NCBI GenBank assembly: GCA_021774075.1
Contig: JAJFJK010000185.1
Coordinates: 1-42,165 of the forward strand
Length of the DNA: 42,165 nucleotides
DNA from: Nitrosomonas sp.
GTDB taxonomy: Bacteria > Pseudomonadota > Gammaproteobacteria > Burkholderiales > Nitrosomonadaceae
Reading direction: 5' to 3'
Shown here: one piece after another, positions 1 through 42,165 of the stretch
How the letters are laid out: every line of letters starts with the position of its first letter
How positions within the stretch are numbered: the first letter of the stretch is position 1
Program-made: the position numbers and the translations under genes
The notes under the pieces: model-generated
Databases searched by the model: none
What the model was told of the DNA's origin: nothing
What the model saw: only the letters and a program-made list of their open reading frames with translations

Positions 1-1
1 T

Positions 2-859
2 ATGCTGTTTATTACGGCTGGCATGGGTGGCGGAACCGGTACAGGTGCAGCACCCATTGTGGCACAAGTCGCCAAGGAAATGGGCATCCTGACAGTAGCC
101 GTGGTCAGTAAACCATTTGCATTTGAGGGCAAGCGTTTGAAAGCAGCACAAATTGGCATGGAAGAACTATCTCAACATGTTGATTCATTGATTGTTATTC
201 CAAATGACAAATTAATGATGGTGTTGGGTCACGATATCAGCGTGCTGGATGCGTTCAAGGCGGCCAACGATGTGTTGCATGGCGCAGTAGCGGGTATTGC
301 GGAAGTCATTAACTGCCCAGGATTGGTAAATGTCGATTTTGCCGATGTGAAAACCGTCATGTCAGAAATGGGTATGGCAATGATGGGCTCCGCAGTTGCA
401 TCCGGCGTGGATCATTCACGTATCGCAGCGGAACAAGCTGTTGCAAGTCCGTTATTGGAAGACATTTCTTTATCTGGCGCACGGGGCATCTTGGTTAATA
501 TTACTGCCAGCTCAGTATTGAAAATGCGTGAAGTGCATGAAGTGATGACTACCATTAAAGAACTCACCGCTGAAGATGCAACCATCATTATCGGTACAGT
601 GATCGACGAAAACATGGACGATGACTTACGCGTAACAATGGTTGCAACCGGACTTGGGCATCTAAGCAATCAGGGGCAAACAAAACCGTTAACCGTTGTG
701 CATAGACGCAGGGGTACAGATGATAAGGCAGAAAATTACGCAGATGAGCTAGCAGTAATGCTCACCGGCAGAAGAAGCAATGCCACCGTGGCAGCCATGC
801 GCCAATCGGGTGTTGATCCAATGGATATTCCTGCATTCTTGAGAAGACAGGCGGATTAA
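2..859 (+). CDS. ftsZ: Cell division protein FtsZ (5' truncated by window edge)
   Basis: FtsZ is the tubulin-like GTPase that forms the cytokinetic ring. The reading frame is open to the left edge, so roughly the first 100 residues are missing. The visible part begins just before the tubulin signature GGGTGTG (visible residues 9-15). It continues through the T5/T6 region (PNDKL, DAFKAANDVL) and the domain containing NVDFADVKTVMSEMG and LRVTMVATGLG. After a short variable linker it ends in DIPAFLRRQAD, the conserved tail that binds FtsA and ZipA. The upstream division genes lie outside the window. No lpxC follows, although lpxC often lies next in this cluster in proteobacteria. The family call is secure from sequence. 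Confidence 0.96.
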   Translation: MLFITAGMGGGTGTGAAPIVAQVAKEMGILTVAVVSKPFAFEGKRLKAAQIGMEELSQHVDSLIVIPNDKLMMVLGHDISVLDAFKAANDVLHGAVAGIAEVINCPGLVNVDFADVKTVMSEMGMAMMGSAVASGVDHSRIAAEQAVASPLLEDISLSGARGILVNITASSVLKMREVHEVMTTIKELTAEDATIIIGTVIDENMDDDLRVTMVATGLGHLSNQGQTKPLTVVHRRRGTDDKAENYADELAVMLTGRRSNATVAAMRQSGVDPMDIPAFLRRQAD

Positions 860-1234
860 CGGTTTTCAGGACATGGTTTTGGGTATTGGACTTTAGAGCT
901 GTTGTAAATGGTGTTTTGTATCATTTAGTGCTATCGGCTAAGGATAAGACACAACTTGGGGTAATGGCAATTCATGCAGTCTGTCGGGTTTAAGTGTGCT
1001 CACTTAACTTATTCTGACAGACTGTTGGTGTGGGATAAATCACAGCATTACTCACCGAGTAGGTGGATAATTTCATTGCGTTACTGGCTCGTTTAATGAC
1101 CAATTACAGTATATTGAGTCCAGTATTGAACAGCGCTTCCTTAACCTAAATTTTGTTTGTAACGGTTATTGCTTGTTGAAGAAATTTAAGGCTAAGTAAC
1201 TGCATTCGTTTTTCTCATTATGGAGGAGCGCGGA
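860..1234. other. Intergenic region with bipartite hairpin after ftsZ
   Basis: This 375-bp stretch shows no coding evidence. It contains a two-part inverted repeat. The outer arms CAGTCTGTC (977-985) and GACAGACTG (1016-1024) pair perfectly. Inside them TTAAGTG (990-996) pairs with CACTTAA (1001-1007) around a 4-nt loop. No T-run follows, so it is not a standard intrinsic terminator. It may still be a transcript end for ftsZ or a protein-binding site. Confidence 0.5.
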
Positions 1235-2263
1235 ATGGATTCTTATCTTGTGACTGGACCAACTGGTTTTCTGGGCTATCATGTAATCAAACTGCTAAAT
1301 GCGCGTGGTATCAAGCCTCGGGTGTTATTGCCAACCGGTGTTGATCCAAACTCGCCAGCGTTAGAAGCTTTGAATAAGCAAGATGTCATGCCGGTTGAGG
1401 GGGATATTAATGATCGGGAAAGATTGCAGGCCGCTTGTAAAGATATCGATATTATCTTGCATTTGCATTTTGCAATTACATTGGCGGGTGGTGAGCAAGC
1501 TGATAAGTTGTTGCACGAACATAATGTACTCGGTACACGCAATCTGTTTGAAGTTGCCACTAAAGTCGGTGTTTCGCGTATTGTTGTAAGCAGCAGTTCG
1601 CTTGCGGTGGGTTTGCATCATGACCCTGAACCGTTGGACGAGACGGCGGATTGGGAACAGTATCATTTTTCACTGCCTTATGCCGTGTCGCGACGTGATG
1701 CCGAACAGTATGTGTTGACACAAACTGCACCCGGACTTCCAGAAGTGGTGGTGGTTTGCCCATCTTTTACCTTAGGCCCTGAAGACTGGGGCGGCTCAGC
1801 ACCAGCCAACAAATTGGTCATGAGAATGAGCAAGCCTGGTTTTCACATTACAGCGCCCATTGGTTTTGGCGTGCTTGATGTGCGTGATTACGCTGAAGGT
1901 GTTTTGCATGCAGTAGCGCATGGTACACCGGGCCGTCGTTATATTCTTAGTGGCGACAACATAACACCTGATCAATTGACCGCGCAAGTTGCGAAAGCTG
2001 AAAATTTTGCGCCGCCGAAATGGCAATTTTCTATACGTTCCTGGATGATCACACCCATTGTGGCCATTCTTGCCATATGGAGTAAGCTTACCGGTAAACC
2101 AGCTAAAGTATCGCCAAGTATCCTTGAGTTATGGGGACGTTATGCCTGGTATGATACCGCTCGGGCACAGGTTGAACTGGGCTGGAAACCGCGTCCGCTA
2201 CAAGAAACATTGCGCGATACGATTGAATGGCATCGTGAGGATAAGCACAAATCTGCTCTGTAA
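1235..2263 (+). CDS. NAD(P)-dependent epimerase/dehydratase (extended SDR)
   Basis: This 342-aa protein belongs to the extended short-chain dehydrogenase/reductase family, which oxidises, reduces or epimerises sugar-nucleotide, steroid or flavonoid-like substrates. The Rossmann motif TGPTGFLG is at the N-terminus, a Ser-rich strand (VVSSSS) precedes the active site, and PYAVSRRDAEQY occupies the usual YxxxK position, so Lys is replaced by Arg. I start it at ATG 1235 rather than 1220. The GGAGGAG at 1222-1228 is then a well placed ribosome binding site, and the Rossmann strand begins at once. The C-terminal substrate domain (WYDTARAQVELGWKPRPLQETL) is typical of the family. The gene stands alone between two noncoding stretches and its substrate cannot be predicted. 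Confidence 0.85.
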   Translation: MDSYLVTGPTGFLGYHVIKLLNARGIKPRVLLPTGVDPNSPALEALNKQDVMPVEGDINDRERLQAACKDIDIILHLHFAITLAGGEQADKLLHEHNVLGTRNLFEVATKVGVSRIVVSSSSLAVGLHHDPEPLDETADWEQYHFSLPYAVSRRDAEQYVLTQTAPGLPEVVVVCPSFTLGPEDWGGSAPANKLVMRMSKPGFHITAPIGFGVLDVRDYAEGVLHAVAHGTPGRRYILSGDNITPDQLTAQVAKAENFAPPKWQFSIRSWMITPIVAILAIWSKLTGKPAKVSPSILELWGRYAWYDTARAQVELGWKPRPLQETLRDTIEWHREDKHKSAL

Positions 2264-2368
2264 ATCAAATCAATCTGAGCATTTTTTTTCAATTTTTATC
2301 GTTCTAAACTGACGCATTCTGCAATTGAATGAATTCCGGCAGCTGGGCTTTCTGGAATGTCGGTTTTC

Positions 2369-2545
2369 GGCCCAGACTGTGTGAAAACTCAAAAATCCGA
2401 ATCGAAGTAAAATTAATTCCCACAGCTTGTCATAAATAGCTCAAATATCTGTTTGTATTTTCCACTTTTCAAGCAAAAAAGTAATAAATCTAGGTCGTGC
2501 TTACCACAAGAAATTTTAACAAAGAGTTTTCACACAGCCTGGGCC
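2369..2545. mobile_element. 177-bp MITE-like element with 22-bp terminal inverted repeats
   Basis: The ends are inverted copies of a 22-bp sequence starting GGCCCAG and ending AAAACTC (2369-2390 and 2524-2545), with one mismatch at position 8. The interior is AT-rich and has no open frame. The same terminus recurs alone at 11683-11704. This is the structure of a non-autonomous miniature transposable element. No clear target duplication is visible, and the parent transposase is not in the window. Confidence 0.7.
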
Positions 2546-2991
2546 AACAACAGCCGGTCACCAGTTTCCCGTGAACGGCTGGTTAACCTTGAAAAACAGC
2601 CATTCAGCAAATCCTTATTTTTATATCTATAAGTATAAAAGTTAATGAGTTTATTAATGCTCTATCGAGGTGTTGTGATCGCTTCGGAGTGATAGCAAGT
2701 AGCATGGAAATCAAGTCTATTGGCGGAGTTATCCTGTAAAGTTACTTTATTGTATTAATACCAATCTAGACAGCGCAGCTTTGCTGTGTCCTTGTTTGAA
2801 CTCCTGTTGAGTGGTTCTGCTACTTGTTGAGCAGAGTGAGGATAATACCAATAGCATAGATATATACTAGCAGCCACAAAGATCACATGCGATCGTTTTA
2901 TAGCATAAGTCGGCATGGATGCCCTTGGAGCGTGGTGTTGTAATAGGAAAATTACCGGCAGCCAACTAAACGAACGTAACTGGAGAAAACA
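2546..2991. other. Noncoding region upstream of the MBL-fold gene
   Basis: I see no gene here. A hairpin with 11-bp arms and one mismatch lies at 2551-2581 (CAGCCGGTCAC / GTGAACGGCTG), next to the MITE-like element. The decamer TAATACCAAT occurs twice, at about 2757 and 2843. The promoter of the following gene must lie here, but I could not choose a -35/-10 pair. Confidence 0.4.
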
Positions 2992-4005
2992 ATGAAAATG
3001 ATTAATAGCAGTAATATATTATTGATGGCAGCTGTTTTGCTCCTATCGACGAATGCACTAGCCACTGAATTTATCTATAAACCTGCTTCGACGACTGAAA
3101 TAGCGGTTAACTTGCAGAAGGTTGAAGGGGGGCACCTTGAGCGATTTAAAAAACCATTCGAAGTGCAACGTTTAAGCAAAAACATATACTGGGTTTCCGT
3201 TGCTAACTACAACTTAACCGTACTTGTTGGCGAAACAGGCGTTCTGCTTATTGATGCTCCGATTCATACGGGTAAACGAGTTTTAAAAGCTATAAAAGTG
3301 ATCACAGATAAACCGCTCCGTGCGATTGTTTACTCCCATGCACATGCCGATCATGTGGGTGACTCGAGTGTGATATTAAAAGAGCTTGGTGATAAAAATA
3401 TCGATATATACGCGACTGATGAAGTTCGGGATGCATTGATCTCTCATAACGTGACCCTTCCAGCACCGGTTACCAAAATTATTTCGGATAAGCTGGTTTT
3501 TGAAGGACACACTTTTGATGTGTATAAGAACTTCGATGGCCATACCTCGGATAACACCGTATTTTTGATTGAAGATGGTGGCCGCAAGATATTACACGCG
3601 ATTGACCTGATTCACCCTGATCAGTTGGAGTTCAGAAGCTTCTCGAATGTTGAAGATGCCATCGCATATAAAAACGATATAGATTATCTGCTGTTGATGG
3701 ATTGGGATGTGATGGTTACCGGTCATAGCAATCTGGGCTACAAAGAGGATGTGAAATTTGTTCAGGAATACATTCGGGATATTCAAGGTTATATTCACCA
3801 AGGCCATTCGAAAGCCGACTTCTCTGTTCATCTGAAAAGCGATACGCCGTTTGCCTGGTATGCCGGTTATAGCGATGAGGTCATTGATTTTGCAACCAAT
3901 TTGCTGGCTGAGAAATATCGCGAAGGTCGAGAAGAAGAATTCGATATTGTCGCCAAGTCTCATGTGGAAGTCCTATTCTGGGCAATGCTCGCCCGTGCAC
4001 TCTAG
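2992..4005 (+). CDS. Secreted MBL-fold metallo-hydrolase
   Basis: This 337-aa protein has an N-terminal signal peptide (hydrophobic core LLMAAVLLLSTNALA, cleavage probably after ALA at about residue 24), so it acts in the periplasm or outside. It carries the full metal-binding set of the metallo-beta-lactamase fold: HAHADH at 116-121, His184 in DGHTSDN, Asp205 in LHAIDL and His245 in VTGHSNLG. It should therefore bind two metal ions, probably zinc, and be catalytically competent. A GGAG ribosome binding site precedes the ATG. The C-terminal part resembles periplasmic MBL-fold hydrolases of unknown substrate. Beta-lactamase activity cannot be concluded. It is monocistronic between noncoding regions. 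Confidence 0.88.
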   Translation: MKMINSSNILLMAAVLLLSTNALATEFIYKPASTTEIAVNLQKVEGGHLERFKKPFEVQRLSKNIYWVSVANYNLTVLVGETGVLLIDAPIHTGKRVLKAIKVITDKPLRAIVYSHAHADHVGDSSVILKELGDKNIDIYATDEVRDALISHNVTLPAPVTKIISDKLVFEGHTFDVYKNFDGHTSDNTVFLIEDGGRKILHAIDLIHPDQLEFRSFSNVEDAIAYKNDIDYLLLMDWDVMVTGHSNLGYKEDVKFVQEYIRDIQGYIHQGHSKADFSVHLKSDTPFAWYAGYSDEVIDFATNLLAEKYREGREEEFDIVAKSHVEVLFWAMLARAL

Positions 4006-4098
4006 CGAGTAGCTCAATCATTAATTCAGACAGTATTTGATTCGTGCAATGGGATCGATTTCAATCCATAGCACATTACAGCTTATATTCTAGCCTAT

Positions 4099-4146
4099 GT
4101 TCTGGTTCTGGTTCTGTTCCTGTTCCTGTTCCTGTTCCTGTTCCTG
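4099..4146. repeat. Hexanucleotide tandem repeat, 3x GTTCTG then 5x TTCCTG
   Basis: Three GTTCTG units (4099-4116) run into five TTCCTG units (4117-4146), eight hexamers in total just downstream of the MBL-fold gene. The period of six is not a CRISPR spacing. Such a tract can change length by slippage. It lies in noncoding sequence, so no phase-variable product is implied. Confidence 0.85.
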
Positions 4147-4156
4147 TGTTCCCGGT

Positions 4157-4190
4157 ATCACCTTAACTTTTATCCAGAAGTTAAGGTGAT
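4157..4190. terminator. Perfect 13-bp hairpin downstream of the MBL-fold gene
   Basis: ATCACCTTAACTT (4157-4169) and its exact reverse complement (4178-4190) flank an 8-nt loop. The position, about 150 bp after the stop codon, suggests a transcript end. There is no strong T-run on either side, so intrinsic termination is only a possibility. Confidence 0.45.
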
Positions 4191-4428
4191 TTATTGCGCC
4201 AGTCCAAGAAATAATGTAAGCGAGCGATTGACATGGATTAGTGCATCATCATCAATTTTTCCAATGGTCGAGCTGATAGTTCGAGTTGGCCCAACGGAAT
4301 AGACTGTCCGCTTTCCGTAGTATGTTGCCATTCGAAAATATAGATTGAGTGGCTCTTCAGGGTCGAATGCCGACTGCACGACTTGGTTGTACTTTAAGTC
4401 CCAAATGTCAGATCACATGTGAGCCAAT

Positions 4429-4482
4429 AGAGTTTAGCTTGTTAGAGTTTAGCTTGGTAATCACACCAATAAAGTTTAGCTG
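4429..4482. repeat. Three direct copies of A(G/A)AGTTTAGCT
   Basis: Copies lie at 4429-4440, 4444-4455 and 4471-4482. The first and third are also preceded by CCAAT. Spaced short direct repeats in noncoding DNA beside an attachment-site-like sequence could be recombinase or regulator binding sites, or simple decay products. Nothing else identifies them. Confidence 0.5.
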
Positions 4483-4631
4483 AACGAGTTATGCTGTCAA
4501 ATATTGAGCTTATCGGGATAAGCAGCAAATAATTCTGTTGAGGCTACTATACAATTGCTTGAGTATTATTGTTGGTGGAGAGTGTCGCAGTTCTAGATAA
4601 GCTGATAACGGCACGTTTCGCCACCCAAGCT

Positions 4632-4667
4632 TTAAAAAGAAAAAGGCCCGCATCGCTGCAGGCCTTT
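4632..4667 (-). terminator. Rho-independent terminator after the tRNA-Asn fragment
   Basis: On the minus strand a GC-rich stem (GGCC and GC pairs around one mismatch, 4645-4651 with 4658-4664) is followed by a T-rich tract, TTTTTCTTTTT. It lies directly downstream of the tRNA-like 3' end, as a tRNA terminator should. It was probably inherited together with the tRNA fragment. Confidence 0.65.
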
Positions 4668-4674
4668 AAGTATA

Positions 4675-4719
4675 TGGCTCCCTGACGAGGGCTCGAACCT
4701 CGGACAAACGGATTAACAG
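4675..4719 (-). tRNA. 3' fragment of tRNA-Asn, probable attachment-site remnant
   Basis: Read on the minus strand, these 45 nt match the 3' part of a tRNA-Asn(GUU). They hold CTGTTAATCC (anticodon GTT with the 3' anticodon stem), a variable loop, a T arm with intact stem CGAGG/CCTCG around TTCGAGC, and the acceptor strand ending GGAGCCA. Upstream of the anticodon loop the similarity stops and unrelated AT-rich DNA follows, so the D arm and the 5' acceptor strand are absent. It cannot be a working tRNA. A tRNA 3' end cut at the anticodon loop is the classic product of tyrosine-integrase insertion, that is an attL or attR core. No integrase gene is present, so this looks like a scar of a lost or rearranged element. 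Confidence 0.8.
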
Positions 4720-4747
4720 GTGTTTTAATACACCATTTTATAACTAT

Positions 4748-4790
4748 TACACTCGCCAGTGCTCGCCAACGCTCGCTAACAATCGTCATT
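4748..4790. repeat. Four degenerate 10-bp tandem repeats beside the tRNA fragment
   Basis: The units ACTCGCCAGT, GCTCGCCAAC, GCTCGCTAAC and AATCGTCATT follow each other with exact 10-bp phasing, about one helical turn. They sit about 30 bp outside the cut end of the tRNA-Asn fragment. That is where integrase arm-type or excisionase sites are found in tRNA-targeting elements, so a recombination-protein role is possible. Confidence 0.5.
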
Positions 4791-4799
4791 TTTGTCACA

Positions 4800-5217
4800 C
4801 TTTATTTTAATAACTGTAAAAACTCTGAATGGCAATTGAATAATCTCAACAATTCCTGGCTGTCCATGCTGTTGTATACAAACTATTTAATCTTGACATT
4901 CGCTAAAAATTATTCGGATTTGAGGCAAGGAGCCTTTGCATTTTGGTAAAAGGTTACGTTAGCATAAAGGCGATAATTCCCGAGTTTGGTGCCCTACAAA
5001 AAATTAACTTGGCAATACCACACTGATACACATTGGACGCTCAATTCAACAATTAATTGCGACATAGCCAATTAAATTGTGGTGCAATTTCTTATGTAAC
5101 GATGAAACATTGCCAACTAGCAATCTTGTGGCAAGGCTGTGATTAGGTTGCCAATGCATAATTAATTCCAAGGTGATTGCGTTCTCGCCTTGTAACTTAA
5201 TTATTGATAAGGAGCCA
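4800..5217. other. Noncoding region before the secreted protein gene
   Basis: No supported gene is seen in these 418 bp of AT-rich DNA. TTGACA near 4894 could be a -35 element, but no good -10 box lies at the expected distance. Several CCAAT/TTGGCA-like words occur without clear symmetry. Confidence 0.35.
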
Positions 5218-5220
5218 ATG

Positions 5221-6381
5221 ATGAAACAGAACAATATACTGCTCAATATTGCACTATTCGCTGCAATCATGTTTGCAACGTTTGCGCAGGCAGCCGATGA
5301 GCCTCAACTTAATGCGAACTCTGGGGAATATGTCTTGAATATTCCTTATTTTGAGTTTGATACAGCCGAAGGAAAACAAGCCTATGAAGTAATTCTAAAA
5401 GCACCTTTGAATGAGAGCCCCATATTTTCCGTAGACTTTTCCAGCCTTAAAATGAGGCCTCTAGGTAATCTTCCTGTTATTTCTGGTAGTAATATCTGTC
5501 TTAAAACAGCACATGGTTCTTTTTTATCTTGTCAAGCAGAAACAAAACTGGATTATACGATTGACATGGCACGATGCATTAATAGCAATGAGCCTGATTG
5601 TGCTGAAGAAATTGAAGAAGCCTATACTGATGAAACCAAGGAATGCCAGGCAATTAATCAGGCAAGAATTGAACTGTGCGGCATCATGGGCGGTGACGCT
5701 TATTTGCCTGACTTGGATCCAAATGACTTTATTGATCCGACAACAATTACAACGGCAAATGCTAATCCTTACTTTCCTTTGGTGCGCGGTAACACATGGG
5801 TATATGAAGCAGGTGAAGAGACTGTTACGGTAACAGTTACAGATCAAACAGAAGTCATCCAAGATATTACTGCAGTGGTTGTGCGTGATGTGGTTTCCAT
5901 AGATGGCGAATTAGTTGAAGACACTAATGATTGGTATGCACAAGATAAAGACGGTAATGTATGGTACATGGGGGAATTGTCAAAGAATTTTGAAGATGGG
6001 CGGCTGGATGATCTGGAAGGTTCATGGAGAGCGGGTATTGAATCAGCGCAGCCAGGAATTCTTATGTATGCCCACCCAGAAGATCATATTGGAGAAACAT
6101 ATCGTCAGGAATTTCTACCAGGCGAAGCTGAGGATTTTGCGAGAATTCTTTCTGTCAGTGCATCAACAGCTAATGAAAATTTTTCTTGTAGTGGTAACTG
6201 TCTGCAAACCTATGAAAATTCTGCATTTGAACCGGTCGGCTTTGGGGATTTCACGCCTGAACATAAATTCTATTTGCCTGGTGTTGGCAAAATTCGTTCT
6301 TTCCACGTTAATCCTGAGACGGGAGAATTAGCTGAAGGTGAAGATGTGGAAGAATTAATTAGTTTCACACCAGGTTCTTGA
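5221..6381 (+). CDS. Secreted protein of unknown function
   Basis: The product is 386 aa with a clear signal peptide (NIALFAAIMFATFAQA, cleavage about residue 24). Its first half contains several Cys residues and acidic stretches. The second half, from NPYFPLVRGNTWVYEAG, has a beta-rich look with motifs VRDVVSIDGELVEDT and DWYAQDKDGNVWYMGE. This pattern recurs in secreted proteins of many bacteria annotated only as hypothetical. I choose ATG 5221, because AAGGAG at 5209-5214 is six bases upstream and the neighbouring ATG at 5218 would be too close. It is monocistronic, and convergent with the TonB receptor gene. Confidence 0.8.
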   Translation: MKQNNILLNIALFAAIMFATFAQAADEPQLNANSGEYVLNIPYFEFDTAEGKQAYEVILKAPLNESPIFSVDFSSLKMRPLGNLPVISGSNICLKTAHGSFLSCQAETKLDYTIDMARCINSNEPDCAEEIEEAYTDETKECQAINQARIELCGIMGGDAYLPDLDPNDFIDPTTITTANANPYFPLVRGNTWVYEAGEETVTVTVTDQTEVIQDITAVVVRDVVSIDGELVEDTNDWYAQDKDGNVWYMGELSKNFEDGRLDDLEGSWRAGIESAQPGILMYAHPEDHIGETYRQEFLPGEAEDFARILSVSASTANENFSCSGNCLQTYENSAFEPVGFGDFTPEHKFYLPGVGKIRSFHVNPETGELAEGEDVEELISFTPGS

Positions 6382-6405
6382 TAAGTAATTTATTAAAGTA
6401 AATCT

Positions 6406-6487
6406 AAAAATCGCAGTTGTCTCATCGAGTGAATTGTACTGTCTTGTCATCGCAAGCAGCGCCAAACACCTCGTAACTGCGGTTTTT
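6406..6487. terminator. Long-range inverted repeat between convergent genes
   Basis: AAAAATCGCAGTT (6406-6418) and AACTGCGGTTTTT (6475-6487) are inverted copies with one mismatch, separated by 56 nt. Each arm is flanked by A or T runs, and the structure sits between two convergent stop codons. It could serve as a bidirectional terminator or be the relic of a small inverted element. Confidence 0.35.
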
Positions 6488-6496
6488 AGAATAGGG

Positions 6497-8779
6497 TTAG
6501 AACACTATCGATACCGACCCAAGAATACTACGTGGCGTCCCCGGCATGAAACGCAAACCACTGGTTGATACGAAATAGTGTTTATCAAAAATATTTTGCG
6601 CGTTTAGCTGAAAATGAAGCGTCGCGTTGTTAAACTTGTATTTGTAGCCTGCCATTAGGTTCACGACTGCATAACCTGGCGCTTGAGCCGTATTTTCAAG
6701 GTTAGCTTGCCGTTTGCTAACTGCATTCACACCGCCGCCCAGTCTAAGCCCGTAAAGCATGCCTTTTTGTATTTCATAGGTCGTCCACAAACGGGCATTG
6801 TGGCGTGGCACATCATCGAAACGTTGCCCTGTATTACCAGCACCAGTCCCGATAACATTATCTTCGTCGTCTAAAATGAGTGTTTGATCCTGAATAATCT
6901 TTGCAAATGGCGTATAAGCATAGGCCCCGATGAGACGCCAGCCAGGTAATAATTCACCTTGCATATCAAATTCAATACCACGAACTGCCAACTCACCGAC
7001 AGTACGCGAAAAAAAAGGATTAATCGGGTCAGGTGTCGCGACATTTTGCTTCGTCAAATCATAGTACGCAATGGTTGCTAAGAATTTTCCATTCAAGAGT
7101 TCAGATTTTATCCCCACTTCCCATTGCTGCGCACTTTCTGGCGGCAGCTTTCCACCTTGTCGTGCAAGACCGTTTGAGCCACTATAATTTTCAGTATAAC
7201 TGCCATATAAAGACAAAACAGGGATTGGGCGCCATAACAGTCCTGCACGCGGTGTTAGTGCGTCATCACGTGGCTCACCGGTTGATTCGCCACGTTCAAA
7301 CTCGCGTGAGCGAATGCTATCGTAGCGAAAACCTGCCAATACATGAAAATGATAGGGCAGTGTCATCTGATCCTGTAAATATAAGCCAAACCAGTCCTCC
7401 GTTTCGTCGATATCATCGCCGGGAAAATCACGTGAGGGATCGATCGGCGGCGGGCCGCCTGTTTGATAGATCGGATTAATGATATTGAGTGCATTAAATT
7501 CCAATTCATCTTCAGACTCCTCAACAAAACCCCAACGTGTATCTTCCCTATAATAGTCGCCGCCCATCAAAATTCGATGTTTGACGCCCCAGGCTTCAAA
7601 ATGTCCGGTCAAATCAACCACCGTATAATACGACTCGTTGCGGGCATTGCGTAAATCTTCCAGCTGCCGTCTGACTGAACGGCGGTCATCAGATAAAACA
7701 GGGCCTGAAAACGGTGTGGTTACGTTAATTACTTCTGAGCGGAGGATTTCAGTGTTAAAGCGGTGGCGAATTCGCCAGTTATCGTTAAATGCATGGCTCC
7801 AATTGAGGCCCACAACCATATCATCGTATTTCGCCCGGTTAAAAGGCTCACCGAAATATCTACTGCGCGGCACATCCAGAGGTCTATTGCCATCTGCCGG
7901 GATACCATAGTCCGGTGTATTCTTACCTTGTAAATAATCGAACTCCAGATTGATTTGTGTGCGTGGACTAATATCCCAACGCAATACGGGCGCAATAAAA
8001 ATACGTTCACCCTGTACAAAATCACGAAATGAACCGGCATTCTCGTGTGCAAGATTAAAGCGATAACTGAAACCAGCACCAAGCGGGGCTGTTGAATCCA
8101 GCGTTGTGCGATAAAAATCGAAGGAGCCAAACTGCTGCTCGATTTTATGCAAAGGGGTTGATAGCGGTTTCTTGGTAACCATGTTGATGATGCCGCCTGG
8201 CTCAGCCTGTCCATACAATATGGAGCCCGGCCCTTTAAGCACCTCAACCCGTTCAATATTAGCCATATCCCGGCGCCCATTGGAATTTTGATCTTCAAAA
8301 CGGAAGCCATCCCGAAATGGAAACACTTGAAAGCCGCGCAAAGTTATTCCATCAGCAAGTCCGGCATTAGAGACCTCTTGATTAATGCCACTGACATTCT
8401 GCAGCGCCTGATCCAAGCGTATCACCTGCTGATCACGTAACACTTGTCCAGGCACAACCTTAACCGAAAAAGGCGTCTCCATAATCGGTGTATCTGTTTT
8501 GGTAGCCGTGCCGATATTTGGTAGGGCATAAGAAGACCCTTCGGGATCGGGCCGCCCCTTTATGATGATGGGTTCCAGAACTGTCTGTTCACGCTGTACA
8601 ACATCGGACGAGTTGATTTTATGATCGCCCGAGTGCGAACCGGCAACCTGATCTGCGTTTGTCAGCCCACAACCGACTATATTCACAATTAAAAAAGCAG
8701 CCCTAAAAATTAGTCCATGCATAGTGACCATAGTAGTAGGAAGGTACCATTTTTTCACTTGGATTATGGCTGGCTGCAA
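6497..8779 (-). CDS. TonB-dependent siderophore-type receptor
   Basis: This 760-aa outer-membrane receptor should import a ferric siderophore or similar chelate using TonB energy. After a signal peptide (AAFLIVNIVGCGLTNA) comes a TonB-box-like stretch (EPIIIKGR). The plug domain follows, with TPFSVKVVPGQVLRDQQ, LDQALQNVSGI, NIERVEVLKGPGSILYGQAEPGGIINMVTKKP, here quoted only as landmarks within residues about 95-205. The 22-strand barrel fills the rest and ends in Phe (SIVF), as barrels do. The ORF opens at a TTG. GTG 8758, ATG 8731 and ATG 8722 are alternative starts, and no strong ribosome binding site decides between them. It lies 52 bp after a sensor kinase gene, so it is probably the target or partner of that two-component system. 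Confidence 0.93.
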   Translation of the reverse strand: MQPAIIQVKKWYLPTTMVTMHGLIFRAAFLIVNIVGCGLTNADQVAGSHSGDHKINSSDVVQREQTVLEPIIIKGRPDPEGSSYALPNIGTATKTDTPIMETPFSVKVVPGQVLRDQQVIRLDQALQNVSGINQEVSNAGLADGITLRGFQVFPFRDGFRFEDQNSNGRRDMANIERVEVLKGPGSILYGQAEPGGIINMVTKKPLSTPLHKIEQQFGSFDFYRTTLDSTAPLGAGFSYRFNLAHENAGSFRDFVQGERIFIAPVLRWDISPRTQINLEFDYLQGKNTPDYGIPADGNRPLDVPRSRYFGEPFNRAKYDDMVVGLNWSHAFNDNWRIRHRFNTEILRSEVINVTTPFSGPVLSDDRRSVRRQLEDLRNARNESYYTVVDLTGHFEAWGVKHRILMGGDYYREDTRWGFVEESEDELEFNALNIINPIYQTGGPPPIDPSRDFPGDDIDETEDWFGLYLQDQMTLPYHFHVLAGFRYDSIRSREFERGESTGEPRDDALTPRAGLLWRPIPVLSLYGSYTENYSGSNGLARQGGKLPPESAQQWEVGIKSELLNGKFLATIAYYDLTKQNVATPDPINPFFSRTVGELAVRGIEFDMQGELLPGWRLIGAYAYTPFAKIIQDQTLILDDEDNVIGTGAGNTGQRFDDVPRHNARLWTTYEIQKGMLYGLRLGGGVNAVSKRQANLENTAQAPGYAVVNLMAGYKYKFNNATLHFQLNAQNIFDKHYFVSTSGLRFMPGTPRSILGSVSIVF

Positions 8780-8831
8780 AGGGCAACACAGATTCCAGGG
8801 CTATATGTTATTGATGAAATATTTATTGAAA

Positions 8832-10244
8832 CTACAACACTTGATTATGCGGTAGCGATACAGTAAAAATACTTCCTTGCTGAGGCGTACTGTTGACGCT
8901 GATGTCGCCACCATGAGCGTGTATAAACGCCAGTGCCAGATTCAACCCTAAGCCGTTGCCATGCTCTGTGCGGCTCCGATCACAACGATAAAAGCGCTCA
9001 AAAATACGACCGATTTCTTCAGTCGACATGCCAATACCGGTATCTTTAATTGACAGCTTAATCTGTTTACTCTCGTCACTTAATCTAAGTGCAATTCTGC
9101 CTCCCGTAGCGGTATACTTTAAAGCATTGTCTAAAAGACAAGCAAGCGCACGTTGCAGTCTTTGCAGATCACCTTGGGTATGGCTTTGCTTTGGCAAATC
9201 AGCGGAAAGCGTGATGGCTTTATCTTCAGCAACGGGCTGAAACAACTCAACAGCGTCATTGACAAGCTCGACAACATCAATATCCACAATCTTCAGTTTA
9301 GCAGCTCCTGATTCCGCCTCGGCAATGTCCAAAGTCGTGTTGATCATGTCAAGTAACCGGTCACATTCTTCAGTAGTTGTCGCCGCTATCGTTTCCACAT
9401 CTTGCTTTGATCCACCATTAGTCAACGTTATCTCAGCGGCAGCGCGAATACGACCAAGCGGGCTTCTCAAATCATGCGCCAGATTATCAGTCATCTCGCG
9501 CATGCCGATAATCAGCGACTGTATGCGGTCAAGCATGGCGTTGAACGCATGTGCTAAATTATCCAGCTCATCACCGTGAGACTTAACGGATACGCGCTTT
9601 TCAAGCGCATCACCTGTAATCGCACTGGCTGCACGGGTGATTTCTTGCACGCCACGCAACGCTCTTTTTGCCATAAACCAGCCGATTGGGCCACCGAGTA
9701 AGAAGACAGCAGTGCACATCATCAGGAAACCTTGCAATAAGGTGCCCATAAAATCCGCATTCTCTTCTAAGGATTCTCCCATTTCCAATACGATATCCGG
9801 CCCGATAAGTGCATAGATGCTGCGCACAGCGTATTCGTGTTGCGGTAATTTGATTGTTGCTAACAAAGGTTCATTGACGCTGCGCAATTGTGCAAGGATC
9901 TCCGTTGGCACTGTTAACCCTGACCACGCAGAAAGGTCAGATGTTGCCAGCAAGTCGCCATTGGCTGTCCATAAACGAAAAAAAGTTTGTTCTGCTTCTC
10001 TGCCTTGCGTCTCTAATATCATCTCGCTTTTAACGCGCTCGAGACCGCCGACGTGCATAAAAGCAGCAAATTCACCCATATCCTCTGCAAGGTCTTCGTC
10101 AGTTTTTTCATGTAGCGCAGCAGCAACCAGAAAATAGGTGACTATGAAAGCAATAATAGAAAAAACAAAAAATATCGCGGCGTACCATGCGGTTAGCCGC
10201 AATGCGAGAGAACGCCTGAATTTATTCGTTATCTTTGAGAACAT
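8832..10244 (-). CDS. Two-component sensor histidine kinase
   Basis: This is a membrane sensor kinase of the CusS/QseC-like class, about 470 aa. It has an N-terminal membrane segment (FFVFSIIAFIVTYFLVA), a periplasmic domain of about 130 residues, a second membrane segment (GFLMMCTAVFLLGGPIGWFM) and a HAMP linker. The dimerisation domain has the phospho-acceptor His in NLAHDLRSPLGR, and the ATPase domain has N, G1 and G2 boxes (LDNALKYT, DTGIGMS, GNGLGLNLA). The frame opens at a GTG at 10256. I prefer ATG 10244, which still overlaps the end of the regulator gene by 23 bp and so indicates translational coupling. The signal is unknown, and the receptor gene next door suggests a metal or siderophore cue. 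Confidence 0.92.
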   Translation of the reverse strand: MFSKITNKFRRSLALRLTAWYAAIFFVFSIIAFIVTYFLVAAALHEKTDEDLAEDMGEFAAFMHVGGLERVKSEMILETQGREAEQTFFRLWTANGDLLATSDLSAWSGLTVPTEILAQLRSVNEPLLATIKLPQHEYAVRSIYALIGPDIVLEMGESLEENADFMGTLLQGFLMMCTAVFLLGGPIGWFMAKRALRGVQEITRAASAITGDALEKRVSVKSHGDELDNLAHAFNAMLDRIQSLIIGMREMTDNLAHDLRSPLGRIRAAAEITLTNGGSKQDVETIAATTTEECDRLLDMINTTLDIAEAESGAAKLKIVDIDVVELVNDAVELFQPVAEDKAITLSADLPKQSHTQGDLQRLQRALACLLDNALKYTATGGRIALRLSDESKQIKLSIKDTGIGMSTEEIGRIFERFYRCDRSRTEHGNGLGLNLALAFIHAHGGDISVNSTPQQGSIFTVSLPHNQVL

Positions 10245-10899
10245 AACCAAACCCACGTACAGTATGGATTAAATGTGTATCAAAACCTTTGTCGACTTTA
10301 TCACGCAAACGGCTGATACGAGACTCGACTACATTGGTTCCCGGATCAAAATTGTAATCCCAGACATGTTCCATGATCATCGTTTTAGAAACAACGCGGC
10401 CCGCATTACGCGCAAGAAACTCAAGCAGGCAAAATTCACGTGGTTGTAGTGTGATTTTTTGTCCCGAGCGGGTGACAATATGCTTGAGTAAATCGATAGA
10501 CAAATCACCGACTTTGATGCCGGTAGGTTCCGGTGTATCACTTGCACGTCTAATCAAAGCTTGAATACGAGCCAATAACTCTGAAAAAGCAAATGGCTTG
10601 GTGAGATAATCATCACCGCCCGCATGCAACCCTTCAACTCTTTCATCAATCGAACGTTTGGCACTGAGAATAATGACCGGCAACTTGATATGCCGTTGTC
10701 GCAACTGCTCAATAATTGACAGTCCATCCAACCCAGGCAACATAATATCTATCAGCGCTGCATCATACGAGGATGTCAGCGCCATCTGTAGCCCGGCATT
10801 ACCGTTACAGGTATGCTCAATGACAAAACCTGCTTCTTTTAATCCCTTGCTGATAAAAGTTGCGATCTTTAGATCATCTTCAACTAATAATAAACGCAT
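10222..10899 (-). CDS. OmpR/PhoB-family response regulator
   Basis: This 225-aa regulator starts with a receiver domain: acidic pocket VEDD at 6-9, phospho-acceptor Asp51 in LIDIMLPG, and Lys in LTKPF. It ends with a winged-helix DNA-binding domain (LQPREFCLLEFLARNAGRVV, VESRISRLRDKVD, HTVRGFGYVL). It is the first gene of the regulator-kinase-receptor operon and overlaps the kinase start. Family knowledge suggests it activates its own operon when phosphorylated. I did not find a convincing tandem operator in the 160 bp upstream. Confidence 0.94.
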   Translation of the reverse strand: MRLLLVEDDLKIATFISKGLKEAGFVIEHTCNGNAGLQMALTSSYDAALIDIMLPGLDGLSIIEQLRQRHIKLPVIILSAKRSIDERVEGLHAGGDDYLTKPFAFSELLARIQALIRRASDTPEPTGIKVGDLSIDLLKHIVTRSGQKITLQPREFCLLEFLARNAGRVVSKTMIMEHVWDYNFDPGTNVVESRISRLRDKVDKGFDTHLIHTVRGFGYVLKDNE

Positions 10900-11006
10900 A
10901 GAATGTTTCTGGATCTTTGAACAAATACCCAGACATTATCCATTAATAGTTGCAATTTTGGTGCTACATTGCCAAATGGTCATATTTCTGTCTCGCGTCA
11001 ACTATC

Positions 11007-11040
11007 TTGTCCGGTTTGACGACAATTAAGTTGTCCGGTT
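11007..11040. repeat. Paired TTGTCCGGTT repeats, likely IS21-type element end
   Basis: Two exact copies of TTGTCCGGTT lie at 11007-11016 and 11031-11040, 24 bp apart, just beyond the stop codon of the istB-like remnant. IS21-family elements carry repeated transposase-binding sites inside their ends, so this is probably the surviving right end. The outer boundary is not certain. Confidence 0.55.
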
Positions 11041-11061
11041 GAATGGCTGAGAATTATTTTT

Positions 11062-11502
11062 TCAAATGTTGTTTTTCCGATAACTTTCTCCTTCGATTTC
11101 TAAGATGTGTGCATGATGGATAACGCGGTCAATGGCAGCAACAGTCATCATGGAATCGGGGAAGATTTGATCCCACTGGCTGAAGGGTTGATTGGATGTG
11201 ATAATCAAACTGCCACTTTCATAGCGATGCGCAATGAATTCAAACAACACCTGCGTTTCGCCATCACTCTTCTTAACGTATCCGATATCGTCAATGATCA
11301 GCACACGGTACTTATCCATACGCGTCATATAGGTCATTAAGTCGAGATTCTTTTTTGCCACCAGGAGTTGTTGTGCCAGATCAGTAGCAGTCAACCATTT
11401 AACACGTACACCTTTGTTGATGAGTTGGTAACCTAGAGCACAGGCAACATGAGACTTGCCGACACCGGATGGGCCAAACAATAAAACATTATCAGCCTGC
11501 AA
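11062..11502 (-). pseudogene. istB: Truncated IS21-family helper ATPase (istB)
   Basis: The 146-aa frame matches the C-terminal two thirds of IstB, the AAA+ ATPase that assists IS21 transposase. The Walker A motif GPSGVGKSH is at residues 9-17 and the Walker B strand VLIIDDIGYV follows. Sensor motif ITSNQP and the tail AAIDRVIHHAHILEIEGESYR complete the family signature. The N-terminal domain is missing. The in-frame sequence just upstream (about 11503-11540, GKISTLIDNQWAL) belongs partly to the family and then runs into unrelated DNA. No istA transposase is present, so the element is dead. Presence on one side of a TTGTCCGGTT-type end supports an IS21 relic. Confidence 0.85.
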
Positions 11503-11540
11503 TGCCCATTGGTTGTCAATCAGCGTTGAAATTTTGCCAG

Positions 11541-11833
11541 TTTTTTCCAGAAAACAGCGCCCAGATTTACCAGTATAATTTTTATATTGTTGTTTTAAAT
11601 AATTAATTCATTGAAGGGCAGGAGCTGACACTAGAAAATATTAGAAGCTGATTAACAGAAACTGAATTCAGAGTCTGTTTCTGGCCCAGACTGTGTGAAA
11701 ACTCAAAATCTGTTTTTAGTGGCTAATCCTGCAACCATAGTAATGCTTAAAAACGATATAAGCGGTTAGAGCCAGCTGTCATTATTATTATGCGGCGATG
11801 CATTTTTTGAAAACATCGCCATTGACACTTTTA
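11541..11833. other. Noncoding region with solitary repeat terminus and hairpin
   Basis: At 11683-11704 there is one copy of the 22-bp terminus (GGCCCAGACTGTGTGAAAAC plus TC) that bounds the 177-bp element at 2369. No inverted partner is visible nearby, so it is a solo end. A hairpin GGCGATG/CATCGCC (11794-11820) lies downstream of the next minus-strand gene and may mark its transcript end. Confidence 0.55.
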
Positions 11834-12025
11834 TTATTTTCTTCTATAAAAAAGATAAGTCAATAAAAACATGACAGATCCCAGTAGAATAAAAAAGAGT
11901 GAGAACTCAGGACTTATCTCTGTATATCCATCATATTTTAAAATCGTTTTGCCGTTAACAAGTCCAATAATACCCGTCATAATCATAAATAAAGAGGCGA
12001 TGTACCAAGAGGTTTGACGTTTCAT
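11834..12025 (-). CDS. Small two-helix membrane protein, unknown function
   Basis: The product is 63 aa with two predicted membrane helices: YIASLFMIMTGIIGLV near the N-terminus and FSLFFILLGSVMFLLTYLF near the C-terminus, joined by a short polar loop. It ends in a basic YRRK tail, so both termini are probably cytoplasmic. An AGGAAC ribosome binding site stands a few bases before the ATG. I do not recognise the family. The hydrophobic pattern and start signal favour a real gene over a chance frame. Confidence 0.55.
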   Translation of the reverse strand: MKRQTSWYIASLFMIMTGIIGLVNGKTILKYDGYTEISPEFSLFFILLGSVMFLLTYLFYRRK

Positions 12026-12215
12026 TTGTTCCTGTTTTTTTAGATTTTATTTTTTTAAGCTCTTGAATATTTTAATTGATAATACATTTTAATGCCATAT
12101 AAACAGATCGATTGGGTCAGTCTCGATTGAAATAAAAACAAACTTATAACCATGATTTCAGAATTTACAAATGATGGCTTTGGGTCGTAAGCAGGCAGTT
12201 GGATTGTATGTAATG

Positions 12216-12590
12216 CTAATTCGCCTCATAGCGCCCATTATTATTGATACAAGTTTCTTCAATAAACGCTGGTTCCCAGTCTGCTTTATTGGCAACATTG
12301 CGATAATAGTGTTTATCAAAAATAATGTCGTCGGGGTCTCGGTATCTCAGGCATTGTCCGATACGATCTTCAGCAGGGCATAGCGCGTCTGTGGTGCAGT
12401 GTTTTGTGATTAATTGCCTGTCGGCGGCAGATAATGTGCTTAAACGATATTCTTCACACATGCCCTGTTTTTCAATTCGGTCACACATGGCCATTCCTCT
12501 TGCGTTGTCAGGAGTTTGGCTATAGGTAATGCCGATTAATCCAGTTAAAAGAAATGCTGTAGCCAGTAGTAATATAAAAGTTTTTTTCAA
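12216..12590 (-). CDS. Small secreted Cys-containing protein (TTG start)
   Basis: The 124-aa product has a signal peptide (KKTFILLLATAFLLTGLIGITYS, cleavage about residue 24) followed by a polar domain with six cysteines, suggesting periplasmic disulphides. The start codon is TTG, supported by a perfect AAGGAGG five bases upstream, and no ATG is available before the signal peptide. I know no function for this family. It is oriented away from the SEC-C gene, so the two share a short divergent upstream region. Confidence 0.7.
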   Translation of the reverse strand: MKKTFILLLATAFLLTGLIGITYSQTPDNARGMAMCDRIEKQGMCEEYRLSTLSAADRQLITKHCTTDALCPAEDRIGQCLRYRDPDDIIFDKHYYRNVANKADWEPAFIEETCINNNGRYEAN

Positions 12591-12681
12591 CGAAGCCTCC
12601 TTGTTTTATTTTTTTCTATATATTTGATGATATTTAGCATTATAGTTGGCTTAAAGATTGCTAATCAACAAAGTAAAGTAA

Positions 12682-13155
12682 ATGAACGCTAATTTTAAAG
12701 GTTGCCCATGTGGTTCAGGGCGAGACTATGTGTGTTGTTGTGGCCGCTATATCGATGCGGGTGATGTGCCACAGTATCCGGAACAATTGATGCGTTCACG
12801 TTATACGGCTTATGTATTGTGTCATAGCGATTATTTGTTGCAGACGTGGCACGCGGATAACAGGCCAGTGCAGTTAGATTTGGAGCAGGGATTAAACTGG
12901 TTAGGTCTGGAAATCGTTGATTGTCAGGGTGGTAGTGAAGCGGGTGAGAATGAGGGCTTTGTTGAGTTTATAGTCCGTTTTGAAAGCAATGGCAGGGCGA
13001 GTGCTTTGCATGAACGCAGCCAGTTTATACGTGAACATGATCGATGGTATTATGCTGATGGTGATATCTTTCCGCAACCTGTAGTTGAGAAAACGTCTCG
13101 TAATGCGTTGTGTCCTTGTGGTAGTGGGAAGAAGTTTAAGCGCTGTTGCGGATAA
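12682..13155 (+). CDS. YchJ-family SEC-C motif protein
   Basis: This 157-aa protein matches the YchJ (UPF0225) family. It has a Cys-rich SEC-C-like motif at each end: CPCGSGRDYVCCCG near residue 8 and CPCGSGKKFKRCCG at the C-terminus. Each can bind one zinc ion. The middle part (PEQLMRSRYTAYVLCHSDYLLQTWH, given as a landmark) is the NTF2-like core with the conserved LMRSRYTAY. The role is unknown, and zinc-binding SEC-C modules are otherwise seen on SecA. A 142-bp repeat begins five bases after the stop codon. Confidence 0.9.
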   Translation: MNANFKGCPCGSGRDYVCCCGRYIDAGDVPQYPEQLMRSRYTAYVLCHSDYLLQTWHADNRPVQLDLEQGLNWLGLEIVDCQGGSEAGENEGFVEFIVRFESNGRASALHERSQFIREHDRWYYADGDIFPQPVVEKTSRNALCPCGSGKKFKRCCG

Positions 13156-13160
13156 ATTTT

Positions 13161-13302
13161 AGGGTACCTCTAATAATCCAGATTTCATCCCAACTGCTGC
13201 GTTGCGGAGAAAATTTCTTGCTGTCATACCAACCATATGCTGTGCTACAAAATTTTTCCGCGCCTTGCATTTGGGCGAACTCTGGATTTTTAGAGGCACC
13301 CT
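13161..13302. repeat. Repeat family A, complete copy (142 bp)
   Basis: The element starts AGGGTACCTCTAATAATCCA and ends with the inverted terminus TGGATTTTTAGAGGCACCCT. It fills the space between the convergent SEC-C gene and rluD. Its right end is directly adjacent to the rluD stop codon (13303-13305). Other copies occur at 19557 (deleted), 23665 (inverted) and 32734 (interrupted), with partial ends at 27177 and 27620. It has no coding capacity and fits a miniature inverted-repeat element that can also act as a terminator hairpin. Confidence 0.85.
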
Positions 13303-14316
13303 TTATTGTGACAGCTCCCGGAGCGTTTGTAGCAGTTGATGCATATCATCGGGTAATGGAGCTTCCCATTGCATGATTTGTTTGCTTTGTGGATGGGTCA
13401 GGGCCAGTTTTTGTGCGTGCAGTGCTTGTCGCGTGAAACGGATTAATAACTGACCGACTGTCGGCTGTGTTTTCTTTGGTTTGCCGCCATACACGGGATC
13501 ACCAACCAAAGGGTGGCCGATGTTTTGCATATGCACTCGGATTTGGTGCGTGCGCCCTGTTTCGAGACTGCATTGCAGCAGGGTGCAGCCTTCAAAGGTT
13601 TCGATAGGTTGGTAATGCGTGCGTGCAGGTTTGCCTTTAACGGTGACGGCCATTTTGGTGCGCTGTACGGGATGACGGCCTATGGCGGCATCTACAGCGC
13701 CACTGAATTCTACCTCGCCGAGCACCAAAGCCATGTAATCACGTTTAACGGTGTGGTGTTGCAATTGGCGCACTAAGCTGGTTTGCGCTTCTATGGTTTT
13801 TGCCACCACTAATAAACCACTGGTTTCTTTGTCCAGACGGTGCACAATGCCGACACGCGGAATATTTGATAACTGCGGGGCGTGATGTAACAGTGCGTTT
13901 AGCATGGTGCCATGCCAATTGCCATTACCTGGATGAACAACCAGACCTGCTGGTTTATTGATGACGATAATTGTGTCATCCTCAAAGATAATATCCAGTT
14001 CGATATCTTCAGCACTATGCGTTGATTCTGTGACGGTTTCATGCGGGGTGATCTGGATGCGTTCATTGCCCCAAACTTTTTGTTTTACCGTTGTTGTCTG
14101 GCCATCAAGCAGAACCCGCTGTTCTGTTATCCAAGTCTGTAAACGCCCACGTGACCAGTTTGGCAGCAGTTTTGCCAGCGCTTGATCAAGCCGTAAACCA
14201 GCGCAATCAACGGGGATGATTAAATCAATGATTGATTCACTTGTTTCGTTGCATAGTTGTGAGGGTGGCTTTACGCTATAATTATCAGGTAGGTTTTGAT
14301 CTTTTGTGGAATTCAT
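13303..14316 (-). CDS. rluD: 23S rRNA pseudouridine synthase RluD
   Basis: RluD makes pseudouridines at 1911, 1915 and 1917 in helix 69 of 23S rRNA. The 337-aa protein has an N-terminal S4 RNA-binding domain (LRLDQALAKLLPNWSRGRLQ, about residues 41-90). The catalytic domain follows, with HRLDKETSG containing the catalytic Asp162, and later GRTHQIRVHMQNIGHPLVGDP and YGG. An unusual N-terminal extension of about 30 residues precedes the S4 domain, and no other start codon lies in it. Its ATG is separated by only one base from the divergent bamD ATG. The rluD/bamD neighbourhood is also seen in Escherichia coli, which supports the identification. Confidence 0.93.
   Translation of the reverse strand: MNSTKDQNLPDNYSVKPPSQLCNETSESIIDLIIPVDCAGLRLDQALAKLLPNWSRGRLQTWITEQRVLLDGQTTTVKQKVWGNERIQITPHETVTESTHSAEDIELDIIFEDDTIIVINKPAGLVVHPGNGNWHGTMLNALLHHAPQLSNIPRVGIVHRLDKETSGLLVVAKTIEAQTSLVRQLQHHTVKRDYMALVLGEVEFSGAVDAAIGRHPVQRTKMAVTVKGKPARTHYQPIETFEGCTLLQCSLETGRTHQIRVHMQNIGHPLVGDPVYGGKPKKTQPTVGQLLIRFTRQALHAQKLALTHPQSKQIMQWEAPLPDDMHQLLQTLRELSQ
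14277..14282 (+). promoter_or_regulatory. Possible -10 box (TATAAT) for bamD inside rluD
   Basis: A consensus TATAAT lies 36 bp before the bamD ATG, within the first codons of divergent rluD. A matching -35 is weak (TAGTTG at 17-bp spacing). As the two start codons nearly touch, each promoter must lie inside the other gene, which makes this position plausible. Confidence 0.35.
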
Positions 14317-14317
14317 T

Positions 14318-15118
14318 ATGTTGCGTTGTTTAACGTTAGTTTTAGTGTTGTTACTATCAGCTTGTGGTGCGTTCTCAGATAAGAAAGAGGACGACCAAAA
14401 CTGGTCTGCCGGTAAGTTCTATTCTGAAGCAAGAGACAAGCTAAACGAGGGGAATTATACCGCGGCTATTCAACTATTTTCTTCTCTTGAGGCACGTTAT
14501 CCCTATGGTCGTTTTGCTCAGCAGGCGCAGCTTGAAACAGCCTACGCTTATTATAAAGACCAGGAACCGGCCTCAGCAATTGCCGCAGCCGAGCGTTTTA
14601 TAAGCTTGCACCCAAATCACCCAAATGTAGATTACGCATATTATATCAGAGGGTTGTCAGATTTTAATGATGACTGGGGCATCATGAATTTTATGATGAA
14701 GGGTTTTCTTAAACAGGACATGAGTGAGCGCGATTCCAAAGCGTCCCGCGAATCATTTGAGAATTTCAGGGCTTTGGTTGCACGCTTTCCTGACAGCAAA
14801 TATGCGCCCGATTCACGCCAACGTATGGCGCATTTGTTAAATGTCGTCGCCATGAATGAAGTGCATGTGGCGCGTTACTATATGAAACGGAAAGCTTATA
14901 TTGCTGCCGCCAATCGGGCGCAGCATGCGGTCAAAGAATATCCCCTTACACCGTCAACGGAGGAAGCGCTGTATATCATGATGAGAGCTTATGAAGAGCT
15001 TGAAATGTATGATCTGCGTGATGATGCCAAGCGCGTTCTGGTAAGAAACTTTCCTCACAGTGAATTTCTAAATGATACGGTGGAAACTGATACCAAGTCA
15101 TGGTGGCAACTCTGGTAA
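14318..15118 (+). CDS. bamD: Outer membrane assembly lipoprotein BamD
   Basis: BamD is the essential lipoprotein of the BAM complex, which folds beta-barrel proteins into the outer membrane. The 266-aa precursor begins with a lipoprotein signal peptide and lipobox LLSAC, so it is anchored by the Cys near residue 16. The mature part has TPR-type helical repeats: FYSEARDKLNEGNYTAAIQL, RYPYGRFAQQAQLETAYAYY and later AANRAQHAVKEYP. I use ATG 14318, not the GTG at 14306, because it puts the lipobox at the normal position. It is divergent from rluD with a single base between start codons. Its TonB receptor and other porin clients depend on BAM. Confidence 0.94.
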   Translation: MLRCLTLVLVLLLSACGAFSDKKEDDQNWSAGKFYSEARDKLNEGNYTAAIQLFSSLEARYPYGRFAQQAQLETAYAYYKDQEPASAIAAAERFISLHPNHPNVDYAYYIRGLSDFNDDWGIMNFMMKGFLKQDMSERDSKASRESFENFRALVARFPDSKYAPDSRQRMAHLLNVVAMNEVHVARYYMKRKAYIAAANRAQHAVKEYPLTPSTEEALYIMMRAYEELEMYDLRDDAKRVLVRNFPHSEFLNDTVETDTKSWWQLW

Positions 15119-15130
15119 GGGTAAATATCA

Positions 15131-15574
15131 CTAGTCTTGTAAGTGAACCGCGAGTACATCACATTCCGCATGGTATAAAACGCCCTTGGCTGTTGAGCCC
15201 ATCAAAACAGCAAGTCCATGGCGGCCATGTGAGCCAACAACAATCAAATCAATGTTTTCGTCAGATGCAAGCTGGGTGATTTCGTGCTGCGGTTCTCCCC
15301 ATACTAATCTGCGCCGCGCCGCATCAATATTGAGTTGATCGCAGATTTGCTTAAATTTGTCTTTTTCAATTTCCAACAATTCATTGGTGAGATCTGTGGT
15401 GTCGAGAGGGATCACCATGCCATACGGTGTGTCCGGCATTGGAATATTGTCCAGTACATGAATAACGCTTAATTGCGCATTAAATTGTTCCACCAGTTGT
15501 TTTGCTTTCAGAGCAACTTCCATGCCGTAATCTGAGAAGTCAATTGCGACCAGTATATTTTGATATTGATTCAT
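15131..15574 (-). CDS. Universal stress protein (UspA family)
   Basis: This 147-aa cytoplasmic protein has the single-domain Usp fold. It starts with the strand ILVAIDFSD and ends with the nucleotide-binding signature VVGSHGRHGLAVLMGSTAKGV (G-2x-G-9x-G-S/T), placing it in the ATP-binding MJ0577-like group. TAAGGAAAAG precedes its ATG. It lies 17 bp after the AIM24-family gene and probably shares a transcript with it. The precise stress response cannot be read from sequence. Confidence 0.9.
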   Translation of the reverse strand: MNQYQNILVAIDFSDYGMEVALKAKQLVEQFNAQLSVIHVLDNIPMPDTPYGMVIPLDTTDLTNELLEIEKDKFKQICDQLNIDAARRRLVWGEPQHEITQLASDENIDLIVVGSHGRHGLAVLMGSTAKGVLYHAECDVLAVHLQD

Positions 15575-15591
15575 AATCTTTTCCTTAAATT

Positions 15592-16326
15592 CTAATCCTC
15601 ACCCTGCGTGCTGTTTGCGGAATGGTGCGCCACTCTCTCAGCCAAGCGGGAAAAAGGCATACTTTGTATCCATACGGATCCGGTTCCAGTGAGCGTGGCC
15701 AGAAACAGTCCTTCGCCGCCAAACAACATACTTTTTAGTCCGCCACTCATTGCAATGCTGTAATCAATATCGCCGCTAAAACCAACCAGACAGCCGGTGT
15801 CCAGACGCAGTGTAGTGTCATTGAGTGTTTTTTTGATAACCGTTCCGCCAGCGTGCATAAACGCCATGCCATCGCCTCTTAAACGTTGCAGAATGAAGCC
15901 TTCTCCACCAAAAAAACCGGCCCCCAGCTTTTTGTGAAATGCAATATCGACTTGTGTGCCGAGTGCAGCCGCTAAAAAAGCATCTTTCTGGCAAATAACC
16001 TCTTCGCCCAAATCAGCTAAATTCAACGCAATCACAGAGCCAGGATAGGGTGCTGCAAATGCGACATGGCGTTTTTGCTTGCCTTCATTCGTAAAATGCG
16101 TGAGAAAAACGGATTCGCCGGTCAGCATACGTTTGCCAAGGCCAAATAATTTTCCCATCACGCCGCTATCTGAGCCATCGCCCATTTTTGTTTCAAAGCA
16201 AATGTCCTGTTCGAGATAGGTCATGGCGCCTGCTTCAGCGATAACAGCTTCATCTGCATCCAACGCGATTTCAACCATTTGAATATCATGACCAATAATT
16301 TTGTAATCGACTTTATGACAGCGCAT
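15592..16326 (-). CDS. AIM24/TIGR00266-family protein
   Basis: The 244-aa product belongs to the AIM24-type family, built from glycine-rich beta repeats. Landmarks are [22 protein letters not shown] near residue 31, [24 protein letters not shown] near the middle and [21 protein letters not shown] near the C-terminus, each broken here by family-typical Gly pairs. The bacterial function is not established, and the yeast relative is mitochondrial. GAGGATAAAAAC before the ATG gives a usable ribosome binding site. It is followed closely by the universal stress protein gene, suggesting an operon. Confidence 0.85.
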
Positions 16327-16394
16327 GTTTTTATCCTCGTGTAGTGATAATCCTGCACAACAGTATAACTATAGCATCTCAAATCGGCGCTTCT

Positions 16395-17264
16395 CTAAAA
16401 TCTTTCTTTGCGCACATACTGAGACAGGAAATCAGCAATACGTTGTTCATATGCTTTACCTGCATAAGTATGCATATTAAAGTGCCCGGCACCGGAAATT
16501 ATCCATAAATCTTTAGGTTCTCTGGCAGCCGCAAATAAGCGTTCAGTTTCCGGTAACGTGGTATGCGCATCACTGGTACCGGATATGAGTAGTAATGGTG
16601 AATTAATGTCGTTGATTCGATTGATAGGACTTAACTCGTCGACTGGTGTATCCAGATAGAAAGACAGTTGGGATAGTAACAGTGGCAAAAGTACTGTACC
16701 ATTTTTACCAAAATGGAGCTTCAGGCGGTTTTCGACAGCTTCTTCGATGGTTGGGTGTAATGATTCCAGAATGATCGCGTCGAGATTTAAACGCTGTTTT
16801 GTCAATACAATGGCTGCAGCACCCAGTGAAACACCAATAGCGCCAATGGGTTGATTGGGAAATGTTGTGCGCAGAAAGGCAACGGCGGCTTCTATACTTT
16901 CAGATTCACGCAGCCCAAAAGTGATACGTTTTCCGGCGGTTTCACCATGTGCATACAAGTCAATTAACAGCACACTATAGCCTTGGTTATTCAGAAACCT
17001 GGCCCGGCTCAACATTTCAAGGCGATTGCTGCGCATTGAGTGTGCCAATAAAACGACACCACCATTACGTTCTCCATACGCCAGCCAGCCATGTATATCA
17101 GACCCGTTTGCGGCGGTAATTTGTACGGCTTCAACGGGGAAATCAGTTGACAGTGTACCCACAGCACTAGGTGCAGGGCCTGTTACTAGGGCGCCTATGG
17201 CAAAGGCGCAGACGATGATCACTAACGTGAAAGCAAGAAATTGAATGAGTAAGCGGCGAGGCAT
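16395..17264 (-). CDS. Membrane-anchored alpha/beta hydrolase
   Basis: This 289-aa protein has an N-terminal hydrophobic helix (LIQFLAFTLVIIVCAFAIGALV), so it is either anchored with its domain in the periplasm or exported. The alpha/beta-hydrolase core shows the nucleophile elbow GVSLGAA (Ser), an Asp in ISGTSDAHT and the final His in GAGHFNMH. Together these make a complete triad. The oxyanion region VVLLAHSMRSNR is also typical. The fold covers lipases, esterases and thioesterases, and the substrate cannot be told from sequence. It is 68 bp upstream of the AIM24-family gene on the same strand. Confidence 0.85.
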   Translation of the reverse strand: MPRRLLIQFLAFTLVIIVCAFAIGALVTGPAPSAVGTLSTDFPVEAVQITAANGSDIHGWLAYGERNGGVVLLAHSMRSNRLEMLSRARFLNNQGYSVLLIDLYAHGETAGKRITFGLRESESIEAAVAFLRTTFPNQPIGAIGVSLGAAAIVLTKQRLNLDAIILESLHPTIEEAVENRLKLHFGKNGTVLLPLLLSQLSFYLDTPVDELSPINRINDINSPLLLISGTSDAHTTLPETERLFAAAREPKDLWIISGAGHFNMHTYAGKAYEQRIADFLSQYVRKERF

Positions 17265-17486
17265 GATTGCGATAAATTATTTTAATTTTTGGTAATAAAG
17301 ATGTTTTGTTGATAACTATATTTGATCAATAAAGAATAAATGTGATGTAATATCATAATGCGAAAAATAAACGCTGTGTTGTTTGTCTATTAGGTTTTTC
17401 CATATCAAGAATTAAGAATAATGGAGAAGCACCGATTTATGTCAGCATAAAAATTTCTGGATTGAATTTTTTTGGGAGGTTATCGG

Positions 17487-17873
17487 GTGGAAAAACTGAG
17501 TCGAATTCTATATGTTGAAGATGAGCCGGATATCCAGATGGTTGCACAGCTTGCTCTTGAGACAATGGGTGGGTTTACCATTGAAGCTTGTAATTCCGGC
17601 GGTGAAGCATTACAAAAAGCTAGGACATTTGCGCCGCAGCTTATTTTGCTGGATGTAATGATGCCAAGTATGGATGGCCCCACAACACTCAAACAACTTC
17701 AAGCGCTGCCTCAGACAGCGTCAACTCCTGCAATATTTATGACTGCGAAAGTACAACCGGAAGAAGTTGAACATTATAAATCCTTAGGCGCGATTAATGT
17801 TATCGCCAAACCATTTGATCCTATGACATTAGCTGCACAAATCGAAGAAAGTTGGGAGCGTTATCATGATTAA
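17487..17873 (+). CDS. Single-domain response regulator (CheY-like)
   Basis: This receiver-only protein is 128 aa. It has the acidic pocket VEDE at 10-13, phospho-acceptor Asp56 in LILLDVMMP, a Thr in FMTAK and Lys in IAKPFDP. There is no output domain, so it relays phosphate or binds a partner protein. I start it at GTG 17487, eight bases after a strong GGGAGG. The frame extends to a TTG at 17472, which would place the ribosome binding site inside the gene. Its end overlaps the following Hpt-REC-REC-GGDEF gene by 8 bp, so the two are translationally coupled and probably work together. Confidence 0.88.
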   Translation: MEKLSRILYVEDEPDIQMVAQLALETMGGFTIEACNSGGEALQKARTFAPQLILLDVMMPSMDGPTTLKQLQALPQTASTPAIFMTAKVQPEEVEHYKSLGAINVIAKPFDPMTLAAQIEESWERYHD

Positions 17874-19527
17874 TTCAACCGCTGAGTTTCAAGAAAAGAT
17901 GCGCCTGCTGGCGGTTTCATTTGCAGAAAAACTACCGGAAAAAGTTGCAGAGATTGACGTATCTTGGAAGCAACTCCAGGGTGAATGGGAGACGCCGACG
18001 TTACAGACATTACATCGGTTGGTTCATGGTTTGACGGGTTCTGGTAAAACATTTGGTTTTCCGAATCTGAGCATCGTGGCGCGTGCATTGGAGCAAACAT
18101 TAAAGGGTTTGTTGCAAGAGAGTTTGATTGCAGATGAGCAACAAAAAACTGAAATACAACAATATATCCTTGAATTGCAGACCATCGCAAACGATGCCAA
18201 TCAAGAATTTAATCCTAAAACCATTGAGGTTCCAAGTAAAGATAGTCTATATAACTTACAGGCACATATTTCCAAGAAGATTTTTGTGGTCGATGATGAT
18301 GTTGAAGCCGCCGATGAGCTTGTTTTACAACTGAGTTACTATGGTTATGATGTGGAAGCTTTTCATCAGTTGGGAGAGTTTCGCAAAGCGATTGAGAAAT
18401 TACCCAATGCCATTGTTCTGATGCATGTTGAATTTCCTGAAGATAATATGGCCGGAATTAAGGCTATGGGTGAAATTCAGAAAAATAGAGAATGGCCGAT
18501 ACAGGTTATTTTTATTTCGGCGCATGACGATTTGGATCTTAGACTGGGTGCTGTTTGTGCAGGCAGTATTGCTTATCTCACAAAGCCAATTAATTCCTCC
18601 GAATTAATTGATCAACTGGATGCGTTAACGTCGCCACAGGAGCAGGAATCATTTCGTGTGCTGATTGTCGACGATAGCCAGACGGTGCTGAGCTACCATG
18701 AGGCGATACTGGAACAGGCGGGTATGACCGTTAAAACTGTTCTCGACCCCATGGAAGTGATGGAAGTATTGCTTGAATTTGCGCCGGATATTGTGTTGAT
18801 GGATGTCTATATGCCCGGTTGTAGCGGCATAGAACTAGCAAAAGTGATTCGTCAATTGGGCAGCTTTGTGAGTATTCCGATTGTTTATCTTTCTTCTGAA
18901 AGTGATTTTAATACGCAGTTAGAAGCCATGAGTCTGGCGGGTGATGATTTCCTGGTCAAACCCATCGCACCCCACCAACTGGTGTCAGCAGTAACCTTGC
19001 GTGTGCGTCGTGCGAATTTGTTGCGTTCTTTTATGGTGTGTGATGGCTTGACCGGTTTATACAATCATTCTGCAATTAAGGAGCAGTTGGGGCGTGAAAT
19101 AGTACGGGCTGCGAGATTAAGTACGCCGTTATCATTTGCTATGCTGGATATAGATTTCTTTAAGAAGGTTAATGATACTTACGGCCACTCCGCTGGTGAT
19201 CGGGTTATTAAAAGTCTGTCGAGATTGCTAAAACAACGTTTACGTGGGACAGACATAGTCGGGCGTTATGGCGGGGAGGAATTTGCCATCATTATGACCG
19301 ATACAGATGCGCCTGCGGCATCTCGGGTACTGGATGAAATACGTAATGTTTTTTCGCGTTTATTCCATGTCAGTGAAGATAAAGAATTCTCAGTTACTTT
19401 TAGCTGTGGTGTTGCTGATCGTGCCCATTTTCCAGATGCGAAAAGTATTAGCGAAGCTGCGGATAAGGCACTGTATCAGGCTAAAAAGAAAGGCCGCAAT
19501 CAGGTGGTCATCATAGATTCTGATTAA
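17866..19527 (+). CDS. Hpt-REC-REC-GGDEF diguanylate cyclase
   Basis: This 553-aa protein makes cyclic di-GMP from two GTP under phosphorelay control. The N-terminal Hpt domain has the phosphorylatable His54 in LVHGLTGSG. REC1 (about 137-255) keeps VDDD and the TKP lysine but has His187 where the phospho-acceptor Asp belongs (VLMHVEFP). REC2 (about 263-385) is intact, with VDDS, Asp313 in VLMDVYMP and VKP. The GGDEF domain (about 393-550) has GGEEF at 469-473 and an RxxD inhibitory site (RGTD, 460-463) five residues before it, so product feedback is expected. It overlaps the upstream receiver gene, whose protein could exchange phosphate with the Hpt domain. Confidence 0.93.
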   Translation: MINSTAEFQEKMRLLAVSFAEKLPEKVAEIDVSWKQLQGEWETPTLQTLHRLVHGLTGSGKTFGFPNLSIVARALEQTLKGLLQESLIADEQQKTEIQQYILELQTIANDANQEFNPKTIEVPSKDSLYNLQAHISKKIFVVDDDVEAADELVLQLSYYGYDVEAFHQLGEFRKAIEKLPNAIVLMHVEFPEDNMAGIKAMGEIQKNREWPIQVIFISAHDDLDLRLGAVCAGSIAYLTKPINSSELIDQLDALTSPQEQESFRVLIVDDSQTVLSYHEAILEQAGMTVKTVLDPMEVMEVLLEFAPDIVLMDVYMPGCSGIELAKVIRQLGSFVSIPIVYLSSESDFNTQLEAMSLAGDDFLVKPIAPHQLVSAVTLRVRRANLLRSFMVCDGLTGLYNHSAIKEQLGREIVRAARLSTPLSFAMLDIDFFKKVNDTYGHSAGDRVIKSLSRLLKQRLRGTDIVGRYGGEEFAIIMTDTDAPAASRVLDEIRNVFSRLFHVSEDKEFSVTFSCGVADRAHFPDAKSISEAADKALYQAKKKGRNQVVIIDSD

Positions 19528-19556
19528 GAAATCAAGGCGCCGTCTTTAATAAGTTT

Positions 19557-19594
19557 AGGGCGCTTCTAAAAATCTGGATTTTAAGAGGTGCCCT
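19557..19594. terminator. Minimal 38-bp copy of repeat family A between convergent genes
   Basis: Both family A termini (AGGGCGCTTCTAAAAATC and its inverted partner ending AGAGGTGCCCT) are joined with the centre deleted, leaving a compact hairpin. Its right end touches the stop codon of the RimK-like ligase gene (19595-19597). Its left end is 29 bp after the diguanylate cyclase stop. A stem of this length flanked by T-rich DNA could terminate both convergent transcripts. Confidence 0.7.
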
Positions 19595-20599
19595 TTATTT
19601 CTTGGTGCGGTCAGTGGCTCGTGTGCGATGTTTTCGCGGTGGCAGCATTCTTAATGTGGTTGAAAAATTTTCCTTGCAAAAGTCAGCGCGTGCTTGAGGG
19701 TCAGGTGTAAGATTGCTGAGCGCCTCGATAACAGCAACGCGTGGCAATAAACCAGCGCAATTGGCCACTTGAATAGCAAGTCCTGGGCGTGCGTTGAGTT
19801 CAATAATCATTGGCCCTTGATCTCTGTCCAGGACAATATCAACGCCCAGATAACCGAGTCCGGTCATCTCATAGCAGGCAGCAGCCAGGGGTAATAATTT
19901 ATCCCAATGCGGAATAGTTAGTTCAGAAAATATTTTTCTTGTGTCTGGATGCCGTGACACTGGGTTGCCAAATTGAACAGCGTGTAAGGCGGCGCCAGTT
20001 CCAATATCAATGCCAACACCCACTGCACCCTGGTGAAGATTGGCTTTGCCATCTGATGTGTGTGTGGTGAGTCTCAGCATAGCCATGATGGGATAGCCTT
20101 TTAGCACAATAATACGCAGATCAGGGATGCCTTCATAACTGTAATCCGAGAAGACCGGATCAAGTTGAATGAGTGATTCAATCATGACTGCATCTGGTTT
20201 TCCACCTAAGCTATGTAAACCACTTAGAATATTCGACACATGTCGTTCAATATTATGTAATCGCAGCGCAGCGCCACTGGGTTTGTAGTAGAAGTTGTGG
20301 TCATGCTCGGAAATGACCAGAATGCCTTTGCCGCCACTGCCTGCTACGGGTTTGATGACAAATTGCTCATGTGGTTCGAGCATTTCCTTGAGTTGTTTGA
20401 CATCATGCTGAAAACGTAAGGTGCCAAGTAGTTGTGGCACATTGATGCCTGCTTCCTGTGCCAACAGTTTTGTTTTTAGTTTGTCATCAACAAGCGGATA
20501 TAAGTGACGTGGATTATATTTAGAGACCAAACCAAAATTTCTTTGGTTCATGCCAATGATGCCAAAGCTTCTTAGCTTCTTAACGCTTGCCAGTATCAT
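19595..20599 (-). CDS. RimK-like ATP-grasp alpha-L-glutamate ligase homologue (RloC type)
   Basis: This is an ATP-grasp enzyme of the RimK-related alpha-L-glutamate ligase-like family, 334 aa from the preferred start. Landmarks are NPRHLYPLVDDKLKTK, the ATP-binding loop PVAGSGGKGILVI, PDLRIIVLKGYP and the metal-binding EINARPGLAIQ-type motif (IIELNARPGLAIQ). The open frame begins at 20662. ATG 20599 gives the family-like N-terminus MILASVKKLRSFGI and overlaps the upstream gene by 20 bp, indicating coupling. The set of retropepsin-like protein, transglutaminase-like 7TM protein and RimK-like ligase matches the osmotic-stress rlo operon type described in Pseudomonas. The substrate is not known to me. 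Confidence 0.82.
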   Translation of the reverse strand: MILASVKKLRSFGIIGMNQRNFGLVSKYNPRHLYPLVDDKLKTKLLAQEAGINVPQLLGTLRFQHDVKQLKEMLEPHEQFVIKPVAGSGGKGILVISEHDHNFYYKPSGAALRLHNIERHVSNILSGLHSLGGKPDAVMIESLIQLDPVFSDYSYEGIPDLRIIVLKGYPIMAMLRLTTHTSDGKANLHQGAVGVGIDIGTGAALHAVQFGNPVSRHPDTRKIFSELTIPHWDKLLPLAAACYEMTGLGYLGVDIVLDRDQGPMIIELNARPGLAIQVANCAGLLPRVAVIEALSNLTPDPQARADFCKENFSTTLRMLPPRKHRTRATDRTKK

Positions 20600-22127
20600 T
20601 GCGTCGTTCCAATGAATGAAAACGATATAACTCAGATAAGCGATAGCCTGTGTATTGGCCAAGAATAAGAATAAGCGCTAAATTAACCAGCATTAATTCT
20701 GGGAAATTAAAGGTGAGATATTCTACAATTCGGTTGGTCATAAACAGATAAGCAATGACAGCTGTCAACAAGCTGCCGGCACCCTGGATGAGCACCTCTC
20801 TTGGGCCATCTTCTTCCCATAGTACAGACATGCGCTCGATGGTCCACGCCAGGATAATCATAGGGAAGAAGGTCACAACCATTGCCTGACTTAGTCCCAG
20901 TTTATGACTGATAATGCTAATGCTGGCCATAATGGCAATAACCACAATAATTACCGCCGAGATGCGCGCAACAAATAGCAAATTGAGTCGGGAAAGATAC
21001 GATCGAATAAATAGGCCGGTGCTCACCACAGTCAGGAACATAATGATGCCGGTGATCAGCGTTGTTTGAATCAGTGCCAATGCAATCAAAATAGGCATGA
21101 ATGTACCAGACGTTCGGATGCCCACGATGAGTCGCATAAGAACGACGATTAAAGCACCAATTGGCAGCAATAGAATCATTTTGAATGCATTTTGCTGCTC
21201 AATCGGCAAACTGTAAATAGAGAAATCTATAAGACCGGCTTGCTTGTTCATGCTGCTACGCACGACCAGGTTTCTTGTTGACTGTACATTTCTAATAATA
21301 GAAAAAGAAACCCTTGAATTGATACCGCCAACAACATCCAGTAGTGATTGGCCACCACGTTGCCACATTAAGAAATTTTCTGGCTTGCCACTATTTCCAC
21401 TATCCTGATCAAATAATAACCACTGATGCCCATCATGCACTTCAATAAAATTGGTTAAAGATTGTCGCCGCCTTCCATCTTCTAAATAAAGTCCCCGCAC
21501 CACGCGCGCACTGATACCTTCCATTGCCAGTAAGTTAACGATCAAGTTGGTTTTGTAATCACTGTCAGCATGGTCATTAAGCAGTAAACGTTGGTTTTGA
21601 CTCGGCGAGGTCGAGTTTAATGTGTTGATTAATTCACGTGCGAAGATTTCAGCATTGGCTGATTTCGCGCGAACTTGCTCCAGCAGTGTCAAAGCAGCAG
21701 TTTTGAATACTTCATCAAACTCAGGTTGTTTCGGTGCAGGCGGTAGGTCGGACGGGGGCGAGTCAGTTACCCAATCATTTTCATACAGACTTAAGCGGTA
21801 ATAGGTTGTCTGAGCGCCGCTTGCTTCTCTTTTGCTCCATTGCGCGCGTCGACCAGTTGGCAAGCTTAGTTCGCTGAATCCATAATCTGGAGAGGCAAAG
21901 TCCTCTTCCATGAACGTTAAGTAAGGTGCTCTAGGCGGTAGCGCAAAGGAAACAGTGGTCGGGTCACCTTGTGCTAGAAAATCAATTTTTGCTTCGATTG
22001 TCCAGACAAATGTTTTGTCATCCGGTAATAATGGAAACCCCAGTATCAGGTGCTTATACAGAATCAGCCCTATGCCGATACTTAGTATGAGGAGAACGAC
22101 AAAATAGAGTCTGATCTTTGTCTGCAT
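20580..22127 (-). CDS. Inactive transglutaminase-like 7TM membrane protein (RloB type)
   Basis: This 515-aa membrane protein starts with one transmembrane helix (YFVVLLILSIGIGLILYKHL). A periplasmic region of about 250 residues with a transglutaminase-like fold follows (LIVNLLAMEGISARVVRGLYL, FIEVHDGHQWLLFDQDSG). Then come about seven hydrophobic helices from MILLLPIGALIVVLMRLI onward to LVNLALILILG. The usual catalytic Cys of transglutaminases is not visible, matching the Pfam description of an inactive transglutaminase fused to seven helices. It overlaps both neighbours (1 bp with the retropepsin-like gene, 20 bp with the ligase), so the three form one translationally coupled operon. Confidence 0.85.
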   Translation of the reverse strand: MQTKIRLYFVVLLILSIGIGLILYKHLILGFPLLPDDKTFVWTIEAKIDFLAQGDPTTVSFALPPRAPYLTFMEEDFASPDYGFSELSLPTGRRAQWSKREASGAQTTYYRLSLYENDWVTDSPPSDLPPAPKQPEFDEVFKTAALTLLEQVRAKSANAEIFARELINTLNSTSPSQNQRLLLNDHADSDYKTNLIVNLLAMEGISARVVRGLYLEDGRRRQSLTNFIEVHDGHQWLLFDQDSGNSGKPENFLMWQRGGQSLLDVVGGINSRVSFSIIRNVQSTRNLVVRSSMNKQAGLIDFSIYSLPIEQQNAFKMILLLPIGALIVVLMRLIVGIRTSGTFMPILIALALIQTTLITGIIMFLTVVSTGLFIRSYLSRLNLLFVARISAVIIVVIAIMASISIISHKLGLSQAMVVTFFPMIILAWTIERMSVLWEEDGPREVLIQGAGSLLTAVIAYLFMTNRIVEYLTFNFPELMLVNLALILILGQYTGYRLSELYRFHSLERRNDTGKR

Positions 22128-22939
22128 TATTCACTGTCCGGATTGAATTTAGGTACGGTATATGCTTTGCTGACATCGACTACCGCGAGATCGCGTAAAA
22201 AATTTCGTCCAATCAGGACTTGTTGTTTAAATTTAGTGCGATCGACCAACGTAAAATTAACGCGCTCATCAATGTTAGCCAATACGACGCGCATTCTCAC
22301 AATCGGGCGTCTTAGGGATTTACGATTATTCACTTCCTTGATACGGACATAGCCGCGTATGCGTCGTGTCAATTCAATTTTTTCGCCAGTTGTGGGGTCA
22401 AGGATGCTAAATCTGATATAGGGTTGACCGTCGCGCTCAAATTCAACCATGTCCAGGGCGTTTAATGAAGAAGTTTGCGCGCCGGTGTCTATCCTTGCAC
22501 TAAAATTTTTTCCTGACGGTTCAAGGTAAACATGTTCCAGTTCACCCAGTATCGTTCTATTGTTTCTGGGGCTTGCATTATTATTATTATTGTTATTGCT
22601 TGGCTGGGCTGAGTTTACGGTGGTTTTTTTCTGATTTCGTGCATTTGCCAGCGCTTCGGATACGGCCGCTTTATCAATACTTTGTTGCGCCTTCTCATTT
22701 TCTAAAATATTTTTTTGTTTTACTACTTCGGCAAATAAAGTAATAAGATCTGCTTCTCTGATTGAGACCGCCGCTTCATGGGCCGTGAGTTTATCTGCTC
22801 GTTTGCTTATCGCTGCGCGTTTCTTTTCCAGTTTTTCCTGTTGTGCGAGACAAGCTTCATCTGGTTGCACGTTGTCTACGGTTTTACAACTGGCAAGCAT
22901 CAATAGGCCGATGACGAGAAGAAAGCTGTTACGAATCAT
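22127..22939 (-). CDS. Retropepsin-like aspartic protease lipoprotein (RloA type)
   Basis: The product is about 270 aa. It begins with a lipoprotein signal (FLLVIGLLMLASC, lipid-carrying Cys at about residue 18), then a charged coiled-coil region, a run of seven Asn, and a C-terminal domain of the family annotated as ATP-dependent zinc protease or retropepsin-like. This domain has the aspartic-protease triad ARIDTGAQTSSLNA (Asp about 151) and the closing strand VLIGRNFLRDLAVVDVSKAY. The open frame extends to 22999. I prefer ATG 22939 because it places the lipobox correctly, though its ribosome binding site is weak. It is the first gene of the coupled rlo-like operon. The Asn codon run is a trinucleotide repeat that could vary in length. 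Confidence 0.82.
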   Translation of the reverse strand: MIRNSFLLVIGLLMLASCKTVDNVQPDEACLAQQEKLEKKRAAISKRADKLTAHEAAVSIREADLITLFAEVVKQKNILENEKAQQSIDKAAVSEALANARNQKKTTVNSAQPSNNNNNNNASPRNNRTILGELEHVYLEPSGKNFSARIDTGAQTSSLNALDMVEFERDGQPYIRFSILDPTTGEKIELTRRIRGYVRIKEVNNRKSLRRPIVRMRVVLANIDERVNFTLVDRTKFKQQVLIGRNFLRDLAVVDVSKAYTVPKFNPDSE

Positions 22940-23097
22940 GTTTGACAAAAGCAGGTGGTTTTTTCCCATAAAAGGTAACGTTTTTATAAATCTAAGCATT
23001 GAACATTTTACAAAGAGATAATTGGTAATGTCTCATAGGGTAACAAATATTAAAATGACGCGGTAAATTGATTGGTACTTATTTGTTACAGTTCAAT

Positions 23098-23496
23098 CTA
23101 TTTTAAATTGATGGTTAAGGTTTGACTGTTATATGAACAGATCGAGCGGTGGATTTCCTTACAGTGTGACGTAATGGTGATTTGATAACGACCTGGCGTC
23201 AGGTTCTTGGTGTCAAATACAAATTCAAAGTGCCCTTGTTGATCCGTATGTTGCGACTCATCAATAATGACTGCGTCGTCAGATTGGGAGATTTTAAAGT
23301 TGATCAAAACATTGGCAGTCGGTTGTTGGTTATATTCTGCCCAGCCATTGAAGATGGCTTTTTCTCCAAGTGCATATTCGGTTTTTGGTTTAACAAGAAT
23401 TGGCTTGGATATATGTGTGGCAAATGAATTTTTAACAGCACCGCATAAAAATAAAGTCAGCAAAAATAAAAAAACAAAATTTCTTTTTATTAACAT
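23098..23496 (-). CDS. Small secreted Ig-like beta-sandwich protein
   Basis: The 132-aa product has a signal peptide (FVFLFLLTLFLCGAVKNSFA) followed by one domain with macroglobulin- or Ig-like strand motifs: YALGEKAIFNGWAEYNQQP, a hydrophobic-alternating centre, DQQGHFEFVFDTKNLTPGRY and a closing strand QTLTINLK. Such domains usually mediate binding in the periplasm or on the surface. Three Cys near the C-terminus could form a disulphide. I do not know a specific function. It lies about 100 bp upstream of the rlo-like operon on the same strand and may or may not be co-transcribed. Confidence 0.68.
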   Translation of the reverse strand: MLIKRNFVFLFLLTLFLCGAVKNSFATHISKPILVKPKTEYALGEKAIFNGWAEYNQQPTANVLINFKISQSDDAVIIDESQHTDQQGHFEFVFDTKNLTPGRYQITITSHCKEIHRSICSYNSQTLTINLK

Positions 23497-23664
23497 GAAA
23501 AAGCCTGTAATAAACGTATTTGAGAGAGAAAATCGAAGGGCAGTTGGTTCCCGAACTACAGAGCAGCGCCACCTTACCCGAACAAAGTATCCGTATCGTG
23601 GAAATATAACAGGTGTCGTGTGACAAAGCCAGGGAACTGCTGATTATTCATTGTTCTAAGCTTG

Positions 23665-23807
23665 AGGGTGCTTCTAAAAATTCAGAGTTCGTCCAAATGC
23701 AAGGCGCGGAAAAAATTTTGCAGCGCAGCATATGTTTGATATGACAGCAAGAAATTTTTTTCGCAACGCAGCAGTTGGGATGAAATCTGGATTTTTAGAG
23801 GCGCCCT
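23665..23807. repeat. Repeat family A, complete inverted copy (143 bp)
   Basis: This copy is in the opposite orientation to that at 13161: it starts AGGGTGCTTCTAAAAATTCA and ends TTTTTAGAGGCGCCCT. The internal words match the reverse complement of the other copy (for example GCAGTTGGGATGAAATC). Its right end overlaps or directly abuts the lpdA stop codon at 23807-23809. Confidence 0.85.
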
Positions 23808-25576
23808 TATTTCTTCGGCATATACAGATCCGTAATCGTTCCTTCTGCAATCTCTGCGGCAAACAAGACTGTTTCAGAAAGTGTAGGGTGGGGATGAATG
23901 GTTAAGCTGAGGTCTTCCATATCCGCACCCATTTCCAATGCCAAAGCAGTTTCAGCGATTAATTCGCCAGCGTTAATTCCCACGATGCCTGCGCCCAGTA
24001 TGCGGCGGGTTTTTTTATTCAGTAATAATTTTGTCATGCCTTCCTCACGTGCCATGGATATAGCGCGACCACTGGCAGCCCAGGGAAAATTGGCCTTTTC
24101 ATAATCAATGCCCTGTTTCTTCGCCTCGTTTTCAGTGAGACCCATCCAGGCAATTTCCGGGTCGGTATAAGCAACCGAAGGAATCGTGCGGGCATCAAAG
24201 GCTGCTTTATGTCCGGCGATAACCTCTGCCGCCAGCTTGCCTTCGTGGCTGGCTTTATGTGCCAGCATCGGTTCGCCGCCAATGTCACCAATGGCAAAAA
24301 TATGCGGCAGGTTAGTGCGCAACTGTTGGTCGACAGGAATAAAACCACGCTCATTAATTTGAATGCCGATATTTTCTGCGCCGATATTGTGACCATTTGG
24401 GCGGCGCCCAACGGCCATTAAAATACGGTCATAAGTTTGAGGCTCCGGTGCATTGTCACCCTCAAAGGTTACTTTGAGGCCCGCTTTCTTGGCTTCAATG
24501 TGGGTTACCTTGGTTTTGAGGTAGATTGCCGCGTATTGTTTGCCAATACGACGATGCAAAGGCTTGACCAGGTCAGCATCAGCACCCGGGATTAACTGGT
24601 CCATCAATTCCACCACGCTAATTTTGCAGCCCAGCGCAGCATACTCCGTGGCCATTTCCAGGCCAATAATGCCGCCACCGATAATGAGCATATGCTTGGG
24701 AATTCTTTCCAGTTCAAGTGCCCCGGTCGAATCAATCAAACGCGGGTCATCGTAAGGAAAGCCCGGAATACGGGTAACAATGGAACCGGCAGCAATAATG
24801 CAATGTTCAAACGAGACGGTTTTCAGGCCATCAGCGGTTTCAACCTGAAGCATATGTGGCGTGCTGAATTTACCTGTGCCATGGATGACATCCACCTTAC
24901 GTTGTTTGGCAAGTGCTTTGAGACCCTTGGTCAGTTTATTGATTACCGATTCTTTCCAGCTTCGTAGCTTATCAAGATCTATTTTGGGTTTGCTAAAAAC
25001 AATGCCGTGCTGCTCAGCTGCGCTAGCTTCAGTGATGACCTTGGCCGTATGTAATAACGCTTTGGAAGGAATGCAGCCAACATTCAGACATACGCCGCCC
25101 AGTGTGGCGTGACGTTCAATCAGTACAACTTTCTTACCCAAATCAGCGGCACGAAATGCAGCCGTGTAACCGCCAGGCCCGGCGCCGAGCACGACGACAT
25201 CGGCATGAATATCGCCTTGAGGGATCGATTGAGTGGGTGCAGTATCCGGTTGTGGGCTCGGTGTGGTGGTTGCAGTTTCGTTGTTTGCAGTTGGTGCCGG
25301 TGTTTTATCAGGACTGGCCTCGTCTGTTAGTTCATCAGTCACCGTCAACGTTAGTATCAGTGTGTCTTGTGAAACTTTATCGCCCACCTTGACTTTTAGT
25401 TGCTGCACAATACCCGCTTGCGGTGAGGGTATTTCCATCGTTGCTTTATCGGTTTCCAGTGAGATGAGCGCGGTTTCCTGTTCGACAACGTCACCGGGTG
25501 CGACCAGCACCTCAATGACGGGCACATCCTGGAAATCACCGATATCAGGGATTTTTATTTCAACGACTTTGCTCAT
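23807..25576 (-). CDS. lpdA: Dihydrolipoyl dehydrogenase with N-terminal lipoyl domain
   Basis: This E3 subunit reoxidises the lipoamide of 2-oxo acid dehydrogenase complexes and passes electrons to NAD+. The 589-aa protein has an N-terminal lipoyl domain (about 1-78, modified Lys44 in ETDKATM), then a Pro/Thr/Ala-rich flexible linker (about 85-120). The flavoprotein core follows, with FAD-binding GAGPGGYTAA, redox disulphide Cys163/Cys168 in GGVCLNVGC, NAD-binding GGGIIGLEMA and the C-terminal active-site His in TIHPHPTLSE. The extra lipoyl domain is typical of pyruvate dehydrogenase-type E3 in some proteobacteria. The E1 and E2 genes are not adjacent: upstream lies proA, 45 bp away on the same strand. 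Confidence 0.95.
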   Translation of the reverse strand: MSKVVEIKIPDIGDFQDVPVIEVLVAPGDVVEQETALISLETDKATMEIPSPQAGIVQQLKVKVGDKVSQDTLILTLTVTDELTDEASPDKTPAPTANNETATTTPSPQPDTAPTQSIPQGDIHADVVVLGAGPGGYTAAFRAADLGKKVVLIERHATLGGVCLNVGCIPSKALLHTAKVITEASAAEQHGIVFSKPKIDLDKLRSWKESVINKLTKGLKALAKQRKVDVIHGTGKFSTPHMLQVETADGLKTVSFEHCIIAAGSIVTRIPGFPYDDPRLIDSTGALELERIPKHMLIIGGGIIGLEMATEYAALGCKISVVELMDQLIPGADADLVKPLHRRIGKQYAAIYLKTKVTHIEAKKAGLKVTFEGDNAPEPQTYDRILMAVGRRPNGHNIGAENIGIQINERGFIPVDQQLRTNLPHIFAIGDIGGEPMLAHKASHEGKLAAEVIAGHKAAFDARTIPSVAYTDPEIAWMGLTENEAKKQGIDYEKANFPWAASGRAISMAREEGMTKLLLNKKTRRILGAGIVGINAGELIAETALALEMGADMEDLSLTIHPHPTLSETVLFAAEIAEGTITDLYMPKK

Positions 25577-25621
25577 AACTACCTTTGTATGGGTGAATCA
25601 CGCTGTTCTACGCTATAGTTG

Positions 25622-26887
25622 CTACTGTCTTATTTGCCCATCACCGAACACAACATATTTCTGGCTGGTTAATCCTTCCAGACCAACGGGGCCGCGCGCA
25701 TGGATTTTATCTGTGGAAATGCCAATTTCAGCACCCAGGCCATATTCAAAACCATCCGCAAAACGGGTTGATGTATTGACCATTACCGAGCTTGAATCCA
25801 CCTCACGCATAAAACGGCGTGCACGCGTGTAATTCTCTGTGACGATGGCATCCGTGTGCTGTGAACTATAGTAGCTAATGTGATCAATGGCCTGATCGAG
25901 ATTTTCAACAATACGAATGCTCAAAATGGGCGCCAGATATTCTGCAAACCAGTCTTCTTCAGTGGCTGCATTCATTTGCGTGACCAATGCACAGGCAGCG
26001 GCATCGCCACGTAATTCAACGCCTTTGTCGAGATAAATTTTGCTGAGCGCAGGCAATATTTCATTCGCGATACCAGCATGGATCAATAATGTTTCCATGG
26101 TATTGCAAGTCCCATAACGCTGGGTTTTGGCGTTATCTGCAATGCGGATTGCCTTGTCGAGATCTGCCTGATCATCAATGTAAACATGACACACGCCATC
26201 CAAGTGCTTGATAACCGGAACACGCGCTTCATTGGAAATACGTTCAATCAAACCCTTGCCACCACGCGGCACAATCACATCAACAAAGTCCTGCATGGTA
26301 ATGAGTTCGCCCACTGCGGCACGGTCAGTGGTTTCTATAACCTGCACTGCGGTTTCGGGTAAGCCGGCAACATGCAGGCCTTCTCTGACACAAGCAGCAA
26401 TGGCTTGATTACTGTGAATGGCTTCTGAACCACCCCGTAAAATAGCTGCATTGCCCGCTTTAAGACATAAACCGGCGGCATCTGCAGTCACATTGGGACG
26501 TGCTTCATAAATGATACCGATTACTCCCAGTGGCACACGCATTTTGCCAACTTGTATGCCGGAAGGGCGATAATCCAGTCCGCTAATCGCACCCACCGGA
26601 TCAGCCAGTGCGGCAATTTGTAACAACCCTTCCGCCATATTGGCAACGCCTTTGGCAGACAATGTTAAACGATCAACCAAAGCCGCTTCCAGCTCTTTGG
26701 CGTGTGCATTCTCCAGATCCTTTGCATTGGCAGCCAAAAGCTTTTGTTCATCCCGCACAATGGCATCCGCCATGGCAATGAGTGCCTGGTTTTTAAGCGC
26801 CGTGTCAGCCTTGGCAACAATGCGAGATGCCGCACGGGCCTGCTGGCCGACGGACTGCATATAACTTTTAAGTTCTGTGTTATTCAT
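25622..26887 (-). CDS. proA: Gamma-glutamyl phosphate reductase
   Basis: ProA reduces gamma-glutamyl phosphate to glutamate semialdehyde with NADPH, the second step of proline synthesis. The 421-aa length is normal. Family landmarks are [36 protein letters not shown], the catalytic Cys261 in [10 protein letters not shown] and [20 protein letters not shown] near the C-terminus. The proB partner is not visible here. lpdA follows 45 bp downstream, so transcription may run through both genes. Upstream lies the repeat-rich noncoding region. Confidence 0.96.
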
Positions 26888-27247
26888 AAATGATTTTAGC
26901 GATCAACAAATTTTCTGGAATTATCCTAGAATCCTCAGTTGGATGGTGTTTAGAGTGCATTGTTGTTTGTTTTTAGCAAGGCGCAGTGAGGCGTAATAAC
27001 TAGTTATTACAACGAATTGCAACGCAGAAAAAGATAAAGAACGGTGTGCTATAAGCATCATAGCGTGGTTCATCTTTAGGATTATAGTACATGTTGATGC
27101 CGTTGCCTTGTCAGAAAAATTAATGTGTGCGATTACTTGCAGGATCTAGGTTTAAATCTAACACTCTCGGTTGAATGGTTTTTAGAAGCGCCCTGTAGAC
27201 AAAACTCGGTGAGATTCCCGTGTTATTTCAAACTACAGCTCTACATA
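26888..27247. other. Noncoding repeat-rich region upstream of the island
   Basis: No gene is visible. An 18-bp perfect palindrome GTAATAACTAGTTATTAC lies at 26993-27010. Related words CTC(A/G)GTTG(G/A)ATGGT and TTTAGA occur at 26934-26955 and again at 27166-27186. A partial terminus of repeat family A (GGTTTTTAGAAGCGCCCT) lies at 27177-27194. The stretch looks like an accumulation of broken small elements. Confidence 0.6.
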
Positions 27248-27477
27248 AGTACACGATCATAAATTTTTTAACAAAACTTGCTGATTATTACAGGGCTATG
27301 CCATTGGAAATATTAATAACTTTTGGACGACTATGTGCTACATAAGCAACTTACTTAATCCGTCATTCCCGCATGTTCTTAGCGGGAATCCATTGCCAGT
27401 CTGGATTCCCGCCAGAAGCACGCGGGAATGACGAAACTTGTTACATTAAGCGTGTTAAGTAACTTCTGAACGACTAC
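27248..27477. repeat. Repeat family B, left copy (230 bp)
   Basis: This copy and the one at 32802-33031 have the same length and differ at only a few bases, and both are in the same orientation. The ends are weakly inverted (AGTAC..CG.TCA against the reverse complement of the other end). The inside carries GTCATTCCCGC and GCGGGAATGAC arms, a palindromic motif common in dispersed proteobacterial repeats. It has no open frame. The two copies bracket the NACHT island and dacA. Confidence 0.85.
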
Positions 27478-27579
27478 TTAGTTGTAGTTGGAATATTAGA
27501 CCTGGCACCTCCTCCTGCTATTTTTAAAACACAGAGACCACAGAGAAAAACAAGCCCCCGGAGTACTTCAATTATTATC

Positions 27580-27609
27580 CTTGTTCCCACGCTCCTGCGT
27601 GGGAACAAG
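27580..27609. repeat. REP-like perfect hairpin, 13-bp arms
   Basis: CTTGTTCCCACGC (27580-27592) and its exact complement (27597-27609) surround a TCCT loop. The word TTCCCACGC with its partner occurs as a dispersed palindrome in many bacterial genomes. Here it lies between repeat families B and A just before the NACHT gene and may end upstream transcription. Confidence 0.7.
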
Positions 27610-27619
27610 AAAGCAAGAA

Positions 27620-27643
27620 AATCTGGATTTTTAGAGGCACCCT
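27620..27643. repeat. Partial terminus of repeat family A
   Basis: AATCTGGATTTTTAGAGGCA plus CCCT is the family A end seen at 13302 and 23807, without the rest of the element. It shows that a complete copy once lay upstream of the NACHT gene. Confidence 0.75.
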
Positions 27644-27685
27644 TGGGTTTGTTCTGAAAGTTAACGAGTCGGCAGTGACATTGCC

Positions 27686-27691
27686 TATAAT
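27686..27691 (+). promoter_or_regulatory. Possible -10 box (TATAAT) for the NACHT gene
   Basis: A consensus TATAAT lies 34 bp before the GTG start of the NACHT gene. The best -35 candidate, TTAACG at 27661, has a long 19-bp spacer, so the promoter is tentative. Confidence 0.3.
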
Positions 27692-27724
27692 GCGAATACT
27701 AATGATTCATATGGGAAAAGAATC

Positions 27725-30127
27725 GTGGCGGATAAAACACAGGATATTCATGCAGATCATGGTGGCGTGAGCGTTGGAGAGAATAACGGATCAATCACTG
27801 TCAACAATCAATCTCTTATCCAGCAAGGCCTGACTGATGAGGCTATTCAGGAACGAGAAACCCACTATCTGAGGCGGGTGGTCGAAGATTGTGGTGGGCT
27901 GGAATGGTTGGCTTTGATGAATCTGGAAGAAGGCGACGGCAGTATGCGGCTGGATGCAGTGTATACCGCATTACTCACCGAAACGCGCCATGAGCAGGAA
28001 ATAACCGACGCCGGGAATAGGGAGCGCGCAACGGAAGACCCGGTCAGGCAGGGGCGTTTATCTGCGGTAGAGCTGTTGAACCGTGAACAGCGGTTGGTGT
28101 TGTTGGGTGATCCTGGTAGCGGCAAGAGTGCTTTTGTTAATTTCGTGGCACTGTGTTTAGCGGGTGAACCGCTTGCAGGAGCGGTCAATCTGCAAACATT
28201 GACGCAGCCGTTACCGGACGATAAAGGCCGACCACAAACCCGTGAAATTGAAGTCGAAGGTCAAGACGAACCCATTCAAGAGGAAGTGCTGCAGGATTGG
28301 GATAAAGGGGCACTCATTCCATTGCGGGTTATTCTGCGGGATTTCTCAGCTTCCCCCTGTTTTCCAAAAGCGTCCGACAAGCCAGAGACAAAGCATTTGT
28401 TGGAATTCTTGCAACTGGATTTAAAGAATAAAGGTTGTGAGGAATATTACCAGGTGTTGGAAGATCGCCTGCGAGCAGGTCGGGTGTTGGTGATGCTGGA
28501 CGGATTGGACGAAGTCGCGCAGGCGGGGGACAGACGCAAACACCTGGTGGCCGGTATAAATGAGTTTGTTAAAAGCTTTGGTGACTGCCGGTTTCTGGTG
28601 ACCTGTCGTCCTTATGCCTACCGCAACCGTGAATGGCAGCTGTCCCAATTCGCTTCCAGTGAACTGGCGGTATTTGGACGAGGACAGATAATTCGTTTTG
28701 TTGAACGCTGGTATGCGCGATTACCAACATCAGACAGACACGCGACCATCAAAAGCGGGCAAGATCTGCAACAAGCTGTGTTGAGCCGTCCCGATTTGCG
28801 GGATTTAGCCAAGCGTCCTTTATTGTTGAGTTTGATTGCTTATTTACATGCGTATCGTCATGAATTGCCAGGGCACCGCGCTGATTTGTATGAGCGCCTG
28901 TTGGGATTGCTGGTGGATAAATGGGAGAAAGCCCGTTTTAATGTGGCCGATGGTGATGCAGATAAAGCGAAGCAATTGGCGCAGGCCAGTCTGGCGGAAT
29001 TTCTGCAAATTGGTCAGGATGCGATTCGCAAAGTTTTGGAGCGGCTAGCTTTTCGGGCGCATCACTTGCAGGACGAAAAACAAGATACTGCCGATATTGC
29101 GGCCAAAGACCTGAATCATGAATTGTTGTGTGAGGCCAAGCGAAAGAACCAAGACGTGAAGGTTTGGGAGTTATCGGAATATCTGCGCGATCGGGTTGGT
29201 ATTCTGTATCAACGTGGCGGCAGTAATGAAACGGATGCCATTTATACCTTCCCGCATCGTAGTTTTCAGGAATATCTAGCTGCGGCCTATTTACGGCGAG
29301 AAGAAAACGCATTGTTTGAACCGTTTGTCGGCATGGTTGACGAGTTGGAAGAGGGCACCTGGCAGGAATTGGCCGCACAATTGGGGCGTACAGACCCGGA
29401 TCGTTGGCGGGAAGTAGTGGTATTAGCTGGCGGCATTAATGCGCGGTCTGATCCTGGCCCGGTGTGGAATTTGCTGAAAGCACTGGCTGATCGAAAAGAC
29501 GCGGCAGAGCTGACTGAGCCTGAAGCCTGGGGGTTACGCCTGGCGAGTGAAATTTTAGCGGAAAGCGTGGCGTTGGACGGCCTGAACCCTCGGCAGCAAA
29601 AAATCTTCAACACCATTCAGAGCGCCATGCCGGAGGTTTTAGCGACACCGTATTTGGTCGCCAAAGAACGCGTTGTTGTAGGGCGCTATCTGAACAAAAT
29701 CGGCGACCCTCGTGCTGCATTAACCGATGTGGATGCGATGCGGTTTTGCCCTGTGCCTGCTGGGTCTTTTTTCATGGGGCAAGGAGAGCATGATAGTGAG
29801 AAAGAAGCTTGGTCGGCAGAAACGCCTGCAGGTGAATATGATCTGAATTATGATTACTGGATAGCACAATACCCGGTGACGGTGGCACAGTTTAAAGCGT
29901 TTGTTGACGACAGTGGTTTTGATATTGGCAATGCTGATGCTTTAAAGACTTCTGCCAATACCCCTGTGGTGTACGTGTCTCAAAAGGATGCTTTAGTTTT
30001 TTGTGATTGGCTCACTGGGCGCTGGCGTGTCTCCTTGCCTAATGAACCGGAGTGGGAAAAAGCTGCACGCGGTGGTTTGAAAGTTCCTGGCATACCTACA
30101 TTGCTAGTGCTGCCGAAGTATTTGTAG
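27725..30127 (+). CDS. NACHT NTPase with start of C-terminal FGE/C-type-lectin-like domain
   Basis: This 800-aa STAND-class NTPase resembles bacterial NLR-like immune sensors. Residues 7-28 form a Gly/Asn-rich hairpin-like motif (DIHADHGGVSVGENNGSITV). A helical segment follows, then the NACHT core with Walker A GDPGSGKS (128-135), the diagnostic Walker B VLVMLDGLDEV (254-264) and a sensor-like TCRPYAYR. From about residue 550 there are helical repeats. From about 675 a formylglycine-generating-enzyme-type domain begins (PVPAGSFFMGQGEHD, YWIAQYPVTVAQFKAFV, LPNEPEWEKAARGG). It stops early, because the frame shifts near 30098-30100 and the domain continues in another frame to 30531. The start is GTG 27725. 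Without the shift the protein would be about 935 aa. A binding rather than catalytic role of the C-terminal domain is inferred. Confidence 0.88.
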   Translation: MADKTQDIHADHGGVSVGENNGSITVNNQSLIQQGLTDEAIQERETHYLRRVVEDCGGLEWLALMNLEEGDGSMRLDAVYTALLTETRHEQEITDAGNRERATEDPVRQGRLSAVELLNREQRLVLLGDPGSGKSAFVNFVALCLAGEPLAGAVNLQTLTQPLPDDKGRPQTREIEVEGQDEPIQEEVLQDWDKGALIPLRVILRDFSASPCFPKASDKPETKHLLEFLQLDLKNKGCEEYYQVLEDRLRAGRVLVMLDGLDEVAQAGDRRKHLVAGINEFVKSFGDCRFLVTCRPYAYRNREWQLSQFASSELAVFGRGQIIRFVERWYARLPTSDRHATIKSGQDLQQAVLSRPDLRDLAKRPLLLSLIAYLHAYRHELPGHRADLYERLLGLLVDKWEKARFNVADGDADKAKQLAQASLAEFLQIGQDAIRKVLERLAFRAHHLQDEKQDTADIAAKDLNHELLCEAKRKNQDVKVWELSEYLRDRVGILYQRGGSNETDAIYTFPHRSFQEYLAAAYLRREENALFEPFVGMVDELEEGTWQELAAQLGRTDPDRWREVVVLAGGINARSDPGPVWNLLKALADRKDAAELTEPEAWGLRLASEILAESVALDGLNPRQQKIFNTIQSAMPEVLATPYLVAKERVVVGRYLNKIGDPRAALTDVDAMRFCPVPAGSFFMGQGEHDSEKEAWSAETPAGEYDLNYDYWIAQYPVTVAQFKAFVDDSGFDIGNADALKTSANTPVVYVSQKDALVFCDWLTGRWRVSLPNEPEWEKAARGGLKVPGIPTLLVLPKYL

Positions 30128-30531
30128 AACATGATTGCCGGACGAATGACCTGCAAATCAATGCACAACCTCAGCGGCGCTATCCGTGGGGTAATGAGAT
30201 TGACGATGATTGCGTAAATCATGATATGAAGGTAGGGGAGACCTCAACACCTGGTGTCTATCCGCAGGGTATCAGCCCTTATGGCTGTCATGATCTGGCG
30301 GGGAATGTTTGGGAATGGACGCGCTCTGATCGAGGTGATTACCCGTATCCAGCCATCGATACAGCAGCGTGGAAGCAACGGGAAAGCGGAGGTTCTGCCG
30401 TTTGCGTGTTGCGCGGCGGTGCGTTCAGCAACCTTCACCGCAACGTGCGGTGCGCTGTTGGCTACGACGGCAGGCCGGACGACCGTTACAACTTCATTGG
30501 GTTTCGCGTTGTTTTGTCCCCATTACGCTGA
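30052..30531 (+). pseudogene. Frameshifted C-terminal part of the NACHT protein's FGE/CLec-like domain
   Basis: From about 30100 this frame continues the domain interrupted in the preceding gene (IASAAEVFVEHDCRT, QPQRRYPWGNE, GVYPQGISPYGCHDLAGNVWEWT, CVLRGGAFSN, IGFRVVLSP). Restoring one base near 30098-30100 would join both halves. The residues before 30100 in this frame are not homologous, so it is not a separate gene. The last 40 residues (30421-30495 especially) have the arrangement of a diversified C-type-lectin ligand site. Conserved RNVRCA, RPD and IGFRVV words alternate with positions S, L, H, V, G, Y, D, Y and F, nearly all encoded by NNC or NNT codons. The shift may be real decay, a sequencing error or recoding. 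Confidence 0.8.
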
Positions 30532-30627
30532 CCGATGAAATCTCTGGACGATGGGACTCTGAAATTTTTGTTAATATCATGCTGGGTGAGCCAGTGTTTT
30601 TAATCATTTTTTGTGAAGGAGAATGCC

Positions 30628-31002
30628 ATGCCCATGATTGATATTCCGACGACGGTGAATGTGCTGGTGACCTATTTTGCGTTGGGTGAAACGGAAGCAG
30701 CAGTGGAAGTTGCTAGAAATATGGTGAATAAGATATCTTTAACTGTAGAGGGTTTTCTGAAGTTGAAAGATGATTTGCAGCAAATGCCGGAAGTCGCAGA
30801 GAAGATTAGGGCATTTCAGAAGGACCCGCAAGATAATGATTTGCAAATGCAGTTAAGTGAGATGCTGACGCAAAAGCTGGAACAGCACCCCGCATTTCAG
30901 CAAAACACGGTGCAGGTGCAAGGCGATATCAAAGCGGATAACGGGAGTGTTGCTGTAGGGATAAGTACTGGCGATATTAAAATCGATAATACTTCCAAAT
31001 GA
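30628..31002 (+). CDS. Small helical protein with C-terminal Gly/Asn-rich motif
   Basis: The product is 124 aa. Residues 1-88 look helical and amphipathic (TVNVLVTYFALGETEAAVEV, VEGFLKLKDDLQQMPEVAEK, LSEMLTQKLEQHPAF). Residues about 95-121 form a beta-hairpin-like sequence (TVQVQGDIKADNGSVAVG, then GDIKIDN) similar to the N-termini of the flanking NACHT proteins. Start ATG 30628 is chosen because AAGGAG stands six bases upstream; the frame opens earlier at GTG 30613. It overlaps the next gene by 4 bp (ATGA). Position and architecture suggest a partner of the NACHT sensor. A Bell-type effector with a bacterial amyloid signalling sequence is one reading. No enzyme motif is visible. Confidence 0.7.
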   Translation: MPMIDIPTTVNVLVTYFALGETEAAVEVARNMVNKISLTVEGFLKLKDDLQQMPEVAEKIRAFQKDPQDNDLQMQLSEMLTQKLEQHPAFQQNTVQVQGDIKADNGSVAVGISTGDIKIDNTSK

Positions 31003-31280
31003 TCAGTGCAGGAAATATCAAATCGGGCGGGGGTAGTGTTGCGGCTGCCTCAATCAGCGATAGCTTGATTATCATCATCAATGAAAGCGGCTCCAAATTG
31101 ACCAAAAAACAGGCGCTACAGCTTGAGGCGCATTATCTGAAACGCATGATGCAAGATTGCGCTGGTTTGGAGTGGTTACGGCTGGTGCGCAAGCAGGATG
31201 AAAATACAGTCAGTCTTGGGTTGGATGCGAATTTTCAATTTTTTGCCAGGGACAAGCGAACCTATTGCATCAATTCCTGA
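30999..31280 (+). pseudogene. Truncated N-terminus of a second NACHT-type protein
   Basis: The 93-aa frame begins with the Gly/Ser/Asn hairpin-like motif (MISAGNIKSGGGSVAAASIS). Residues 40-76 closely match residues 43-78 of the NACHT protein at 27725 (HYLKRMMQDCAGLEWLRLV against HYLRRVVEDCGGLEWLALM, then LGLDA against MRLDA). After LGLDA the similarity ends abruptly in an unrelated tail of about 17 residues and a stop. The Walker motifs are never reached. It is thus the stump of a paralogous sensor, joined to other DNA at about 31228. It could still be expressed as an adaptor, because its start overlaps the previous stop codon. Confidence 0.75.
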
Positions 31281-31487
31281 AAACTAATAAGCATAATAAT
31301 TGTAGGTTAAAATTTAACGTGCTGGTGCAATATTCAGGCCAATTGGGTAGAATAGACAATAATCACATTTGCTGCTGCAGACTATGCGCGTGGACAAATA
31401 TGCGATGTTTTTCTTGAGCTTGCGAGTTATTTTAAGCGCTTATTATTTGAAAAATAGTATTGGCTCACCGTTCAGAAGGGTAGCTTT
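31281..31487. other. Spacer between the NACHT remnant and dacA
   Basis: This AT-rich spacer of about 207 bp has no gene. It must contain the dacA promoter. I could not identify a confident -35/-10 pair. Confidence 0.3.
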
Positions 31488-32729
31488 ATGTTTGCATTGA
31501 AACGTGCGGGGAGAGTGTGGGGTCTTGTCCTTGTTGTATTGTTGTTGTTCTCCTTGTCAAATCAAGCACAGGCGAATCCTCGTTATGCCTCTATCGTTAT
31601 TGATGCAGATACGGGTGAAATCCTGCACGAGTCACGCGCCAACGCCAGTCGCTATCCGGCCTCTCTGACCAAGATGATGACGCTCTACATGTTATTTGAG
31701 GCGCTGGAGCAAGGTAGTATGACCATGCATACCCGTCTGTTGGTGTCGGCGCATGCGGCTACTATGCCGCAGACTAATATCGGTTTGCGGTCGGGTGACA
31801 CCATCAGCGTGCGTAAGGCAATTCCGGCCCTGATTGTGCGCTCCGCCAACGACGTAGCAGCAGTTGTGGCTGAGGCATTGGGCGATAGTGAGGCCAACTT
31901 TGGGCGTATGATGACGACTAAGGCTCGTATGCTGGATATGGATTCCACCACCTTCCGAAATGCCTCCGGTTTGCCCAACAGCGGACAGAAGACCACGGCT
32001 CGGGACATGGTGATTTTGTCCGCACGATTGATGCAGGACTTTCCTCAGCATTACCACTATTTTTCAGTTCAATCATTCCAATACAAAGGCGTTACCTATA
32101 ATAGTCACAATCGTATGGTGCGTAATACCGAGGGTGTGGACGGCCTGAAAACTGGTTATATCCGGGCCTCCGGGTTCAATGTGGCCACTTCAGCCAAGCG
32201 GGGTAACCGCCGCGTAATCGCGGTGGTGATGGGTGGGAAAACTGCGGCCTCTCGTAATCGGCATATAGCTCAGTTGCTGGATCGTACTTTTCCCCGTGCA
32301 TCTGCTAAGTTGACCAGCTATGCGGCTGTAATTCCGGGCATTGGCACTCCTTCAGTTCCGGTGCCAAGATCCAAGCCCGGGACTCAGCTCAAACCCACGC
32401 TTAAACCGACCCATTCGCTTGAAGAAACTTACGGCCAGACCGTGGCACAACATGATGTTCAGCTAAATGCCGATGAGCTGCAAATGGTTGCTGTGGCAGA
32501 CAACAATGATTGGGCGGTGCAGATTGGTACTTATTTGGAGCATGATCGTGCTCAGGCTCAGGCCCGGGCCGCCACGCGCTGGGTGGCAGGTGAGATGGTA
32601 ATAACCGAGGTGGAGATCAACAACCGTAAACTTTATCGTGCCCGGCTAGAGGGTCTGCAAGAAAAGCAGGCGCATACAGCTTGTAAGAGTTTAGTTCAGC
32701 GGGGGATGGAATGTATCGTGGTGCAGTGA
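31488..32729 (+). CDS. D-alanyl-D-alanine carboxypeptidase (PBP5-like) with SPOR domain
   Basis: This 413-aa secreted penicillin-binding protein removes the terminal D-Ala of peptidoglycan pentapeptides. The signal peptide (GLVLVVLLLFSLSNQAQA, cleavage near residue 29) is followed by the S11 peptidase domain with all three motifs: S59-LTK, S119-AN and K221-TG. A Pro-rich linker (about 285-315) leads to a C-terminal SPOR domain (about 343-413, WAVQIGTYLEHDRAQAQARA), which binds denuded glycan at the division septum. GAAGGG precedes the ATG. Most PBP5 proteins end instead in an amphipathic anchor. The gene lies inside the two 230-bp repeats and may have travelled with the island. A family A repeat starts four bases after its stop codon. 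Confidence 0.92.
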   Translation: MFALKRAGRVWGLVLVVLLLFSLSNQAQANPRYASIVIDADTGEILHESRANASRYPASLTKMMTLYMLFEALEQGSMTMHTRLLVSAHAATMPQTNIGLRSGDTISVRKAIPALIVRSANDVAAVVAEALGDSEANFGRMMTTKARMLDMDSTTFRNASGLPNSGQKTTARDMVILSARLMQDFPQHYHYFSVQSFQYKGVTYNSHNRMVRNTEGVDGLKTGYIRASGFNVATSAKRGNRRVIAVVMGGKTAASRNRHIAQLLDRTFPRASAKLTSYAAVIPGIGTPSVPVPRSKPGTQLKPTLKPTHSLEETYGQTVAQHDVQLNADELQMVAVADNNDWAVQIGTYLEHDRAQAQARAATRWVAGEMVITEVEINNRKLYRARLEGLQEKQAHTACKSLVQRGMECIVVQ

Positions 32730-32733
32730 CTGC

Positions 32734-33109
32734 AGGGCACCTCTAAAAACCCAGATTTCATCCCAACTGCTGTGTTGCGGGAAAAATTTCTTGTTGTCAT
32801 AAGTACGCGATCATAAATATTTTAACAAAACTCGCTGATTATTTCAGGGCTATGCCATTGGAAATATTAATAACTTTTGGACGACTATGTGCTACATGAG
32901 CAACTCACTTAATCCGTCATTCCCGCATGTTCTTAGCGGGAATCCATTGCCAGTCTGGATTCCCGCCAGAAGCACGCGGGAATGACGAAACTTGTTACAT
33001 TAAGAGTGTTAAGTAACTTCTGAACGACTACTAATCAACCATATGCTGCGCTGCAAAATTTTTTACACGCCTTGCATTTGGGCGAACCCTGAATTTTTAG
33101 AAGCGCCCT
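32734..33109. repeat. Repeat family A copy interrupted by repeat family B
   Basis: The left part (32734-32801) starts AGGGCACCTCTAAAAACCCA and breaks off in TTGTTGTCAT. The right part resumes as ATCAACCATATGCTGCGCTG (from 33034) and ends TTTTTAGAAGCGCCCT. In the intact copy at 13161 these parts are contiguous (TGTCATACCAACCATATGCTG). The 230-bp family B element sits between them. Confidence 0.85.
32802..33031. mobile_element. Repeat family B, right copy nested in family A (230 bp)
   Basis: This copy is nearly identical to 27248-27477. It is flanked by TA on both sides (32800-32801 and 33032-33033), as expected for a TA target duplication of the Tc1/mariner-IS630 kind, and lies inside a family A element. 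This proves recent mobility relative to family A. It has no coding capacity, so it would depend on a transposase elsewhere. Confidence 0.8.
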
Positions 33110-33158
33110 GTAATGGCCTGTTAAATTTCCAGGGCAATCAATGTGGTGAGGATACTTT

Positions 33159-34337
33159 TCATCGGTTTGATAAGATTTGTTGGATTCTATCAAGCAGTAT
33201 ACTGCGCTCAATTGGCTTAACGATGAAACTGGTGGCGCCTGCTTTTAGGCTTTCCATGACGATGGCTTTATCGCTTTTTCCGGTCATCATGAGAATTGGA
33301 ATTTCCGCAAAGTTGGGCACAGCCTTAATCTGTTGTACTACTTCAACTCCATCCATGCCAGGCATCATGAAATCCATCATAATAAGATCAGGGCGTGTTT
33401 TGCGCAGACTATTAAGTGCCTCGAGACCCGTGGAGGCGAACAGCAAGTGGTAATTTTCGTTTTTCAGGACGGCACCGATGATTTTGTGTTGAAATTCGTC
33501 ATCATCGACTACCAGCAGTGTCGGTTGAACGCTCTCGGTTAGCGCATTGAGAGAGCGTATTGATTCGAGATGCGGGGCGCTCACTTTGGGAAGTTCGCTG
33601 GCCCATTGTTTGAGTGGCCGTACTGATTCAGCCAGGAAGGTGTTAAGCGGCTTTTCGACGGCTTCCTGTTTGAGTCGCCCTATCTCTTGTTGCAATTGGT
33701 CTGCGTTTTTGACTGTGACCGCTTCCGACATCTTATTTTGAGTGAGCCGTTGTGAAAAAGTATCAAGTGCTGCACCAGCACGCTTACTAGCCTGGACAAC
33801 GGCATGTCCGACCTTATCGATCTGCGAATTACCCTTTGTTATTTGTTCTTCCAGCGTATTTTCCAATGTCGCCAGCTTGCGTGCCTTCGTGGCGAATTCC
33901 GCAGTTGTCGGGGTGTTAATTTCGGCTGCTGCCAATTCACGCAACGCCAGATGCACGGACATGGCAAGGCGATTCACATCAATACTCACTGGCCAAAACA
34001 GGTTGTAATCATCGAAAATGCCTTCAAGACACAGCTTATAGGCTCGCTGCATTTCATCCTTGTCACTCAAAGCGATCGTTCGATGGGAGTGGAGATGAAT
34101 GGCACCACCTTGACGATAGAGTCCGAGATAATAGCGTTGCGATTGTTCTAAGGTATTGAATGCCAATATCAACACATTGGGCAGATAGCGCTCAAAGTCC
34201 GCAGTGGCCAGACTCGGATCACTTGAGGTAAAAACCTTATCGAAATCTTTAATAAGAATCCGCTGTATTAGCTCACAGTCAGTGGTATTTTCTGTGGCAA
34301 TGAGGATATTAGCGTTGGTTGTCGGGGAATAACTCAT
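33159..34337 (-). CDS. Response regulator with C-terminal receiver domain
   Basis: The 392-aa protein ends in an intact receiver domain (about 272-390) with VDDDE, phospho-acceptor Asp322 in LIMMDFMMPGMDG, MMTGKS and Lys in IVKPI. The N-terminal 130 residues look like a degenerate receiver (NILIATENTTDCELI, VLILAF) without the phosphorylation Asp. A helical, coiled-coil-like middle (about 140-260) joins them. There is no DNA-binding or enzyme domain, so output is probably protein-protein contact. It is the last gene of the minus-strand hybrid kinase, Hpt and regulator cluster and would receive phosphate from the Hpt protein 53 bp upstream. Confidence 0.85.
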   Translation of the reverse strand: MSYSPTTNANILIATENTTDCELIQRILIKDFDKVFTSSDPSLATADFERYLPNVLILAFNTLEQSQRYYLGLYRQGGAIHLHSHRTIALSDKDEMQRAYKLCLEGIFDDYNLFWPVSIDVNRLAMSVHLALRELAAAEINTPTTAEFATKARKLATLENTLEEQITKGNSQIDKVGHAVVQASKRAGAALDTFSQRLTQNKMSEAVTVKNADQLQQEIGRLKQEAVEKPLNTFLAESVRPLKQWASELPKVSAPHLESIRSLNALTESVQPTLLVVDDDEFQHKIIGAVLKNENYHLLFASTGLEALNSLRKTRPDLIMMDFMMPGMDGVEVVQQIKAVPNFAEIPILMMTGKSDKAIVMESLKAGATSFIVKPIERSILLDRIQQILSNR

Positions 34338-34390
34338 ACCAATTTGACATTACCAAGTGTAATATGGGTTTGTAGGAATATTTTTTCTTA

Positions 34391-34756
34391 TCATAATGTT
34401 ATATTCTGGCGCTCAGCTAAGTAGTTCTCCACAGCCGCCATTTCTTCTTTAAAACGAGCGAGCAGTTCGTTTAATTGCGCATCTCCCCCTTTTTCTCCAC
34501 AGTGCTCAATCTGCTCACATAATTTGCCTAGCCTAAGCGCACCGATATATCGTGCCGAGGATTTCAGTTTATGCGCCGTTATGCATACTTGATCATACTG
34601 CGTTGCTTTGTAAGCTTCATTTAGCTCAGTGGCAATTTTTCTTCCACTGACAAGAAATTCTTGTAAGATATCGGTAATGACTTCCTGGTCGTCACCGACC
34701 AATTCCCGCAGTATATTAATGTCGATTAATTGTTTTTCTGCTGGTTTTTCAGACAT
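34391..34756 (-). CDS. Hpt phosphotransfer protein
   Basis: This single-domain histidine phosphotransfer protein is 121 aa. The acceptor is His62 in TAHKLKSSARYIGA, matching the Hpt signature HxLKxxxxxxG. It follows the hybrid kinase gene after 36 bp and precedes the response regulator, so it can carry phosphate from the kinase receiver domain to the regulator's receiver domain. The four-helix pattern fills the whole protein, with no extra domain. Confidence 0.9.
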   Translation of the reverse strand: MSEKPAEKQLIDINILRELVGDDQEVITDILQEFLVSGRKIATELNEAYKATQYDQVCITAHKLKSSARYIGALRLGKLCEQIEHCGEKGGDAQLNELLARFKEEMAAVENYLAERQNITL

Positions 34757-34792
34757 CTTATTCAGTGCTCCTGATTGTGTGTCGGTACTTAC

Positions 34793-37744
34793 TTACGATT
34801 TCGGTACTATCGTGTCGTTCATTGGTTGCTCTGGTGCCGGTTCTGCAGTCGATGACATCCATTTCTCCAGTGTTTTCTTAAGTTCTCTCAGCTGCACTGG
34901 TTTTGAGAGATAATCGTCCATACCCGCTGCTTTGCAGCGATCGGCTTCATCTGCAAGGGCGTTGGCAGTTAATGCAATAATCGACAAATGTTCTTGATTG
35001 CCTGTCTCTGTTTCTGCGGCACGTATGGCGGCGGCAAGTTCGTAACCGTCCATCTGCGGCATATGCACATCGGTTAGCAATAATGCAAAATCGCCTCTGC
35101 GTGCCTGCCAGACGGTGAATGCCTCACTACCATCGTTCACTATCTCTGTGGTCATGCCAATCAAGGATAATTGCCGCTTGATCACTTTCTGGTTGATGAC
35201 ATTATCTTCGGCCACCAGTACTAACTTACCCTGGTGTGCAGCATCTACTTGTGATGATGCTTTATGGATTTTGGCGGGGGCCTCTTTACTTCTATGTCGA
35301 CTTTCTTCCTCGGTATAATCTGCTGCAATTGCGACCATTTGCAAGATATTGCGGCGGGTGAGTATGTTGCCGTCGATTATGACCAGATCATCTTCAACAT
35401 GGCGCGGATAGCGACGCCTGCCACGACTGATAATGACCAGACGTACATCCTTGCATGTGTTTTGGTGCGCTGCATCGCGCAATGCACTTAGCGGTAATTG
35501 TTCATCATCTTTGGCATCAAAAACCCAAACCGACATACCTGTTTCGGTGAGCTGAGTATTATGTGCACGCGCGGTATTAATGTCCTCAGTGAATTGAATC
35601 AACGCCCCGGCATGTGACAGATGATTGGCAATATCCGTGATCAAACCTTCATTGCGGCCAATCATCAGGCATGGCAGCCCAGTTACCGGCGAAGGTGTTG
35701 CTTCCATAGTGGGTAAATCATTAAACGGTAATCGTACTGTGAAGGTGCTGCCTTTATCCGGTCGGCTTAAAACGGTAATTTCACCCTCCATCATCTCAGC
35801 AAGCCGTCGACTGATAACTAATCCCAGTCCGGTACCACCAAAACGTCGTGTGGTGGAGGATTCGGCTTGTTCGAAGGGTGCAAACAGCCGGTTCTGGGTC
35901 ACTTCATCCATACCAATGCCGTTATCGCTCACGGTGAATTCCAACCATGTGCGCCCATCTTCTCGCTTGCCAGGCTGCACACGTACCGCAACTTGACTTT
36001 GCCGATTCAGTCCACTTGTAAACTTGATGGCATTGTTAATCAGATTGGTTAGGATTTGACGCAGACGCAGCGCGTCACCTTCCAGGCCAATAGGGATGTT
36101 CGGATCGACAAACAGCGTCAGTTCCGCCTGCTTTTTAACGGCCATACTATCGAGTAAGAGGCAGATTTTCTCTACCAATTCCTCAATTATTATTGGTTCT
36201 TGCTCAAGCGACAGCTTGCCGGCCTCAATCTTGGAAAAATCAAGAATGTCATCAATGATGGCGAGCAAAGTATTGGCTGATTCGCGGATCAACTCAACCA
36301 TTTCTACTTGATCATTTACCAAGCTACTCTGCGAAAGAACGTCCAGCATGCCGATTACCCCATTCATTGGGGTTCTGATTTCGTGGCTCATTGTTGCTAG
36401 GAAATCTGATTTTGCACGACTAGCGGCTTCAGCCTTATCACGAGTCTCCTTAATCTCCACAATCATGAGCTTACTTTCTGCTAGATTATTACCTGCGCGA
36501 ATTTGCATGGATTTTATACTATCAATAAAATCACCGATCTCATCCTTGTTAGTAATCGGAATTTGAGTAGTAAAGTCACCTGCTGCCATGCTATGGAGCG
36601 CTTTTCTTGCCTTGGAAAGTGGTTGCACAATGGCACGTAGTAGAAGTATCCCTATTATTGCAATCAGAGTTACGGTGAACACGCCAATGATAGCCACGCT
36701 TAGGTTCCAATTCAGATCAGAACGTGTCACTGCTAAATCATATTCTTGTTTTGCAAGCTTTCTCTGTAGTTCGATTAACCGAATTAGAGCTGAATGTGCG
36801 GCAACGAATTCTGGCCCTGCATTTTTAATAGCATTGTCCATAGCAGCATTAAAATCACCTTTCACAGCTAGACTCATGGTACGGTTACGCGTTTCAGTAT
36901 AGTCATTCCAGTGTTGTCTGAAACGAATCATCACAATTTTTTCTTCTGACGATTTATAGTGGGTCAAATAATTTGCCCATTGCGTTTGCATAACTTTATC
37001 GGTCTCAGCAGTCATTATGGTGCGTTTTTTAGCAACTTCGATATTGTTAAAGCTACTTGCTGCCAACGCATTAATGCGTAAAGATTGTAAACCATCCAGA
37101 ATAGTTGCTAGCTGCTGCATGGAAACTGTACGGTCCTCATAAACCGTGCGCAAACTTTCTTTATTTTCATGGACCCCAATCAAGCCCATGATACCTATAA
37201 TACTGATGCTTATAATAGAAATAATGGGTAAAAGCATGATTCGTGATCGAATTTTTATATTATCAAATTTGTATTTGAGCTTACCAAATAAGTTATTTTC
37301 TATGAAACGTCCTTGTATGATGCTAAATTTTTCTCTGTTATTGCGCATGTCTGCATAGAGTGCGTCTGCTGCCCGAATCTGTTCTCTCGTCGGTTTGCTG
37401 CGCACGGACATATAACCCGTAACTTTATTTCCCTCAATGAGAGACGTAGCATTCGCATAAACCCAATAGAAGGAACCGTCTTTACAGCGATTTTTGACTA
37501 AGCCACTCCAAGGTTTTTTTAGCTTCAGTGTTTTCCATAAGTCTTCAAAGATTTCCGGCGGCACATCTGGGTGTCTGATGAGATTATGCGCCTGGCCAAT
37601 TAGCTCATTTTCAGAAAAGCCACTTATGTCAATGAATTGCTGGTTGACGTAGGTCATTACCCCCTTTGTATTAGTTCTTGAAACAATAAATTCACCATCT
37701 GGTAATTCTTTTTCATTGTTTGTTACAGGCATATTTACGCGCAT
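34793..37744 (-). CDS. Hybrid sensor histidine kinase (PAS-TM-HAMP-HisKA-HATPase-REC)
   Basis: This 983-aa hybrid kinase has an Aer-like PAS domain at the N-terminus (about 15-115, [21 protein letters not shown]). A membrane helix (169-191), a helical four-helix-bundle-like periplasmic domain (192-345), a second helix (347-369) and a HAMP domain (370-420) follow. Next are the HisKA domain with His454 in [10 protein letters not shown] and the ATPase domain with NAIKFT, DNGIGM and GGTGLGL. Residues about 688-810 look like a degenerate receiver, and the C-terminal receiver (840-960) is intact with AEDN, Asp892 in LLTDVHMP and SKP. AAGGAG five bases before ATG 37744 sets the start. The PAS domain resembles aerotaxis sensors, so a redox or oxygen cue is possible but unproven. 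Confidence 0.93.
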
Positions 37745-37753
37745 TTTTTCTCC

Positions 37754-38236
37754 TTAATCGGTCATTGGCCGATATTGGTTAAAAGCACCGCCGCAATAAA
37801 TGTACCGATTGTAAGAGGCGTTATTACATCTAACCTGTGTGCAGAGTGTTGGGACTAAAATGCTTGATCTTAAGTAATTAAGCGGCCCCTGTGCTTCGAC
37901 GAATGGACGTGCAAGATATGAACCGATCAGTGCCTGCGCAGTTGATCCGCTAGCAGTAAGGATTGCCGTTAACAGCATCGTGCTGTTAGAACCGTTACCT
38001 AAAACAGCACCTGAAGATAATAGTAGGTTAGCGACAAATGCACCCAGCCCGGCTGGCATCCACAACATTGAAATATAATCTGGCAAGGAGAGGGGAATTG
38101 CGCTCAAGTGTGCAAGAGCAAAGTAGGCTAGCGCCACTGCAAGCATGTACCGCCATAGGTGGGCTGTTTGGTGGATGCAATGCTCGACTGATGGCGTTAC
38201 TGTTTTTTCATCAAGATTTTGTGTGGTTATACCCAT
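37754..38236 (-). pseudogene. Decayed MASE1-type membrane sensor fragment
   Basis: The 160-aa frame begins like a MASE1 domain, the multi-helix input module of many signalling proteins (RYMLAVALAYFALAHLSAIPL, YISMLWMPAGLGAFVANLLL, LTASGSTAQALIGSYLA). It loses family character after LRSSILVPTL. In another frame the text resumes as VITPLTIGTFIAAVLLTNIGQ and stops at 37762, so there is at least one frameshift and the rest of the protein is gone. It ends 9 bp before the hybrid kinase start. The kinase may have gained its present PAS and membrane module when this gene was broken, but this is a guess. Confidence 0.72.
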
Positions 38237-38304
38237 TGAACTGTTCGACCCGTGATCTTAGTTGAGAGAATCTTGGAGAATTTTTCTCTTCAAGGGTAGG
38301 TGAT

Positions 38305-38329
38305 AAGTTAACCTATTATCTGATAACTT
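38305..38329. promoter_or_regulatory. Candidate operator upstream of the phosphorelay cluster
   Basis: AAGTTA (38305-38310) and TAACTT (38324-38329) form a short inverted repeat around a 13-bp centre, in the upstream region of the MASE1/kinase genes and downstream of the TetR gene. A regulator site is possible; the symmetry is too short to be sure. Confidence 0.25.
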
Positions 38330-38405
38330 GAGTCATGCATTAACGCTGTAAATATCATTTATCTCTTTGTTTATATTGTTTAATTACTGTATTGAAGCCG
38401 GTCGC

Positions 38406-39014
38406 TTAATCTAGTGCAGTCAGTGTAATGCTTATAATGTTTCTAATATTTCTCTGGTCTGTATTGGCTTTAACCATGGCTCTTAAACCAGCAATGCTAC
38501 TTAGGAAATAAAAAGCCAATACATCGGGGTCTTTATGTTTTGAAATGACACGCTCTGACTGTCCTCTTTCAATGGCCAGCTTAAAAATTTCAACAAAGTG
38601 CAATGATGCATTTGAGATTAAGGTAGTAATTTTTGGGTGATGCTCAGAAGATTCAAATGCTGTATTCATTAAGAATCCATTATGTAATGGTTTCTTGGAA
38701 TAGGTGATTTTTTCGATGTCATACAGAAGGTTTTCAATAAAGCTTCGGCCACTGGCTGCTTGCTGTAGCTCAATCATCGTCTGAGCTATTTGCCGATCTC
38801 TGAGTCGATAAATACACTGTTCAAATAACTGATACTTGCTGTTAAAAGCATAATAAAAAGTACTTTTAGAAATGTTCATTGCAACAAGCAAGTCATTTAT
38901 AGACGTTTCATTGTATCCTTTGCGCCAGAATAAACGCATGGCAATTTCAAGTACTTCTTCTAGATCATATTCACGTGGCCGGCCAGGCTTCATGGTTCGA
39001 TTTTCCTCTCTCAA
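38406..39014 (-). CDS. TetR-family transcriptional regulator
   Basis: The 202-aa repressor has an N-terminal TetR helix-turn-helix domain (residues about 12-60: YDLEEVLEIAMRLFWRKGYN, TSINDLLVAMNISKSTFYYA). A helical ligand-binding domain follows, as in the AcrR/NemR type. ATG 38993 (MKPGRPREYD) is an alternative start and gives the usual GRPREYD N-terminus. There is no obvious adjacent target gene: TusA lies 470 bp upstream on the same strand and the phosphorelay genes downstream. The ligand is unknown. Confidence 0.9.
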   Translation of the reverse strand: MREENRTMKPGRPREYDLEEVLEIAMRLFWRKGYNETSINDLLVAMNISKSTFYYAFNSKYQLFEQCIYRLRDRQIAQTMIELQQAASGRSFIENLLYDIEKITYSKKPLHNGFLMNTAFESSEHHPKITTLISNASLHFVEIFKLAIERGQSERVISKHKDPDVLAFYFLSSIAGLRAMVKANTDQRNIRNIISITLTALD

Positions 39015-39484
39015 GTGTTATAGATTTTTTGCGCCACAAGGTTTCCAGTGGGTTCCAGTGGCCATGTGACTAATGCGTTGTGATTGAGATTTTGTAGATG
39101 TCTACTTGTACTCCTTCAACTTGATATTAAAAAACCATTGCTGGAGTAAGGTCTAAAAAACTCGTTATTGCGCATCATTGCTGTGTAGCTTAGAATTTAT
39201 TGGCTTATATTCGTTTGCTTATTTTTATCGTAATCTAAAACTTCTACAGACAAGTCATTCACCACAATATATGGCTTAATCAACTATTACTGTGATAAAA
39301 CTCACACAGCACGCCAATTTTTTATGCCGATAGCATTTGTGTATTCTTGCTTGATGGGTGTTTATTAGGTAGTGAGAAAAATCAAATATGACTCGTATTT
39401 TTCGCTTAAATACGAAATTTTCGCCACAGCTAGATATGTCTGGTAGCGTAAGTCTCATCCGAAAATCAGATTTAATTCATTCAG
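39015..39484. other. Noncoding region with a solitary palindrome-element end
   Basis: This AT-rich stretch has no supported gene. GTACTCCTTCAACTTGATAT plus T at 39108-39128 equals the terminus of the 159-bp palindromic element at 39859. Only one end is present, so it marks a deleted or truncated copy. A 60-aa minus-strand frame here shows no protein-like composition or start signal. Confidence 0.5.
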
Positions 39485-39715
39485 TTACTTCTTCTTCAGA
39501 AAGAAAGTAAACTCATCGCCAGCTTCAGACATCGACAATAAAGTATTACCTGTTTGTTCGGCAAAAACCTGAAGATCAATTACAGCGCCCGGATCAGTCG
39601 CAACAATTTTTAAGATTTGCCCGCTGGACATCTCTGCCAATGATTTTTTAGTGCGCAAGATCGGCAAGGGACAAACCAGGCCGCGTGCGTCGAGTTCTTT
39701 ATCAGTTTTTTGCAT
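39485..39715 (-). CDS. TusA-family sulfurtransferase
   Basis: This 76-aa protein has the TusA/SirA fold with the signature ARGLVCPLPILRTKKSLAEM, whose Cys carries persulfide sulfur, here within residues 10-30. TusA proteins hand sulfur to partners for tRNA thiolation, molybdenum cofactor work or sulfur oxidation. Length and C-terminal strand (GDEFTFFLKK) are typical. It is monocistronic between repeats. Which sulfur pathway it serves is not shown by the neighbours. Confidence 0.9.
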   Translation of the reverse strand: MQKTDKELDARGLVCPLPILRTKKSLAEMSSGQILKIVATDPGAVIDLQVFAEQTGNTLLSMSEAGDEFTFFLKKK

Positions 39716-39858
39716 TTTCCAAATGAAATATAAAGCGAATAGTGCCTACTATAAGGCATGCAAGCATGTAATTTAACGGTTATTTGGTTTCTGGTGGGTG
39801 ATGCATTGAATTTATAACACAGAGAACACAGAGTTACTTGTTGCTTAATTATGAGCTA

Positions 39859-40017
39859 GTACTCCTTCAACTTAATATTTTAGGGTGCAGTTAGCTTTTC
39901 AGCGTCACTAGCGGTGTTAGGTCTCTTGACAAGGGAATAACCATTGCCTGCAAGACCTGCCTTGCCAGTAACCCTGAAAAGCTAACTGCACCCTAAAATA
40001 TCAAGTTGAAGGAGTAC
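39859..40017. mobile_element. 159-bp palindromic element with 44-bp inverted ends
   Basis: The ends (39859-39902 and 39974-40017) are inverted copies of 44 bp with a single mismatch, beginning GTACTCCTTCAACTT and continuing TATTTTAGGGTGCAG. The 71-bp centre has no frame. A solitary end lies at 39108. It is a miniature inverted-repeat element, and its transcript would fold into a long hairpin. It lies downstream of the patatin gene. Confidence 0.8.
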
Positions 40018-40070
40018 CAGTACAGCTTAACAATTTGCCAGTTTTTGGGTGCCACTCCATTTGACTGGAT

Positions 40071-41894
40071 TCATTCTCGCTCGACGAAATCTTCGTAGCT
40101 TTGCTTCAATTCTGGCATGACCACTTGTGTCGCGTTGTACCCAATCTCGAATAATTGCTCACCGCGTGTGAAGTCTTCAAATGGGCATGAAGAGGTGTCC
40201 GGTGTGATCAGGAAGTCGCTTTTCGACATGTGCAACTTGGCTAGTTCCCGTGCACTGACATCAAGCACTCTGCTCAGCGTTGATAAATAACCGACTGACT
40301 TCATATCTGCCACGCATGTTTGGGCTGTGTTATTGCCAAAATTTGGCGCCAACATAGCTCCGACATCTACACCTAGAATATAATCAGCTTTTCGTTTTCG
40401 CAATACAGAACTGGGCACATTGATTAATACGCCGCCATCAACCAAGGCTAGGCCATCGCGAAAAATCGGCTTGCCAAATATTGGGTAGTTGGTACTTTCT
40501 AGCATGCAATTGACCACATCACCTTGTGAGCGGATTACTGCCTTACCGCTGATCAAATCAACTGAAATCATGTGGACTGGTAGTAATAACTGCTCGATTG
40601 TAAGATTCTTTAGGTATTTTCGGAAACGTTGTTCAACCAGGCCGAAACGGAATAGTCCCAGTAAGTGCCACTTGGTTGCTTTTGGGACGAATTTCATAAA
40701 TTTTGGAAGTTGCATTTCTTTGTTAAATAATCTCAGCAAGTGCTTTTGATTAAACCCAGCGCCATGCCCTCCCGCAATAATTGCACCTGCACTGGTTCCG
40801 GCAAGCCGATCAAAAAATAAACCGTTTTCTTCCAACGCTGCGATGACACCGATATGTGCCAAGCCATGTGCACCACCACCACCTAATGCCAAGCCAAGAT
40901 GAACACCTCTGGCAGCATGATAAAAGCGTGCCAGATCAGCTGGTCGCAGGTTGTTCATTTTCGAGTCGTAAGCGCAGCGTATTTCGTCTAGCTTCGTTGC
41001 AACGCCGTGTTGTATTACTTTAGCTAAAACATGTGTTTTAGGTTGAACCCATACAATTTGCAAGCGACTTGCAAGTCTGGGTTGTTGCTTAAGAAGATTG
41101 CCAATCTGTTCAACTCGTGCGTGACTTTTCGATTTGTTCTGCTCAGCAAACCACCAGACACGCTCGCATTGCATCAGCAATTCTGGAATTGTTCTGTCAC
41201 TTTTGATATCGACAAATACATGGTCGCATTGTTCAGCAGCTTTTGATAGACACCGCTGTAACAACGCTACATCGATTTTCTGATATGTGCCGTGGGGTAT
41301 TACATGTAACTGTCCGAACTCCATAGATTCCCAGTAAGGGGCGCGGTCAGAGAAAATTTTAATTCTTTTGTTTTTGTCGATAAAGTGCTGTGTAATCTGT
41401 TGTACAAAAGCAGATGTCAATTCTGAAGTGCGAATCAGTCCGATAATGCCGAGTCTGTCGCGTGTGATATTTCCGGCCAGTTGACCGCGCAGCCGATCTC
41501 CAATGGTACGACTAAGATTGAATGAGAATTCCGGTACTTGTTTGACCAGATCATAGAAGTCCTGTTTAGCGATTTCCATGACTTCGGTATCCATTAGTGC
41601 TGTTGCCGTGGCTGTCCGTTGGCCACCGTTCAACAAAACTAACTCACCGAAATGATCGCCCTGTTGCATGATTCCGAGCACTTGTTCGTTTCCGTCATCT
41701 CTGCGTACGCTTATGCGTATCCGGCCGGATAGAATTATAAACATACTTTCGCCGACTTGATCTTGTGAGCAGAGTTTTTCACCACTTTTAAACATGCGTC
41801 GAGACGCCGTATCGAAAACTTTTTGAATCTCCTCATCGCTTAGACTATGTAACAATGGTCCATTTCTGAGTGTGCTTTCAATTTGTTTTTTCAC
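40071..41894 (-). CDS. Cyclic nucleotide-binding patatin-like phospholipase
   Basis: This 607-aa lipid hydrolase resembles bacterial relatives of neuropathy target esterase. An N-terminal cyclic-nucleotide-binding domain (about 12-125, QDQVGESMFIILSGRIRISV, GDHFGELVLLNGGQRTATAT) is followed by about 180 residues without a recognised motif. The patatin domain (about 332-510) has the oxyanion loop GGGGAHG (338-344), nucleophile Ser368 in GTSAG and Asp486 in VDGG. The Ser/Asp dyad is complete, so phospholipase or lysophospholipase activity is expected. Whether a nucleotide really binds is unclear, as these domains often lack key residues. It is monocistronic. Confidence 0.92.
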   Translation of the reverse strand: MKKQIESTLRNGPLLHSLSDEEIQKVFDTASRRMFKSGEKLCSQDQVGESMFIILSGRIRISVRRDDGNEQVLGIMQQGDHFGELVLLNGGQRTATATALMDTEVMEIAKQDFYDLVKQVPEFSFNLSRTIGDRLRGQLAGNITRDRLGIIGLIRTSELTSAFVQQITQHFIDKNKRIKIFSDRAPYWESMEFGQLHVIPHGTYQKIDVALLQRCLSKAAEQCDHVFVDIKSDRTIPELLMQCERVWWFAEQNKSKSHARVEQIGNLLKQQPRLASRLQIVWVQPKTHVLAKVIQHGVATKLDEIRCAYDSKMNNLRPADLARFYHAARGVHLGLALGGGGAHGLAHIGVIAALEENGLFFDRLAGTSAGAIIAGGHGAGFNQKHLLRLFNKEMQLPKFMKFVPKATKWHLLGLFRFGLVEQRFRKYLKNLTIEQLLLPVHMISVDLISGKAVIRSQGDVVNCMLESTNYPIFGKPIFRDGLALVDGGVLINVPSSVLRKRKADYILGVDVGAMLAPNFGNNTAQTCVADMKSVGYLSTLSRVLDVSARELAKLHMSKSDFLITPDTSSCPFEDFTRGEQLFEIGYNATQVVMPELKQSYEDFVERE

Positions 41895-42025
41895 AGTTTT
41901 GCCTCGTGCAGCTTATTGAATCGGGCCGGTATACGATATTATGCCTGTCTATGGCTTAGGAAAACAAAGAACAACATGTGCTAATACCATTCAATTGAAT
42001 TTTTTAAAGCATTCGTTATATATGT

Positions 42026-42165
42026 GAGCCTCTTGCAAAACTCCAACAGGCCCAAGCGCGCAAGTGGTAGAAAAACGAATTAAGCTAAATTTTAATCCGA
42101 ATAAGCTTGAATATAAGCGTTTTTGCAATTTAGCCGGTCATTTCATGAGATTTCGCCAAATTTAA
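42026..42165. mobile_element. Possible insertion-sequence end at window edge
   Basis: GAGCCTCTTGCAAAACTCC resembles terminal repeats of some IS5-type elements, and the following AT-rich DNA has no frame before the window ends. Only the end is visible, so the assignment is weak. The rest of 41895-42025 shows only AT-rich sequence that must contain the patatin gene promoter. Confidence 0.3.

Follow-up and report, generated by a model that had tools for sequence, protein, structure and literature searches.

The 72-nucleotide segment at 30427-30498 is very likely the variable repeat (VR) of a target of a diversity-generating retroelement (DGR) that is now orphaned and probably fossil. It lies in a window of 42,165 nucleotides, the whole stretch of Nitrosomonas DNA analysed here, which corresponds to a single contig (C96) of a draft genome assembly (3.49 Mb in 225 contigs, 91% complete). 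The initial annotation had proposed a 'remote or fossil DGR target', and this is the best reading of the pattern of changes among four copies of the segment, of a bAvd remnant beside one of them (in genome G016) and of the intact DGRs with FGE targets found elsewhere in the genus. Read in this way, the locus is a DGR-diversified immune-type sensor in decay, where the scar of the machinery can be read although its template was not found, and where the VR is recognisable through cross-species comparison alone.

Gene architecture and the putative variable repeat

The features of the locus are as follows.

27725..30127, + strand: open reading frame with a NACHT domain (PF05729, 4.8e-10) and the N-terminal half of an FGE-sulfatase domain (about 29750-30085; PF03781, 1.6e-19)
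30090..30150, + strand: region in which the window loses frame against Nm51 and G016 (three-way alignment; two open reading frames in different frames)
30130..30531 (open frame from 30052), + strand: C-terminal half of the FGE-sulfatase domain, in the other frame (PF03781 positions 128-254, 3.3e-16)
30398..30426, + strand: 5' flank of the putative VR, 29 nt, identical in the window, G016 and Nm51 (alignment)
30427..30498, + strand: putative VR of 24 codons (72 nt), with 16 columns showing at least three bases among the four copies
30499..30553, + strand: conserved 3' block, extending beyond the stop codon at 30529-30531 (four-copy comparison)

The first open reading frame carries a Walker A motif (GDPGSGKS) and a Walker B-like motif (LVMLDGLDE). 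The FGE-sulfatase profile is split, with positions 7-127 matched within 27725-30127 and positions 128-254 in the other frame. The segment had been described as the C-terminus of the NACHT protein, which does not hold: it is out of frame with the NACHT reading frame, and the change of frame falls inside the FGE domain. NACHT and FGE are thus both encoded at the locus, but a single NACHT-FGE reading frame is absent. The VR does form the C-terminal end of a domain with the CLec/FGE fold, though its frame is split from that of the N-terminal half. In the alignment of the window with G016 and Nm51, the gaps at 30090-30150 in the window sum to a length that is not a multiple of three. This frameshift could be an assembly error.

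The sole relative of the protein returned by a scan of named genome contigs is in Nitrosomonas sp. Nm51 (69% identity in the best segment). Genome G062 and Nm51 carry the same cassette sequence and are counted as one copy. The C-terminal half (30130-30531) is 67% identical to G016 and 66% to G062. Outside the cassette the gene has diverged, with 50-87% identity to Nm51 per 100-nt bin over 27700-30400 and 53-78% to G016 over 29900-30400. The 3' block of about 55 nt, which may be an IMH-like constant sequence at the 3' end of the VR, is nearly identical in the window, G016 and Nm51, and the similarity of the window to the others stops at ~30555. Over the 60 nt from 30499, G016 differs from the window at 2 sites, Nm51 at 7 and G006, the fourth copy, at 8; G006 also has 4 differences within the last 21 nt of the 5' flank. 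Altogether, 67 of the 81 flank columns are invariant across the four copies.

The changes within the VR are concentrated at the first two codon positions. Columns with at least three bases among the four copies make up 16 of the 48 at positions 1-2 and none of the 24 at position 3 (Fisher p 5e-4, with columns of related sequences being non-independent trials). The window and G016 differ at 20 sites of positions 1-2 and 4 of position 3, against 22 and 34 in the 231 nt upstream (p 2.6e-4). The corresponding counts are 18 and 8 against 29 and 37 for the window and Nm51 (p 0.025), and 22 and 8 against 30 and 36 for G016 and Nm51 (p 0.009); these pairwise p-values are mutually dependent. When the NACHT part serves as the reference for the window and Nm51, the same test gives p 0.018. 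G006 was left out of the pairwise upstream tests because its upstream gene is lost.

The codon make-up remarked on in the initial annotation is likewise not due to chance. Fifteen of the 24 VR codons are NNC, compared with 141 of 787 in the in-frame portion 27725-30085 (binomial p 1.6e-6) and 21 of 99 in 30130-30426, and none of 9925 overlapping 24-codon control stretches (from stop-to-stop frames of at least 200 codons in the window) reaches 15. The other three VRs have 12, 14 and 12 NNC codons of 24. Template AAC or AAT codons rewritten at their adenines would yield such an excess.

The words CVLRGGAF, RNVRCA, RPD and IGFRVV listed in the initial annotation are present, encoded at 30403-30513. 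The stated invariance of RNVRCA fails for its R (CGC/GAT/GAC/AAC) and its N (AAC/GTC/TGC/GAT), both of which vary across the four copies. From the list of variable residues, V has to be removed, as it is V in every copy; G does vary, with GGC at VR codon 12 where the three remaining copies have CGC or CGT, a substitution that seems not to stem from an adenine. There are also 4 to 8 position-3 differences per VR pair. Adenine mutagenesis of one template explains neither these nor the GGC codon, and diverged templates or later drift are therefore assumed.

FGE-type domains are common enzymes, as the PDB matches indicate, and the invariant words are partly family consensus, so that ordinary divergence of such a domain with no DGR history deserves consideration. 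However, this would have to account for a stretch changing at codon positions 1-2 that sits between flanks identical at synonymous sites and beyond the stop codon, for the NNC excess, and for the bAvd remnant that adjoins the G016 copy. Ordinary divergence is therefore highly improbable.

Conservation past the stop codon (30531-30553) is a feature of the window's VR class, and by eye the class of FGE genes ending in GFRVLCSSPIE behaves likewise. A hairpin after the VR is unsupported (DNA fold of 30490-30560, z -0.36), and Rfam at gathering scores has no match in the window or in loci L071 and L027. Further downstream, a 129-aa open reading frame (30613-31002) between the NACHT/FGE gene and the frame 30999-31280 has no match in Pfam or NCBIfam. 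The frame 30999-31280 resembles the N-terminus of the NACHT reading frame (39% over 54 residues, E 4e-10) and may be a second copy of the NACHT gene, cut short.

Related copies and their decay

BLAST places the cassette in 4 of 85 Nitrosomonas genomes: that of the window, G016, G062 and G006. Every one of these copies is broken. The NACHT part of G016 cannot be aligned before about 29900, and the FGE part contains an in-frame TAA. The Nm51 copy is divided between two frames and also has a TAA, and in G006 hardly anything beyond the cassette remains.

Downstream of the VR in G016 is a 52-codon frame that appears to be a truncated bAvd. It resembles Avd by its matches to the model NF033474 (E 1.5e-7, 31.7 bits versus a cut-off of 80) and to PF22296 (E 0.03, 15.2 bits, cut-off 40), both below the curated cut-offs. 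A relative of this remnant follows the VR in G006 (76% identity over 33 residues, with two stops). No counterpart in Nm51 came up in the search; by eye, some dozen codons from the start of the remnant can be recognised there. There is no bAvd trace in the window, and bAvd sequences of the genus have no match in its genome assembly. By analogy with the intact loci L077-L079, we infer that the ancestral order would have been NACHT-FGE(VR), bAvd, template and RT.

The gene neighbourhoods differ among the copies. The Nm51 and G006 copies appear by eye at opposite ends of one four-gene cluster, and the four sites are therefore not all unrelated. The presence of a unit of flanks plus VR in differing neighbourhoods of four Nitrosomonas species, in G006 nearly without a target gene, could mean that VR cassettes outlive the element and travel apart from it, with the conserved stretch past the stop serving as a recognition mark that lets an incoming DGR rewrite the gene end. 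This is quite unlikely.

Template searches and DGRs of the genus

The statements that the window lacks an RT and a template repeat were both borne out: none of the RT_1 matches of the genome falls on the window's contig, and the template-repeat scan of the window was negative. A complete DGR is thus absent from the locus, with RT, template and accessory gene (bAvd or HRDC type) all missing from the contig. In the assembly holding the window, BLAST with the VR gave the VR itself and matches of 14-20 bases only, and a pattern search gave the VR alone. Among the 85 genus genomes, the pattern returned three VRs, BLAST four VRs, and neither a template. The pattern missed G006, and such patterns therefore overlook diverged copies. 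A sample of 399 genomes of the order, in which G016 and G062 were not present, gave the window VR and no template. IMG/VR, plasmid and phage records likewise held no template for the window VR, and a viral, phage or plasmid source was rejected for want of a match.

The search of the whole genome called for in the initial annotation gave a divided outcome, with an RT and a template on contig C157 and no repeat matching the window VR. The C157 DGR (237-6120, locus L027) consists of a template at ~237-390, an LRR-Roc-COR gene, an FGE gene, an HRDC gene, an RT with IGNLTSQ, which we take to be a mark of DGR RTs, and a second FGE gene. The VR of the second FGE gene and the template disagree at 14 sites, every one an adenine in the template; the template-VR scan did not pair the first FGE gene with the template. 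This DGR has an HRDC accessory in place of bAvd, and its template precedes the LRR-Roc-COR gene, away from the RT and near the contig end.

The C157 template was rejected as the source of the window VR (mismatches at 34 of 75 non-adenine sites, ungapped), as were 11 other genus templates (23-31 non-adenine mismatches, ungapped); these comparisons used the window VR only, leaving out those of G016, Nm51 and G006. This bears on whether the segment could be a remote target that is still active, receiving copies in trans from the C157 DGR or from one missing from the draft, with the frameshift an assembly error. The incompleteness of the 225-contig draft, the complete DGR on C157 and the trans activity reported in Thiohalocapsa (PMC10907252) speak for this. 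However, the available templates mismatch the VR, the assembly holds no matching one, and the related copies are broken as well, so that continued activity is unlikely and an orphaned, probably fossil target is preferred.

As a positive control, the template-VR scan was applied to 24 loci, 12 of which gave pairs. It retains a pair only if 75% or more of the mismatches fall on template adenines, and because of this filter the adenine bias of the pairs is partly by construction; in many of them, all 10 to 21 mismatches are at adenines. The scan also yielded one reversed pair and one VR-VR pair as by-products. At 1e-20, 19 of the 85 genus genomes match a profile built from four RTs, and the weak end of these matches may include non-DGR RTs. 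G016 has no match to this profile, while G006 and G062 (Nm51) have one each, away from the cassette. G032, G083 and G038 (L077, L078, L079) carry intact DGRs that have bAvd and FGE targets. Related Nitrosomonas species have intact, remote and broken DGR targets, and are therefore suited to studying their gain, use and loss.

Known systems and other loci of the genome

The window gene resembles the DGRs of G032, G083 and G038 in its FGE target and its variable stretch of 24 codons; those loci also have bAvd and an RT with IGNLTSQ. Unlike the window, they have another N-terminal part, a template that is present, and different constant sequence (the 23-31 non-adenine mismatches above). The C-type-lectin/FGE fold is related to that of the DGR variable protein TvpA of Treponema denticola (2y3c), which the Nitrosomonas FGE-domain profile matches at 1.6e-36; TvpA is absent among the matches of the window's own C-terminal half up to E 0.1. 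TvpA is not known to be a NACHT fusion.

NACHT- and STAND-CLec DGR targets, degenerate NACHT-CLec loci with missing machinery, and trans activity are reported in PMC10907252, where species of Nitrosomonas also appear among the bacteria that carry multiple DGRs. FGE-type domains and DGRs have been linked to conflict systems (PMC7159879). As in the NACHT-CLec targets described in PMC10907252, a NACHT domain lies beside a C-terminal CLec/FGE domain with a VR, and machinery is missing. Unlike them, the window gene is frameshifted and its template was not found, and target diversity there was measured in metagenomes. The gene is broken and a matching template was not found, and it therefore looks like a known kind of system in decay. 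Searches of the literature listed no title on this gene. The gene is a new example, in decay, of a kind already described, and the underlying biology is not new.

In the preferred reading, the VR encodes the ligand-binding face of a sensor domain of the FGE/C-type-lectin kind, once joined to a NACHT NTPase. As long as the element was alive, its RT, together with bAvd, would have made copies of a template repeat with mutated adenines, and these would have been written into the gene end. Such rewriting would have produced new ligand sites on a fixed scaffold, with the NACHT module then being switched by ligand binding. The target is orphaned in the lineage of the window and is probably fossil there. 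We infer here the make-up of the lost element, the ligand sensing and the end of rewriting.

Other FGE genes of the genome, on contigs C45, C135 and C212 and two on C48, finish in similar cassettes. The two gene ends on C48 (L028, about 4560-4690 and 6610-6735) form another VR class with constant words in common, and a pattern search for a template of this class returned only those two ends. The genes on C45, C135 and C212 (L029, L118, L117) end in GFRVLCSSPIE, like the bAvd-DGR targets of G032, G083 and G038, and on C212 a 95-aa RT fragment (L117:2569-2856) lies beside the FGE gene. The RTs on C112 and C149 were rejected as DGR RTs, as a group II intron model matched above its cut-off, and so was that on C99, whose best match is UG4. 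The C99 gene (839-1897, L003) encodes a UG4-type RT (PADLOC model RT_UG4, E 5.3e-119) and is a candidate defence RT.
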